A program made the position numbers and the translations under genes. This document shows, piece by piece, positions 1 to 39,655 of a stretch of 39,655 bases of DNA (position 1 is the first letter of the stretch; each line of letters begins with the position of its first letter). The notes beneath the pieces are model-generated. The model saw only the letters and a program-made list of their open reading frames with translations. It was not told the origin of the DNA and made no database searches. Source of the DNA: a virus. The stretch covers positions 1 to 39,655 of IMG/VR virus record IMGVR_UViG_3300050821_010685; one strand, 5' to 3'.

Positions 1-53
1 TAATAATGGATTATATATTATATGATCTTTCCTATAATGAGTGAGAGAAACAA

Positions 54-224
54 ATGAAATCAATTAATGATAAATTATTAATCAATTCTAATTGTGTTAC
101 TGAGGATTTTTTTAAAAAAGTTATAAAATTAGATACACATGAAACATTGAGAAATATAGTTATAATATCAACTGATATAACAAATAGTTCTTTCAATATA
201 ATATGCGATATACAAGAATACTAA
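54..224 (+). CDS. small hypothetical protein (56 aa)
   Basis: An uninterrupted 56-codon frame from ATG to TAA. A purine-rich stretch (GAGAG) lies 7 to 11 bases before the ATG. The protein is Asn/Ile-rich with no signal or membrane segment and starts MKSINDKLLINSN. It is convergent with the leftward gene that ends 15 bases further on. It resembles the many tiny rightward genes at the other end of the window and would join that cluster if the molecule is circular. No family recognised. Confidence 0.5.
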   Translation: MKSINDKLLINSNCVTEDFFKKVIKLDTHETLRNIVIISTDITNSSFNIICDIQEY

Positions 225-238
225 AATCTATTATCTCT

Positions 239-535
239 CTAATGAGTAACCGATTTGACTTTTTCTGATGAGTCTTCGTCATCAGAAAAATAATGATCAT
301 ATTCTTTATTTTTATATATTGTTTTTCTCATGAAAATAATCATTTCGGAAAGTTTATGGTAAAGCTCTTTTTTAGAATCACATTCTGGAAATCTCTCAGA
401 ACTTTCCATAAAACGTATAGTCATATACATAGATTTTAACATCATTTCATAAATTTCCTGATCCGCGTCTAAAAGAGGCGGATCAGGAAATGCTCTGTGT
501 ATTTCTTCAATATATTTATTTTTTTTATTAGACAT
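239..535 (-). CDS. hypothetical protein (98 aa)
   Basis: Charged, mostly helical 98-residue protein with an acidic stretch near the C-terminus (SDDEDSSE). No signal peptide or membrane segment. Its ATG overlaps the stop region of the upstream lipoprotein gene by 8 bases, so the two are probably one transcript and translationally coupled, driven by the promoter at 883-911. Function not recognised. Confidence 0.65.
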   Translation of the reverse strand: MSNKKNKYIEEIHRAFPDPPLLDADQEIYEMMLKSMYMTIRFMESSERFPECDSKKELYHKLSEMIIFMRKTIYKNKEYDHYFSDDEDSSEKVKSVTH

Positions 536-830
536 TTTGGTTGTTATTTGTGATAGCCTTTATATAAACCTTTCCGTTACAAACGGCACCCTTTACAATT
601 CGGCCCTCTTTAGAAACTGCTACAAATCCCTGCATGGCACTATCATAATCATTGGACTCAATACTGCAATTTCCTCTGCCTTCCCATTGAATTACAATAT
701 CATGATATCCGTTATCTTGTAAAGTATGGATAGCATTCAATTGAGGTTCAGTAGGAAATCTATTTGTAGTACACGCCGCTAATCCAATCAACGCTGTTCC
801 TAAAAAAACAGTAGTTAATAATTTTTTCAT
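528..830 (-). CDS. small secreted lipoprotein (100 aa)
   Basis: The N-terminus is a textbook lipoprotein signal: MKK, a hydrophobic core, then the lipobox LAAC with the lipidated Cys at residue 20. The mature part is about 80 residues, has two further Cys (in GNCSIE and AVCNGK) that could form a disulfide, and ends Asn/Gln-rich. GGAG lies just upstream of the ATG, and a TTGACA-17-TATTCT promoter lies about 55 bases further up, so the gene has its own strong promoter and is followed by one overlapping gene. Known phage lipoproteins of this size often alter the infected cell's envelope (superinfection exclusion, receptor masking) or act as outer-membrane spanins. The context, an isolated gene away from lysis genes, fits an envelope-modifying role, but this is inference. 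Confidence 0.8.
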   Translation of the reverse strand: MKKLLTTVFLGTALIGLAACTTNRFPTEPQLNAIHTLQDNGYHDIVIQWEGRGNCSIESNDYDSAMQGFVAVSKEGRIVKGAVCNGKVYIKAITNNNQNV

Positions 831-882
831 ATTTTCTCCAATTTAATAATTGATTGACACCATATCAATCTTACTGAAGATA

Positions 883-911
883 AGAATAGTACGGTCTGAA
901 CAAATTGTCAA
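883..911 (-). promoter_or_regulatory. sigma70-type promoter of the lipoprotein gene
   Basis: Read on the minus strand: TTGACA (906-911), 17-base spacer, TATTCT (883-888). The -35 is a perfect consensus and the spacing is ideal. The transcript would start near 876, leaving a leader of about 45 bases. That leader contains a 6-bp inverted repeat (ATTGAT/ATCAAT). Confidence 0.7.
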
Positions 912-937
912 GTACTATTAAATAATATTTTTTATCC

Positions 938-1120
938 TCAAAACTCATGCATGGGATCTATTTTCAATAACATATCTAGGCTTATAGAACAGCGAGGAAT
1001 AAAAGGTTCTATCTTATGACTAATCTCATCGGATAGCTCATTAGCAGCATAAGCAACTTTATCATGTATTCCATTAAAAAAAGATATAGTTATATTATAT
1101 CTAGATTCTATTAGATTCAT
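938..1120 (-). CDS. small hypothetical protein (60 aa)
   Basis: Last gene of a five-gene leftward chain. Its ATG lies 20 bases inside the upstream 64-residue gene, which suggests translational coupling. The protein has an amphipathic N-terminal half and no membrane segment. No family recognised. Confidence 0.5.
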   Translation of the reverse strand: MNLIESRYNITISFFNGIHDKVAYAANELSDEISHKIEPFIPRCSISLDMLLKIDPMHEF

Positions 1121-1295
1121 GATTATTTTTAATAATTCTTATTATCTCTAAGTGAACAGGAAAATTGGAAGCAGAAAATTCTATTTTTTTTATGATGGCA
1201 CTTCTTACTTCATTCGAAATAATAAAACTAATTTTCTTTGCATTTTGTCGTGAAAAATAATCTCCTCCTATATCATTGTAGGAGATTATTTTCAT
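1101..1295 (-). CDS. small hypothetical protein (64 aa)
   Basis: Mixed alpha/beta-looking 64-residue protein containing ISNEVRSAIIKKIE, a pattern loosely echoed in the 53-residue product at 5965-6126 (ISNEIIKILIREI). AGGAG lies before the ATG, and the start overlaps the upstream 59-codon gene by the four bases ATGA. Function unknown. Confidence 0.55.
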   Translation of the reverse strand: MKIISYNDIGGDYFSRQNAKKISFIISNEVRSAIIKKIEFSASNFPVHLEIIRIIKNNHESNRI

Positions 1296-1471
1296 ATGGT
1301 TGCCTTAGGTTGATCAATAAAATCTATTATCTTCAAATTATGACCAACGAAACATTGATAAAAATGTGTCATTAATTGATGATTATAAACTTTAGAATAT
1401 TCATGGACTACTTTCAATAATTCTAAAGGACGAGCTATTTTTTGTTTTTCACATTCTATGCATTGCATCAT
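1292..1471 (-). CDS. small hypothetical protein (59 aa), CxxC at N-terminus
   Basis: Frame of 59 codons held by ATGA overlaps at both ends: its start overlaps the stop of the 91-residue gene and its stop overlaps the start of the 64-residue gene. The protein begins MMQCIECEKQ, so a CxxC pair sits at residues 4 and 7, and two more residues of metal-binding type (H, C) occur around 36-40. That could make a tiny zinc site, but this is speculative. Confidence 0.6.
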   Translation of the reverse strand: MMQCIECEKQKIARPLELLKVVHEYSKVYNHQLMTHFYQCFVGHNLKIIDFIDQPKATI

Positions 1472-1743
1472 TTTGCTCTAACGACCTTAGGTTTTTGGAT
1501 TAACTTTTCAATCTCCTGAACCCTCTTATCAACAGCTTTATCTTGATTTCTCCAATCTTGAAGATCTTGCCTATTCCTTATAATATAATTATCCAATTTA
1601 TTTGTCTGTGCTGAGAAATCTTCTTCGCATTTTTTCATTTTTTCTATAATCATATTGATTAATTTGTCTTGTCTATAATTAATATAAATAAAAAATACAT
1701 TTGCTATAATATTGATTATCCACAAAACCGTGATTAAGATCAT
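1468..1743 (-). CDS. single-pass membrane protein with coiled coil (91 aa)
   Basis: One N-terminal hydrophobic segment (about residues 2-22, MILITVLWIINIIANVFFI), then a long charged, heptad-like helix to the end, with a Lys/Arg-rich tail. This layout (inner-membrane anchor plus periplasmic coiled coil) is that of an inner-membrane spanin or another small anchored phage protein. No cognate outer-membrane spanin is embedded or adjacent, so the spanin reading is only a possibility. It is the second gene of the chain that starts at 1970, with 2 bases between it and the upstream gene. Confidence 0.6.
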   Translation of the reverse strand: MILITVLWIINIIANVFFIYINYRQDKLINMIIEKMKKCEEDFSAQTNKLDNYIIRNRQDLQDWRNQDKAVDKRVQEIEKLIQKPKVVRAK

Positions 1744-1745
1744 TT

Positions 1746-1970
1746 TTATATCTCCATTTTGACTTTATTTTTTTTTTGATTTGATGATAATTGATCAACC
1801 GCTTCTTTCAGAGACTTTAATTCAGCATATTGATCATCAATACGCTTGATGATAGCCTCTAGTTCTTTCTCAAGAATACCTTTTGATATTTGATCAGGCG
1901 TACAACTTCTCAATTGGCTTGTAACATTCTTTTTGATGGATGAAATAAGACCCGCTAATGATTCTAGCAT
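1746..1970 (-). CDS. small coiled-coil protein (74 aa)
   Basis: Helical protein with a heptad-like stretch at about residues 28-65 (ISKGILEKELEAIIKRID...). No membrane segment. TAGGAG lies 8 bases before the ATG. It is the first gene of the leftward chain, behind the promoter at 2015-2043, and is divergent from the ERF operon. Function not recognised. Confidence 0.6.
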   Translation of the reverse strand: MLESLAGLISSIKKNVTSQLRSCTPDQISKGILEKELEAIIKRIDDQYAELKSLKEAVDQLSSNQKKNKVKMEI

Positions 1971-2014
1971 AAATGTCTCCTAGGATGTATAAATGAATAA
2001 TATCATGATTCATT

Positions 2015-2043
2015 AATATAGTATATATGAATAAAAAAAGCAA
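2015..2043 (-). promoter_or_regulatory. leftward promoter of the five-gene chain
   Basis: On the minus strand: TTGCTT (2038-2043), 17-base spacer, TATATT (2015-2020), about 45 bases before the first gene. It lies back to back with the rightward promoter at 2056-2084, with only 12 bases between the two -35 boxes. RNA polymerase or a regulator at one could affect the other. Confidence 0.5.
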
Positions 2044-2055
2044 GTACTAAAGTAA

Positions 2056-2084
2056 TTGACAAGAACGAATATCTCTACTAATAT
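2056..2084 (+). promoter_or_regulatory. strong rightward promoter of the ERF operon
   Basis: TTGACA (2056-2061), 17-base spacer, TAATAT (2079-2084): perfect -35, ideal spacing and a near-consensus -10. The predicted first transcribed base is G2091, exactly the first base of the structured RNA that follows. It is one of the two best promoters in the window and probably drives early transcription. Confidence 0.75.
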
Positions 2085-2090
2085 TAGGAT

Positions 2091-2162
2091 GCGGCCTACC
2101 AGGTTAATGTTTTTCGACCCTACATTGACCAAGCTGTCACAGCGCAGTGGTAGTCCGCACCA
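2091..2162 (+). ncRNA. candidate structured leader RNA, three-way junction
   Basis: A GC-rich island in AT-rich DNA that folds by hand into three helices. P1: 2091-2101 with 2148-2158, eleven positions with one mismatch (C2095/T2154). P2: 2102-2110 with 2122-2130, nine pairs including one G-U, loop of 11. P3: 2133-2136 with 2140-2143, loop TCA. P1 starts at the predicted transcription start, and P1, P2 and P3 are almost directly adjacent, as in a junction. The 3' side of P1 is followed by ACCA. It lies 38 bases upstream of the erf start codon. I do not recognise a known riboswitch, ribozyme or tRNA in it; it may control erf translation, stabilise the mRNA 5' end or act as a small RNA. Confidence 0.55.
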
Positions 2163-2200
2163 TAGGGTAATCATTATATTAACATTCAAGGGAGTATAAA

Positions 2201-2935
2201 ATGTCTAAAGAAACTTCGTTCTTAGCGAGTGATTCTATCAATGATTTGAGTAAAGATTTTTCTAAAGCTCAAGCATCATTTAAGAAGGCAATGAAGGATA
2301 AGTTAAATCCTTATTTTGAATCGTCCTACGCAGACCTATCTAGCATTATTGATGCAATTAGGCCCATTCTCGCTGAAAATAATCTTAGCTTCATCCAGAC
2401 ATGTAATGACAAAGAGAATCACGCTTCCGTATCGACATTTATCTTGCATTCATCAGGCCAATGGATTAACTGCGGCACTGTTTCTGTACCTGTCAATAAG
2501 AAGGATGCGCAGGGATATGGAAGCGCTTTAACATATGCTAGAAGATATTCTCTCGCTGCCGCTTTCGGGGTAGCAACAGAAGATGATGACGCAAACGCTG
2601 CCACTCATCCCGGAGTAAAAAAACCCACTCCAGTTCAATCAAGAGAAAATACAAAACAAAACTATTCTTCACCTCCTAAACCAAGTCCTATACCACGTCC
2701 AAAACCAATGGCCGCTAAAGAATTGACGGACTTTACTAGCATGGAAAGAATACTGGCAATACAAAATTTGGCCAAATCCTTAGGTAAGGGAGAGAGTTTT
2801 CTTATAGACAGTATTAAAAAACAATTGGGTCATGATAATTTATTTGAAATACCAAAAAAATTCGGAGATGGACTATTTTTTTTCTTGCAAAAACAGATGG
2901 ACGAGAATAAGAAGTTTGTACGAGATATGGGGTAA
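2201..2935 (+). CDS. erf: ERF-family single-strand annealing protein
   Basis: Anneals complementary single strands in phage recombination (P22 Erf type). Family hallmarks are clear: NPYFESSYADL at residues 36-46, RPILAENNLSF at 54-64, the GYGSALTYARRYS block at 105-117 and the acidic EDDDAN at 127-132. A Pro/Lys-rich linker (about 138-175) joins this core to a C-terminal domain that is not recognised and may bind partners. Length 244 is usual for the family (P22 Erf is about 200). AAGGGAG lies 6 bases before the ATG. It is the first gene behind the consensus promoter and the structured leader. It would work with the SSB at 7734 and the VRR-NUC nuclease at 33331. Confidence 0.93.
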   Translation: MSKETSFLASDSINDLSKDFSKAQASFKKAMKDKLNPYFESSYADLSSIIDAIRPILAENNLSFIQTCNDKENHASVSTFILHSSGQWINCGTVSVPVNKKDAQGYGSALTYARRYSLAAAFGVATEDDDANAATHPGVKKPTPVQSRENTKQNYSSPPKPSPIPRPKPMAAKELTDFTSMERILAIQNLAKSLGKGESFLIDSIKKQLGHDNLFEIPKKFGDGLFFFLQKQMDENKKFVRDMG

Positions 2936-2943
2936 TATAATTT

Positions 2944-3525
2944 ATGAAAATATCATCCATATCTGATATGAGAAATATTCTGGTAGAGAAAATGCCAGAG
3001 CCTATAATCGATGTATTTTTATCTTCTTTTAATAGGATAAACCAAAATACAGTAGATTCCAATACTATAGGGAAGAAAATAGCAAGATTTCTATTATTGA
3101 ATCCAACTTTCGGAATTATGAAGTTTATTAAAGAAAATGATCAAAAAGAAATGGTCATGAAAATATATAGAAATATTTTAAAAGAGTATTATCATGATAA
3201 AAATATTTTGAGCCACGAAACGAGATTGTTATATAATAAAGCGTGCTCTCATGCTCGTATTATATCGTATTCATTGTGTCATGCACAAAGATGTCGAGAT
3301 CAGGAGACGATATCTTTCATAAAAGAAGAACATATTATAGCTGAAAAACTGGTTTTTGCATTATATGCTGCTCATTATATTAATCAGTGTAATATCAATA
3401 ATGCTATCCTAAATTTAATGAGAGCTCATATTTTCATTAGAAAAAATAGTTATTTTATCTTGGTATTAGCTAAAAGGCTCATCTTTTTGTTGAATACTTG
3501 CAATGTACGAAAAGATATATTATAA
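2944..3525 (+). CDS. hypothetical helical protein (193 aa)
   Basis: Mostly alpha-helical, basic protein with several Cys and His residues scattered at about 100-150 (SHARIISYSLCHAQRC). No signal peptide or transmembrane helix. It starts 8 bases after erf in the same operon, so a role in recombination or early host takeover is possible, but no family is recognised. The C-terminus is basic and hydrophobic. Confidence 0.7.
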   Translation: MKISSISDMRNILVEKMPEPIIDVFLSSFNRINQNTVDSNTIGKKIARFLLLNPTFGIMKFIKENDQKEMVMKIYRNILKEYYHDKNILSHETRLLYNKACSHARIISYSLCHAQRCRDQETISFIKEEHIIAEKLVFALYAAHYINQCNINNAILNLMRAHIFIRKNSYFILVLAKRLIFLLNTCNVRKDIL

Positions 3526-3606
3526 TAATAGAGTAAATTAGATAATATTAGTATTGTCTTAATTTATAAAATATTTTTATAGGAAATTTTAAGGAGAATT
3601 TGAATT

Positions 3607-4656
3607 ATGGCTTCAGTTAAAATTGATAAACTAACCCCGGAACAGCAAGCTAAGTTTCCAGTCTATGTGGAAAAATATTTAAAGTTTGGATTGTGTACCG
3701 ATCCTATTAATCCTACTGTTGTTAAGAAGAACATTAATAGTCTGTATAAAACTGTTGGATTTGCTCATCCTAAGCATATTGTTTTTACTCCCTCTCCATT
3801 TGCTATGATTATTACAAAAATAATAGTAGAAACGATGATGGATTATTTTGATAAAAATCCTAAAAAACTAGATCTGATAGGTGAGATATTGTCCTGCATA
3901 TTATACAAGGATAATCAAAAACCATTACCTGTTTTCAAGAAACAAGAAGATAAAGATCTATGTGATAAGATAGTAGAGATCGTCAGAGATAAGGAAAAGT
4001 GGAAAGAAGCTGCAAATGAACTTTATAAATGCGGATATGGCTATCATGATGCATCATGGGTGGCATTTTACGATTTCTTTAGAACTGAATGTAAGCTAAA
4101 AAAAGAAACCGAAAAATTAGTTCCTCTTAAAAAGTTAGTGCAAACCTGTGGTTGGTATCTGCCGTATGAGAATTATTGTTTCGTTTCAGACAGAAACAAT
4201 ATTCAGCATCTTGATATCAACGGACGGCTGCATAATGATAAAGGACCCGCATTGGCTTATCGGGATGGGTTCTCATTATACATGATTCATGGCGTTAGGA
4301 TTCCACCCTATATCATTACAAATCCAGAGCGTTTAACAGTTGATGAGATCGATAATGAAAGAAACCAGGAAGTTAAACGTGTGATGCTTGATAAGTATGG
4401 GTTTGAAAATTATATTAAGAATTCAGGAGCTAAACTAATTCATTCGGATGAAAAGGGTGATTTATATCGCCGTGAATACGGAAATGGAGAGGAACCATTT
4501 TGCTTTATTATTGTTACGGATGCCACACCGGAACCAGACGGCACATTTAAAAAGTATATGTTAGGAGTAGACGAAGAGGATAAAACAGCCACTCAAGCAG
4601 CGGCAAGAACATTTAATCGTACTCCGGAAACATATAAACCTGTTTACGAAACTTAG
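3607..4656 (+). CDS. DUF6745-like protein (349 aa)
   Basis: The centre matches what I recall of DUF6745 proteins: RLHNDKGPALAYRDG (207-221), SLYMIHGVRIP (223-233), a TNPERLT-VDEI stretch (238-248) and RVMLDKYG (258-265). The C-terminus has the family's TPEPDGT-FKKYMLGV segment (about 309-323) followed by an Ala-rich helix. The N-terminal half (1-170) is helical and less conserved. Biochemical function is not established as far as I know. AAGGAG precedes the ATG. It is followed by a 58-codon gene and by a gene for a conserved ATGHRHA-type protein; I recall homologues of the two larger products being neighbours in other bacteria, so the trio looks like a unit carried as phage cargo. Confidence 0.75.
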   Translation: MASVKIDKLTPEQQAKFPVYVEKYLKFGLCTDPINPTVVKKNINSLYKTVGFAHPKHIVFTPSPFAMIITKIIVETMMDYFDKNPKKLDLIGEILSCILYKDNQKPLPVFKKQEDKDLCDKIVEIVRDKEKWKEAANELYKCGYGYHDASWVAFYDFFRTECKLKKETEKLVPLKKLVQTCGWYLPYENYCFVSDRNNIQHLDINGRLHNDKGPALAYRDGFSLYMIHGVRIPPYIITNPERLTVDEIDNERNQEVKRVMLDKYGFENYIKNSGAKLIHSDEKGDLYRREYGNGEEPFCFIIVTDATPEPDGTFKKYMLGVDEEDKTATQAAARTFNRTPETYKPVYET

Positions 4657-4680
4657 CATAAAGGAGGATAATTTTTATGC
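4656..4680 (+). promoter_or_regulatory. hairpin with the SD in its loop; candidate CsrA site
   Basis: GCATAAA (4656-4662) pairs perfectly with TTTATGC (4674-4680). The 11-base loop GGAGGATAATT carries two GGA motifs, which are also the SD of the next gene, and the start ATG (4677-4679) sits in the 3' arm. GGA in a hairpin loop over a ribosome-binding site is the classic CsrA target architecture, and a csrA gene lies 700 bases downstream. Binding itself is inference. Confidence 0.45.
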
Positions 4681-4853
4681 ATAAAGAGTATATTATGGGA
4701 ATTGGTGATAGCATATCACGATCTATTGCTGATGTTCCTTTATTAGAACAAACGGCAATTAAAATGGTTGAGCAAACTGCTAAAAAAACGAGTTCTCTGG
4801 AACAGTTGATAGTAGATTCAATTTTAAACAATATAGGAGAAGACAATGCGTAA
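4677..4853 (+). CDS. small hypothetical protein (58 aa)
   Basis: Frame of 58 codons with a very strong SD (AAGGAGG). It fills the gap between the DUF6745-like gene and the ATGHRHA-type gene and overlaps the latter by 8 bases, so it is almost certainly translated. The protein is a likely amphipathic helix bundle (starts MHKEYIMGIGDS, later LLEQTAIKMVEQTAKK) without a membrane segment. A hairpin covers its ribosome-binding site. Function unknown; possibly a small partner in the trio. Confidence 0.7.
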   Translation: MHKEYIMGIGDSISRSIADVPLLEQTAIKMVEQTAKKTSSLEQLIVDSILNNIGEDNA

Positions 4854-5220
4854 AAGTAAATTTGATGGAACCTTAAAGCCTGGTGAAGGCGTTAGGCAAG
4901 GGGATTTCTATATAGAAAAAGTTTCTGAAGTTCCTGAGTTGGAATCAACTCCTCTGCAATCTTTAGAGGGTCCTTCCGTACCAGGTTTATTGATTATTGG
5001 TTTGGGAGAAGCAACTGGACACAGACATGCTATCCTTGTAGACCAAGGAAATGCTAAGATGTTTAAGGCTATTAATTCGGATAAAGTATATCTGATGGTC
5101 GAGAAAGATACATTTTTGACGCATGATACACACGGAAAAATTCCATTAAAGAAAGGCCCATATGAAATAGTTAAACAACAGGAAAAATTACACGGAAGGG
5201 TACGAGCTGTTGCCGACTAA
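4846..5220 (+). CDS. conserved ATGHRHA-motif protein (124 aa)
   Basis: Beta-rich small protein with the motif GEATGHRHAI at about residues 54-63, then THDTHGKIPL and a C-terminal KGPYEIVKQQE ... RAVAD. Three His in the two motifs could bind metal in a cupin-like fold, which is inference. I recall this family (GEATGHxHAI ... HEEHxPIxLPxGxYxVxxQREY) as a frequent neighbour of DUF6745 proteins. It begins inside the end of the 58-codon gene and is followed by a long inverted repeat before csrA. Confidence 0.75.
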   Translation: MRKSKFDGTLKPGEGVRQGDFYIEKVSEVPELESTPLQSLEGPSVPGLLIIGLGEATGHRHAILVDQGNAKMFKAINSDKVYLMVEKDTFLTHDTHGKIPLKKGPYEIVKQQEKLHGRVRAVAD

Positions 5221-5237
5221 AAACGTATCTATATAAT

Positions 5238-5308
5238 TAGTTTGGCTTATATTTGACTTGTACAGAAAGTTTTCCCTTTGAGAATTTTCTCTTATATAGG
5301 CCAAACTA
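5238..5308. repeat. 15-bp inverted repeat with 41-base spacer, csrA leader
   Basis: Left arm 5238-5252 (TAGTTTGGCTTATAT) and right arm 5294-5308 (ATATAGGCCAAACTA) are complementary except for one position that is a G-U pair in RNA. The 41 bases between contain further short pairings (AAAG/CTTT, AGAAA/TTTCT). It fills the gap between the ATGHRHA gene and csrA, and a TATAAT box (5307-5312) overlaps the right arm. It is not followed by a T-run, so a classical terminator is unlikely. It could be an operator, attenuator or RNA-processing site. Confidence 0.6.
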
Positions 5309-5352
5309 TAATAGAAATTTTATGTTTTTAAATTTATTGAAGGAGCATATTA

Positions 5353-5628
5353 ATGGATGATGTCATAGAATCTGGCAATATTCCAAATCCCAATCCTATA
5401 GAGGGTAAGTTAATATTAACAAGGCGTGTTTCTGAAGTTATTATGATAGGAGATGATATTAGAATAACTATCCTTAATATAAACGGAAATCAAGTAAGAT
5501 TAGGGATACAAGCTCCTAAAAAAATTCCAATTTATAGAGAAGAAATTTACATGAGGATAAAAGCTGAGTTAAATGAGAATATTTCTGTAGATAATGCTAT
5601 TATTGAAGATAAGGAAAATATCCAATGA
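5353..5628 (+). CDS. csrA: CsrA/RsmA-type RNA-binding translational regulator
   Basis: Binds GGA motifs in mRNA leaders and blocks or alters translation. The family core runs from residue 20 to about 72: LILTRRVSE (20-28), IGDDIRITI (32-40), NQVRLGI-APK (46-56), YREEIYMRI (61-69). The residues that contact RNA in CsrA, the LTRR strand and the Arg of REEI (R62), are present, so RNA binding is probably intact. Unlike chromosomal CsrA, which starts at MLIL, this one has an extra N-terminus of about 18 residues (NIPNPNP) and an acidic tail. GAAGGAG lies 8 bases before the ATG. It is followed by a Phd-like gene overlapping by ATGA. CsrA copies occur on Legionella and other mobile elements; on a virion-encoding genome they are unusual. 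Confidence 0.93.
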
Positions 5629-5813
5629 CTATAGAACAAAAGTCTATTAAGACAGTTAATATCGTCAAGTTAAGAGATGAATTCGCTGAATATGTGAATC
5701 TTGCAAAATATGGCAAAGAAAGAATTTTAATTTTTAGAAGGGGAAAACCAGTAGCAGCTATTGTTTCAATACAAGATTTACGTATTTTGGATCAAAATAT
5801 TTTGACAGATTGA
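5625..5813 (+). CDS. Phd/YefM-like antitoxin (62 aa), no toxin nearby
   Basis: The pattern [20 protein letters not shown] at about residues 11-30, then [20 protein letters not shown], is the N-terminal DNA-binding fold of Phd/YefM antitoxins, which autoregulate their operon and neutralise a Doc or RelE-type toxin. The family is usually 75-90 residues; this copy stops soon after the DNA-binding part and lacks most of the toxin-binding tail. The next genes (50 and 53 codons) do not look like known toxins. It is coupled to csrA by ATGA. It may be an orphan antitoxin acting against a host toxin, or simply a repressor. Confidence 0.75.
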
Positions 5814-5815
5814 TA

Positions 5816-5968
5816 ATGCATAGTACTATACTATTAGATAGTCCAGGATATTTTTTATTTGAAGAATTAAATAAAAAAATATCTGATGAAATATGGAGAG
5901 AACTTCCTATGATTATTGATGAGAATGTTATTATAGGAATAGAAGAAATCATTAAATTAATAAAATGA
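5816..5968 (+). CDS. small hypothetical protein (50 aa)
   Basis: Frame of 50 codons starting 2 bases after the Phd-like gene and ending in an ATGA overlap with the next gene. The product (starts MHSTILLDSPGYFLFEEL) is acidic and helical. Its place right after an antitoxin gene makes it worth considering as a partner, but it matches no toxin I know. Confidence 0.5.
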   Translation: MHSTILLDSPGYFLFEELNKKISDEIWRELPMIIDENVIIGIEEIIKLIK

Positions 5969-6126
5969 TATTAATCGCAGATAAATTAGAAAGAAAAGTT
6001 TCGAAAATATGTTCAATTTTGCCAGATCTTATAATTTGTAAAGTTGTTGCAAACATAGAGATGATGATATCAAACGAGATTATAAAAATATTAATTCGTG
6101 AAATACATGATAAAATAGAGTCGTAG
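5965..6126 (+). CDS. small hypothetical protein (53 aa)
   Basis: Frame of 53 codons opened by an ATGA overlap with the 50-codon gene. Alternating hydrophobic and charged residues suggest one amphipathic helix pair; it has two Cys. The second half (MMISNEIIKILIREIHDKI) loosely resembles the 64-residue product at 1101-1295. Function unknown. Confidence 0.5.
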   Translation: MILIADKLERKVSKICSILPDLIICKVVANIEMMISNEIIKILIREIHDKIES

Positions 6127-6185
6127 AAGTCATGCATCTAGTATTATATTTTTTCTATTCCGGGAAATAAGGAAAATACATATAT

Positions 6186-6383
6186 ATGAAAATGATATGT
6201 AATAATGAAAACAATTTGTCTTTTGTTTGCACGATAGGCTTATATGAAGTATTTCAAAGAAAAATTTCTTATAATGTCAGTAATTTAGTAGAATATCGGA
6301 TCCCGTTTGCAATACAGCAACAAGAAATTAGGATTGCTTTGTGTAGAGAATGTAAATACAATCTTGAAGGAATACAAGAATGA
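6186..6383 (+). CDS. small hypothetical protein (65 aa), C-terminal CxxC
   Basis: First of three coupled genes; AAGGA lies about 12 bases before the ATG. The product ends with CRECKYNLEG, a CxxC pair, and has two more Cys near the N-terminus, so a small zinc site is possible. It overlaps the next gene by ATGA. Not recognised. Confidence 0.5.
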   Translation: MKMICNNENNLSFVCTIGLYEVFQRKISYNVSNLVEYRIPFAIQQQEIRIALCRECKYNLEGIQE

Positions 6384-6583
6384 AGAAGATAAAATGGGAC
6401 AACGAAAGTCGATATATTGTATCTTCTATTATTTCTATTGGATATAAAAACGAATATTTTTCTCCATATATCTTTCTTTTAGTTAAGGAATTTATGGTAT
6501 ATAAAATAGGAAGAAATGAATTGATTATTGAAGAATCTGTCAGACAAGAAATAAAACTCTTAGTAGGAGAATATCATGCATAA
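6380..6583 (+). CDS. small hypothetical protein (67 aa)
   Basis: Coupled to its upstream neighbour by ATGA and to the downstream gene by an 8-base overlap. The product starts MKKIKWDNESRYIV and is rich in aromatic and hydrophobic residues, but it has no long uninterrupted membrane segment. No family recognised. Confidence 0.5.
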   Translation: MKKIKWDNESRYIVSSIISIGYKNEYFSPYIFLLVKEFMVYKIGRNELIIEESVRQEIKLLVGEYHA

Positions 6584-6806
6584 AACACTTACCGTAAAGT
6601 GGTTGTTAGGAACACTAAAAGCATTGAAACTGAAATACAAACGAAGTGGTTTATACTATATAGACCAGAATGGTCAATTTAATACGATTGAATCAGTAAC
6701 ATTCTCAGAGGGAGGCAGCGTATTATTAATAGGAAATCCAATTAATAAATTCGTAAGCCCCCCTTCTGAAAAAGAAACTATTTCTTCTTCTTCTTCAAAC
6801 CCCTAA
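6576..6806 (+). CDS. small hypothetical protein (76 aa)
   Basis: Basic N-terminus (KTLTVKWLLGTLKALKLKYKR) and a Ser-rich tail. TAGGAG lies 7 bases before the ATG. It is the last gene of the rightward early block. Its 3' end overlaps the convergent leftward gene by 29 bases; the Ser run (SSSSS) is the antisense of that gene's Lys run, so the exact C-terminus may be dictated by the other gene. Confidence 0.5.
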   Translation: MHKTLTVKWLLGTLKALKLKYKRSGLYYIDQNGQFNTIESVTFSEGGSVLLIGNPINKFVSPPSEKETISSSSSNP

Positions 6807-6978
6807 CATTTTTAGCAAATTGAGCTCGTTCTCTCGTTAACTTGTTCTTAGAATTTAGGGCTTTATCCAGTTTTTCTTCAGGGATTTTTTTACCTTTTTT
6901 TGCTTTTAGAGTACTTCTTAATTTGCCAACATTCTCTTCCTTAACGGCTTTTTGAATCCATTTTTCTTTAGTTGCCAT
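6778..6978 (-). CDS. small Lys-rich conserved phage protein (66 aa)
   Basis: Starts MATKEKWIQKAVKEENVG, with a central KKGKKIPEEKLDKAL and a C-terminal KKKKK. This K-W-IQ-A, G-K-IP-KL-A pattern is a small basic protein seen in many phages and prophages, often near structural genes; its role is unknown, though DNA or virion association is plausible. The start was chosen because CGGAG lies 9 bases before it; an in-frame start 11 codons earlier has no SD. The gene has its own promoter at 7021-7049. Confidence 0.75.
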   Translation of the reverse strand: MATKEKWIQKAVKEENVGKLRSTLKAKKGKKIPEEKLDKALNSKNKLTRERAQFAKNVRGLKKKKK

Positions 6979-7020
6979 GCGTTTATCTCCGATAGTTAAT
7001 AAATAAAACAAATCGGATGG

Positions 7021-7049
7021 ATTCTAATACATTATTAATTGAAATGCAA
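7021..7049 (-). promoter_or_regulatory. promoter of the 66-aa basic protein
   Basis: On the minus strand: TTGCAT (7044-7049), 17-base spacer, TAGAAT (7021-7026), in the short gap behind the 75-codon gene. The transcript would begin near 7014 with a leader of about 36 bases. Confidence 0.5.
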
Positions 7050-7050
7050 A

Positions 7051-7278
7051 TTAAATAGAATTCTCGTTATTTAACCAACAATCTATATATATATTCTGTA
7101 AAGAATTATATATACTATTTATAAAATCAAAAATAATCTGAAGATTTTCAATATCTTTCTCATAAGTAGGGCATTCTAAAAGAATATCATCGAAACTGGG
7201 AGAAGTTGAATCCATAACCGCTTTCTTTATATCCTCCATAAGTTGAGCATAATATACAACAAGATCATTACCGAGCAT
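7051..7278 (-). CDS. small hypothetical protein (75 aa)
   Basis: The ATG at 7278 (MLGNDLVVYYAQ) is preferred because AAGGA lies about 11 bases upstream; a TTG eight codons earlier has no SD. It overlaps the upstream gene by 11 bases. The product is acidic and helical with two Cys. Near its 3' end the DNA forms an imperfect AT-rich palindrome (7086-7114). Function unknown. Confidence 0.5.
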   Translation of the reverse strand: MLGNDLVVYYAQLMEDIKKAVMDSTSPSFDDILLECPTYEKDIENLQIIFDFINSIYNSLQNIYIDCWLNNENSI

Positions 7279-7558
7279 GAGGATAGCTTTCCTTAATATC
7301 AAAATTACAATGCAATTGAGAATGAGTGTATATTTTAATCATACCTTCTTCGATAACGATATAATCATTTACCAATACCATTGTCTTTGTAGGTGGCGCT
7401 ATAGTAGAAGACCATGTAATGGTCAAAATTTCTTCGGTATTAGTAAAAGAGAAATTTCTATTAGGAAAATAATTCATCAGAACTTGTTTTATTTCTTCTA
7501 AATTATTACCTTCGTAACTGATTGCAACAATTTTTTTTCTTTCAAGACTAAATATCAA
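7268..7558 (-). CDS. hypothetical protein (96 aa), TTG start
   Basis: The start is TTG, chosen because AAAGGA lies 9 bases before it and no in-frame ATG is near. The product (MIFSLERKKIVAISYEG...) looks alpha/beta with a central beta-rich stretch (TMVLVNDYIVIEEGMIKI). It is the first leftward gene from the divergent region at 7560-7733. Not recognised. Confidence 0.55.
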   Translation of the reverse strand: MIFSLERKKIVAISYEGNNLEEIKQVLMNYFPNRNFSFTNTEEILTITWSSTIAPPTKTMVLVNDYIVIEEGMIKIYTHSQLHCNFDIKESYPHAR

Positions 7559-7610
7559 TTTTTTGTTTCCTTTTGGTTGTTACATAATAATGTGTATGCT
7601 AGCATATGAA

Positions 7611-7665
7611 AGTCCCTGAATCAAGAATGATAAAGTAGTAGTCCCTCATGTCTTGAGGAGGGGAC
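7611..7665. repeat. direct and inverted AGTCCCT repeats in divergent region
   Basis: AGTCCCT occurs at 7611-7617 and again at 7640-7646, and its inverse AGGGGAC at 7659-7665. TCAAGA (7621-7626) is also mirrored by TCTTGA (7651-7656). Either copy of GTCCCT can pair with the single GGGAC, so two mutually exclusive stems are possible in RNA; as DNA, the three motifs could be repressor half-sites between the leftward gene and the ssb promoter. Confidence 0.45.
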
Positions 7666-7669
7666 ATTA

Positions 7670-7698
7670 TTGCTAATTTTTAATAAAAAAGATATACT
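7670..7698 (+). promoter_or_regulatory. promoter of the SSB gene
   Basis: TTGCTA (7670-7675), 17-base spacer, TATACT (7693-7698). The predicted start near 7705 leaves a leader of about 30 bases. It lies directly behind the AGTCCCT repeats. Confidence 0.6.
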
Positions 7699-7700
7699 GT

Positions 7701-7721
7701 TATTTATTATCTTAATAAATA
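7701..7721 (+). promoter_or_regulatory. 9-bp hairpin beside the ssb ribosome-binding site
   Basis: TATTTATTA (7701-7709) pairs with TAATAAATA (7713-7721) around the loop TCT. The SD GAGG (7722-7725) follows without a gap. It is all A/T and therefore weak, but perfect; its first bases may precede the transcription start. Confidence 0.4.
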
Positions 7722-7733
7722 GAGGTTCAATGT

Positions 7734-8168
7734 ATGTCACGCGGAATCAATAAAGTTATATTAGTTGGTCATGTAGGTTTTGATCCTATCTTGAAGCAAA
7801 TGCCAAATGGTTATGGCGTAGTAAATTTAGTAATAGCAACTAATATTGATCATAAAAATAAAACAACCGGTCAGAAGGTCACTCATACAGAATGGCATAA
7901 GCTTGTATTTTTTTCTACGTTAGCAGAAATTGTAAACAAAATCGTAAAGAAGGGAAATAAAATTTATGTAGAAGGAAGTCTTAGGACAAAAAAATGGAAG
8001 AATGCCGATAATATGGATATATACAGTACAGAAATTATATGTCATGAGATTCAGTTATTAGATTCTAGGAAAGGAGAAGATGGGAAGAATGAAGAAGATA
8101 ATATTGGAAATTATTTTCCACCTGATTCAAAAGAAGACTTTGAATTCGAAGAAATATTTTCAGCATAA
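7734..8168 (+). CDS. ssb: single-stranded DNA-binding protein
   Basis: Coats ssDNA during replication and recombination. The OB-fold signature is complete: SRGINKVILVGHVGFDP (2-18), VVNLVIATN (29-37), TEWHKLVFF (52-60), GNKIYVEGSLRTKKW (74-88). The C-terminal tail is acidic but ends EEIFSA instead of the DDDIPF tip by which bacterial SSB recruits partner enzymes, so host-protein recruitment may differ. Length 144 is usual for phage SSB. It has its own promoter and is a single-gene unit, convergent with the virion operon, whose last stop is 9 bases away. Likely partner of the ERF protein. Confidence 0.95.
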   Translation: MSRGINKVILVGHVGFDPILKQMPNGYGVVNLVIATNIDHKNKTTGQKVTHTEWHKLVFFSTLAEIVNKIVKKGNKIYVEGSLRTKKWKNADNMDIYSTEIICHEIQLLDSRKGEDGKNEEDNIGNYFPPDSKEDFEFEEIFSA

Positions 8169-8185
8169 AAGTAATTTTATTTCTT
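8149..8185. terminator. weak bidirectional terminator candidate
   Basis: AAGAAATA (8149-8156) and TATTTCTT (8178-8185) are perfectly inverted around 21 bases and span both convergent stop codons. The stem is almost all A/T with a long loop, so it would be inefficient. No better terminator is visible at this convergent junction. Confidence 0.25.
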
Positions 8186-8437
8186 AGCGCGTCGTCCTTC
8201 TCTAATCATCAGGGCATAGATTTTATCTATTTTTTCACTCATGATTTTTATATCACCCTGCAACCGACGTTCTATTTCTGTTAAACGTTCTGCTTGATGA
8301 TTAACTTTACCAGTTAAAATAGCAGATTTCCAAATTAAACTTCCAATTAATAAGATAAGGGGAATACTCCCTATAATCATTTGCCAATGATCCGCGGTCA
8401 TAAAGTAAGCCTCCAGGTAAGATAAAAGGAGAAACAT
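8177..8437 (-). CDS. small membrane protein, holin-like, two possible starts
   Basis: Last gene of the late operon. One strong transmembrane segment (IIGSIPLILLIGSLIW) followed by a charged coiled coil and a basic tail (RRAKK). This layout is common in small phage holins and in XhlA-like proteins, and no other lysis candidate lies in the operon, so holin or lysis accessory is a fair guess. Two starts each have a strong SD: ATG at 8437 (AAAGGAG; MFLLLSYLEAYF, 86 aa) and ATG at 8401 (GGAGG; MTADHWQ, 74 aa). The 12 extra residues form a second hydrophobic stretch. A 10-bp hairpin covers the first start only. Confidence 0.65.
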   Translation of the reverse strand: MFLLLSYLEAYFMTADHWQMIIGSIPLILLIGSLIWKSAILTGKVNHQAERLTEIERRLQGDIKIMSEKIDKIYALMIREGRRAKK

Positions 8438-8449
8438 TGTTTCTCCTTT
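8425..8449 (-). promoter_or_regulatory. perfect hairpin over first start of holin-like gene
   Basis: On the minus strand AAAGGAGAAA pairs with TTTCTCCTTT (10 bp, no mismatch) around the loop CAATG. The 5' arm is the SD and the loop holds the first ATG (8437-8435). Folding would hide this start and favour the second ATG at 8401. Because the 3' arm is followed by a few T's, it could alternatively be a weak attenuator. Confidence 0.55.
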
Positions 8450-8485
8450 CCATGACGATTCAAATAATTGCACTTATACACATGA

Positions 8486-8989
8486 TTAATTGTAAAAATA
8501 ACTGATATCAAATGTTAGTACATAATTTGAACTATTATCAACTAATACAGGCGAAATATAAATTAGGGTACTGGTGGCATGAGAAGCAATTCCTTGAGCA
8601 GGAACGATGCCATCACCAATCCCCGGGCTTGTCGCTTTATTTACTTTAGCCAGTCCCCATGCTTGATTTCCGTCTACAAAATTACCTGTAAAAGGAACTG
8701 ATAATGATAAAACCGGAGTAGTAGAAGTAGCTGTGAACGTAATGCTACCAACCACACGAATAACATTTCCCACTACAAGAGAAACGGAATCATATAGATT
8801 AACAGTTCCGATAGACACCGTAGTTGCGCCACTCACAGCGGCGGCAATTAAAGTTGGCGCGCCAGTCGCACCATTGGCGGCAAAAGTGGTGCCACTTGGA
8901 AGAGAAACGCCTGTTCCGCCTACAGTAGTGCTAATAGGACTGGTGGTACTAAACGACCACGTATTATATTGTTCGGTTGCGCTAGTCAT
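8486..8989 (-). CDS. tail/fibre-type structural protein (167 aa)
   Basis: Low-complexity Thr/Ser/Val/Gly composition typical of phage fibres. The N-terminus (SFSTTSPISTTVGGTGVS) resembles those of the larger fibre proteins upstream (NSSNPLSTTNGGIG, NSSNPLLSTNGGTG), so it shares their N-terminal module. The rest is predicted beta-rich and has no recognised catalytic or binding domain. GAGG lies before the ATG. It is in the late operon between a small basic protein gene and the holin-like gene. Confidence 0.7.
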   Translation of the reverse strand: MTSATEQYNTWSFSTTSPISTTVGGTGVSLPSGTTFAANGATGAPTLIAAAVSGATTVSIGTVNLYDSVSLVVGNVIRVVGSITFTATSTTPVLSLSVPFTGNFVDGNQAWGLAKVNKATSPGIGDGIVPAQGIASHATSTLIYISPVLVDNSSNYVLTFDISYFYN

Positions 8990-8995
8990 GAATAT

Positions 8996-9148
8996 TTACC
9001 TCTTTGGTGAGTTGTGTTTATTTTTATTTTTGCTTTTTCCTGCTTTATTCAAAGAAATAGCAATGTCTTGTTTTTGCGGTTTCCCTGCCGCCATTTCAGT
9101 TTTTATATTATCTGAAATTGTTTTTTTACCAGATCCTTTTTTCAGCAT
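8996..9148 (-). CDS. small basic phage protein (50 aa)
   Basis: Starts MLKKGSGKKTISDNIKTE and contains AGKPQKQDIAISLNKAGKSK, a pattern (KKG-S-K-ISxNI ... GKPQKQAIAIAL) that I recall as a small conserved protein of many phages, usually among virion genes; its function is unknown. TAGGA precedes the ATG. It lies between two tail genes with gaps of 6 and 9 bases. Confidence 0.75.
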   Translation of the reverse strand: MLKKGSGKKTISDNIKTEMAAGKPQKQDIAISLNKAGKSKNKNKHNSPKR

Positions 9149-9157
9149 AAATAATTC

Positions 9158-9976
9158 CTATTGTGGTGCGATAAATGCAATATAACCAACTGTCGTACCA
9201 GTTCCCGGATCGGCGGTAAAACTGACAGTTACGGTACCAGGAGTTAAAACTTTTGTACTATTAACAATAGAAGCATTTGAAGCTGTAATAATCCATGCGC
9301 TTACTAAAGTATTGGTTGTTGCTCCTGGGAGTGAAAAAGTCGTCGTTGTGGAACCGCCTCCAAAAGCAAAAGAATTGGCTTTAATATTAGCGGACAGTTG
9401 TAACGCAGAAATAGCTACTCCTGAATCGGCAATCGTTCCTTTAATGTCCGAAAAAACTGAAACATCGTTTGCTACAGTCGCACCATTCAACGAAGCCACG
9501 ATTGGTTTAGACGGAGCGCTAGGCACAATACCACTGTTTATAAGTTGCCCAGTTGTATTGTTAAATAAAGGAAAATCTCCTACTATAGTTGCCCCGGTAT
9601 AAGTAGCCAAAGCATTTTTAGAAATCCCGCTATCTGTTATGCCTCCGGTCATATTATTAAAAGAGGCAATATCGTTAACAACTGTTTCGCCTGTTACAAT
9701 GGGGACTCCAGGCGGAATATAGGGAACTAAAGTGATATCAGTGGAAGTTCCAGTTCTTGTAATATTTGCTGTAAAAATGGCTGCTGTATTAACAGAGGTG
9801 CCATACATGATAAAAAAGTAATCAGTCGGGTAGAATGTGTATCCTTCAGTTAATAGCGGCTGCAGGTAATTATCTGCTGTTACAGTACTATAAACATCAT
9901 TAGACAATATTCTCACCAGGCGAGGGTTTACACCGACCTGTCCGGTAAATTCAGTAGTGACGCTCAAAATAGGCAT
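9158..9976 (-). CDS. tail/fibre protein with three internal repeats (272 aa)
   Basis: The N-terminal part (about 1-90) looks like a compact beta domain containing aromatic motifs (GYTFYPTDYFFIMYG). Then a unit of about 35-45 residues of the form GxTVxxDxxxFxxxTGxIxDSGI is repeated three times (about 95-190). The C-terminus is a beta-rich Ser/Thr domain ending GYIAFIAPQ. The DSG repeat also occurs once in the 507-residue protein at 14768. Such repeats often form the shaft of a trimeric fibre. Its start and the stop of the next gene upstream share base 9976. Confidence 0.75.
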   Translation of the reverse strand: MPILSVTTEFTGQVGVNPRLVRILSNDVYSTVTADNYLQPLLTEGYTFYPTDYFFIMYGTSVNTAAIFTANITRTGTSTDITLVPYIPPGVPIVTGETVVNDIASFNNMTGGITDSGISKNALATYTGATIVGDFPLFNNTTGQLINSGIVPSAPSKPIVASLNGATVANDVSVFSDIKGTIADSGVAISALQLSANIKANSFAFGGGSTTTTFSLPGATTNTLVSAWIITASNASIVNSTKVLTPGTVTVSFTADPGTGTTVGYIAFIAPQ

Positions 9977-10182
9977 TATATTTTCTCCTGTGAAGATTCG
10001 GGAATAGCAGATTTATGCTGCTGAAGAGCTAATTGTGATTTGGTAATCAACTGTTGTTTTACGGCCTCAATTTCATCATGCGAGAAACTCTTGTTGATTG
10101 ATTGGCCGATGATACGGATAACGTCATGGATCAATCCGATTTCAAGATTGACCATTATAGGATTTTCGAGTAATTGTTTCAT
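9976..10182 (-). CDS. small helical protein (68 aa), paralogue of 10361-10555
   Basis: Helical protein aligning along most of its length with the product at 10361-10555: VNLEIGLIHDVIRIIGQSI against ISLEIDVAQDILKIIGGII, then SHDEIEAVKQQL against CHDEFSLIKQHL. GAGG precedes the ATG. No family recognised; possibly a small virion or assembly protein since it sits among tail genes. Confidence 0.65.
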   Translation of the reverse strand: MKQLLENPIMVNLEIGLIHDVIRIIGQSINKSFSHDEIEAVKQQLITKSQLALQQHKSAIPESSQEKI

Positions 10183-10360
10183 AGTTTCCTCAAAGAATAT
10201 ATTTTATATGCAATGATAACACATAATATATAAAATAAATATATTTATTGAATATGAAATACTTAAATGAGAAGATAACCTCAGATGATTAATGAAACAG
10301 TACCACTTCCATTTTAATGGGATAAAGTGTTCATATATTAAACACAAGTGGCGCCATTTA

Positions 10361-10555
10361 TTATTTTGAATCTTGCTTTTGTGTCAATGCTTTTTGTATT
10401 TTATCCGTGAGATGTTGTTTTATTAACGAAAATTCATCATGACAAAAACCATATTTATGCTGAATAATCCCACCGATTATTTTTAAAATATCTTGAGCAA
10501 CATCTATTTCAAGACTAATCGTAACCGCATTGGAAGATGTTTTCTTCATTTTCAT
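10361..10555 (-). CDS. small helical protein (64 aa), paralogue of 9976-10182
   Basis: Diverged copy of the 68-residue protein next to it (same helix-HDE-helix layout, same length, a Lys/Gln-rich tail). AAGGA precedes the ATG. The two copies are separated by a 178-base gap that holds no gene on either strand, only a weak hairpin (CCATT/AATGG) and AT-rich DNA that could contain a promoter for the last part of the operon. Confidence 0.65.
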   Translation of the reverse strand: MKMKKTSSNAVTISLEIDVAQDILKIIGGIIQHKYGFCHDEFSLIKQHLTDKIQKALTQKQDSK

Positions 10556-10570
10556 TTCCTTCTTTTATTT

Positions 10571-11200
10571 TTACTGGGTTAATTCCATAATTTGAGTAAT
10601 TGAAGTGCTCCCGCTAACAGTAGCTACTTGATAGCTTGCATTGGCAGGAACAGTAAATGTCATTGAATAAACATTCGTTGCTGCTACACCAGAGACAGAG
10701 CTTTCAGCGACAATTGTATAGCCCAATCCGGTATTAACCTGGATATTCACTTCTGCCGTTGTTAAAAGAGTACTGGTCAAAGTCACTACTACAATAACCT
10801 GTGTATCATTTGTTGTACTAGGTATATACGGCGTACTGAAAGCCGGAGAAGTTCGTTGGACATAATTACGTGATGTATTGATCTGCCAGCCCGCGCCACT
10901 CAGCATTGAGAGAATATTTTGTGGCATCGCTATTTCTTGCCAAACTAATGCACCCGCAGTACTGCAATCAGTGCAACAAAATAAATTGGTTGATGTAGTG
11001 TTGTACCAAAAATAAATCAATCCAGCATATCCACTGTAAGTCGTGTCTGTGGGTAATGGATCTCTGTCGCAGGTGAAATAGATAAACGGATACGGACTTA
11101 ACACCGGATCATCCATCGCTAATATTTCTTTTAGTTTTCCTTCGCCATCTTTTTGAAAAGCTCGTGGCATAGATGCGAATTGTTCTTTTGTAAAAATCAT
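10571..11200 (-). CDS. tail-associated structural protein (209 aa)
   Basis: The N-terminal third has a folded-domain look (MIFTKEQFASMPRAFQKDG..., with CDRD and CCTDC), the rest is Thr/Ser/Val-rich beta sequence as in fibre proteins. Six Cys in an otherwise Cys-poor set are unusual and could bind metal or form disulfides. AGGAG precedes the ATG. No family recognised; structural role inferred from context and composition. Confidence 0.65.
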   Translation of the reverse strand: MIFTKEQFASMPRAFQKDGEGKLKEILAMDDPVLSPYPFIYFTCDRDPLPTDTTYSGYAGLIYFWYNTTSTNLFCCTDCSTAGALVWQEIAMPQNILSMLSGAGWQINTSRNYVQRTSPAFSTPYIPSTTNDTQVIVVVTLTSTLLTTAEVNIQVNTGLGYTIVAESSVSGVAATNVYSMTFTVPANASYQVATVSGSTSITQIMELTQ

Positions 11201-11229
11201 GGATTTTCTCCTATAAAAAAGTAAATAAA

Positions 11230-11960
11230 TTAACCGTTGTAATATTCTTCAATTACAATCAATCCAGCTGCACCATTTCCACCGCCCTCAGATGTCGAGG
11301 TAGTTGAGATAGCGCCACTTCCTCCTGCGCCCGGACTAGCTCCACTCACACCTGGATCTGTTGTGCCAAAACCACGAGGAGATCCCCCTCCCATTGGGGA
11401 AGGAGCGCCGTTTCCACCACAAGCAACACTACCGCTAATAATTATTCCTGGATTGCCGCTATTTCCCAGAAAAGAAATGGTTGGAGACCCTCCGTTTCCA
11501 GAGCCCGTTCCTGCTAAAGTAACTGCTGCCGTCAAAGAGGCAGTGCAACCAGTACCACCAGTACCACCTCCTGCAGTAAAGCTACCAAATGTAGAAGCCC
11601 CGCCTTGCGTTCCATTATTGTTTCCTGCTGCGCCACCTGATCCGGCTGCGCCAACGCTATAAGAATAGCTAGTCGGACTAGTTATTATAGATTCAATATA
11701 ACCGCCTGATCCGCCGCCACCGGCTGCGCCAGCACTTCCCGAGACACCGGCAACGCCTCCGCCTCCGCCTCCTGCTGCCCACATTCTGACACGTATATGC
11801 GTGCAATTTGTAGGAGCTGTATAGGTGCCAGAGCCACTAGTGAAAGTGGTTATTGTAACTTTTGTGATATTTCCAAGAACGGTGCTTGACAACGTATTCG
11901 TGCTAACGAGATTACTAGAGATATCTGTAGCAACTAAATTAGATGCAGTTAATTGCGCTA
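11230..11960. repeat. diverged duplicate of 13140-13870 (tip-domain cassette)
   Basis: The 3' parts of the two fibre genes are homologous at DNA level, for example GACAACGTATTCGTGCT at both 11888 and 13804, and both close with an EEYYNG-coding end. The similarity covers the linker and the Gly-rich tip. Boundaries are approximate. It can serve as a substrate for recombination between the two genes. Confidence 0.6.
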
Positions 11961-13128
11961 CATTCACGACACCCGTGTTAGAAATAGAAACTTGCGTGGT
12001 CATCGTAGCGGCTGTTCCGTTGGTGCCTGATGGAGTCGTTCTAAAATTAAAAGTACCTGCAGTTGCTAGTTCAAAAGAACATCCGGCTTGTGTCCCACCA
12101 TTTGCATATTGATAACCGGGGGTCGTTGTGTTGTAGTCCAAACCAGATGAGATAAAGTAATTTCCTCCTGTAACTATCCCAATATTGCGCCCATTAGTTC
12201 CAATATTTATGTAATTTCCGGCGGCTAAACTGCTGGAAAAAGTTAATGCTTTAGCAACACCACTTAAGCCACTAGCACTTGATCCAATATTTAAATTAGT
12301 ATTGCTCCCTCCGCCGCCATTAATATTCATTGTCTCCGTCGATGGATTGTAATTTAAATTTGAATGTAGTTCCGGCGCTTGATTACTGTTAGTAGAAGAA
12401 GCTACAAATATGATAGGAAAAGTTGCATTTGTACTGGTTGAAACGGTGGCAATATTAGTTGCATTTGTTGCAGTCCCACTAAATGATGCAGTGATTGTCC
12501 CTGCAGAAAAATTTCCACTACTATCACGTTGCACTAAAGTACTGGCAGTATTAGAATTTGTGTAAGCCAAAGAAACTAAATTTTGAAGGCTATCCGTAAC
12601 GACTGCCTGAGATGCTGACAAATTAGGGATATTAACTTGATTTGTAACTATTAAGGCGGCATTATTTGGCAAGCCAAGATTATTTCCTTGGCCTATAGCA
12701 ACACCACCGGTACTACTAAAAGTTGACAAATACACATAACTCGCTGGTACATTGTTCCCCGTTGTTGTGTTTTTGTTTATGCCAAATAGCGCCGCTTCGT
12801 AGCTCCCTTTAGCAATTGTGATGTGATATAAATTTCCAGCAACGCCACCTACAACGCTGCCAAAATATGCCGCTAGAGCAGTAGCATAAGTCGTTCCACC
12901 TGCAACTTGTACGGTGAGTGGCGCATTATATGTCGTTGTGCCAATGCTTAGACCAAGATTCGTGTTATCCCAATGGACATTAGCATTATTTTGCTGTACG
13001 CCAGTTGAATCATAAAATAAAACTGATCCAGCGGTAGGCGTAACACTTCGGCCTATACCGCCATTTGTTGTACTTAGTGGGTTAGACGAGTTTATCGTCA
13101 ACGCAATTGAATTAGTACTTCCACTCAT
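11230..13128 (-). CDS. large tail fibre with Gly-rich tip domain (632 aa)
   Basis: The N-terminal module (TNSIALTINSSNPLSTTNGG) is shared with neighbouring fibre proteins. A long Ser/Thr/Asn-rich shaft follows to about residue 420. From about 410 the sequence SSTVLGNITKVTIT, then THIRVRMWAAGGGGGG, starts a glycine-rich domain that ends GLIVIEEYYNG. This Gly-rich tip with a terminal V/I-EEYY motif is the receptor-binding tip of many phage fibres (polyglycine sandwich type). A second copy of the tip is on the next gene. The product probably binds a host surface receptor. Confidence 0.85.
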   Translation of the reverse strand: MSGSTNSIALTINSSNPLSTTNGGIGRSVTPTAGSVLFYDSTGVQQNNANVHWDNTNLGLSIGTTTYNAPLTVQVAGGTTYATALAAYFGSVVGGVAGNLYHITIAKGSYEAALFGINKNTTTGNNVPASYVYLSTFSSTGGVAIGQGNNLGLPNNAALIVTNQVNIPNLSASQAVVTDSLQNLVSLAYTNSNTASTLVQRDSSGNFSAGTITASFSGTATNATNIATVSTSTNATFPIIFVASSTNSNQAPELHSNLNYNPSTETMNINGGGGSNTNLNIGSSASGLSGVAKALTFSSSLAAGNYINIGTNGRNIGIVTGGNYFISSGLDYNTTTPGYQYANGGTQAGCSFELATAGTFNFRTTPSGTNGTAATMTTQVSISNTGVVNVAQLTASNLVATDISSNLVSTNTLSSTVLGNITKVTITTFTSGSGTYTAPTNCTHIRVRMWAAGGGGGGVAGVSGSAGAAGGGGSGGYIESIITSPTSYSYSVGAAGSGGAAGNNNGTQGGASTFGSFTAGGGTGGTGCTASLTAAVTLAGTGSGNGGSPTISFLGNSGNPGIIISGSVACGGNGAPSPMGGGSPRGFGTTDPGVSGASPGAGGSGAISTTSTSEGGGNGAAGLIVIEEYYNG

Positions 13129-13139
13129 AAAATTTTACC

Positions 13140-13907
13140 TTAACCGTTATAATACTCTTCCACAACAATCAATCCATCCGCGCCATTAGCTCCTGCAAAA
13201 TTAGATGTGGTAAGGGTAATTGCTCCTGAGGCACCTCCACCCGGAAAATTGCCTGCCAAACCTGCGTTACTTCCACCTCTTCCACGGGTGGTTCCACCAC
13301 CACCCGGTGAAGCACCACCGTATCCACCTAAATTTGCTGTTATACTCAACACCAAACCATTCCCGCCTGCGCCTCCGTTGCTATTGATAGTACCGCCTGA
13401 TGCTGAACCGCCATTAGAAGATAAACCAACGCTCGAGGATAGAGAGGCAGTAGCACCGTTTCCAAGAATTCCACCGCCAGCGCTTAAAGTATTAAAAGTA
13501 CTTGCGCCACCAGTTGATCCGTTATTATTTCCTGCTGCACCACCTGTCCCGCCACTTCCTACACTATACGAATAGCCCGCACCAGAAGGGCTTGTAATAA
13601 TCGTTTCGCAATAAGCACCGCCTCCACCACCGCCAGCAGCGCCCGCGCTTGCTGCAGCGCCAGCCACGCCTCCAGATCCGCCACCCGCTCCCCACAGCCT
13701 AACTCTGATATGCGTGCAGTTAGCCGGCGGCGGATATGTCCCTGAAGTCCCTGCTGCTAACGATGTCATGGTCACTTTCGTAATATTTCCCAATACCGTG
13801 CTGGACAACGTATTCGTGCTCGTTAACGAAGTAGAACTATCTGTCACTACTAAATTAGACGCAGATAGATTTACCGATAAACCAACTAAATTCGTGTGTC
13901 CACTCAT
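13140..13907 (-). CDS. short fibre with Gly-rich tip domain (255 aa)
   Basis: It consists of the short common N-terminus (TNLVGLSVN), a linker and the Gly-rich tip only: SSTVLGNITKVTMTS, THIRVRLWGAGGGSGG, ending GLIVVEEYYNG. It corresponds to the last 240 residues of the 632-residue fibre and looks like a partial duplication without the shaft. Sequence between the fixed ends has drifted, mainly in the Gly-rich loops, where receptor contacts would lie. It may offer a second receptor specificity. Confidence 0.8.
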   Translation of the reverse strand: MSGHTNLVGLSVNLSASNLVVTDSSTSLTSTNTLSSTVLGNITKVTMTSLAAGTSGTYPPPANCTHIRVRLWGAGGGSGGVAGAAASAGAAGGGGGGAYCETIITSPSGAGYSYSVGSGGTGGAAGNNNGSTGGASTFNTLSAGGGILGNGATASLSSSVGLSSNGGSASGGTINSNGGAGGNGLVLSITANLGGYGGASPGGGGTTRGRGGSNAGLAGNFPGGGASGAITLTTSNFAGANGADGLIVVEEYYNG

Positions 13908-13912
13908 TTATT

Positions 13913-14746
13913 TTAATTCCACGCTAATGCGCCTGCGGAGAATAAGGACAACGTTGTATTAGCAGTCCCACAAATTAAATCTGCGCAATCTGTCGATACT
14001 CCAGAATCAATAAAGCCGCTTGTACCAACTGTCGTTGTACCAGTGGATGCACCGCCGCCCGTAGTGAAAATTATCGATTGACTGGCATTTTGAGCCACTT
14101 TCCAACCACCGGCACCAGAACCAACAATTCGGAATACATGTCCTACTCCAATCGTTGTGGGTAATGTTAATGTTACAAGTGATGCATTGTTAGCTACGTA
14201 AATATTAATAGGGGCATTATCGACCATAGTTGCCGTTGTCCCAGTTACGTTCGTTACCGAAACACCATTACTGGAAACAGTAGCCAAGGTACCACTGGTG
14301 GGCAACGTTACGTTGGTTGTTCCTGTGGTTGTTAAAGTTAGACTATTAGCGCCAGAAGTAGCAAAATTGCCGGCTAGCGTAATTGTATTAGCTCCATTAT
14401 TAATTCCAGTACCACCATAAGTTCCTGTTATGATAGTGCCATTCCATGTTCCAGTTGTAATGGTTCCAATAGAAGATAGACTGGATAAAGTTGTAACCGC
14501 AGTATTTACTAAAGTACCAGTGGTAGGCAGAGTAACGTTTGTTGAACCAGTCGTTGTTAAAGTAAGTGCGTTTGCTCCACTAGTAGAGAAGGAACCTGCT
14601 GTGTTTATATTTCCTCCAAGGCTTATAGTAAAACTATTACTAATCCCTGTGCCTCCATTGGTAGATAATAGAGGATTCGACGAATTGATCACCAATCCAA
14701 TACTATTTGTAACGCCTCCTGCTAATAGCTTATGTACATTTGACAT
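13913..14746 (-). CDS. tail fibre protein with internal repeat (277 aa)
   Basis: The N-terminus (TNSIGLVINSSNPLLSTNGG) is the shared fibre module. Two copies of a unit of about 75 residues follow, each with TSGAN-LTLTTTG-TNVTLPT-GTL, at about 55-82 and 128-155. The C-terminal third (THxVFRIVGSGAGGWKVAQ-like: GHVFRIVGSGAGGWKVAQ) recalls the beta domain found at the end of many fibre proteins; the 507-residue protein has a similar end (IEIIGTGTANWIIVP). AGGAG precedes the ATG. Confidence 0.75.
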   Translation of the reverse strand: MSNVHKLLAGGVTNSIGLVINSSNPLLSTNGGTGISNSFTISLGGNINTAGSFSTSGANALTLTTTGSTNVTLPTTGTLVNTAVTTLSSLSSIGTITTGTWNGTIITGTYGGTGINNGANTITLAGNFATSGANSLTLTTTGTTNVTLPTSGTLATVSSNGVSVTNVTGTTATMVDNAPINIYVANNASLVTLTLPTTIGVGHVFRIVGSGAGGWKVAQNASQSIIFTTGGGASTGTTTVGTSGFIDSGVSTDCADLICGTANTTLSLFSAGALAWN

Positions 14747-14767
14747 TTTTTCGCTCCTGTATTTAAA

Positions 14768-16291
14768 TTAAGTTAAAGTAATCTGCATACCATTACTGAA
14801 TTCCAAATTGAATTCCCCGCTACCGTCCCCTGGATATAAAATTCTTAAATTGTCATTTGGAGTTCCTGACTGAACAGAAGTATTTGCGGTTAATCCATTG
14901 AATTCCATATATTGCCCCACAGAAAATGGGACAATAATCCAATTAGCGGTTCCAGTTCCGATGATCTCAATGCGGCCCGCAATAGAACTGGTTGCAGGTA
15001 ATGTAAAAGTTACTGTTGAGCCTCCTTTTACAAAATAAACTGTATTCATCGACATTTGTTGAGTGGTTCCAGTAACAACTACGTAAGATAATTGATTGGC
15101 TACTATTTGCGCAACTGAAGTGCCAGAATCTTGAAGTAGACCGCCTGTAGTAGAAAAAGAAGGAATGTTTCCAACTGTTATAGAACCAGTGACATTTTGA
15201 TAAGTAGCCCCACCGTTTTGACTTAGATAAAGATTATTAGTGCCTTGAGCCAACGCATCAGTAGAGGGCAGACTTGCGACAGTCGTATCCACTAATGTTC
15301 CATTAAAAAAGAAAGCAGAAAGAGGTTGTGAAGCTGTATCGCACGTAACAGATAGATAAGCGTAATCATTGGTTCCTAAATCAATTTCCCCAGAAATGCT
15401 AATAGGTTTAAATCCGCTAGCACTAGCCGTGGTTGGGATAGTTATATTATTTCTGAAAGAAGTAAATACTAAAGGACCACCATTTCGTTGAATGGCAATA
15501 CAAAATGTATAAGTTTGACCACTGACAAGAGAGGGACCAATACCAAGATCGTAGGACAATATACACCATCTAGTTCCACCAGCAGTATTAGTAATAATTG
15601 GAGTAGAATTTCCATTTATAGTTGCTAGAGAAATAGCAACTCCATCTTGATGTATGGCTGTGAAACTCATAGGATTGACAGCAATGGCAGTAAAAGAAGT
15701 GGTTGAAGGCGTAAAAAAAGTACCATTTTGCATAGCAGTGAATGAACCATTAACTTGACTAGTGGTACCACTTCCGCCACTAGATGAAAAAGTTACAGTG
15801 CCATCGCCATTATTGACAATGGTCATATTCGTTCCCTGAATAATATTGTCAATTGCTAATAAACGTTGCACATCAGTTCCATCCCAAAAAGTAGGGACAT
15901 TATAAGTAGTGTTATACCAACATAAACCAGTATCAGAACTGCCAAGCGGAACGCCTATTAAGGTATTTTCCTGTGACGTCGTCAAAGACGGTAAAGGTCT
16001 TGCACCTTTTGTCGTTGTTGTTGTTTGAAAAATAGAATTAGGATCAGTCCCAAAGATATTAAATTGGTTCCCTGATCCATCGCTAAAATTAATAGAGCCT
16101 GTTATTTGCGGTGAACTAGAAACATTATAAGCACTTTGTAAGGTGATTTTTCCTTGTACATAAGTACTTAGCGCTGAAAAAGTTTGTTTCGCATCCGATC
16201 CTGATTGCGTAACCGGGAAAATATCTGCATCTTGAGCCGGTCCAGCAGGAGGTAACGCAGGAAAAGTAATAGTTGAATTTAGTTTAGTCAT
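14768..16291 (-). CDS. tail fibre/structural protein (507 aa)
   Basis: The N-terminus ALPPAGPAQDADIFPVTQSG ... KQTFSALSTYV is a pattern seen at the head-proximal ends of phage fibres. A predicted beta domain in the middle (about 180-330) reads like a jelly-roll with FTAI repeats. One DSG unit (GNIPSFSTTGGLLQDSG) is shared with the 272-residue protein, and the C-terminus resembles that of the 277-residue protein. Probably an adaptor or fibre between the tail and the tip proteins. Confidence 0.75.
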   Translation of the reverse strand: MTKLNSTITFPALPPAGPAQDADIFPVTQSGSDAKQTFSALSTYVQGKITLQSAYNVSSSPQITGSINFSDGSGNQFNIFGTDPNSIFQTTTTTKGARPLPSLTTSQENTLIGVPLGSSDTGLCWYNTTYNVPTFWDGTDVQRLLAIDNIIQGTNMTIVNNGDGTVTFSSSGGSGTTSQVNGSFTAMQNGTFFTPSTTSFTAIAVNPMSFTAIHQDGVAISLATINGNSTPIITNTAGGTRWCILSYDLGIGPSLVSGQTYTFCIAIQRNGGPLVFTSFRNNITIPTTASASGFKPISISGEIDLGTNDYAYLSVTCDTASQPLSAFFFNGTLVDTTVASLPSTDALAQGTNNLYLSQNGGATYQNVTGSITVGNIPSFSTTGGLLQDSGTSVAQIVANQLSYVVVTGTTQQMSMNTVYFVKGGSTVTFTLPATSSIAGRIEIIGTGTANWIIVPFSVGQYMEFNGLTANTSVQSGTPNDNLRILYPGDGSGEFNLEFSNGMQITLT

Positions 16292-16294
16292 ATT

Positions 16295-16465
16295 TTAACT
16301 CCGAACATAGAACGCCCCACTTTCATTAACGTAATTAACTGTATTGTCTTGAGATTCCACATAATAAGATTCACTACTAGGAGGCAAAGGCATTGCATTA
16401 TTAAAAAATTCACAAAAAAGATTTTCTCCCAAAGGCAATCCGATTGGATTAAGAAGATCACTCAC
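16295..16465 (-). CDS. small tail-region protein (56 aa), GTG start
   Basis: The start is GTG at 16465, overlapping the upstream stop as GTGA, with AGGAG 7 bases before it; the ATG further upstream lies deep in the neighbour and has no SD. The product (VSDLLNPIGLPLGENLFCEFF...) has no recognised family. It is tightly embedded between two structural genes, so a virion or assembly role is likely. Confidence 0.6.
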   Translation of the reverse strand: MSDLLNPIGLPLGENLFCEFFNNAMPLPPSSESYYVESQDNTVNYVNESGAFYVRS

Positions 16466-16839
16466 GTTGGTTCTCCTACATAAAATCCAACTTGCACCCA
16501 ATCCGATGGATTTGGAGAAAAGAAATGTAAATACTGCTGGATATTGTTATCATCATATTGCTGTATTTGCGCGCTCGGTGCATTAATCCGTGCATAGGTC
16601 TGTGTAAAAGAAGAAGAAGGAGCAGAAATAGTTTGCCCTACTGGTCCTATAGCAATTGCGACAGTTGCGCCAGCAGAAAAACTGAAAATTGCTCCATTGA
16701 CTTCACCAGGAATCGCCAATGCAACATCGGTAGACTGAGGTAAGGCGATCCATTTTCCAATGCTCGGAAAAGGTGGTGCATAATAGACCAATCCGTTTAA
16801 TGATTTTCCCAGAGTTAAGTTGATGTTAATGCTTTGCAT
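16462..16839 (-). CDS. structural protein (125 aa)
   Basis: Beta-rich protein (LTLGKSLNGLVYYAPPFP, later FSAGATVAIAIGP) ending with aromatic residues (DWVQVGFYVGEPT). AGGAA precedes the ATG and the stop overlaps the next gene's GTG. It sits directly after the 675-residue tail protein and may be its partner. No family recognised. Confidence 0.65.
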   Translation of the reverse strand: MQSININLTLGKSLNGLVYYAPPFPSIGKWIALPQSTDVALAIPGEVNGAIFSFSAGATVAIAIGPVGQTISAPSSSFTQTYARINAPSAQIQQYDDNNIQQYLHFFSPNPSDWVQVGFYVGEPT

Positions 16840-16847
16840 AGGGGTTC

Positions 16848-18860
16848 CTAGTATTTGATTAGAGGGTTAAAGTAAAGATTTGAAGGATAGTTATCTCCAA
16901 GAGTAACGTTCGCATTAATTACAAGTCCGGTTTGACCTGTCCCGGTATTCGCTATTCCAACTACGCTTCCGGTTCCGCCACTGCTGTTATATGATGCAAC
17001 GCCCCCATGCTCATGTTCCGCAATAGCCCACGCTTGGAAAGACCCAACATTATCTCCTGTGGCACCGCTATGATTAAAACCACTGCCTAGCCGAATCCCA
17101 GGAAAAGGATCATGACCGCTTCCATTGTTCCACCCTCGGATGAAATATCCATATAAAAATGGAACTTGAAATAATCCGTTTGCTTGATTGATAAGGGCGG
17201 TTGCGATATCGGTAGCTGTATTAGAGCTTAACAGTGGAATTTCAACAGCAACGTCAAAAGTAACACTTGGTATAGTGCCTATTCCGTCAATGGTAAACCA
17301 AAACATCTGAACAAATTGGGGGCCTGTTGTATTTACCAATAAGCGATAATATGAACCCGCTGTCATGGCAGAAGCAGCTATAGTTTGAACATAGACAACT
17401 TGATTAGTACCAATAGTTCCTGCAGTATGAACCGTAATTGTAAAGCCAGAAGTACCCGCATCCGGCGCAGGCATAACTTCATCATTTCTATTGTAGGTGT
17501 GACTCATCGTCGTAGTATTTACGCTAGCGTTGATAAAACCGTTCTGACCTGTTCCATAGTTATAGGAAATTGCTTGGAATAGAGGGATATATGCCGTTAC
17601 ACTTCCGCCCGCATTGACAGCATATGAACTTCCATTCTCTTCGAGATAACCAACTGGAAGACCACTACCGCCATACCAAATATGCGTTCCTGGTGGAACT
17701 GGATCACTGTAGACAAAGCTCAGCTCAGAAACGCCGTGACGCGTGACAGTTTGCAATTGAACAAATTTATTACTATCACTGCCGTCATAAGCTGGGATTG
17801 CAAAAGAAGCGGGAATCCAAAATGATTTGTCCTGTTCTGGACTTACTGGCGGATAAAATAAATTAGTGAATGTACCAGCAGCAAAGATCATATCCGTAAA
17901 TGCGATATTGACAGCAGCGCCAGTATCTAAGCGCAATGCAATTTGTAAGTAATCATCATCATTTGGCCCTAATGTCTGACCAACAGTAACGGGCATTGTG
18001 AAAGGGACATTGTAGATTGCATAGCTCGTAGGGGTGATGACTAAATTAGCTAGAACAGTCTCAACCATCGGTGAGCCACCTGTTCCAAAATTCTGGCGTA
18101 CTAGTAAAGTAACATTAACTGGTGCGCCGATAGTAGAAAGAGCAGAAAATTGTATAACCCCTATTTGACCCTGCATAAAGTTAACGTCAGTAATGGTATT
18201 GCAAAGATCTTTTCTACTTTCCGCCGCCATAGGAACAGTACATTGAATTTGACAAGCATACCTAGGATTAGCGTCAGGATTATTAGTTGGAGAATCAAAC
18301 CTAGGGAAAGTAACAAAATTAGTAGATGTAAAATCGCTATCTAGTTCAAAAGTCCAATTACCATAGGCAATAGGGGTAATTGCCTGTACAATTGCACCGT
18401 TGTTAGCAACGTTTAAGTGACCTAAGAACTGACCATCCGGCAAAAAGTTATCTGTTAATGTGATTGCATTTCCGCCCTGTTGATTAACGGTTGGATAATG
18501 GTCCCTACTAAACTGGAAAACGCCATCACTGTTGTAAACCTGAATAAAATACAAATCTATGTTGCCATCTGCGTCATATGGGTTATAATAGGGTATGATG
18601 TCTTGGTTATTGGTAGGATCGATAAATGTACCAATACTGGATAGAATCAAAGGATTTGGTAATTCTGTGAAAATCGGATTATCTGGTGGACCGCTAATGG
18701 TATAGATTGGTTTTGGAACAGTATGATCATCGTCTCTCCAGAAATAAACTTTACCAAATGCCAATGGCAGACCAGTTACTTTGTCTACCAACTGTTGTTG
18801 GATAGACGGTGCAATCGTAAATTGATTGGCAGGGATAACGGCGTTAACTAAACATGACAT
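16848..18860 (-). CDS. tailspike/tail fibre with P22-like head-binding region
   Basis: The first 120 residues follow the layout of the P22 tailspike head-binding domain: GKVYFWRDDDH-PKPIY, then ELPNPLILSSIGTF and YYNPYDADGNIDLYFIQVYNSDG. The middle is a beta-rich domain (about 150-340), the end (about 560-670) has GFNHSGATGDNVGSFQAWAIAEHEHGG and TGTGQTGLVIN, a pattern of collar-type fibre tips. It lies where gene 9 stands in P22. The ATG at 18860 (MSCLVNAV) is chosen for the GGGGG 8 bases upstream; an in-frame ATG at 18875 has no SD. No endorhamnosidase-type catalytic motif is recognised. Confidence 0.75.
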   Translation of the reverse strand: MSCLVNAVIPANQFTIAPSIQQQLVDKVTGLPLAFGKVYFWRDDDHTVPKPIYTISGPPDNPIFTELPNPLILSSIGTFIDPTNNQDIIPYYNPYDADGNIDLYFIQVYNSDGVFQFSRDHYPTVNQQGGNAITLTDNFLPDGQFLGHLNVANNGAIVQAITPIAYGNWTFELDSDFTSTNFVTFPRFDSPTNNPDANPRYACQIQCTVPMAAESRKDLCNTITDVNFMQGQIGVIQFSALSTIGAPVNVTLLVRQNFGTGGSPMVETVLANLVITPTSYAIYNVPFTMPVTVGQTLGPNDDDYLQIALRLDTGAAVNIAFTDMIFAAGTFTNLFYPPVSPEQDKSFWIPASFAIPAYDGSDSNKFVQLQTVTRHGVSELSFVYSDPVPPGTHIWYGGSGLPVGYLEENGSSYAVNAGGSVTAYIPLFQAISYNYGTGQNGFINASVNTTTMSHTYNRNDEVMPAPDAGTSGFTITVHTAGTIGTNQVVYVQTIAASAMTAGSYYRLLVNTTGPQFVQMFWFTIDGIGTIPSVTFDVAVEIPLLSSNTATDIATALINQANGLFQVPFLYGYFIRGWNNGSGHDPFPGIRLGSGFNHSGATGDNVGSFQAWAIAEHEHGGVASYNSSGGTGSVVGIANTGTGQTGLVINANVTLGDNYPSNLYFNPLIKY

Positions 18861-18873
18861 AAGGAGAGCCCCC

Positions 18874-18942
18874 ATGGATTTTTTTGTTGCTTTTGTATTC
18901 TGTAGCTTATTTTTTGCTGCAGGTTCATTGTTAGGGCTTTAA
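18874..18942 (+). CDS. possible 22-aa hydrophobic peptide
   Basis: On the strand opposite to the late operon, ATG at 18874 follows AAGGAGA with good spacing and opens 22 codons for an almost wholly hydrophobic peptide (MDFFVAFVFCSLFFAAGSLL, then GL). It ends one base before the end of the 679-residue gene on the other strand and exactly fills the gap between two late genes. No promoter is seen. It may be chance. Confidence 0.25.
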   Translation: MDFFVAFVFCSLFFAAGSLLGL

Positions 18943-20982
18943 TCACTGTTGACCTCCAGTAATAAGTTGGTACAACATATTGGTTAGCGTAGCCGGATGA
19001 GCTGACATTTTAGGAACTGGTTTTGCAGACATCTGCAATCCTTTTCTGTACACATTTCTGGACAAGGGACTTGTCAAATAACGAGTAGCTATATTTCCTG
19101 CGCCCCCTATTCCGCCAACTGCTAATGGATACGCTAGTGGTGCTGGAATTCCTAATGCAGATAGACCATGTCCTAATCCCGCTGCCGCCGCTCCTGCAGT
19201 GCCACTTACGACTAATGGTGCGTGGACAAATCCTGTTTTTGGATTGACCATTTGATTGATATCGAGACCAACCAATTTTCTAGTTTTTAAAGATCTATTA
19301 AGTTTTTGTCTTTGATCTGGAGAAAACATTAATTTTTTGCTATCTTTTCCCAATTTTTTGTAAATGCTCAAAACTGCATCACTTTGATGGATATCTGATC
19401 CTTCTAATTCTTTTAATCCTTTAGTAAGAAATTCATGAGCTAATTGTTTTCGATAAGGGGGATCTAAGTTTTCTAATACAGCTCTTACTTTTTCAGGTTG
19501 ATCATAAGCGCCTGTTTTAACAAAATCTGCAATTACATTATCTTTATTTGCTACTCCTTCAGCATGGGCTCGTAATGATTTGTTCTTAAGAATAGGGGCT
19601 ATTTTGGTTTTATAATGTTGATCCGCAATAGATTGCGCTTTTGCTAATTCTTCGTTTCCAGGCTGAGCCAATGTATTTTTTGCATCTGTATTAAGAGAAG
19701 ATGCCAATCTTTTAAATATTTTCTTCTCATAACGATTCCCATTCGCACGCGCTTGCTCAGCCAGATCATTATATGCCTGCTTATCAAAATTAATCTCTTC
19801 AAAAGGAATTTCTTCTCCTTTGGCCGCTGATTTTAATTCTTTTAAAGCTTCCGGAGAAAGACGACTATATCCTTTACGTGATTTAGTAATATTATCTTTT
19901 TCAAGAATATTTTGAGCTTCACTTTTCAATAAGGATGGATTAGTAGCGGTCTTATTTTCTTTTGCAATGCGATCACGTTCCCTATAAAGTTTGGTGCTAA
20001 TAGTTTCATTTTTTTTAAAATTATCAGCAATGTTTGAAGATATTTTTTGTATTTTTGTTTCCTGGGGGATAGGTTCAAGAGCATTATTATTTTCTCCAGT
20101 TAATCGATATCTGGGTTTTTCTTCAGGAATTACATTTAATTCATGCAAGACATCCCCAACATCCTTATCTAACATTTCTCCTACCTGGATATTTTTTTGT
20201 GACATTCCTGAAAAAGGCAGATTAGACAGGAAATTCGATTCGAACTTGTTAACCATTGGCGCTTTACTCAACTTCCCGATACTGACCGGCTTGTCACCGG
20301 CAGCCCGAACATTAGCCTCAAATTCTTCTGGCGTTGCTTTCCCACCCATTTTAAGTGCAGTTCCAATTCCACGTGGAACATGCAACAATGCTGTTATAGC
20401 GCCCGCGCCTGCAGACGGAGCTAGACCTTGTATATAAGCATCCGATAATGATTGATCTGGATTAAAGACTGGGGCTAAAGCCTCTGATGTTAGGGCTGAT
20501 TTACCAGTTTGAGCTAATACACCGCCTTCTCCTAATGGCATCCCCATAAGAGGCAATGTTTGACCTGCTGCATATCCAATTTGGCCTTCGGGAGTAGATG
20601 CTACTTGTGGAGAATATAATCTGCTTATGCCTGTATTAACATCTGATCCTGCCGTTTCTTGAAGTGGTTTAATAGGAACTCCTAACGCCCTCAATCCTTT
20701 TGCTTGAAGCTCACCAATTCCTTGTCCTAGCTTAAGAACTCCTGCTAAACTCCCTCTGCCAATATTGGACAATTCTCCAGGAACATCTTTTGCACTTTGC
20801 TCATTCAAACCCGCATAGATAGAACGATGCATTTTATCCATGTCGGATTTTTTTAATTGCCACAATAAATTCTTTTGTTCTTGATCAGACAATCCCGCAG
20901 AAGATGAATTTTTGGCTTCTTCAGCATCATGTTGATCGAGCTGTGCTAATAATCTTCTTTCTTCTGCCGCGCTAATAGCCAT
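18943..20982 (-). CDS. ejection / DNA transfer protein (679 aa), P22 gp16 position
   Basis: Third of three successive proteins where P22 has gp7, gp20 and gp16, the proteins ejected with the DNA. The N-terminus is charged and helical (MAISAAEERRLLAQLDQHD). Ala/Gly-rich stretches around 80-210 and 590-650 (AGTAGAAAAGLGHGLSALG-like; VVSGTAGAAAAGLGHG) could insert into membranes. The central 300-550 is a charged helical region. No lytic transglycosylase motif was seen. GGAGG precedes the ATG, which shares a base with the upstream stop (TAATG). Assigned by order and composition. Confidence 0.65.
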   Translation of the reverse strand: MAISAAEERRLLAQLDQHDAEEAKNSSSAGLSDQEQKNLLWQLKKSDMDKMHRSIYAGLNEQSAKDVPGELSNIGRGSLAGVLKLGQGIGELQAKGLRALGVPIKPLQETAGSDVNTGISRLYSPQVASTPEGQIGYAAGQTLPLMGMPLGEGGVLAQTGKSALTSEALAPVFNPDQSLSDAYIQGLAPSAGAGAITALLHVPRGIGTALKMGGKATPEEFEANVRAAGDKPVSIGKLSKAPMVNKFESNFLSNLPFSGMSQKNIQVGEMLDKDVGDVLHELNVIPEEKPRYRLTGENNNALEPIPQETKIQKISSNIADNFKKNETISTKLYRERDRIAKENKTATNPSLLKSEAQNILEKDNITKSRKGYSRLSPEALKELKSAAKGEEIPFEEINFDKQAYNDLAEQARANGNRYEKKIFKRLASSLNTDAKNTLAQPGNEELAKAQSIADQHYKTKIAPILKNKSLRAHAEGVANKDNVIADFVKTGAYDQPEKVRAVLENLDPPYRKQLAHEFLTKGLKELEGSDIHQSDAVLSIYKKLGKDSKKLMFSPDQRQKLNRSLKTRKLVGLDINQMVNPKTGFVHAPLVVSGTAGAAAAGLGHGLSALGIPAPLAYPLAVGGIGGAGNIATRYLTSPLSRNVYRKGLQMSAKPVPKMSAHPATLTNMLYQLITGGQQ

Positions 20983-22481
20983 TATTGGCCTCCAGAGACA
21001 ACCGTTAATCGACCATTAGCATCACGTGTGTACCATTTTCCGTCGGAGCCTTGAATTGCTTTAGATCCACCAATACGTTGAATATTCGACCCATTGATCT
21101 GATTAGTGAATGCATCTCCAACTTTATTTTTATTAGATAAAGCGCCCTCAATAATGTCTGGTGGTTTTTCTGGAAATTTATACACTTGATAGACAGGCTG
21201 AGCAGTTTGTGCAATGGATCTTTCTTCTGCATCTGCTAAACGATAAGCCGCTAGCCAATCTTTAGTGGCCGCATCAGGGTCTTGATGCCACGCGTCTTGA
21301 TTACTAGAAATATTGATAAATTTACCGCCAGATTCTAATCCAAGCTCAGAGGTAGGAAGACCTTCTAATAACTTCATGCCTCCACCCAATATCAGAGGTA
21401 ATCTATTTTTAGCATTGTTATATTCAACCATTTCCCCTGGAGAGAGCTTAGATTTTACATACGCTTCACTCTTTCCGAGCATGGATTGATATTTAGATAA
21501 GATATTGAGTTCATTCTGAACTTCAGGACTATACATAAAACTAGATAAAGCAACTGCTCCGGATAATCTATTTTGCGCCTGCGGAGTTGTAGCTGCCTTG
21601 TTCGCAGCCATCATACTCAGCATCTTTGATCTCTGATCAGGTGTAAATTGAGGCTGCTGTCCTCCTACAACAATTTGCGGATCTCCAGTATCTGGATTGA
21701 TCCATTCTGGCATTTGGGATTTCTGACCTTGCTGTTGTAATGCTGCTGGATTAAATTGAGATGCTTGGGATGCGGGCATTAAAGATGCGCTGCCTTGAGT
21801 TGGCATCTGTTGAGGTTCAATTATATTTCCATTTTCATCAGTTTCAGGAACAGGGACGGAACCACCTTGGAATGATTGTTTCAATGCCTGTATTTGCTGT
21901 GGAGATAATTGCTGCGCATTTGGTTGTTGTGTCGGAAACGTTGGTTGTTGAGCCCCGGGTTGTTGTTGTCCAATCGAAAATCCATGAGACTGTAAAAATT
22001 CTGGAGTTAATACATTCATGTTGGAATTTTGTTGAGATGGATTTGTCAATTGACCTACTGTTTCATTCAACATGCGGTTATAAAGTTCAGAATTGTCAGC
22101 AATCCAGGCATCTCTTGCAGCAGGAGGAAGGGTTTGTAATTGTCTATTTAATGTCCAGGCCCATCCTCTTTGTTGCTGCATTCTTTTGTCCATATTTAAT
22201 GAATTCAAAGAATTTTGTAAAGATACAGCCGTATTAACTGGCATTAATTCAGTTTGCATTTGACGCTGATTAATCTGAGATTGTATATCCGGCGTATAAA
22301 ATTGATTCGCCAATTGTTTAGCTTGTAAATCAGCCTGCATTTGCTGTTGCTGCATCTTCTTCATTTGAGGTATCGCAAATGCGTTCAGTAATTGCGTATA
22401 CGTATCCGCACCTTGGCCTAATCCGCTTAAGAAAGGGGATTGGTTTGGGATGCCTGCATCTGATAAATTTGGACTAAACAT
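20982..22481 (-). CDS. ejection-type protein (499 aa), Gln-rich
   Basis: Very Gln-rich N-terminal half with long helical runs (KKMQQQQMQADLQAKQLA at about 40-58; LSPQQIQALKQSF later) and Pro/Gln-rich linkers, then a more compact C-terminal part ending DGKWYTRDANGRLTVVSG. Composition and place fit P22 gp20-like ejection proteins. The start shares one base with the upstream stop (TAATG) and the stop with the next start, so three genes are coupled. Confidence 0.65.
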   Translation of the reverse strand: MFSPNLSDAGIPNQSPFLSGLGQGADTYTQLLNAFAIPQMKKMQQQQMQADLQAKQLANQFYTPDIQSQINQRQMQTELMPVNTAVSLQNSLNSLNMDKRMQQQRGWAWTLNRQLQTLPPAARDAWIADNSELYNRMLNETVGQLTNPSQQNSNMNVLTPEFLQSHGFSIGQQQPGAQQPTFPTQQPNAQQLSPQQIQALKQSFQGGSVPVPETDENGNIIEPQQMPTQGSASLMPASQASQFNPAALQQQGQKSQMPEWINPDTGDPQIVVGGQQPQFTPDQRSKMLSMMAANKAATTPQAQNRLSGAVALSSFMYSPEVQNELNILSKYQSMLGKSEAYVKSKLSPGEMVEYNNAKNRLPLILGGGMKLLEGLPTSELGLESGGKFINISSNQDAWHQDPDAATKDWLAAYRLADAEERSIAQTAQPVYQVYKFPEKPPDIIEGALSNKNKVGDAFTNQINGSNIQRIGGSKAIQGSDGKWYTRDANGRLTVVSGGQ

Positions 22482-23107
22482 TAAAATAATCCCGCGAGAC
22501 TAATACCCGTACCCAATAAACCACTCATCTGTTGCGCTTGCTGTGCTTTGAGCTTGTTTTCATTAGAAGCACCAGCATAAGAAAGACCAGCCATCTCAGA
22601 AAGATTCTTCATCCAATCTTCGCCTAATTGATTACTAGCGCCATAACCTAAATGCGTTAAGTCACCTAGATTTTGATTGCCCATACCATAAAGCCCCAGC
22701 GCTTGATTCATGTAATCATTGAAATCGCTGTAGGACATGTTATTAATCTGATTAGCCACAGCTAATTGTTCAGAAGGGGTTCCCGCCATCCCACCAGCAG
22801 CAGCAGCCTGATTAGCCTGTGTGGTTGCATTTGTCATAGCTTGAGTTTGACCAGGATTCATTGAAAATCCTTGACCAATCTGATTGTAAATATTACTAGC
22901 ACCACCAGGAGTAGCGAGTTGTTGCGCATTCTGGAAATATTGATTCATTGCATTATTGCCAGTATCAATAAAAGGCTGATAATAAGGAGACACTTGTCCC
23001 ATTTGCTGCTGTAAGAAAGGCATCGCAGCATTAGCCGGATTTTGATAACTCGGAAACATTGTATCTGTGAAATATTTCCAGGGCTCTAAAAAATTATAAG
23101 AAGCCAT
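22481..23107 (-). CDS. ejection-type protein (208 aa), P22 gp7 position
   Basis: Rich in Ala, Asn, Gln, Gly and Met, with helical segments (FLQQQMGQVSPYYQPF; AQQMSGLLGTGISLAGLF at the end). The length is close to P22 gp7 (229). A strong SD (AAAGGAGG) lies 8 bases before the ATG. First of the three coupled ejection-type genes. P22-type ejection proteins form a conduit across the envelope; this assignment rests on order and composition. Confidence 0.65.
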   Translation of the reverse strand: MASYNFLEPWKYFTDTMFPSYQNPANAAMPFLQQQMGQVSPYYQPFIDTGNNAMNQYFQNAQQLATPGGASNIYNQIGQGFSMNPGQTQAMTNATTQANQAAAAGGMAGTPSEQLAVANQINNMSYSDFNDYMNQALGLYGMGNQNLGDLTHLGYGASNQLGEDWMKNLSEMAGLSYAGASNENKLKAQQAQQMSGLLGTGISLAGLF

Positions 23108-23512
23108 TTAGGAAACCTCCTTTAATTGGATCTCTCTTAACTTGCCATTAATTGTTACAAACAATCGGTCATCCTCTGTTTGATAAAGATGTAGGCGTTT
23201 ATGATTTGTGTGATTCATGGAAAACAATCTGGAAGGCGATAAAAGAAATGATGTAGCAATGTTAAGATAGGTCCCATTAACATTAACCATAGGACTGTCA
23301 GTTGTACTGTTATAAGCGTACCTTCCGGTATAATTATCTGTACTCAATGCAGTAAGATCAGATGTTGTTCGCATGGGCGTTAAATGACCATCATTTGAAA
23401 AATAATATTGTTGCTGCTGCGTATTCATGGTAAAAAAGTTAAAGTATTCGTCCGATAACTGACCATTTTCTTTTACCGAAAATTTTGCTGTTGGGAAGGT
23501 TAATACATTCAT
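23108..23512 (-). CDS. small virion protein (134 aa) at the P22 gp26 position
   Basis: It lies between the gp10-like gene and the ejection genes, where P22 encodes tail needle gp26, but it is shorter (gp26 is 233) and lacks the needle's long coiled coil. It begins FPTAKFSVKENGQLSDEYFNFF, a start seen in small phage proteins of tail tips, followed by a beta segment with VNVNGTYLNI. Its start overlaps the gp10-like stop by 4 bases. Tail plug or needle substitute is inference. Confidence 0.6.
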   Translation of the reverse strand: MNVLTFPTAKFSVKENGQLSDEYFNFFTMNTQQQQYYFSNDGHLTPMRTTSDLTALSTDNYTGRYAYNSTTDSPMVNVNGTYLNIATSFLLSPSRLFSMNHTNHKRLHLYQTEDDRLFVTINGKLREIQLKEVS

Positions 23513-24954
23513 ACTAAGATACTCGCGGTTGCTCCCTGGACAACAAAACGTCCAGCAGATAGAAATAAAAATTTCACGCGAAGATCATTCGCTAAACCCA
23601 AATTCCACCCGATATTCACCTGACCTTTTCGATAACCTGCGGGTAACATCGTGTACCGATATTCGTTTCCGAAGCGCTCACCGCCATCTTTTGAGATAGA
23701 CATATCTATATATCTAATATTACTGTTTTCACCCTGTTCCATTTGAAGTTCAATATTTTTACAAACAAAAGTTTGATCGTTGTATCGGATAGGTGGACAG
23801 ATACGAATACGAGGAATAACATGCCCGTTGTAAGTCGTGATCAATGGACTCAATAAATATAAACCAGGTTTTTTCTCGTCGAAATTGATGAAATATTGTT
23901 GACCGTCAAAAAAGACAGTCTTCTTCATAATATGAAAGTTTTGATTTTCGTCTGTGCAATTAGTCCATAATTTAGAACTGAAATCGTATTGTATAGATAA
24001 ATTGTCGGATGGGTCCCAAAAAGTAAGTTGATATATAATGTGGCCGTTTTCTTGACGCAAAGTCGCTGTTGAACGTTGAGGAAAATTGATCACATTCTTT
24101 AGAACATAATCCAATCCATCAGTAGATAAATCTTCTGGCTTTCCTCCAGTCGTATACACTACCGTTGGACCTGCTGCTGCGTTATAAGCAAGCCATACGA
24201 GCATTTGAAAGTCTGAGCAGATGGTTTCAATTGATAGAACGCCATAGTCAATGGAGAGCGAATTGTTTCGTTGAAAAGGAAATGAAACGGGAGCTCCCAT
24301 ACTGATAGCGTTTGATCCTGTTGGGTTGTCATTCCATAATTCGGAGACTCGTTTACCCATCACCCATAGCGTTCTATTAAGTGGAACCACTGCTTGTATG
24401 TTATCTGCCGCTGTCTGCAAGTAAGCGACCATGAGAGGATCAAAAGTCGTGTTATTATTTCCAGATATTTGCCATTTATTATTATTAGCGTCGGTTATAA
24501 TAAAATACGTATCTAAAAATGATATATAAGAAGGAGTCGTAGTCGGAATTATCATCGTTGTAAAAGTATTCGCTGCATAGTTGTACACATAAAATGCAGT
24601 TCCATCTACCAATGCAATTTCGCTTGCTAAATTTTCAGCGATATAGACTGGACCATCGAATGTCTCTATGGTTCCAATGATACGATGCCCTAGATTGCTG
24701 TTAATGAGATAGACATTATTCCCTATAACAATCATCATCTGACCCAATCTTGTGCTCACATATTGACCACGAGGCTGCCCTTCTGGAAATTCAATATCTA
24801 AGCAGTAACCAGAATTATCAACCAATGTTGATATATCATTTGAAGTTGTGACCATCATGTTGACAGTTTGTTCGTTCGTTATTTTGGGATAACGTGCGAA
24901 ATTTGTTCCTCCAACAATCTTGATAGGTGTTTTTTTTAATTGATTACCTATCAT
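23509..24954 (-). CDS. P22 gp10-like packaged-DNA stabilisation protein
   Basis: Head-closure protein that follows gp4 onto the portal and seals DNA in the head. Length 481 is close to P22 gp10 (472). The sequence has the beta-propeller-like succession of short strands, with FARYPKITNEQTVNMMV (about 20-36) near the start and GKRVSELWND-TGS in the middle, as in that family. The ATG at 24954 shares a base with the gp4-like stop (TAATG); a GTG four codons earlier is also open. Position after gp4 is the P22 order. Confidence 0.85.
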   Translation of the reverse strand: MIGNQLKKTPIKIVGGTNFARYPKITNEQTVNMMVTTSNDISTLVDNSGYCLDIEFPEGQPRGQYVSTRLGQMMIVIGNNVYLINSNLGHRIIGTIETFDGPVYIAENLASEIALVDGTAFYVYNYAANTFTTMIIPTTTPSYISFLDTYFIITDANNNKWQISGNNNTTFDPLMVAYLQTAADNIQAVVPLNRTLWVMGKRVSELWNDNPTGSNAISMGAPVSFPFQRNNSLSIDYGVLSIETICSDFQMLVWLAYNAAAGPTVVYTTGGKPEDLSTDGLDYVLKNVINFPQRSTATLRQENGHIIYQLTFWDPSDNLSIQYDFSSKLWTNCTDENQNFHIMKKTVFFDGQQYFINFDEKKPGLYLLSPLITTYNGHVIPRIRICPPIRYNDQTFVCKNIELQMEQGENSNIRYIDMSISKDGGERFGNEYRYTMLPAGYRKGQVNIGWNLGLANDLRVKFLFLSAGRFVVQGATASILV

Positions 24955-25655
24955 TATGGATACCACGCAGTTGGGAAATTGGCTGAATAATAGGGATCTT
25001 TATAAGGAATACGATCTACAAAACTAAATTTATTGATTGAAAGATCGGTACCTACATTTTTATTAATTCTTCTCTCTAAGCCATCCAACATGGTCTTTGC
25101 ATCGGGATTCATCTGCTTTTCATATAATTGACAAAGTTCCCATCCAAGACGATAAGTAAGCCATTTGCAATAATAAGCATCGTAGGTATTGTCAATCACT
25201 TGATCTAAAGTAACCGGTACTACCATGAATTTTCCGGTCATATTGAATACATAAGGCTGATTAGGAAAAGGGTAGACGTAAATGTTGCTAGAATTTAAAG
25301 CGCGTTCTACATAGTATCGGTCCGGTAAAGAATTTAAATTATTAACGCGCGCTAAACCGTTGTACTGATTAATAGACATGCGCGTCATCTGGTAACGCAC
25401 ATCCTGAATATTAAAAGTCATCGTGCTTAATTCAATCAATCCTGGAATATTGTAGATTTCCTGTCCTACAACCCCGACAAATTGTTGATGCGTAAAATAC
25501 GAAATATAGACGGCATCTAAGGATGTCTCACCTAAGATGCCGTTTAACAAGTTCAAACCAGTATTAATCTGTTGCCCAGTCGGAATCTCGCCGTCGATCC
25601 AGATGATCCCAGCGAGATAATAAGCATTGGTGATTAATTGCCTGGTAATCAACAT
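24954..25655 (-). CDS. P22 gp4-like tail accessory factor (233 aa)
   Basis: Binds the portal ring after packaging and forms the platform for gp10 and the tailspike. The protein opens TRQLITNAYYLAGIIWIDGE and has TGQQINTGLNLLNGILGE (about 26-43), the helical layout of the P22 gp4 family, whose members have AL..LG...GE and GLDLLNDLLAE patterns. It is longer than P22 gp4 (166). AAGGA precedes the ATG. It lies between coat and gp10-like genes, as in P22. Confidence 0.85.
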   Translation of the reverse strand: MLITRQLITNAYYLAGIIWIDGEIPTGQQINTGLNLLNGILGETSLDAVYISYFTHQQFVGVVGQEIYNIPGLIELSTMTFNIQDVRYQMTRMSINQYNGLARVNNLNSLPDRYYVERALNSSNIYVYPFPNQPYVFNMTGKFMVVPVTLDQVIDNTYDAYYCKWLTYRLGWELCQLYEKQMNPDAKTMLDGLERRINKNVGTDLSINKFSFVDRIPYKDPYYSANFPTAWYP

Positions 25656-25668
25656 CTAATCATGTTCC

Positions 25669-26934
25669 TTAAGTAATTGGGAACGCGATACGCATTGAAT
25701 ATTCTGGGATCAATGTCTTGGCCCAGATAATGTCATGCACCAATCCGTAGATGTTTTCAGTCGGAATGACGCCGTAGTAAACACGCATAGATACGCCGGT
25801 TTTATCATCCATCTCATTACCTGTTGGGAATGGATATTGATCTGGCAATCGAGGCATCGCCACATAGAGGGCATTTCCACCGACGATCAGTCCGACGTTA
25901 TGGCTGGCTGCAACCATAACAGTAGCGCCTACTAAAGACTGCAACGGGACGTTGATGTTTTTAGCAGAGTTCAAAGGCTGATCAATGCCAGAAACCAATG
26001 CTGGATAAACAGTAGCTGTTACATTACCGCCAGAAGAAGCCGCATTTGCAGTGATCTGCAATTGGATTTTCTGACTGGTGACGTTATAAGCCATGAACTG
26101 TAACCAGAACGCATTTTTAGCGTTGTTTAAATCCAGTGTAATGATGTCATTCTGGGCTAAAGCAATTGCTTCAGTGAGCCCAGTTGGCGTATTCATCGTT
26201 AACGTAGTGCCATCAGGGCTGATAGAAGTGATCGTTAACGCCAATACAGAAGGATCTACGTTCCCGAATCCACCACAAATCTGTTTAGGCATGTTGGTTA
26301 CGCGGTACCATGAGCATTGTTCAAAATCACCCAGTAACCAAGTATCGGAAATCGCTTCGTTGCGATTGGGAACAAATTGATTTAAGCCGCTATTAACGAT
26401 GGGAGAAATCATGGTATTGGGCAGATAACCGCGTGTCGGGAATCCTGGATCGCCAAAATCTCTCATATTTTCAATGGCTTGCGCGAGCTGCCCGTAAGAA
26501 TTTACGGGCGTCCTTCCGTCCCCATAACATCTAAAAGTATTCGTAACGGCTAAAGTTGCAACGTCTTGAGAAACAGCAGCACCTAACCGACGAACCGCAG
26601 ATAATCCGATTCGATCCATATAATCTTCTAAGTTGAAGATAAACTGTTGGGCGGAACCTGAGATTGCAACGCTGAACTCATTGTTAACTGTTAAACTCTG
26701 AACACGCTGGATGATAGCTTCAAAATTGGCAACTAACGAAGGAGTACCGACCAGTTGAATTGGTTTGTCAAAGTTCACAGTAGAACCTTTTTGACCAATT
26801 AAATTCTGAAAATTATCGAATTTCTTATTGGCGGTATAGATTAAAGGATTGCAAATATAAAGGGGGCCTAAATCAGATTTCTGATACGTAGGCACATTGA
26901 CTAGTAAGTTACTAGAGGGTAGTGCATTTGGCAT
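25669..26934 (-). CDS. P22-type major capsid (coat) protein
   Basis: Forms the icosahedral shell (HK97-like fold with insertion). Length 421 matches P22 coat (430). Family features include GSTVNFDKPI (50-59), an N-terminal helix and E-loop region, FGDPGFPTRGYLPN (about 160-173) and the middle insertion with TLTMNTPTGLT. C-terminal NVGLIVGGNALYVAMPRL is also typical of this coat family. GAGG lies 11 bases before the ATG. Directly downstream of scaffold; expected to be among the most abundant products. Confidence 0.92.
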   Translation of the reverse strand: MPNALPSSNLLVNVPTYQKSDLGPLYICNPLIYTANKKFDNFQNLIGQKGSTVNFDKPIQLVGTPSLVANFEAIIQRVQSLTVNNEFSVAISGSAQQFIFNLEDYMDRIGLSAVRRLGAAVSQDVATLAVTNTFRCYGDGRTPVNSYGQLAQAIENMRDFGDPGFPTRGYLPNTMISPIVNSGLNQFVPNRNEAISDTWLLGDFEQCSWYRVTNMPKQICGGFGNVDPSVLALTITSISPDGTTLTMNTPTGLTEAIALAQNDIITLDLNNAKNAFWLQFMAYNVTSQKIQLQITANAASSGGNVTATVYPALVSGIDQPLNSAKNINVPLQSLVGATVMVAASHNVGLIVGGNALYVAMPRLPDQYPFPTGNEMDDKTGVSMRVYYGVIPTENIYGLVHDIIWAKTLIPEYSMRIAFPIT

Positions 26935-27012
26935 TGTAATATAACCTCGAAATGTTAAGCTGTTGTTGCGTTAACAGTGGGTTATCAATGCCGAATGCAC
27001 GAACGATCGTAA

Positions 27013-27849
27013 CTATATTTGGTTTTTGTATCGCTCTCGTGACCATGTCGTGACATCTGCTACACCACTGTTCTTTATTGTGGATGGATGTATGTCAGAC
27101 AAAGGGGCATTAGGAATACGTTTGGCCGCAGATGCGTCGTTGTTCTTCAAACTTTGAGAGAATGTTTGGATTTGAGCGTATCCCATTTTACGAACCGCTG
27201 GATTTGGAGAAGTAATCAAATTCTGGAATGTACTAAATTTACCGGGAGAATTTACGATCATCTCGTACATTACATCGCCAGCATTATCCACAGAATTTAA
27301 CGCCTTAAACCAATCTCGATTCCCATCGAATACATCTAAATCAACTTTTTCGGCAAAATCTGTATATTTCTGTTTCGCAGCTTCAAGCTTGGGTGCTAAA
27401 TCATTAGCCAATTGCTGATCTTCTTTTTTTTGTTGCTCAGCAAGTGCATTTGCTTGAAATTGCTGAAAAGTATTTTGAAGAACTTCTTGCGATTTTTTCG
27501 TAACCAATTCTTCTATTTTCTTTTCATCAAGATGAGGAACATTCGACTGCGCAGGCTGTTGACCTAGCGACATCGATTGTGGATCTCCATAGGTATCCCT
27601 GAATCTACGTTCCGCTTCCTTAGATGCTTTTTCAGCAGCAGTTTTACGATTTGCTGCGATTAAGTCATTAATGTGTCTTTGTTGCTCAGGCGTATAAACA
27701 GGTGATGCCGGTTCATTGCTTGGCTCTCTATACACATCGGTGCGCGGAGATTCGGGAACTTGCCCATTATTGTTCTTGGAAACAGGATTCGACACAGGCT
27801 CCATTGCCGGAGCTGGTGCATTTCCTAAGGCTTCTTGTTGCTGTTGCAT
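27013..27849 (-). CDS. capsid scaffolding protein (278 aa)
   Basis: Guides coat assembly and is then released. It lies between portal and coat, as P22 gene 8 (303 residues). The composition is classic: Pro/Gln/Asn-rich disordered N-terminus (to about 60), a long charged coiled coil (about 65-165), and a small basic C-terminus (SAAKRIPNAP ... TTWSRERYKNQI) for coat binding. AGAGGAT precedes the ATG. It has an own promoter at 28003-28031 and a structured leader. Confidence 0.82.
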   Translation of the reverse strand: MQQQQEALGNAPAPAMEPVSNPVSKNNNGQVPESPRTDVYREPSNEPASPVYTPEQQRHINDLIAANRKTAAEKASKEAERRFRDTYGDPQSMSLGQQPAQSNVPHLDEKKIEELVTKKSQEVLQNTFQQFQANALAEQQKKEDQQLANDLAPKLEAAKQKYTDFAEKVDLDVFDGNRDWFKALNSVDNAGDVMYEMIVNSPGKFSTFQNLITSPNPAVRKMGYAQIQTFSQSLKNNDASAAKRIPNAPLSDIHPSTIKNSGVADVTTWSRERYKNQI

Positions 27850-27996
27850 ACATTATCCTCTTTTGACTATTGACGCCGTCACGCTGACCTTTGAAACGCT
27901 CAAATAACGGACACATTTACCCGTGTATCGCCGGTTAACCTTCTGTAACGCTGAATGGGCGAAGGGGATTTTGATAAACCCCCTCAAAAACATCAT
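27850..27996 (-). promoter_or_regulatory. structured 5' leader of scaffold/coat mRNA
   Basis: About 147 bases without a convincing gene and more GC-rich than the surroundings. Close to the predicted transcript start a stem GGGG/CCCC with inner TTT/AAA pairs lies at 27964-27983. Just before the SD, GTCAGCGTGACGGCGTCA (27888-27871) can form either GTCA-TGAC or TGAC-GTCA, two exclusive 4-bp hairpins sharing TGAC. A 5' hairpin may protect this abundant mRNA; the second element may tune translation. Confidence 0.4.
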
Positions 27997-28002
27997 AAGA
28001 AT

Positions 28003-28031
28003 ATAATCTACATATTTTATGTAATTGTCAA
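28003..28031 (-). promoter_or_regulatory. promoter for scaffold and coat genes
   Basis: On the minus strand: TTGACA (28026-28031), 17-base spacer, GATTAT (28003-28008). The perfect -35 lies just behind the stop of the 54-residue gene. It would give the coat region extra transcription in addition to read-through from the terminase promoter. Confidence 0.5.
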
Positions 28032-28057
28032 GTAAAATATGCAATATAGATTAAAAA

Positions 28058-28222
28058 CTAGGCTGCTTCTTTCTTTTCGCCTTTATAAAGGATTTTATTG
28101 ATTATTTCTTGATCAAAACTACCCTTTAATTCTGGTGGATTCTCTTGATTTCGGCATTCAGGCTCAACCTGTTTGCCACCCGTTTTAGGTTTTTCAACGG
28201 GCCAACTTTTCATTTGACTCAT
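28058..28222 (-). CDS. small hydrophilic protein (54 aa)
   Basis: Frame of 54 codons with GGAG 8 bases before the ATG. The product starts MSQMKSWPVEKPKTGGKQ, is charged and Pro-rich with no membrane segment, and ends KGEKKEAA. It sits between portal and scaffold genes. A small Pro/Lys-rich protein here is common in P22-like genomes without known function. Confidence 0.65.
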   Translation of the reverse strand: MSQMKSWPVEKPKTGGKQVEPECRNQENPPELKGSFDQEIINKILYKGEKKEAA

Positions 28223-28253
28223 GATTTTCTCCGTACATTGTTTAAATAGAAAC

Positions 28254-28448
28254 CTATTTGGTTTCCCCTAGGTAGCCAGAGACTTTACCTTGCGGCACAG
28301 TCGGCTCTTCTTTTTTCTTATGGAACGCCAATTCTCTTACCTTATCCGGAACCTGGTTCAGAGAACCAGGCGACGGTGGAACATAAGTCTGAGGATTGTA
28401 GTTCAATGAAGATTCACTTGCTTTCTTGGTAGAGAAGAAGACTCTCAT
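28254..28448 (-). CDS. small basic protein after portal (64 aa)
   Basis: Starts MRVFFSTKKASESS and contains TYVPPSPGSLNQVPDKVREL. It overlaps the portal stop by ATGA, so it is coupled to portal translation. No family recognised; location suggests a head-assembly role. Confidence 0.65.
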   Translation of the reverse strand: MRVFFSTKKASESSLNYNPQTYVPPSPGSLNQVPDKVRELAFHKKKEEPTVPQGKVSGYLGETK

Positions 28449-30730
28449 TGCATTTCTCCACTTATTTCATTTTGTGTTTCATCTTCGCTTTCTTCTTGTG
28501 GTGCTCCTTCTTCTCCTGCTCCTTCTTGTGTGTTTTGGTTTTCATTTTCTCGTAGGCCATTTTGGTCTCCAATTGTTTTGATTAAATCAACCACGCGATC
28601 ATGTTTATCAAGCGCGTGTTGCCGGTCGCGATCCATCTTGTTGTAGGCGTGCTCATCGAGCTTAATGACAGAATCTAATCGAGTCCGCATATTTTCCGCC
28701 TGTGCTCCTGCAATTGTTGCAGCCGCTTGCGTAGTGGCTACTAAAATCTTTGCTTGTGATTCTGCTAATGAAGCTTGATCTTTCGCAGAATCAGTTTGCT
28801 TGTTAACAAACGTTTTGATCAGATCAACTTTCCTATCTTTCTCTTTTTCGGATGCATTCATTTGAGCGATTTTGAGTTTATTTACTTCTGGATTCGTCAT
28901 CATCTGTTGCTGTTGCATTTGAGCTTGTTGTGCTTGTTGTTTTTGCCAGAATTCCCCAAACTTCTCTTTGAATAGCGCGATATCTTTCACTTCAATATTA
29001 TCTAAAATAAGTTGTATGCCATCTGGAGTGGCCACAAATTGATTAATAGGAGGACATATCTTCATCAAAGAAGTAACTGTTTGAATAAATTTTGATCTCT
29101 GTACTTCGAAGTTCGCATTCATTTTAACTTCTACTTGTAAATCGTTGATATCATATTCAATTTTATACATTGGATTTTTAACAGTATCATTAACGACTGT
29201 GAAACTTCTATTACCATTACGATCAATGACAGGAAGAGTGCGAGCCGTTGTAATGTATTTCGGGAATAAGTCAACCATAATCTTCAAAACTTGATTCATA
29301 GAAGCTATGTAATTCATGATGATGGGCTTAGCTGCATTATTGCTTTGTGTAGCGCCATTTTGTATTGCGACTCCGCTCATATCTGGTTGTTGTCCTTGCT
29401 GAGCATCATAACTTCCAAGGATAGCTTGAATGGTTTGATCCGCAATTTTGAACATTTCAATGACCGCCGTATTAACAGGACTCCTAGGCAAAATCTGAGG
29501 AGGTGGTAAAGGCTGAGGATTTGGGTCTTCGCTCATAGAATTATAAACTAGAGCCCCTTGTGCTTTCTGGGGATTGAGCCATGCTTGTTGATATTCTTCT
29601 TCTGATGGGATAGCTTGTTTAGCAATAAGAACATCAGTTTGTCGGCCATTTTCGATTTCATTAACGATATTCTGTAAGCATACATTTTTAGTCTTCTGCA
29701 TATCCATAGTGTGGTAAACCATGGGGCGTGTCATTTGCTTTCCATCTCGCATCATGGCCGAACGACAATCAAAAAAGATATGCGGCAAGAATGTATAGTC
29801 AGTTTCCTCTTCTTCCAATATTTGATTTCCAATAAACTTATAATTGGTAATACTGACTAATTTTCTCTTTTGCTTCTTCAGAATCTTTGGAATTGCGATA
29901 GGTAATCCATTTTCTTCAATCTTAGCAACCAATTCTCTATATTGTTTTCGACTAACCGTTGATTGCCTGTCTGGATGAGTAGGATCACTGATGAGATAAA
30001 ACATTTCATAGCGATAATTTTTTTCATAAAAATCACAAATCATGACTATTTTCTGTCTCTGCCGACCTAATCCTTGTGAAAAAAACCAAGAAAAGCTATC
30101 AGAAGGCATAGAATTAAACTGAATAGTTTCCAGTGTAATACCATATTCTTCTTCCACTTCTTCTTTAGATTTAGGATAGACTTCAAAGGAATATTTTCCA
30201 TCTCCTTTATGAATCTGTTTCGCTAAAGGATCGAATCCTGCTAAAGTATTATCACGTACATAATCTAACTCTAATATTTGTTCAAACGACTTATCATTAA
30301 TGTATTTCGGTTTTACTTTTCCAACTGCAAATCCACCTTTCAAGATATCCGATAGAAGATGCATTTGGGTATGCACAGTATTGTCAAATAAATACCGCAT
30401 GTGATTTTCAACGACTTCAACCTGAGCGGCTAATTTAGGATCTCCAGCAGCAGGCTGTACGATTGGAGAAGGGACATTAGAACCAAACTCGCCCACAAAA
30501 TGATCAATATATGTCTCAATTACATTTGCTTGAATTTGAGGGCGAGACAATTCTTGTAGAACAGCTGCTTCACCTTTAGAAATACTAGTACGGCAAATGA
30601 AATCGACGAACTTATAGTAAAGATCGTTATTCGGTTTGAAGTACTCCATCCAATCTTCAACTGCATACGTCAGCTTAGAAAGTTTCGAAGTATTATCCTG
30701 AAGATTGGATTGACTATCGTCGAATTGCAT
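28445..30730 (-). CDS. P22-type portal protein (761 aa)
   Basis: Forms the dodecameric DNA gate in the head. Length resembles P22 gp1 (725). The N-terminal core includes WMEYFKPNNDLYYKF (about 28-42), RPQIQANVIETYIDHFVGE, and DILKGGFAVGKVK (about 129-141) as in this family; the stem/crown region follows with RPMVYHTMDMQKTKNV. The C-terminal 180 residues are a Gln-rich long helix (QQAQMQQQQMM) and coiled coil like the P22 portal barrel, followed by an acidic tail (EEGAPQEESEDET). Its start lies 17 bases inside the terminase gene, as expected for coupled packaging genes. Confidence 0.92.
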   Translation of the reverse strand: MQFDDSQSNLQDNTSKLSKLTYAVEDWMEYFKPNNDLYYKFVDFICRTSISKGEAAVLQELSRPQIQANVIETYIDHFVGEFGSNVPSPIVQPAAGDPKLAAQVEVVENHMRYLFDNTVHTQMHLLSDILKGGFAVGKVKPKYINDKSFEQILELDYVRDNTLAGFDPLAKQIHKGDGKYSFEVYPKSKEEVEEEYGITLETIQFNSMPSDSFSWFFSQGLGRQRQKIVMICDFYEKNYRYEMFYLISDPTHPDRQSTVSRKQYRELVAKIEENGLPIAIPKILKKQKRKLVSITNYKFIGNQILEEEETDYTFLPHIFFDCRSAMMRDGKQMTRPMVYHTMDMQKTKNVCLQNIVNEIENGRQTDVLIAKQAIPSEEEYQQAWLNPQKAQGALVYNSMSEDPNPQPLPPPQILPRSPVNTAVIEMFKIADQTIQAILGSYDAQQGQQPDMSGVAIQNGATQSNNAAKPIIMNYIASMNQVLKIMVDLFPKYITTARTLPVIDRNGNRSFTVVNDTVKNPMYKIEYDINDLQVEVKMNANFEVQRSKFIQTVTSLMKICPPINQFVATPDGIQLILDNIEVKDIALFKEKFGEFWQKQQAQQAQMQQQQMMTNPEVNKLKIAQMNASEKEKDRKVDLIKTFVNKQTDSAKDQASLAESQAKILVATTQAAATIAGAQAENMRTRLDSVIKLDEHAYNKMDRDRQHALDKHDRVVDLIKTIGDQNGLRENENQNTQEGAGEEGAPQEESEDETQNEISGEMQ

Positions 30731-32372
30731 TATGGTACTCAGGTCTGGGTAAAATCGCGCGATAACCTTTTATGACCCCAGGGGCTTGTGTGGAACTTGG
30801 CGCTAAATTAATCACAAAGTTAGACATCAAGCCCATATTTATAGCATCACGCATGGTGTCTGCGAGGTCATCATGACTATGTGTATCATTTGCGGTGATT
30901 TTTGTCAAATGATTTATGCATAAATCAGATATTTTTGAATTTTTAATGAATGTTACGCGTCCAGAATGTACGTAAGACTGACACGCAAGAAACCCGTCAA
31001 TCTTATTAGAGCGATTAAGAGCTCTCTTAAGATCTTCGCTATAATTCTGTGGGGCTTTTGTATTAGTACGATGGGGAATAGTATCCACAACATAAAGTTT
31101 GCTCAATTTTTGCAAAACGGAAAGTAAGGTTGTACCTGTAGATTTCTTTTCAATTCCCACCACCACGGGAGATGGCGTAAATCGACAACATTCAAAGTAG
31201 AACTGCATGAAATTTTCTTCTAACTCGGAAGGTTCTACTCTTATCTCCCACGCATTTAGCCAATGTAATGCATAAACATCTGTTTCTCGTCCATTTTCTT
31301 TAATCTTATATAGCCCCCAGAAGCTAAAAGCAGTGGCATCATTGTATGTTTTACTTGTCTCTGCAGTATCTACTGTTATAAACGTAACAACAATATTGTC
31401 TGGGATTTCATCTAATATTTTGATCTTATCATGTTTAAAGATTGAACCGCCCGCTGGCTGAGGACGTTGTTGATATTGTGACCAATATACATATTCATTC
31501 ACTTTGCTCATCTCTATGAGCTTTTCAGGCGTGTATTTTTCAGGATAGAAAGAATGGCCATTGACATCTAAAGCTTGTATACAGATGTCAGTCCATTCCT
31601 CCGTGTCAAACTTCTCAATGACTTCCGGATTGCCTGTTCTAGCAAGATTGCTGAGGATATCATCTTCATGAAGGGTGTGGCCTATCCCTATCATTGGCGT
31701 CATTCTAGGATTGTTTAAACGTGTTTTAAGCGTCTCTGGGAACCAAGCTTTATTGCGCTGCCTAATCACATCACTATGCACATCCTCTGGTTTATGGATA
31801 TCGTCGAAGATAATAAGGCCACCAAAATCATCTCCATGAAAGCGACCGGCCCCGAATGAGACGATAGAACCTCCCACGCCAGCCGCAATCACAGAGCCGC
31901 CAGAATTTGTTTTAAAATGATCTTTAGCCCTAGAATCGGTAGAAACCTCAACTCCGAAGATCATTTTGAACTCAGGAAGTTGAACTATTTTCTTAATCTT
32001 ATCGGTCTGTTCGGAAGCCACAACATGAGAATAGCTTGCGTAGATAAATTCACTATCTGGATAGAAAGCAATTCCATACGCGCATAGACCAACCGCCCAT
32101 TCTGTCTTACCAGATCTTGGCGGCATACGAATTAACAGGCGATTTAACTTATGACTGATAATATCAGGAACAAGGTCAGCCAATATAAGATGATGCGATT
32201 GACGGCAAATTGGTTGAGATATCTGGAATTGCTGACGTCTACGCAAATAGAAGAAATATTTCTGGAACGTCATGAAATCACGTAGAGACTCTTTAGTGGG
32301 CAATTTATCACCAGAAAATCTGGTTGCGCTAATTTTTTGCTCTAACTTGTTTATTCTATTTATGTTTATCAT
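30714..32372 (-). CDS. terL: large terminase subunit, packaging ATPase and nuclease
   Basis: Drives DNA into the prohead and cuts it. The ATPase has Walker A MPPRSGKT (83-90) and Walker B LIIFDD (186-191). The RNase H-like nuclease has its acidic residues in FITVDTAE (D335), VVVGIEKK (E408) and HSHDDLADTM (D501/D502). Length 552 is usual. The only promoter found upstream (32382-32410) ends 9 bases before the ATG and no SD is present, so the mRNA may be leaderless. No small terminase gene precedes it; the next genes run the opposite way. Confidence 0.96.
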   Translation of the reverse strand: MININRINKLEQKISATRFSGDKLPTKESLRDFMTFQKYFFYLRRRQQFQISQPICRQSHHLILADLVPDIISHKLNRLLIRMPPRSGKTEWAVGLCAYGIAFYPDSEFIYASYSHVVASEQTDKIKKIVQLPEFKMIFGVEVSTDSRAKDHFKTNSGGSVIAAGVGGSIVSFGAGRFHGDDFGGLIIFDDIHKPEDVHSDVIRQRNKAWFPETLKTRLNNPRMTPMIGIGHTLHEDDILSNLARTGNPEVIEKFDTEEWTDICIQALDVNGHSFYPEKYTPEKLIEMSKVNEYVYWSQYQQRPQPAGGSIFKHDKIKILDEIPDNIVVTFITVDTAETSKTYNDATAFSFWGLYKIKENGRETDVYALHWLNAWEIRVEPSELEENFMQFYFECCRFTPSPVVVGIEKKSTGTTLLSVLQKLSKLYVVDTIPHRTNTKAPQNYSEDLKRALNRSNKIDGFLACQSYVHSGRVTFIKNSKISDLCINHLTKITANDTHSHDDLADTMRDAINMGLMSNFVINLAPSSTQAPGVIKGYRAILPRPEYHNAIRR

Positions 32373-32381
32373 TGGATATGT

Positions 32382-32410
32382 ATAATATATTATTTATAAA
32401 TTCTTTTCAA
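32382..32410 (-). promoter_or_regulatory. late-operon promoter immediately before terL
   Basis: On the minus strand: TTGAAA (32405-32410), 17-base spacer, TATTAT (32382-32387). The predicted first base is about 32375, only three bases before the terL ATG. It overlaps the region of the divergent rightward promoter with TATAAT at 32427. Confidence 0.55.
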
Positions 32411-32426
32411 GATGGGGTGAATAGAG

Positions 32427-32432
32427 TATAAT
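32427..32432 (+). promoter_or_regulatory. rightward -10 box for the right-arm gene cluster
   Basis: A consensus TATAAT 26 bases before the first right-arm ATG. The -35 at proper distance (TTTTCA, 32404-32409) is poor and overlaps the leftward terL -35, so this promoter may need an activator or compete with the late promoter. Confidence 0.4.
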
Positions 32433-32458
32433 TATGTAATTTTGTGGAAGAGATGAAG

Positions 32459-32647
32459 ATGAAAGAGCTTGAGAATATCATTGATCATTATCGATCAGTA
32501 CAATCTTTTGATTTTGATATAATTAATTCTGCCGTATACGATAAAGTATGGATAAATATACACCAAAAAATTATTGAGAAATTGCCATCAAGTGCGGGAG
32601 CACTAGTATTTGGTATCATTGATATATTTAGAACATATGAAATTTAA
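32459..32647 (+). CDS. small hypothetical protein (62 aa)
   Basis: First gene of the right cluster. The ATG at 32459 is chosen because GGAAG lies 8 bases upstream; an in-frame ATG two codons earlier is also possible. The product (MKELENIIDHYRSVQSFDF...) is helical with a hydrophobic second half and shows loose similarity in layout to the 67-residue product two genes on (MKKIKNIFDFYQSFKTS...), as if both stem from one ancestor. Function unknown. Confidence 0.55.
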   Translation: MKELENIIDHYRSVQSFDFDIINSAVYDKVWINIHQKIIEKLPSSAGALVFGIIDIFRTYEI

Positions 32648-32828
32648 TAATATATTTTATAATTTACCATTCCATGATACCGGTGGTTATCTTAATGTGA
32701 TCAGTCCCAATTATGAATTAAATGCATTTTCATATGAAATATTCAAACAAATTAAAGATCTTTTGAACTACAGGAATATTTATTTAAAGTATCAAATTAT
32801 AGAATTAATGCGAAGTGGAGATAATTGA
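32637..32828 (+). CDS. small hypothetical protein (63 aa)
   Basis: The ATG at 32637 lies 11 bases inside the previous gene, which indicates coupling; a TTG further upstream is open but has no SD. The product (MKFNNIFYNLPFHDTGG...) is mixed alpha/beta without a membrane segment. Not recognised. Confidence 0.45.
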   Translation: MKFNNIFYNLPFHDTGGYLNVISPNYELNAFSYEIFKQIKDLLNYRNIYLKYQIIELMRSGDN

Positions 32829-32843
32829 AGTGAGGAATGCGGC

Positions 32844-33047
32844 ATGAAAAAGATTAAGAATATCTTTGATTTTTATCAATCATTCAAAACTTCAGCGGGA
32901 TACTTTTCTAAAGTTGGTAGGTTGATAGACGAAGATATAAAAGAATTGGTTGAAAAATCAATTCGTCATAAGATCCTCTCCCTACATTGGATAGAGATGT
33001 ATATTATAGATGAAATAGTTCGTAACATTAAAGGGGAAGAGAGATAA
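32844..33047 (+). CDS. small hypothetical protein (67 aa)
   Basis: GAGGAA lies before the ATG. Helical protein whose start (MKKIKNIFDFYQSFKTS) resembles that of the 62-residue protein (KELENIIDHYRSVQS), followed by a similar run of short helices ending in a charged tail. Possible diverged paralogue; function unknown. Confidence 0.55.
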   Translation: MKKIKNIFDFYQSFKTSAGYFSKVGRLIDEDIKELVEKSIRHKILSLHWIEMYIIDEIVRNIKGEER

Positions 33048-33052
33048 TTGAA

Positions 33053-33295
33053 ATGATTCCATATTTAAAATGTTTATTTTTTGGACATATCTTGGATGAT
33101 AAAAATATCAGGAGGGTGCGCTATTATTCAAGTTGGAATGAATGCGGTAACACAACTGGTTTTTTTCATCAATACAAGGTGGGTTATAAATGCTCAAAAT
33201 GCAGTAAATATATACACGATCACAAGGAAGAGGAATCGTTATTCTTTAGAGGGGATAATTTTTATAAAAAAGAAGTTACTATCATTGATGATTAG
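33053..33295 (+). CDS. small zinc-ribbon-like protein (80 aa)
   Basis: Contains YKCSKCSKYIHDH (about 46-58), a CxxC plus two His, and one more Cys in WNECGN, which is consistent with a zinc site. Small phage proteins with RRVRYYSSWNECG-KCSKC layouts are common in early regions, with unknown roles. A longer frame on the same strand (33081-33326) overlaps almost completely but lacks this pattern and an SD; this frame has GAGAG upstream. Confidence 0.65.
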   Translation: MIPYLKCLFFGHILDDKNIRRVRYYSSWNECGNTTGFFHQYKVGYKCSKCSKYIHDHKEEESLFFRGDNFYKKEVTIIDD

Positions 33296-33296
33296 T

Positions 33297-33324
33297 TTGA
33301 TTAAGTGTAAAAATGCGCTAAAAT
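33297..33324 (+). promoter_or_regulatory. promoter immediately before the VRR-NUC gene
   Basis: TTGATT (33297-33302), 16-base spacer, TAAAAT (33319-33324). The predicted start of transcription is A33331, the first base of the VRR-NUC start codon. Confidence 0.5.
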
Positions 33325-33330
33325 AGTAAG

Positions 33331-33732
33331 ATGAAAGGCCGGAGATTACAAGAAGAATATTACGAAAGTGTCGCTTTTTGGGACTGGGCTCAAACACAAG
33401 AACTTACGCGCGAGCATCTTTTCGCTATCCCAAATGGAGGAAGCAGAAATATAATAGAAGCGGCAAGGATGAAGAGGCAAGGGGTACGTAAAGGGGTAAG
33501 TGATTATTTCTTACCATGCCCGTTTAATAGCGATTCAGGAGGATATATACCTGGTCTATGGATAGAAATGAAGAAAAAGAAACATGGCGTAACTTCACCA
33601 GAACAAAAAGAATGGCTTAATAAGATGCTTAAATTTGGATATGTGGCTGAAGTAGCGCATGGATCAGAAGAAGCTATTCTTATTACTAAAAATTATATTA
33701 ATGCCTTTAAGAGAAGGAAGCTTATTTTATGA
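33331..33732 (+). CDS. VRR-NUC domain nuclease
   Basis: Mg-dependent PD-(D/E)xK nuclease of the VRR-NUC family, standalone phage type, which cleaves branched or junction DNA. The signature is complete: IPNGGSRN (33-40), RQGVRKGVSDYFLP (49-62) with Asp58, LWIEMKKKK (77-84) with Glu79 and Lys81, SPEQKEWL (89-96) with Gln92, then the helix and VAHGSEEAI. It covers the whole protein. No SD is present before the ATG and a promoter places transcription start at it, so it may be leaderless. It probably works with ERF and SSB in recombination and before packaging, resolving branches. The next gene overlaps by ATGA. Confidence 0.93.
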   Translation: MKGRRLQEEYYESVAFWDWAQTQELTREHLFAIPNGGSRNIIEAARMKRQGVRKGVSDYFLPCPFNSDSGGYIPGLWIEMKKKKHGVTSPEQKEWLNKMLKFGYVAEVAHGSEEAILITKNYINAFKRRKLIL

Positions 33733-33905
33733 GACATCTTACCATATTAAGAGGATTTGATATTTCTCCTTATAATACTTCCGGAAAAAGATTCGTAAAT
33801 AAGCATTCTTCAAAATTTGAATCTGTAGATCTAACAAGAATAGCTATTTATAACCTTATTTTCTGTGAATTTTACCCGCTAAATGTTTTTTTAGCCAAAA
33901 AGTAA
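33729..33905 (+). CDS. small hypothetical protein (58 aa)
   Basis: Frame of 58 codons opened by an ATGA overlap with the VRR-NUC gene. The product starts MRHLTILRGFDISPYNTSG and ends hydrophobic (IFCEFYPLNVFLAKK). Coupled translation makes it a candidate VRR-NUC partner, but nothing is known. Confidence 0.5.
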   Translation: MRHLTILRGFDISPYNTSGKRFVNKHSSKFESVDLTRIAIYNLIFCEFYPLNVFLAKK

Positions 33906-33917
33906 AAAGGATAATAC

Positions 33918-34697
33918 ATGAAATCTATATCAATCTATCCAAATTCACTTACCTGGAGAGCCCCTCGTGGCGGCATAATGTTCTCAAAAAAGAATAAACA
34001 TAAATTTGGATCTATTTTTCGTCATAAAAATGCTATAAAAAATAGAATACAAGAGCATTTTTTTCCTATTAAAACATACTTCGACTATCCTCCTGATACT
34101 TCTTTTGATAGAACTCTAAGCATAGAAGAAAGCAGGCGCAGGGCGGAAAAAATATTAGAAGATAAGAGAATAGAAGAAAGAGAGAGAAAGAATCTTTATC
34201 TTGGAAAGCCTATTCTCCATGGGAAACAATCTTACATTTTTGGTCATCTTAGGCAAAGAGATATCCCGTTTAAATACCACGATTTATTTGAGGTAAGAGG
34301 TTATTCCACTAATGGATTAAATGAAAAAGTGGTTGGCCATATAGGGGATTATTTCACTAGTAGATTAAGTAAAACAGTGGTTGGCCATATAAGTAGGATT
34401 ATTTATAAAAAGATAGGAAATATAATGCTCTCATTGAATGAAAATTTAGCGCGCAATAGAAGCTCTTTCCTTTTGAGTGAACTCTCACAGTGGGGAAGCG
34501 CCTGGGATATCCCTGGATCAATAAATATTGCAATAGAACATCATTACTTGCTGAACAAAATAAAATGTCTCCTTAAGATAGAATTTAAATCAATATATGA
34601 AGCATTTCAATCAATGACTGAAGAACAGGCTAAAGTTGACTCTTCAATTTATCAATTGTGGAAAGAACGTAGTACAAATCCATTTCTGAAGGAATAA
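33918..34697 (+). CDS. hypothetical protein (259 aa) with short internal repeat
   Basis: AAAAGG lies before the ATG. The N-terminal 120 residues are basic and charged (IEESRRRAEKILEDKRIEERERK is part of a likely coiled coil at about 72-95). A 16-residue unit with VVGHI is repeated twice at about 137-165, followed by a helical C-terminal third. No membrane segment. Basic character suggests nucleic-acid contact, but no family is recognised. It is the largest right-arm gene. Confidence 0.65.
   Translation: MKSISIYPNSLTWRAPRGGIMFSKKNKHKFGSIFRHKNAIKNRIQEHFFPIKTYFDYPPDTSFDRTLSIEESRRRAEKILEDKRIEERERKNLYLGKPILHGKQSYIFGHLRQRDIPFKYHDLFEVRGYSTNGLNEKVVGHIGDYFTSRLSKTVVGHISRIIYKKIGNIMLSLNENLARNRSSFLLSELSQWGSAWDIPGSINIAIEHHYLLNKIKCLLKIEFKSIYEAFQSMTEEQAKVDSSIYQLWKERSTNPFLKE
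34328..34391 (+). repeat. 16-bp direct repeat 48 bp apart inside the 259-aa gene
   Basis: AGTGGTTGGCCATATA occurs exactly at 34328-34343 and 34376-34391. The 48-bp period keeps the frame (16 codons), giving two VVGHI units. It looks like a recent in-frame tandem duplication that has begun to diverge between the exact parts. Confidence 0.7.
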
Positions 34698-34700
34698 TGT

Positions 34701-34877
34701 ATGGAACTTATATTTTGTCTATATTTACCAATTCAATTATTTCATGAAATACCTGATAAGGTTGATTGGATACGAGGTGATCATCCTTTTCTCACTAAGG
34801 AAAAAGTTATGGAAATAATGGACATATATTTTTATGATTATCATATTCCAATAATCTCGGAAATAAATTTATTATGA
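34701..34877 (+). CDS. small hypothetical protein (58 aa)
   Basis: Frame of 58 codons with GAAGGA before the ATG and an ATGA overlap with the next gene at its end. The product (MELIFCLYLPIQLFHEIPDK...) is rich in aromatic and hydrophobic residues. No signal sequence. Not recognised. Confidence 0.5.
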   Translation: MELIFCLYLPIQLFHEIPDKVDWIRGDHPFLTKEKVMEIMDIYFYDYHIPIISEINLL

Positions 34878-35080
34878 GAGACATTATTTATCTTGCATCA
34901 TCAATAATGAATAACCTGTTAAGACTAAATATAGAAAATCCCAAAAGATTGAGCATCTATCCTTTGAATGAGATTGAAATGAATATTAGGGTGCCATTAA
35001 AAATTAGGATGCCTCATAAATCGTTGGTTGAATATGAGTGTATCCTGGATATAAGAAGGCACCATGGGAAGAGGAAATGA
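34874..35080 (+). CDS. small hypothetical protein (68 aa)
   Basis: Coupled by ATGA to both neighbours. The product starts MRDIIYLASSIMNNLLRLN; a central beta-like part (MNIRVPLKIRMPH) is followed by a basic tail (RRHHGKRK). Function unknown. Confidence 0.5.
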   Translation: MRDIIYLASSIMNNLLRLNIENPKRLSIYPLNEIEMNIRVPLKIRMPHKSLVEYECILDIRRHHGKRK

Positions 35081-35280
35081 AAATCATTATAAAAAGCCTT
35101 GTAAATTCACTAGATGAATTTCTTTATGATTTAGTAGGTAGACGACAAGAATATAATTATCATGGGGCATTGTTAATTAGGAGAGAGATTTTCAGTAAAA
35201 TCAAGATTAATTGTCAATTTTCTATAATGGAAGAAATGGAAGAGTTGAGTATGAATATATTATTTTTCAGGAGTTATTAA
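35077..35280 (+). CDS. small hypothetical protein (67 aa)
   Basis: The ATG at 35077 overlaps the previous stop as ATGA; a GTG at 35038 is also open but has no SD. The product (MKIIIKSLVNSLDEFLYDLVGRR...) is helical with a Met/Glu-rich end. Its opening resembles that of the 68-residue neighbour (short helix with hydrophobic and Asn residues). Confidence 0.5.
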   Translation: MKIIIKSLVNSLDEFLYDLVGRRQEYNYHGALLIRREIFSKIKINCQFSIMEEMEELSMNILFFRSY

Positions 35281-35283
35281 TAA

Positions 35284-35646
35284 ATGATACTAGAATTATA
35301 CGGCATATATTCCTATTGTTTGACTATCCAGATAAGGAAGATAGATCAGTTCATTTTCGAACAAGAATTAGCAGATTTTTTTAGGAATCCAAAACCATAT
35401 CTACGCAATGCTAAACAAAGAGATAAGAATGAAAATAGGAGCAGATTAATTGAAAGTGCGAATGAATGGTTAAATAAAAAAGGATACATACTGGTAAGCA
35501 AGAAAACAGAGACATTGTTTAGAAAAATGGATGGAGAGATATGTAGATATGACAGAAACATAGGAGAATGGTTCTTGGATGCAGAACTAACAATTTATGA
35601 TTTTTTAGATAAAGAGGGACTTTATGCTCAAAGATATGAAGATTAA
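35284..35646 (+). CDS. hypothetical protein (120 aa)
   Basis: AGGAG lies 11 bases before the ATG. A charged, Arg/Lys-rich middle (RNAKQRDKNENRSRLIE) and a helical C-terminus with aromatic residues (GEWFLDAELTIYDFLDKEG). No membrane segment. The next gene begins 23 bases before its end. No family recognised. Confidence 0.55.
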   Translation: MILELYGIYSYCLTIQIRKIDQFIFEQELADFFRNPKPYLRNAKQRDKNENRSRLIESANEWLNKKGYILVSKKTETLFRKMDGEICRYDRNIGEWFLDAELTIYDFLDKEGLYAQRYED

Positions 35647-35944
35647 ATGGGAAAGATATACTCCAGCCGCTTATTTTAAGAAAATAATGCCTATTAGATA
35701 TGCGATGATTAATTTTTTAGAAAAATTATTTATAAAAGGTCTTAGGCGCTCATTGTGGGATATATATTTTAATCAAAAAGATTATCTTCCTGAAATTCCT
35801 TTCAATATTGAATGCATAATGAGAGATAGTAATCCAAATAAGGGATCGAGGGTTAAAATTAGTGATGCGTTCTATGATAGGGAACTAGATTTTCTTATGA
35901 TTACAGATATTCATTCAAGAACAAAGGAGGTGAGCCGTGAGTGA
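35624..35944 (+). CDS. hypothetical protein (106 aa)
   Basis: GAGGG lies 6 bases before the ATG at 35624, which makes this start better than the one four codons later. Basic and helical first half (MKIKWERYTPAAYFKKIM...), second half with predicted short strands. It overlaps both neighbours. Function unknown. Confidence 0.55.
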   Translation: MLKDMKIKWERYTPAAYFKKIMPIRYAMINFLEKLFIKGLRRSLWDIYFNQKDYLPEIPFNIECIMRDSNPNKGSRVKISDAFYDRELDFLMITDIHSRTKEVSRE

Positions 35945-36434
35945 ATCATTGGATAATCTTATCTCAATATTCCTTGTAATATCAGGGATTATCACTTCTA
36001 TAGAGGCAGTTCGTTATGGTTATAGATGTATATCAAAATTAATATCTAGGAATCAGAGATCTGGTCTAGGAGATCTTTTAAATGGAGGACGTTTAAATGC
36101 ATCCGACGGTGGATCGCGAGATATGTATAGAAATAGTCCTTTCTACGATCTAGATTGCGCTTTATCACAATTAAAATCTTTACATAACATTCCAATGTTA
36201 TGTAAAGAGAATATAGCTGAGAAAATAAATAGATCAACAGTGGTTGAAGGATCAATGCCACACCGCATGACTGAGGAGATTACACAGCAATGTAAGAATT
36301 ATTCTATTCTGGAAAGTGGACATAGAAATGAGAGAGGAAGATTCCACGTATCATCCGATATTGAAAAACTCTATGAGACATTACTTGGAATGAGAGCACG
36401 CCACGATATAATCGGGGATATTATTAATGAGTGA
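35937..36434 (+). CDS. membrane-anchored protein (165 aa), GTG start
   Basis: GTG at 35937 is preceded by AGGAGG six bases upstream, one of the best SD sequences in the window, and lies in the tail of the previous gene. One N-terminal hydrophobic segment (LISIFLVISGIITSIEA, about 8-24), then a cytoplasm- or periplasm-facing domain of 140 residues with a Gly/Asp-rich stretch and two Cys. A perfect 15-bp-arm palindrome lies in the middle of its coding sequence (36177-36208). Function unknown. Confidence 0.6.
   Translation: MSESLDNLISIFLVISGIITSIEAVRYGYRCISKLISRNQRSGLGDLLNGGRLNASDGGSRDMYRNSPFYDLDCALSQLKSLHNIPMLCKENIAEKINRSTVVEGSMPHRMTEEITQQCKNYSILESGHRNERGRFHVSSDIEKLYETLLGMRARHDIIGDIINE
36177..36208. 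repeat. perfect 32-base palindrome inside a coding region
   Basis: TCTTTACATAACATT (36177-36191), spacer CC, AATGTTATGTAAAGA (36194-36208): fifteen perfect base pairs with two bases between. It is in frame with the 165-residue gene and encodes SLHNIPMLCKE. No T-run follows, so it is not a normal terminator. It could be a protein-binding site, a replication or resolution site, or a strong mRNA hairpin. Confidence 0.8.
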
Positions 36435-36801
36435 ACTATTAAAAGTAGTAATATTATCATGTTTCATAATTTCAGCAATATGGATAATATTTCAGATCGT
36501 ACTCATGAATATAAGTGGATTGCCAGCATATTTTATCAAAAAAAATTTTCCTATTGAGAACTATATCTTTATAGCCATGAACCGTATTCTTGCAAGAAAG
36601 AAAAGAATAGGAAGAAATCTATTTGATTATAACATACTCAAATACGATATATTTGAAGGAAATTTTAGAGGAGATAGAGATCCAGTTTATTATATTTTTT
36701 CATCAGCGAGTCCTAATAAGTCAAAGAATATATCATATTGGCAAACTTTAGGATTAAGTGATCAGATAAGGAAATCATTTATAGAATCCCTTGACAAATA
36801 A
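36427..36801 (+). CDS. membrane-anchored protein (124 aa)
   Basis: The start overlaps the upstream gene by 8 bases. One N-terminal transmembrane segment (VVILSCFIISAIWIIFQIVL, about 7-26) followed by a basic domain of about 95 residues with many aromatics (ARKKRIGRNLFDYNI). It shares the anchor-plus-soluble-domain layout with the 165-residue protein and is likely a partner or diverged relative. Function unknown. Confidence 0.6.
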   Translation: MSELLKVVILSCFIISAIWIIFQIVLMNISGLPAYFIKKNFPIENYIFIAMNRILARKKRIGRNLFDYNILKYDIFEGNFRGDRDPVYYIFSSASPNKSKNISYWQTLGLSDQIRKSFIESLDK

Positions 36802-36819
36802 ATATTTAAATTCTATACT
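36791..36819 (+). promoter_or_regulatory. strong rightward promoter
   Basis: TTGACA (36791-36796), 17-base spacer, TATACT (36814-36819). It starts inside the last codons of the 124-residue gene; the transcript would begin near 36826, about 30 bases before the next ATG. It opens a new transcription unit in the right arm. Confidence 0.7.
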
Positions 36820-36854
36820 TAATTGAGTAAGTTAAATCAAACAAGGAATATAGT

Positions 36855-37172
36855 ATGTATACAAATCAATTTTTGATTCTAAATGTGTATTTAGACATGG
36901 TTCAAAGCAAAGGATGCGTAAAGTTTACAATTAAGACACGAAATGGTCAAAAAGAATGCATGGAGTGGTTAGATAACAAAGTGCCTCTTCTTACTCAAAA
37001 GAAAGATGGTCATTTAAGGACAAATCAAGCATTCGAATTAGTAGAATTATTCGACGTGTCAAATAAGCCTAATGATATATCAGATGATCGAATATTTCCA
37101 TTTGATGAAATACTAGAGCAAGTCGATGAAATCCTTAAAATAATCTCAGAATTCGATGAGGCATTTTGTTAA
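36855..37172 (+). CDS. hypothetical protein (105 aa)
   Basis: AAGGA precedes the ATG. The N-terminal part looks like a small alpha/beta domain with beta strands (FLILNVYLDM; CVKFTIKTRNGQ). The C-terminus, EILEQVDEILKIIS, is an acidic helix that recurs in the 77-residue product at 37740-37973. First gene behind the promoter at 36791. Not recognised. Confidence 0.6.
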   Translation: MYTNQFLILNVYLDMVQSKGCVKFTIKTRNGQKECMEWLDNKVPLLTQKKDGHLRTNQAFELVELFDVSNKPNDISDDRIFPFDEILEQVDEILKIISEFDEAFC

Positions 37173-37173
37173 T

Positions 37174-37536
37174 ATGCCAAAACCAATGATTCCTCGGAAA
37201 AAAACACTTTTATTTGTAGCTCGGGAGATGATTGCGGGATTACGAAAAGCGAATGTGATTGATGCTAAAACGAAAAAAGAACTGGATAAAATGTGCCTAA
37301 CTCATCCTCTAGATACCCAGAAGAAGGAATTCTTGCCGCAAAAGAAAAGCTACTGGGCTACAAAAAAGTTTAAGCATAGAATATTGTCTAGAAAGAGGAA
37401 ATATTACCAGAAAAATAAAGAACGTATCAGCATATACTTTAAAGACTGGTATGAAAAAAATAAAGAGCAGTATAATGCTCAGCGTCGAGAAAGGCGTAAA
37501 TTAAAAGCTAAGGAGATTAAAATTGAGAAAATTTGA
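37174..37536 (+). CDS. Lys/Arg-rich protein (120 aa)
   Basis: The ATG at 37174 lies just behind the upstream stop; an in-frame ATG at 37156 is possible but lacks an SD. The C-terminal half has two imperfect copies of a KYYQKNKERI / WYEKNKEQYN unit and ends in a very basic helix (RRERRKLKAKEIK). Such YYxKNKExI repeats occur in many phage DNA-associated proteins, often beside HNH nucleases, but no catalytic HNH is present here. Nucleic-acid binding is likely; function otherwise unknown. Confidence 0.65.
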   Translation: MPKPMIPRKKTLLFVAREMIAGLRKANVIDAKTKKELDKMCLTHPLDTQKKEFLPQKKSYWATKKFKHRILSRKRKYYQKNKERISIYFKDWYEKNKEQYNAQRRERRKLKAKEIKIEKI

Positions 37537-37735
37537 CATATTTGAGATATTAGCGAGAGTTATTATTTTTATTTCTGCTAATTTGATAGTATCCGGTCTG
37601 ATATGGTTTGCCAGAACTCATATAATTTGGTTATTTTTTATACCTATTTATATTTTTTCACTCGTAATGTGTTTTAATTTGATGTTCTGCGCTATTGAAA
37701 AAGCACCATATAATGGGAAAAAAATAAAGAAGTGA
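37523..37735 (+). CDS. two-helix membrane protein (70 aa), TTG start
   Basis: The start is TTG with AAGGAG seven bases upstream; no nearby in-frame ATG exists. Two transmembrane segments (about 11-29 and 34-54) separated by a short loop with RTH, and a basic tail (NGKKIKK). This fits a small phage holin-like or envelope-active protein, but no family signature is recognised and it lies far from the late operon. Confidence 0.6.
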   Translation: MRKFDIFEILARVIIFISANLIVSGLIWFARTHIIWLFFIPIYIFSLVMCFNLMFCAIEKAPYNGKKIKK

Positions 37736-37739
37736 TTAT

Positions 37740-37973
37740 ATGAAGAATGTCATTTTATCAAAAAACTTTTTCAAAATGAAAGTCTCTTTAAGACAGAAGA
37801 TTACTAATAGCGTATTTGTTGCTACACTATGTATTAAAGAAGAACTATTTTTTAAATTATATAGACAGTGTTGTTCCCTTTCTGGTGAAATACTACAGCA
37901 AGTAGATGAAATCATTAGAATACAGCAAATAGATGAAATCCTTAAAATAATTTCAAATGACGAATATTTATAG
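37740..37973 (+). CDS. hypothetical protein (77 aa) sharing a tail with the 105-aa gene
   Basis: No strong SD (AAGAAG). The last third, EILQQVDEIIRIQQIDEILKIIS, repeats the C-terminal module of the 105-residue protein, nearly twice over (QVDEI, QIDEI). At DNA level GATGAAATCCTTAAAATAAT is shared exactly. The N-terminal part, basic and with three Cys, is unrelated. It looks like a product of local recombination. Confidence 0.5.
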   Translation: MKNVILSKNFFKMKVSLRQKITNSVFVATLCIKEELFFKLYRQCCSLSGEILQQVDEIIRIQQIDEILKIISNDEYL

Positions 37974-38008
37974 GAAAGATTTTTTCTAAAAAATTATTAA
38001 AGAGATAT

Positions 38009-38242
38009 ATGATGGACATTGACATTAAAAGATCTTTTTATGTTTACTCCGTAGCAGAATTTGCAGTGGAAAAAAATGCATGGATGTTGTATCATTATAT
38101 GTATATGGCAATCTCTTTAGAGGAGGTTAAGACTTCTTATAACCAGTCAGGAGAGAAAGTAATTATTTCTTATTACAATCCTGAAAAATTTAAAAACTCT
38201 TGTGCTGAACTTACAAATTATGTTAATAGGAGAAAAAAATAA
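38009..38242 (+). CDS. small hypothetical protein (77 aa)
   Basis: AAAGAG precedes the ATG; the second Met codon is an equally good start. Aromatic-rich (FYVYSVAEF, WMLYHYMYM) with a basic end (NRRKK). No membrane segment. TAGGAG inside its tail serves the next gene. Not recognised. Confidence 0.5.
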   Translation: MMDIDIKRSFYVYSVAEFAVEKNAWMLYHYMYMAISLEEVKTSYNQSGEKVIISYYNPEKFKNSCAELTNYVNRRKK

Positions 38243-38614
38243 ATGCAAGAAATTAATTTATTGGAAGCTTATCAGGCTATTATGTCTGGTAAAATAGTTA
38301 AAAGAACTACATACTTTCGAAAAGGTCAATACTATTATAAAAAAATGTTTACTGAAGCAGGAATACTTACAATCATATGTTCAACAACAGAAGATTTTAG
38401 AGAATATATTACAACAACTGAATTCGATAATTGCGATTCAAGTTATTCAATTGTTGAAAATGAAGTTGAAGACAAAATAATACATTTATCTCGATTAATG
38501 AGATTTTCTCAAGAATCATTAAACATAATGAGATATACAAAAGCAGACGACATTTTAAAATTACAAGAGTCTGTTAACTGGGCAACATCCCGCATTAAAG
38601 AACTGGAGAAATAA
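38243..38614 (+). CDS. hypothetical protein (123 aa)
   Basis: Starts directly at the upstream stop; TAGGAG lies 12 to 17 bases before the ATG. The opening, INLLEAYQAIMSGKIVKR, is similar to the start of phage proteins of the DUF2829 kind (LxExxxAxxxGKxVxR), which commonly occur in early regions; the similarity ends after about 30 residues. The C-terminal part is a helical coil (SQESLNIMRYTKADDILKL). Confidence 0.55.
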   Translation: MQEINLLEAYQAIMSGKIVKRTTYFRKGQYYYKKMFTEAGILTIICSTTEDFREYITTTEFDNCDSSYSIVENEVEDKIIHLSRLMRFSQESLNIMRYTKADDILKLQESVNWATSRIKELEK

Positions 38615-38615
38615 T

Positions 38616-39200
38616 ATGAAACAAATCGATAAAATACTTGATGATTTGACTAGGTCTATAGATGGAAAAATGGTCATCGAGGAAACTTGGAGTAAAAATG
38701 ATGCAGAGGCTCTTTGCTTAACTATTTCTTGTTCGCAGGGAGGTATAGCTACTGTTTATGGAAAAGAAATTAATAGCTTAAAATTAAAAGCATTAGCACA
38801 TATCATTCAGACTGATTCTTGGCTTTCTGAGAAGGTTTTTAAATCTCGAAAACAATTAAACCTTGAAAAATTAATCTTCGAGCCGGTTGAGAAAGAAGAA
38901 GAACTTTTGCCGTGTATTTTTTGCGAAAAGAATACAATGATAATTGATGGCACTTGTAATGGTAGTTTTTGGGCTATCTGTCCTACATGCTATTATATAA
39001 CCCCTTCTCAATATTGTAAGCATCAGCTTTGTATGGAAAAAACATGCTTGAATGAGTCAAAAATAAGAGCCGTTATGAATCACAACGAACTATACCGAAA
39101 GCTTCATCCAGAGCAGAAGAATCAGATTGGACAGACTGAAATAGCTGAAAAATTAAAATATGCTGCGCATAACTGGCATCGTTATGCTTTTATAAGTTAA
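38616..39200 (+). CDS. zinc-binding hypothetical protein (194 aa)
   Basis: Two CxxC pairs, PCIFCEKN (about 99-106) and ICPTCYYI (about 121-128), make a zinc ribbon of the type seen in small phage restriction-alleviation-like proteins; further Cys and His (CKHQLCMEKTC) follow and could hold a second metal. The N-terminal 95 residues (KILDDLTRSIDGKMVI...) are an unrecognised alpha/beta region. Starts one base after the upstream stop. Function unknown. Confidence 0.65.
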   Translation: MKQIDKILDDLTRSIDGKMVIEETWSKNDAEALCLTISCSQGGIATVYGKEINSLKLKALAHIIQTDSWLSEKVFKSRKQLNLEKLIFEPVEKEEELLPCIFCEKNTMIIDGTCNGSFWAICPTCYYITPSQYCKHQLCMEKTCLNESKIRAVMNHNELYRKLHPEQKNQIGQTEIAEKLKYAAHNWHRYAFIS

Positions 39201-39253
39201 TTGGAAGACTAGATAATAGAGTTCTAGACAAAAGATTAGAGGAGCTTCCTATC

Positions 39254-39502
39254 TTGCCAATCTTCCAATACACCGGGAAAAAAGATTGCGATAGTCAGGA
39301 GATTTATTGTGGGAATTTGCTACAAAAACAAATATCTCCGAAAATTAATATAATTGCTAAAATAGTTTGGAGTAAGATATCATGTTGTTATTTTCTTAAG
39401 CCACAAAAGGTCCATGATGATATTTATAACCAAAGAAACTATGAAATTTTTTGCTTGCAGGGATGGAAATATATATTCCAGATGCGTATTAATGCAGATT
39501 GA
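39254..39502 (+). CDS. YopX-like small protein (82 aa), TTG start
   Basis: TTG start with GAGGAG 9 bases upstream. FQYTGKKDCDSQEIYCGNLL resembles the phage YopX pattern (FTGLKDKNGKEIYEGDIV), and IIAKIVWSKISCCYFL stands where that family has its second beta segment. The rest is shorter than YopX proteins. The match is weak and based on memory of the family pattern only. Confidence 0.45.
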   Translation: MPIFQYTGKKDCDSQEIYCGNLLQKQISPKINIIAKIVWSKISCCYFLKPQKVHDDIYNQRNYEIFCLQGWKYIFQMRINAD

Positions 39503-39504
39503 TT

Positions 39505-39570
39505 ATGAAAATTGACTGGATTAAAATAACCGATAGAAATTCTCTACAGCCACTTCTCTTTGGAGGATAG
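39505..39570 (+). CDS. possible 21-aa remnant
   Basis: ATG to TAG frame of 21 codons starting two bases after the previous stop (MKIDWIKITDRNSLQPLLFGG). The W-I-x-I-x-D-x-x-S-L-P-like start recalls the N-terminus of small DUF551-type phage proteins, so it may be a truncated copy. Its last codons (GGAGGA) supply the SD of the next gene, which may be its only use. Confidence 0.25.
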   Translation: MKIDWIKITDRNSLQPLLFGG

Positions 39571-39575
39571 TAAGA

Positions 39576-39655
39576 ATGGATAATTCTGATAAAAAGGCAA
39601 TCAAGACAGTAAACGACATTTGTCAATTAGGATTGATTTCAAGCCATTTATGGAT
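39576..39655 (+). CDS. partial gene running off the right end
   Basis: ATG with GGAGG nine bases upstream opens 26 codons (MDNSDKKAIKTVNDICQLG...) to the window end. No family recognised. If the right end is joined to base 1, the frame continues for eight more codons and stops. Confidence 0.45.
   Translation, partial: MDNSDKKAIKTVNDICQLGLISSHLW

Follow-up and report, generated by a model that had tools for sequence, protein, structure and literature searches.

A predicted branched RNA structure at the putative 5′ end of the erf operon message of an orphan phage

The window, that is, the whole stretch of 39,655 nucleotides analysed here (IMG/VR record IMGVR_UViG_3300050821_010685), comes from a phage that encodes a P22-like portal protein (PF16510), a terminase, Erf, SSB and a CsrA homologue. 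The rightward operon, 2201-8168, is 6 kb long and starts with erf, the gene of a single-strand annealing protein. Further along the + strand are the genes of a DUF6745 protein (3607-4653), whose plasmid relatives are mostly actinobacterial, and of a Phd/YefM-type antitoxin (5625-5810). The leftward operon and the erf operon are separated by a divergent gap, 1971-2200, inside which lies a G+C-rich island (2091-2158). The change in composition is abrupt: the G+C content of 2091-2162 is 54%, and that of the flanks is 23% and 26%, in agreement with the first-pass annotation, which had described a G+C-rich island in AT-rich DNA. The features of the region are as follows.

2056..2084, + strand: promoter-like site TTGACA-17-TAATAT, predicted start at about 2091 (2089-2091); consensus scan, 10/12
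2091..2101, + strand: 5′ strand of helix P1, GCGG-C-CUACCA; MFE and pair probabilities
2102-2110/2122-2130, + strand: hairpin P2, 9 pairs with one U-G wobble and an 11-nt loop (2111-2121); pair probability 0.97-1.0
2117..2122, + strand: ACCCUA, P2 loop side of a possible pseudoknot, complementary to 2163-2168
2133..2143, + strand: weak hairpin P3, GCUG-UCA-CAGC, 4 pairs (2133-2136/2140-2143); pair probability 0.63-0.68
2148..2158, + strand: 3′ strand of helix P1, UGGUAG-U-CCGC; MFE and pair probabilities
2163..2168, + strand: UAGGGU, tail side of the possible pseudoknot, just after P1, complementary to 2117-2122
2188..2194, + strand: Shine–Dalgarno-like AAGGGAG of erf, read from the sequence; unpaired with the element in the MFE structure
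2201..2935, + strand: erf, gene of the single-strand annealing protein, at the head of the rightward operon; Pfam ERF PF04404 (E 3.7e-29), PHROG 2324

The outer helix P1 is predicted to consist of 10 pairs (2091-2094/2155-2158 and 2096-2101/2148-2153) interrupted by a C2095/U2154 mismatch; U2090-A2159 could add an eleventh pair only with a transcription start upstream of 2091. The pair probabilities of P1 and P2 are 0.97-1.0 at all leader lengths tried (110 to 212 nt; 20 and 37 °C); the P1 pairs near the 5′ end stay at about 1.0 as the leader length is varied, and only the P1 pair that borders the junction is lower, 0.63-0.72. P1 and P2 are firm in these predictions, and the three-way junction is likely rather than certain, because the pair probability of P3 is only about 0.65 (0.63-0.65 at 37 °C). 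The first-pass annotation had counted helices of 11, 9 and 4 bp. Its count stands if the mismatch or U2090-A2159 is included, P1 proper having 10 pairs; the third arm, however, did not prove firm.

The MFE of 2091-2162 is -28.5 kcal/mol on the + strand. Seven of 20,000 dinucleotide shuffles are as low (z = -4.6), and for 2085-2170 none of 200 shuffles is (z = -3.6); these statistics are optimistic, the borders having been picked by eye. When 1,982 windows of 88 nt on both strands were scanned, about a dozen other stretches scored as well or better; the fold is unusual, not unique, within the window. The complementary strand reaches -21.8 kcal/mol, and the z-scores of the + and - strands in the window scan are -4.2 and -2.0. 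The models clearly favour an RNA of the + strand; the U-G pair in P2 is part of the reason for the poorer fold of the complement. A stable branched RNA fold at the predicted start of the message, on the strand proposed earlier, is probably real, and the original observation is confirmed with two reservations: the third arm is weak, and the start is deduced from the promoter-like site.

A start at G2091, 7 nt past the -10 element, would place the first base of the transcript at the first base of P1, and the outer helix does begin at the predicted start, as had been noted. The accompanying claim that such agreement is unlikely by chance was too strong. Promoter-like sites of this quality number 17 in the window (distinct sites, both strands), and the chance of a promoter–helix fit within two bases is about 3%, an estimate that assumes random placement over about 150 usable gap bases and presupposes some promoter within the divergent gap. 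The coincidence is suggestive; it supports the reading of the fold as a 5′-terminal structure without proving it. A weaker promoter-like site on the minus strand, TTTATA-16-TATAAT (2200-2173), would give rise to an antisense RNA of the leader, starting at about 2166. This is near the other edge of the structure, which further weakens the argument from coincidence.

The loop motif ACCCUA overlaps the paired part of P2 by one base: its last base, 2122, opens the 3′ strand of P2. The loop–tail duplex amounts to -7.1 kcal/mol for its loop part, an energy matched by 1-3% of shuffled or random tails; a dinucleotide shuffle of the short tail gives p 0.73 and is uninformative, presumably because the AGGG run is kept. 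P1 and P2 differ little in length, so that the loop would reach the tail if P2 folded back against P1. A pseudoknot between 2117-2122 and 2163-2168 is plausible on this model.

Searches for known RNA families gave no match, either in Rfam with the whole window at gathering thresholds or with 1950-2250 at E values up to 10 (riboswitch, ribozyme, c4 antisense, tRNA and other models), in agreement with the first-pass annotation, which had matched the arrangement to no riboswitch or ribozyme family. The stretch AGCGCAGUGGUAG (2141-2153) has the common wording of a tRNA D-arm, and a tRNA relic was considered and rejected: ARAGORN detects no tRNA, and there is no match to the tRNA model of Rfam at E up to 10.

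No homologues were found by blastn in phages and plasmids or by DNA patterns in IMG/VR and GTDB genomes, where the few matches are due to chance. One IMG/VR pattern search gave nine matches, eight of which are one repeated, near-identical sequence, and another gave a single match; all ten lack the fold and a tRNA and appear coding, a status checked by ORF listing for the single match alone. The covariance model R1, built from this one sequence, has a short reach, and distant homologues may escape it. It found no homologue in the window and 21 loci, and no second copy in the window; none in 42 related records and host genomes; nothing significant, with filters off, in erf-bearing phages and HK022; no such leader at 80 IMG/VR erf loci (44-59% identity); and no homologue in 398 Pseudomonadota genomes. 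The one weak match in the last set, L199 (23 bits, E 0.004 per genome in the 398 genomes), lies inside a 214-aa ORF that by eye resembles a PAS-type sensor protein, was not found in 40 other genomes of the same family and was discarded. The leader is likewise missing from named phages whose Erf is 48-51% identical; with the 80 erf loci, this means that the leader is not general to erf operons. As no homologue was found in any collection, covariation cannot be counted.

At one other erf locus, L102, erf is preceded by a long gap that contains CUGGUAG wording, but the piece examined folds no better than shuffles (z -0.08). The gap itself (L102:1168-1494) spans about 300 bases in which no gene is obvious; it directly precedes erf and has repeat-like wording, and Rfam has no match to it. 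The L102 erf is in the same Candidatus Nitrosotalea bin as L026, the contig with the nearest capsid relative (43%) in the GTDB genomes. L026 carries two tRNA genes and probably belongs to a bacterial phage, its binning with an archaeon being an error. The capsid protein matches at least 130 IMG/VR contigs, none above 43% identity among the matches listed, and few of these relatives have erf. No relatives were found via the terminase. On these two grounds the phage is an orphan within the collections searched, from which records very close to the window may have been absent.

The favoured explanation, held tentatively and at slightly less than even likelihood, is that the element is a cis-acting 5′-terminal structure that shields the 5′ end from RppH and from RNase E or J and so prolongs the life of the erf operon message. 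If transcription begins at about 2091, the RNA would have its first base in P1 already, leaving no single-stranded 5′ end. Such a sealed end would be a poor RppH substrate and would offer neither RNase E nor RNase J an unpaired 5′ stretch to engage, which would lengthen the life of the message. The nested arms, perhaps locked by the 2117-2122/2163-2168 pairing, would hold P1 closed, and the A+U-rich stretch 2169-2200 would leave the ribosome binding site free. Fold, strand and position relative to the promoter-like site are predicted here, and from them we infer the start site and the stabilising effect.

Precedents for this mechanism are available. B. subtilis RppH requires at least two unpaired 5′ nucleotides (PMC3997798). 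The small RNA DrrS, with a 5′-terminal stem in which the first base is paired, is long-lived, and adding two or more unpaired bases before the sealed stem destabilises it (PMC5360333). Classic E. coli work on ompA, papA and 5′-terminal base pairing is cited in a review (PMC3997798). In the host of this phage, protection from RppH and RNases may operate in the same way. As in the ompA and papA leaders and DrrS, a helix would begin no more than a base or two from the start, here a predicted one, and would stand ahead of an accessible ribosome binding site. Unlike those stem-loops, the present structure is branched, with a possible loop–tail pseudoknot, and both its start and its effect on half-life are predictions. 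Three points count against this explanation: a plain hairpin would suffice, and the branched fold with a possible pseudoknot exceeds the need; a start upstream of 2089 would leave the 5′ end unsealed; and the leaders of the 80 related erf genes and of related phages hold nothing alike. On present predictions the element is best filed as a structured 5′ leader, an example of an already known kind. If the structure is real, a phage early operon would be making a message whose 5′ end is locked into a branched structure from the outset, an uncomplicated means of preserving recombination mRNA during infection.

A less likely reading, though one with a real share of the probability, is that the island has no RNA function and is a G+C-rich repeat, arisen by chance or recently acquired (such as the remnant of a small inserted element), that happens to follow a promoter. 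The abrupt compositional border fits this, as do the single copy without a found homologue and the TAGG on both sides (2085-2088 and 2163-2166), which would suit an insertion scar and, being only 4 bases, is possibly due to chance. The dozen or so windows that fold equally well against shuffles, and the choice of coordinates by eye, point the same way. However, only 7 of the 20,000 shuffles are as low in energy, the preference for the + strand and the U-G wobble suggest an RNA, and the element sits at the predicted transcription start.

Rather unlikely is a put-like antitermination RNA, a nascent structure that would bind RNA polymerase while the enzyme clears the promoter and, like HK022 putL, allow read-through of terminators in 2201-8168. 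HK022 put RNA antiterminates in cis and needs no phage protein. HK022 putL is about 70 nt long and lies just downstream of PL, and put RNA is formed of two stem-loops side by side (PMC9378689). The present element resembles putL in its length of about 70 nt and in its place on a phage early transcript, directly downstream of a predicted early promoter from which a long operon would be read. The architecture differs: the arms are nested in an outer helix, not arranged in tandem, and no sequence likeness to put was found, the best R1 hit in HK022 26000-40751 having an E value of 2.2 in a record where the put sites are unannotated. Any action on RNA polymerase would be putative. The window has no second copy, and the consensus scan gives a single terminator-like site on the + strand (3240) in the first 4 kb of the operon.

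A regulatory leader controlled by a ligand or protein is improbable. In such a leader, the CCCU of the P2 loop would pair with the tail UAGGGU, leaving the site open, or with the AGGG of the Shine–Dalgarno sequence, closing it. Aptamers typically combine a branched fold with a pseudoknot, and the predicted fold here, with its possible pseudoknot and a 6-bp loop–tail complementarity matched by 1-3% of controls, would fit that pattern. However, the alternative pairing with AGGG is only 4 bp and weaker, erf is not a metabolic gene, Rfam offers no family at E up to 10 and homologues were not found. The ligand control suggested by the first-pass annotation gained no positive evidence: the consensus scan finds no terminator-like site between 2091 and 2201, which speaks against a transcription attenuator, and the element does not sequester the Shine–Dalgarno sequence in the predicted fold. 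Its further suggestion of a trans-acting RNA likewise drew no positive evidence, since nothing terminates the RNA before erf.

It is similarly improbable that the element is the first member of an undescribed class of phage RNA, a three-way junction at the 5′ terminus of an early transcript, locked by a loop–tail pseudoknot, which would seal the 5′ end and either act on RNA polymerase or switch erf translation. The reading as a new RNA element or class is possible and has no support from comparison. Flaviviral exoribonuclease-resistant RNAs also have a branched fold with pairing of a loop to the 3′ tail, and they stop an exonuclease coming from upstream RNA. The likeness is a resemblance only: here nothing lies upstream, and the putative pairing is made by the first hairpin. 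The element, if real, would be a candidate put-like or stabilising leader outside enteric phages; at present, it is one unconserved example, useful chiefly as a candidate for reporter assays.

Very improbable, finally, is a DNA-level element, with imperfect inverted repeats serving as an operator or single-strand hairpin in a divergent promoter region: the location in the intergenic gap 1971-2200 and the minus-strand site 2200-2173, which would start near the other edge, agree with it, but the fold favours + strand RNA, operators do not resemble a nested arrangement with arms of 10, 9 and 4 pairs, and no adjacent repressor gene was recognised.

Two further observations concern the window. A long inverted repeat at 405-532 leads the scan of folds; the inverted repeat at 453-491 (18 nt, 94% complementary, 3-nt loop), inside the minus-strand ORF 239-535, gives the strongest fold relative to shuffles (z -7.9). 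The csrA homologue (5353-5625, + strand; PF02599, E 4.6e-23) belongs to the same operon as erf, and the erf Shine–Dalgarno sequence AAGGGAG (2188-2194) contains GGA, placed within a weakly predicted hairpin loop. Given this GGA and the presence of csrA in the operon, autoregulation of the operon by the phage CsrA is conceivable.
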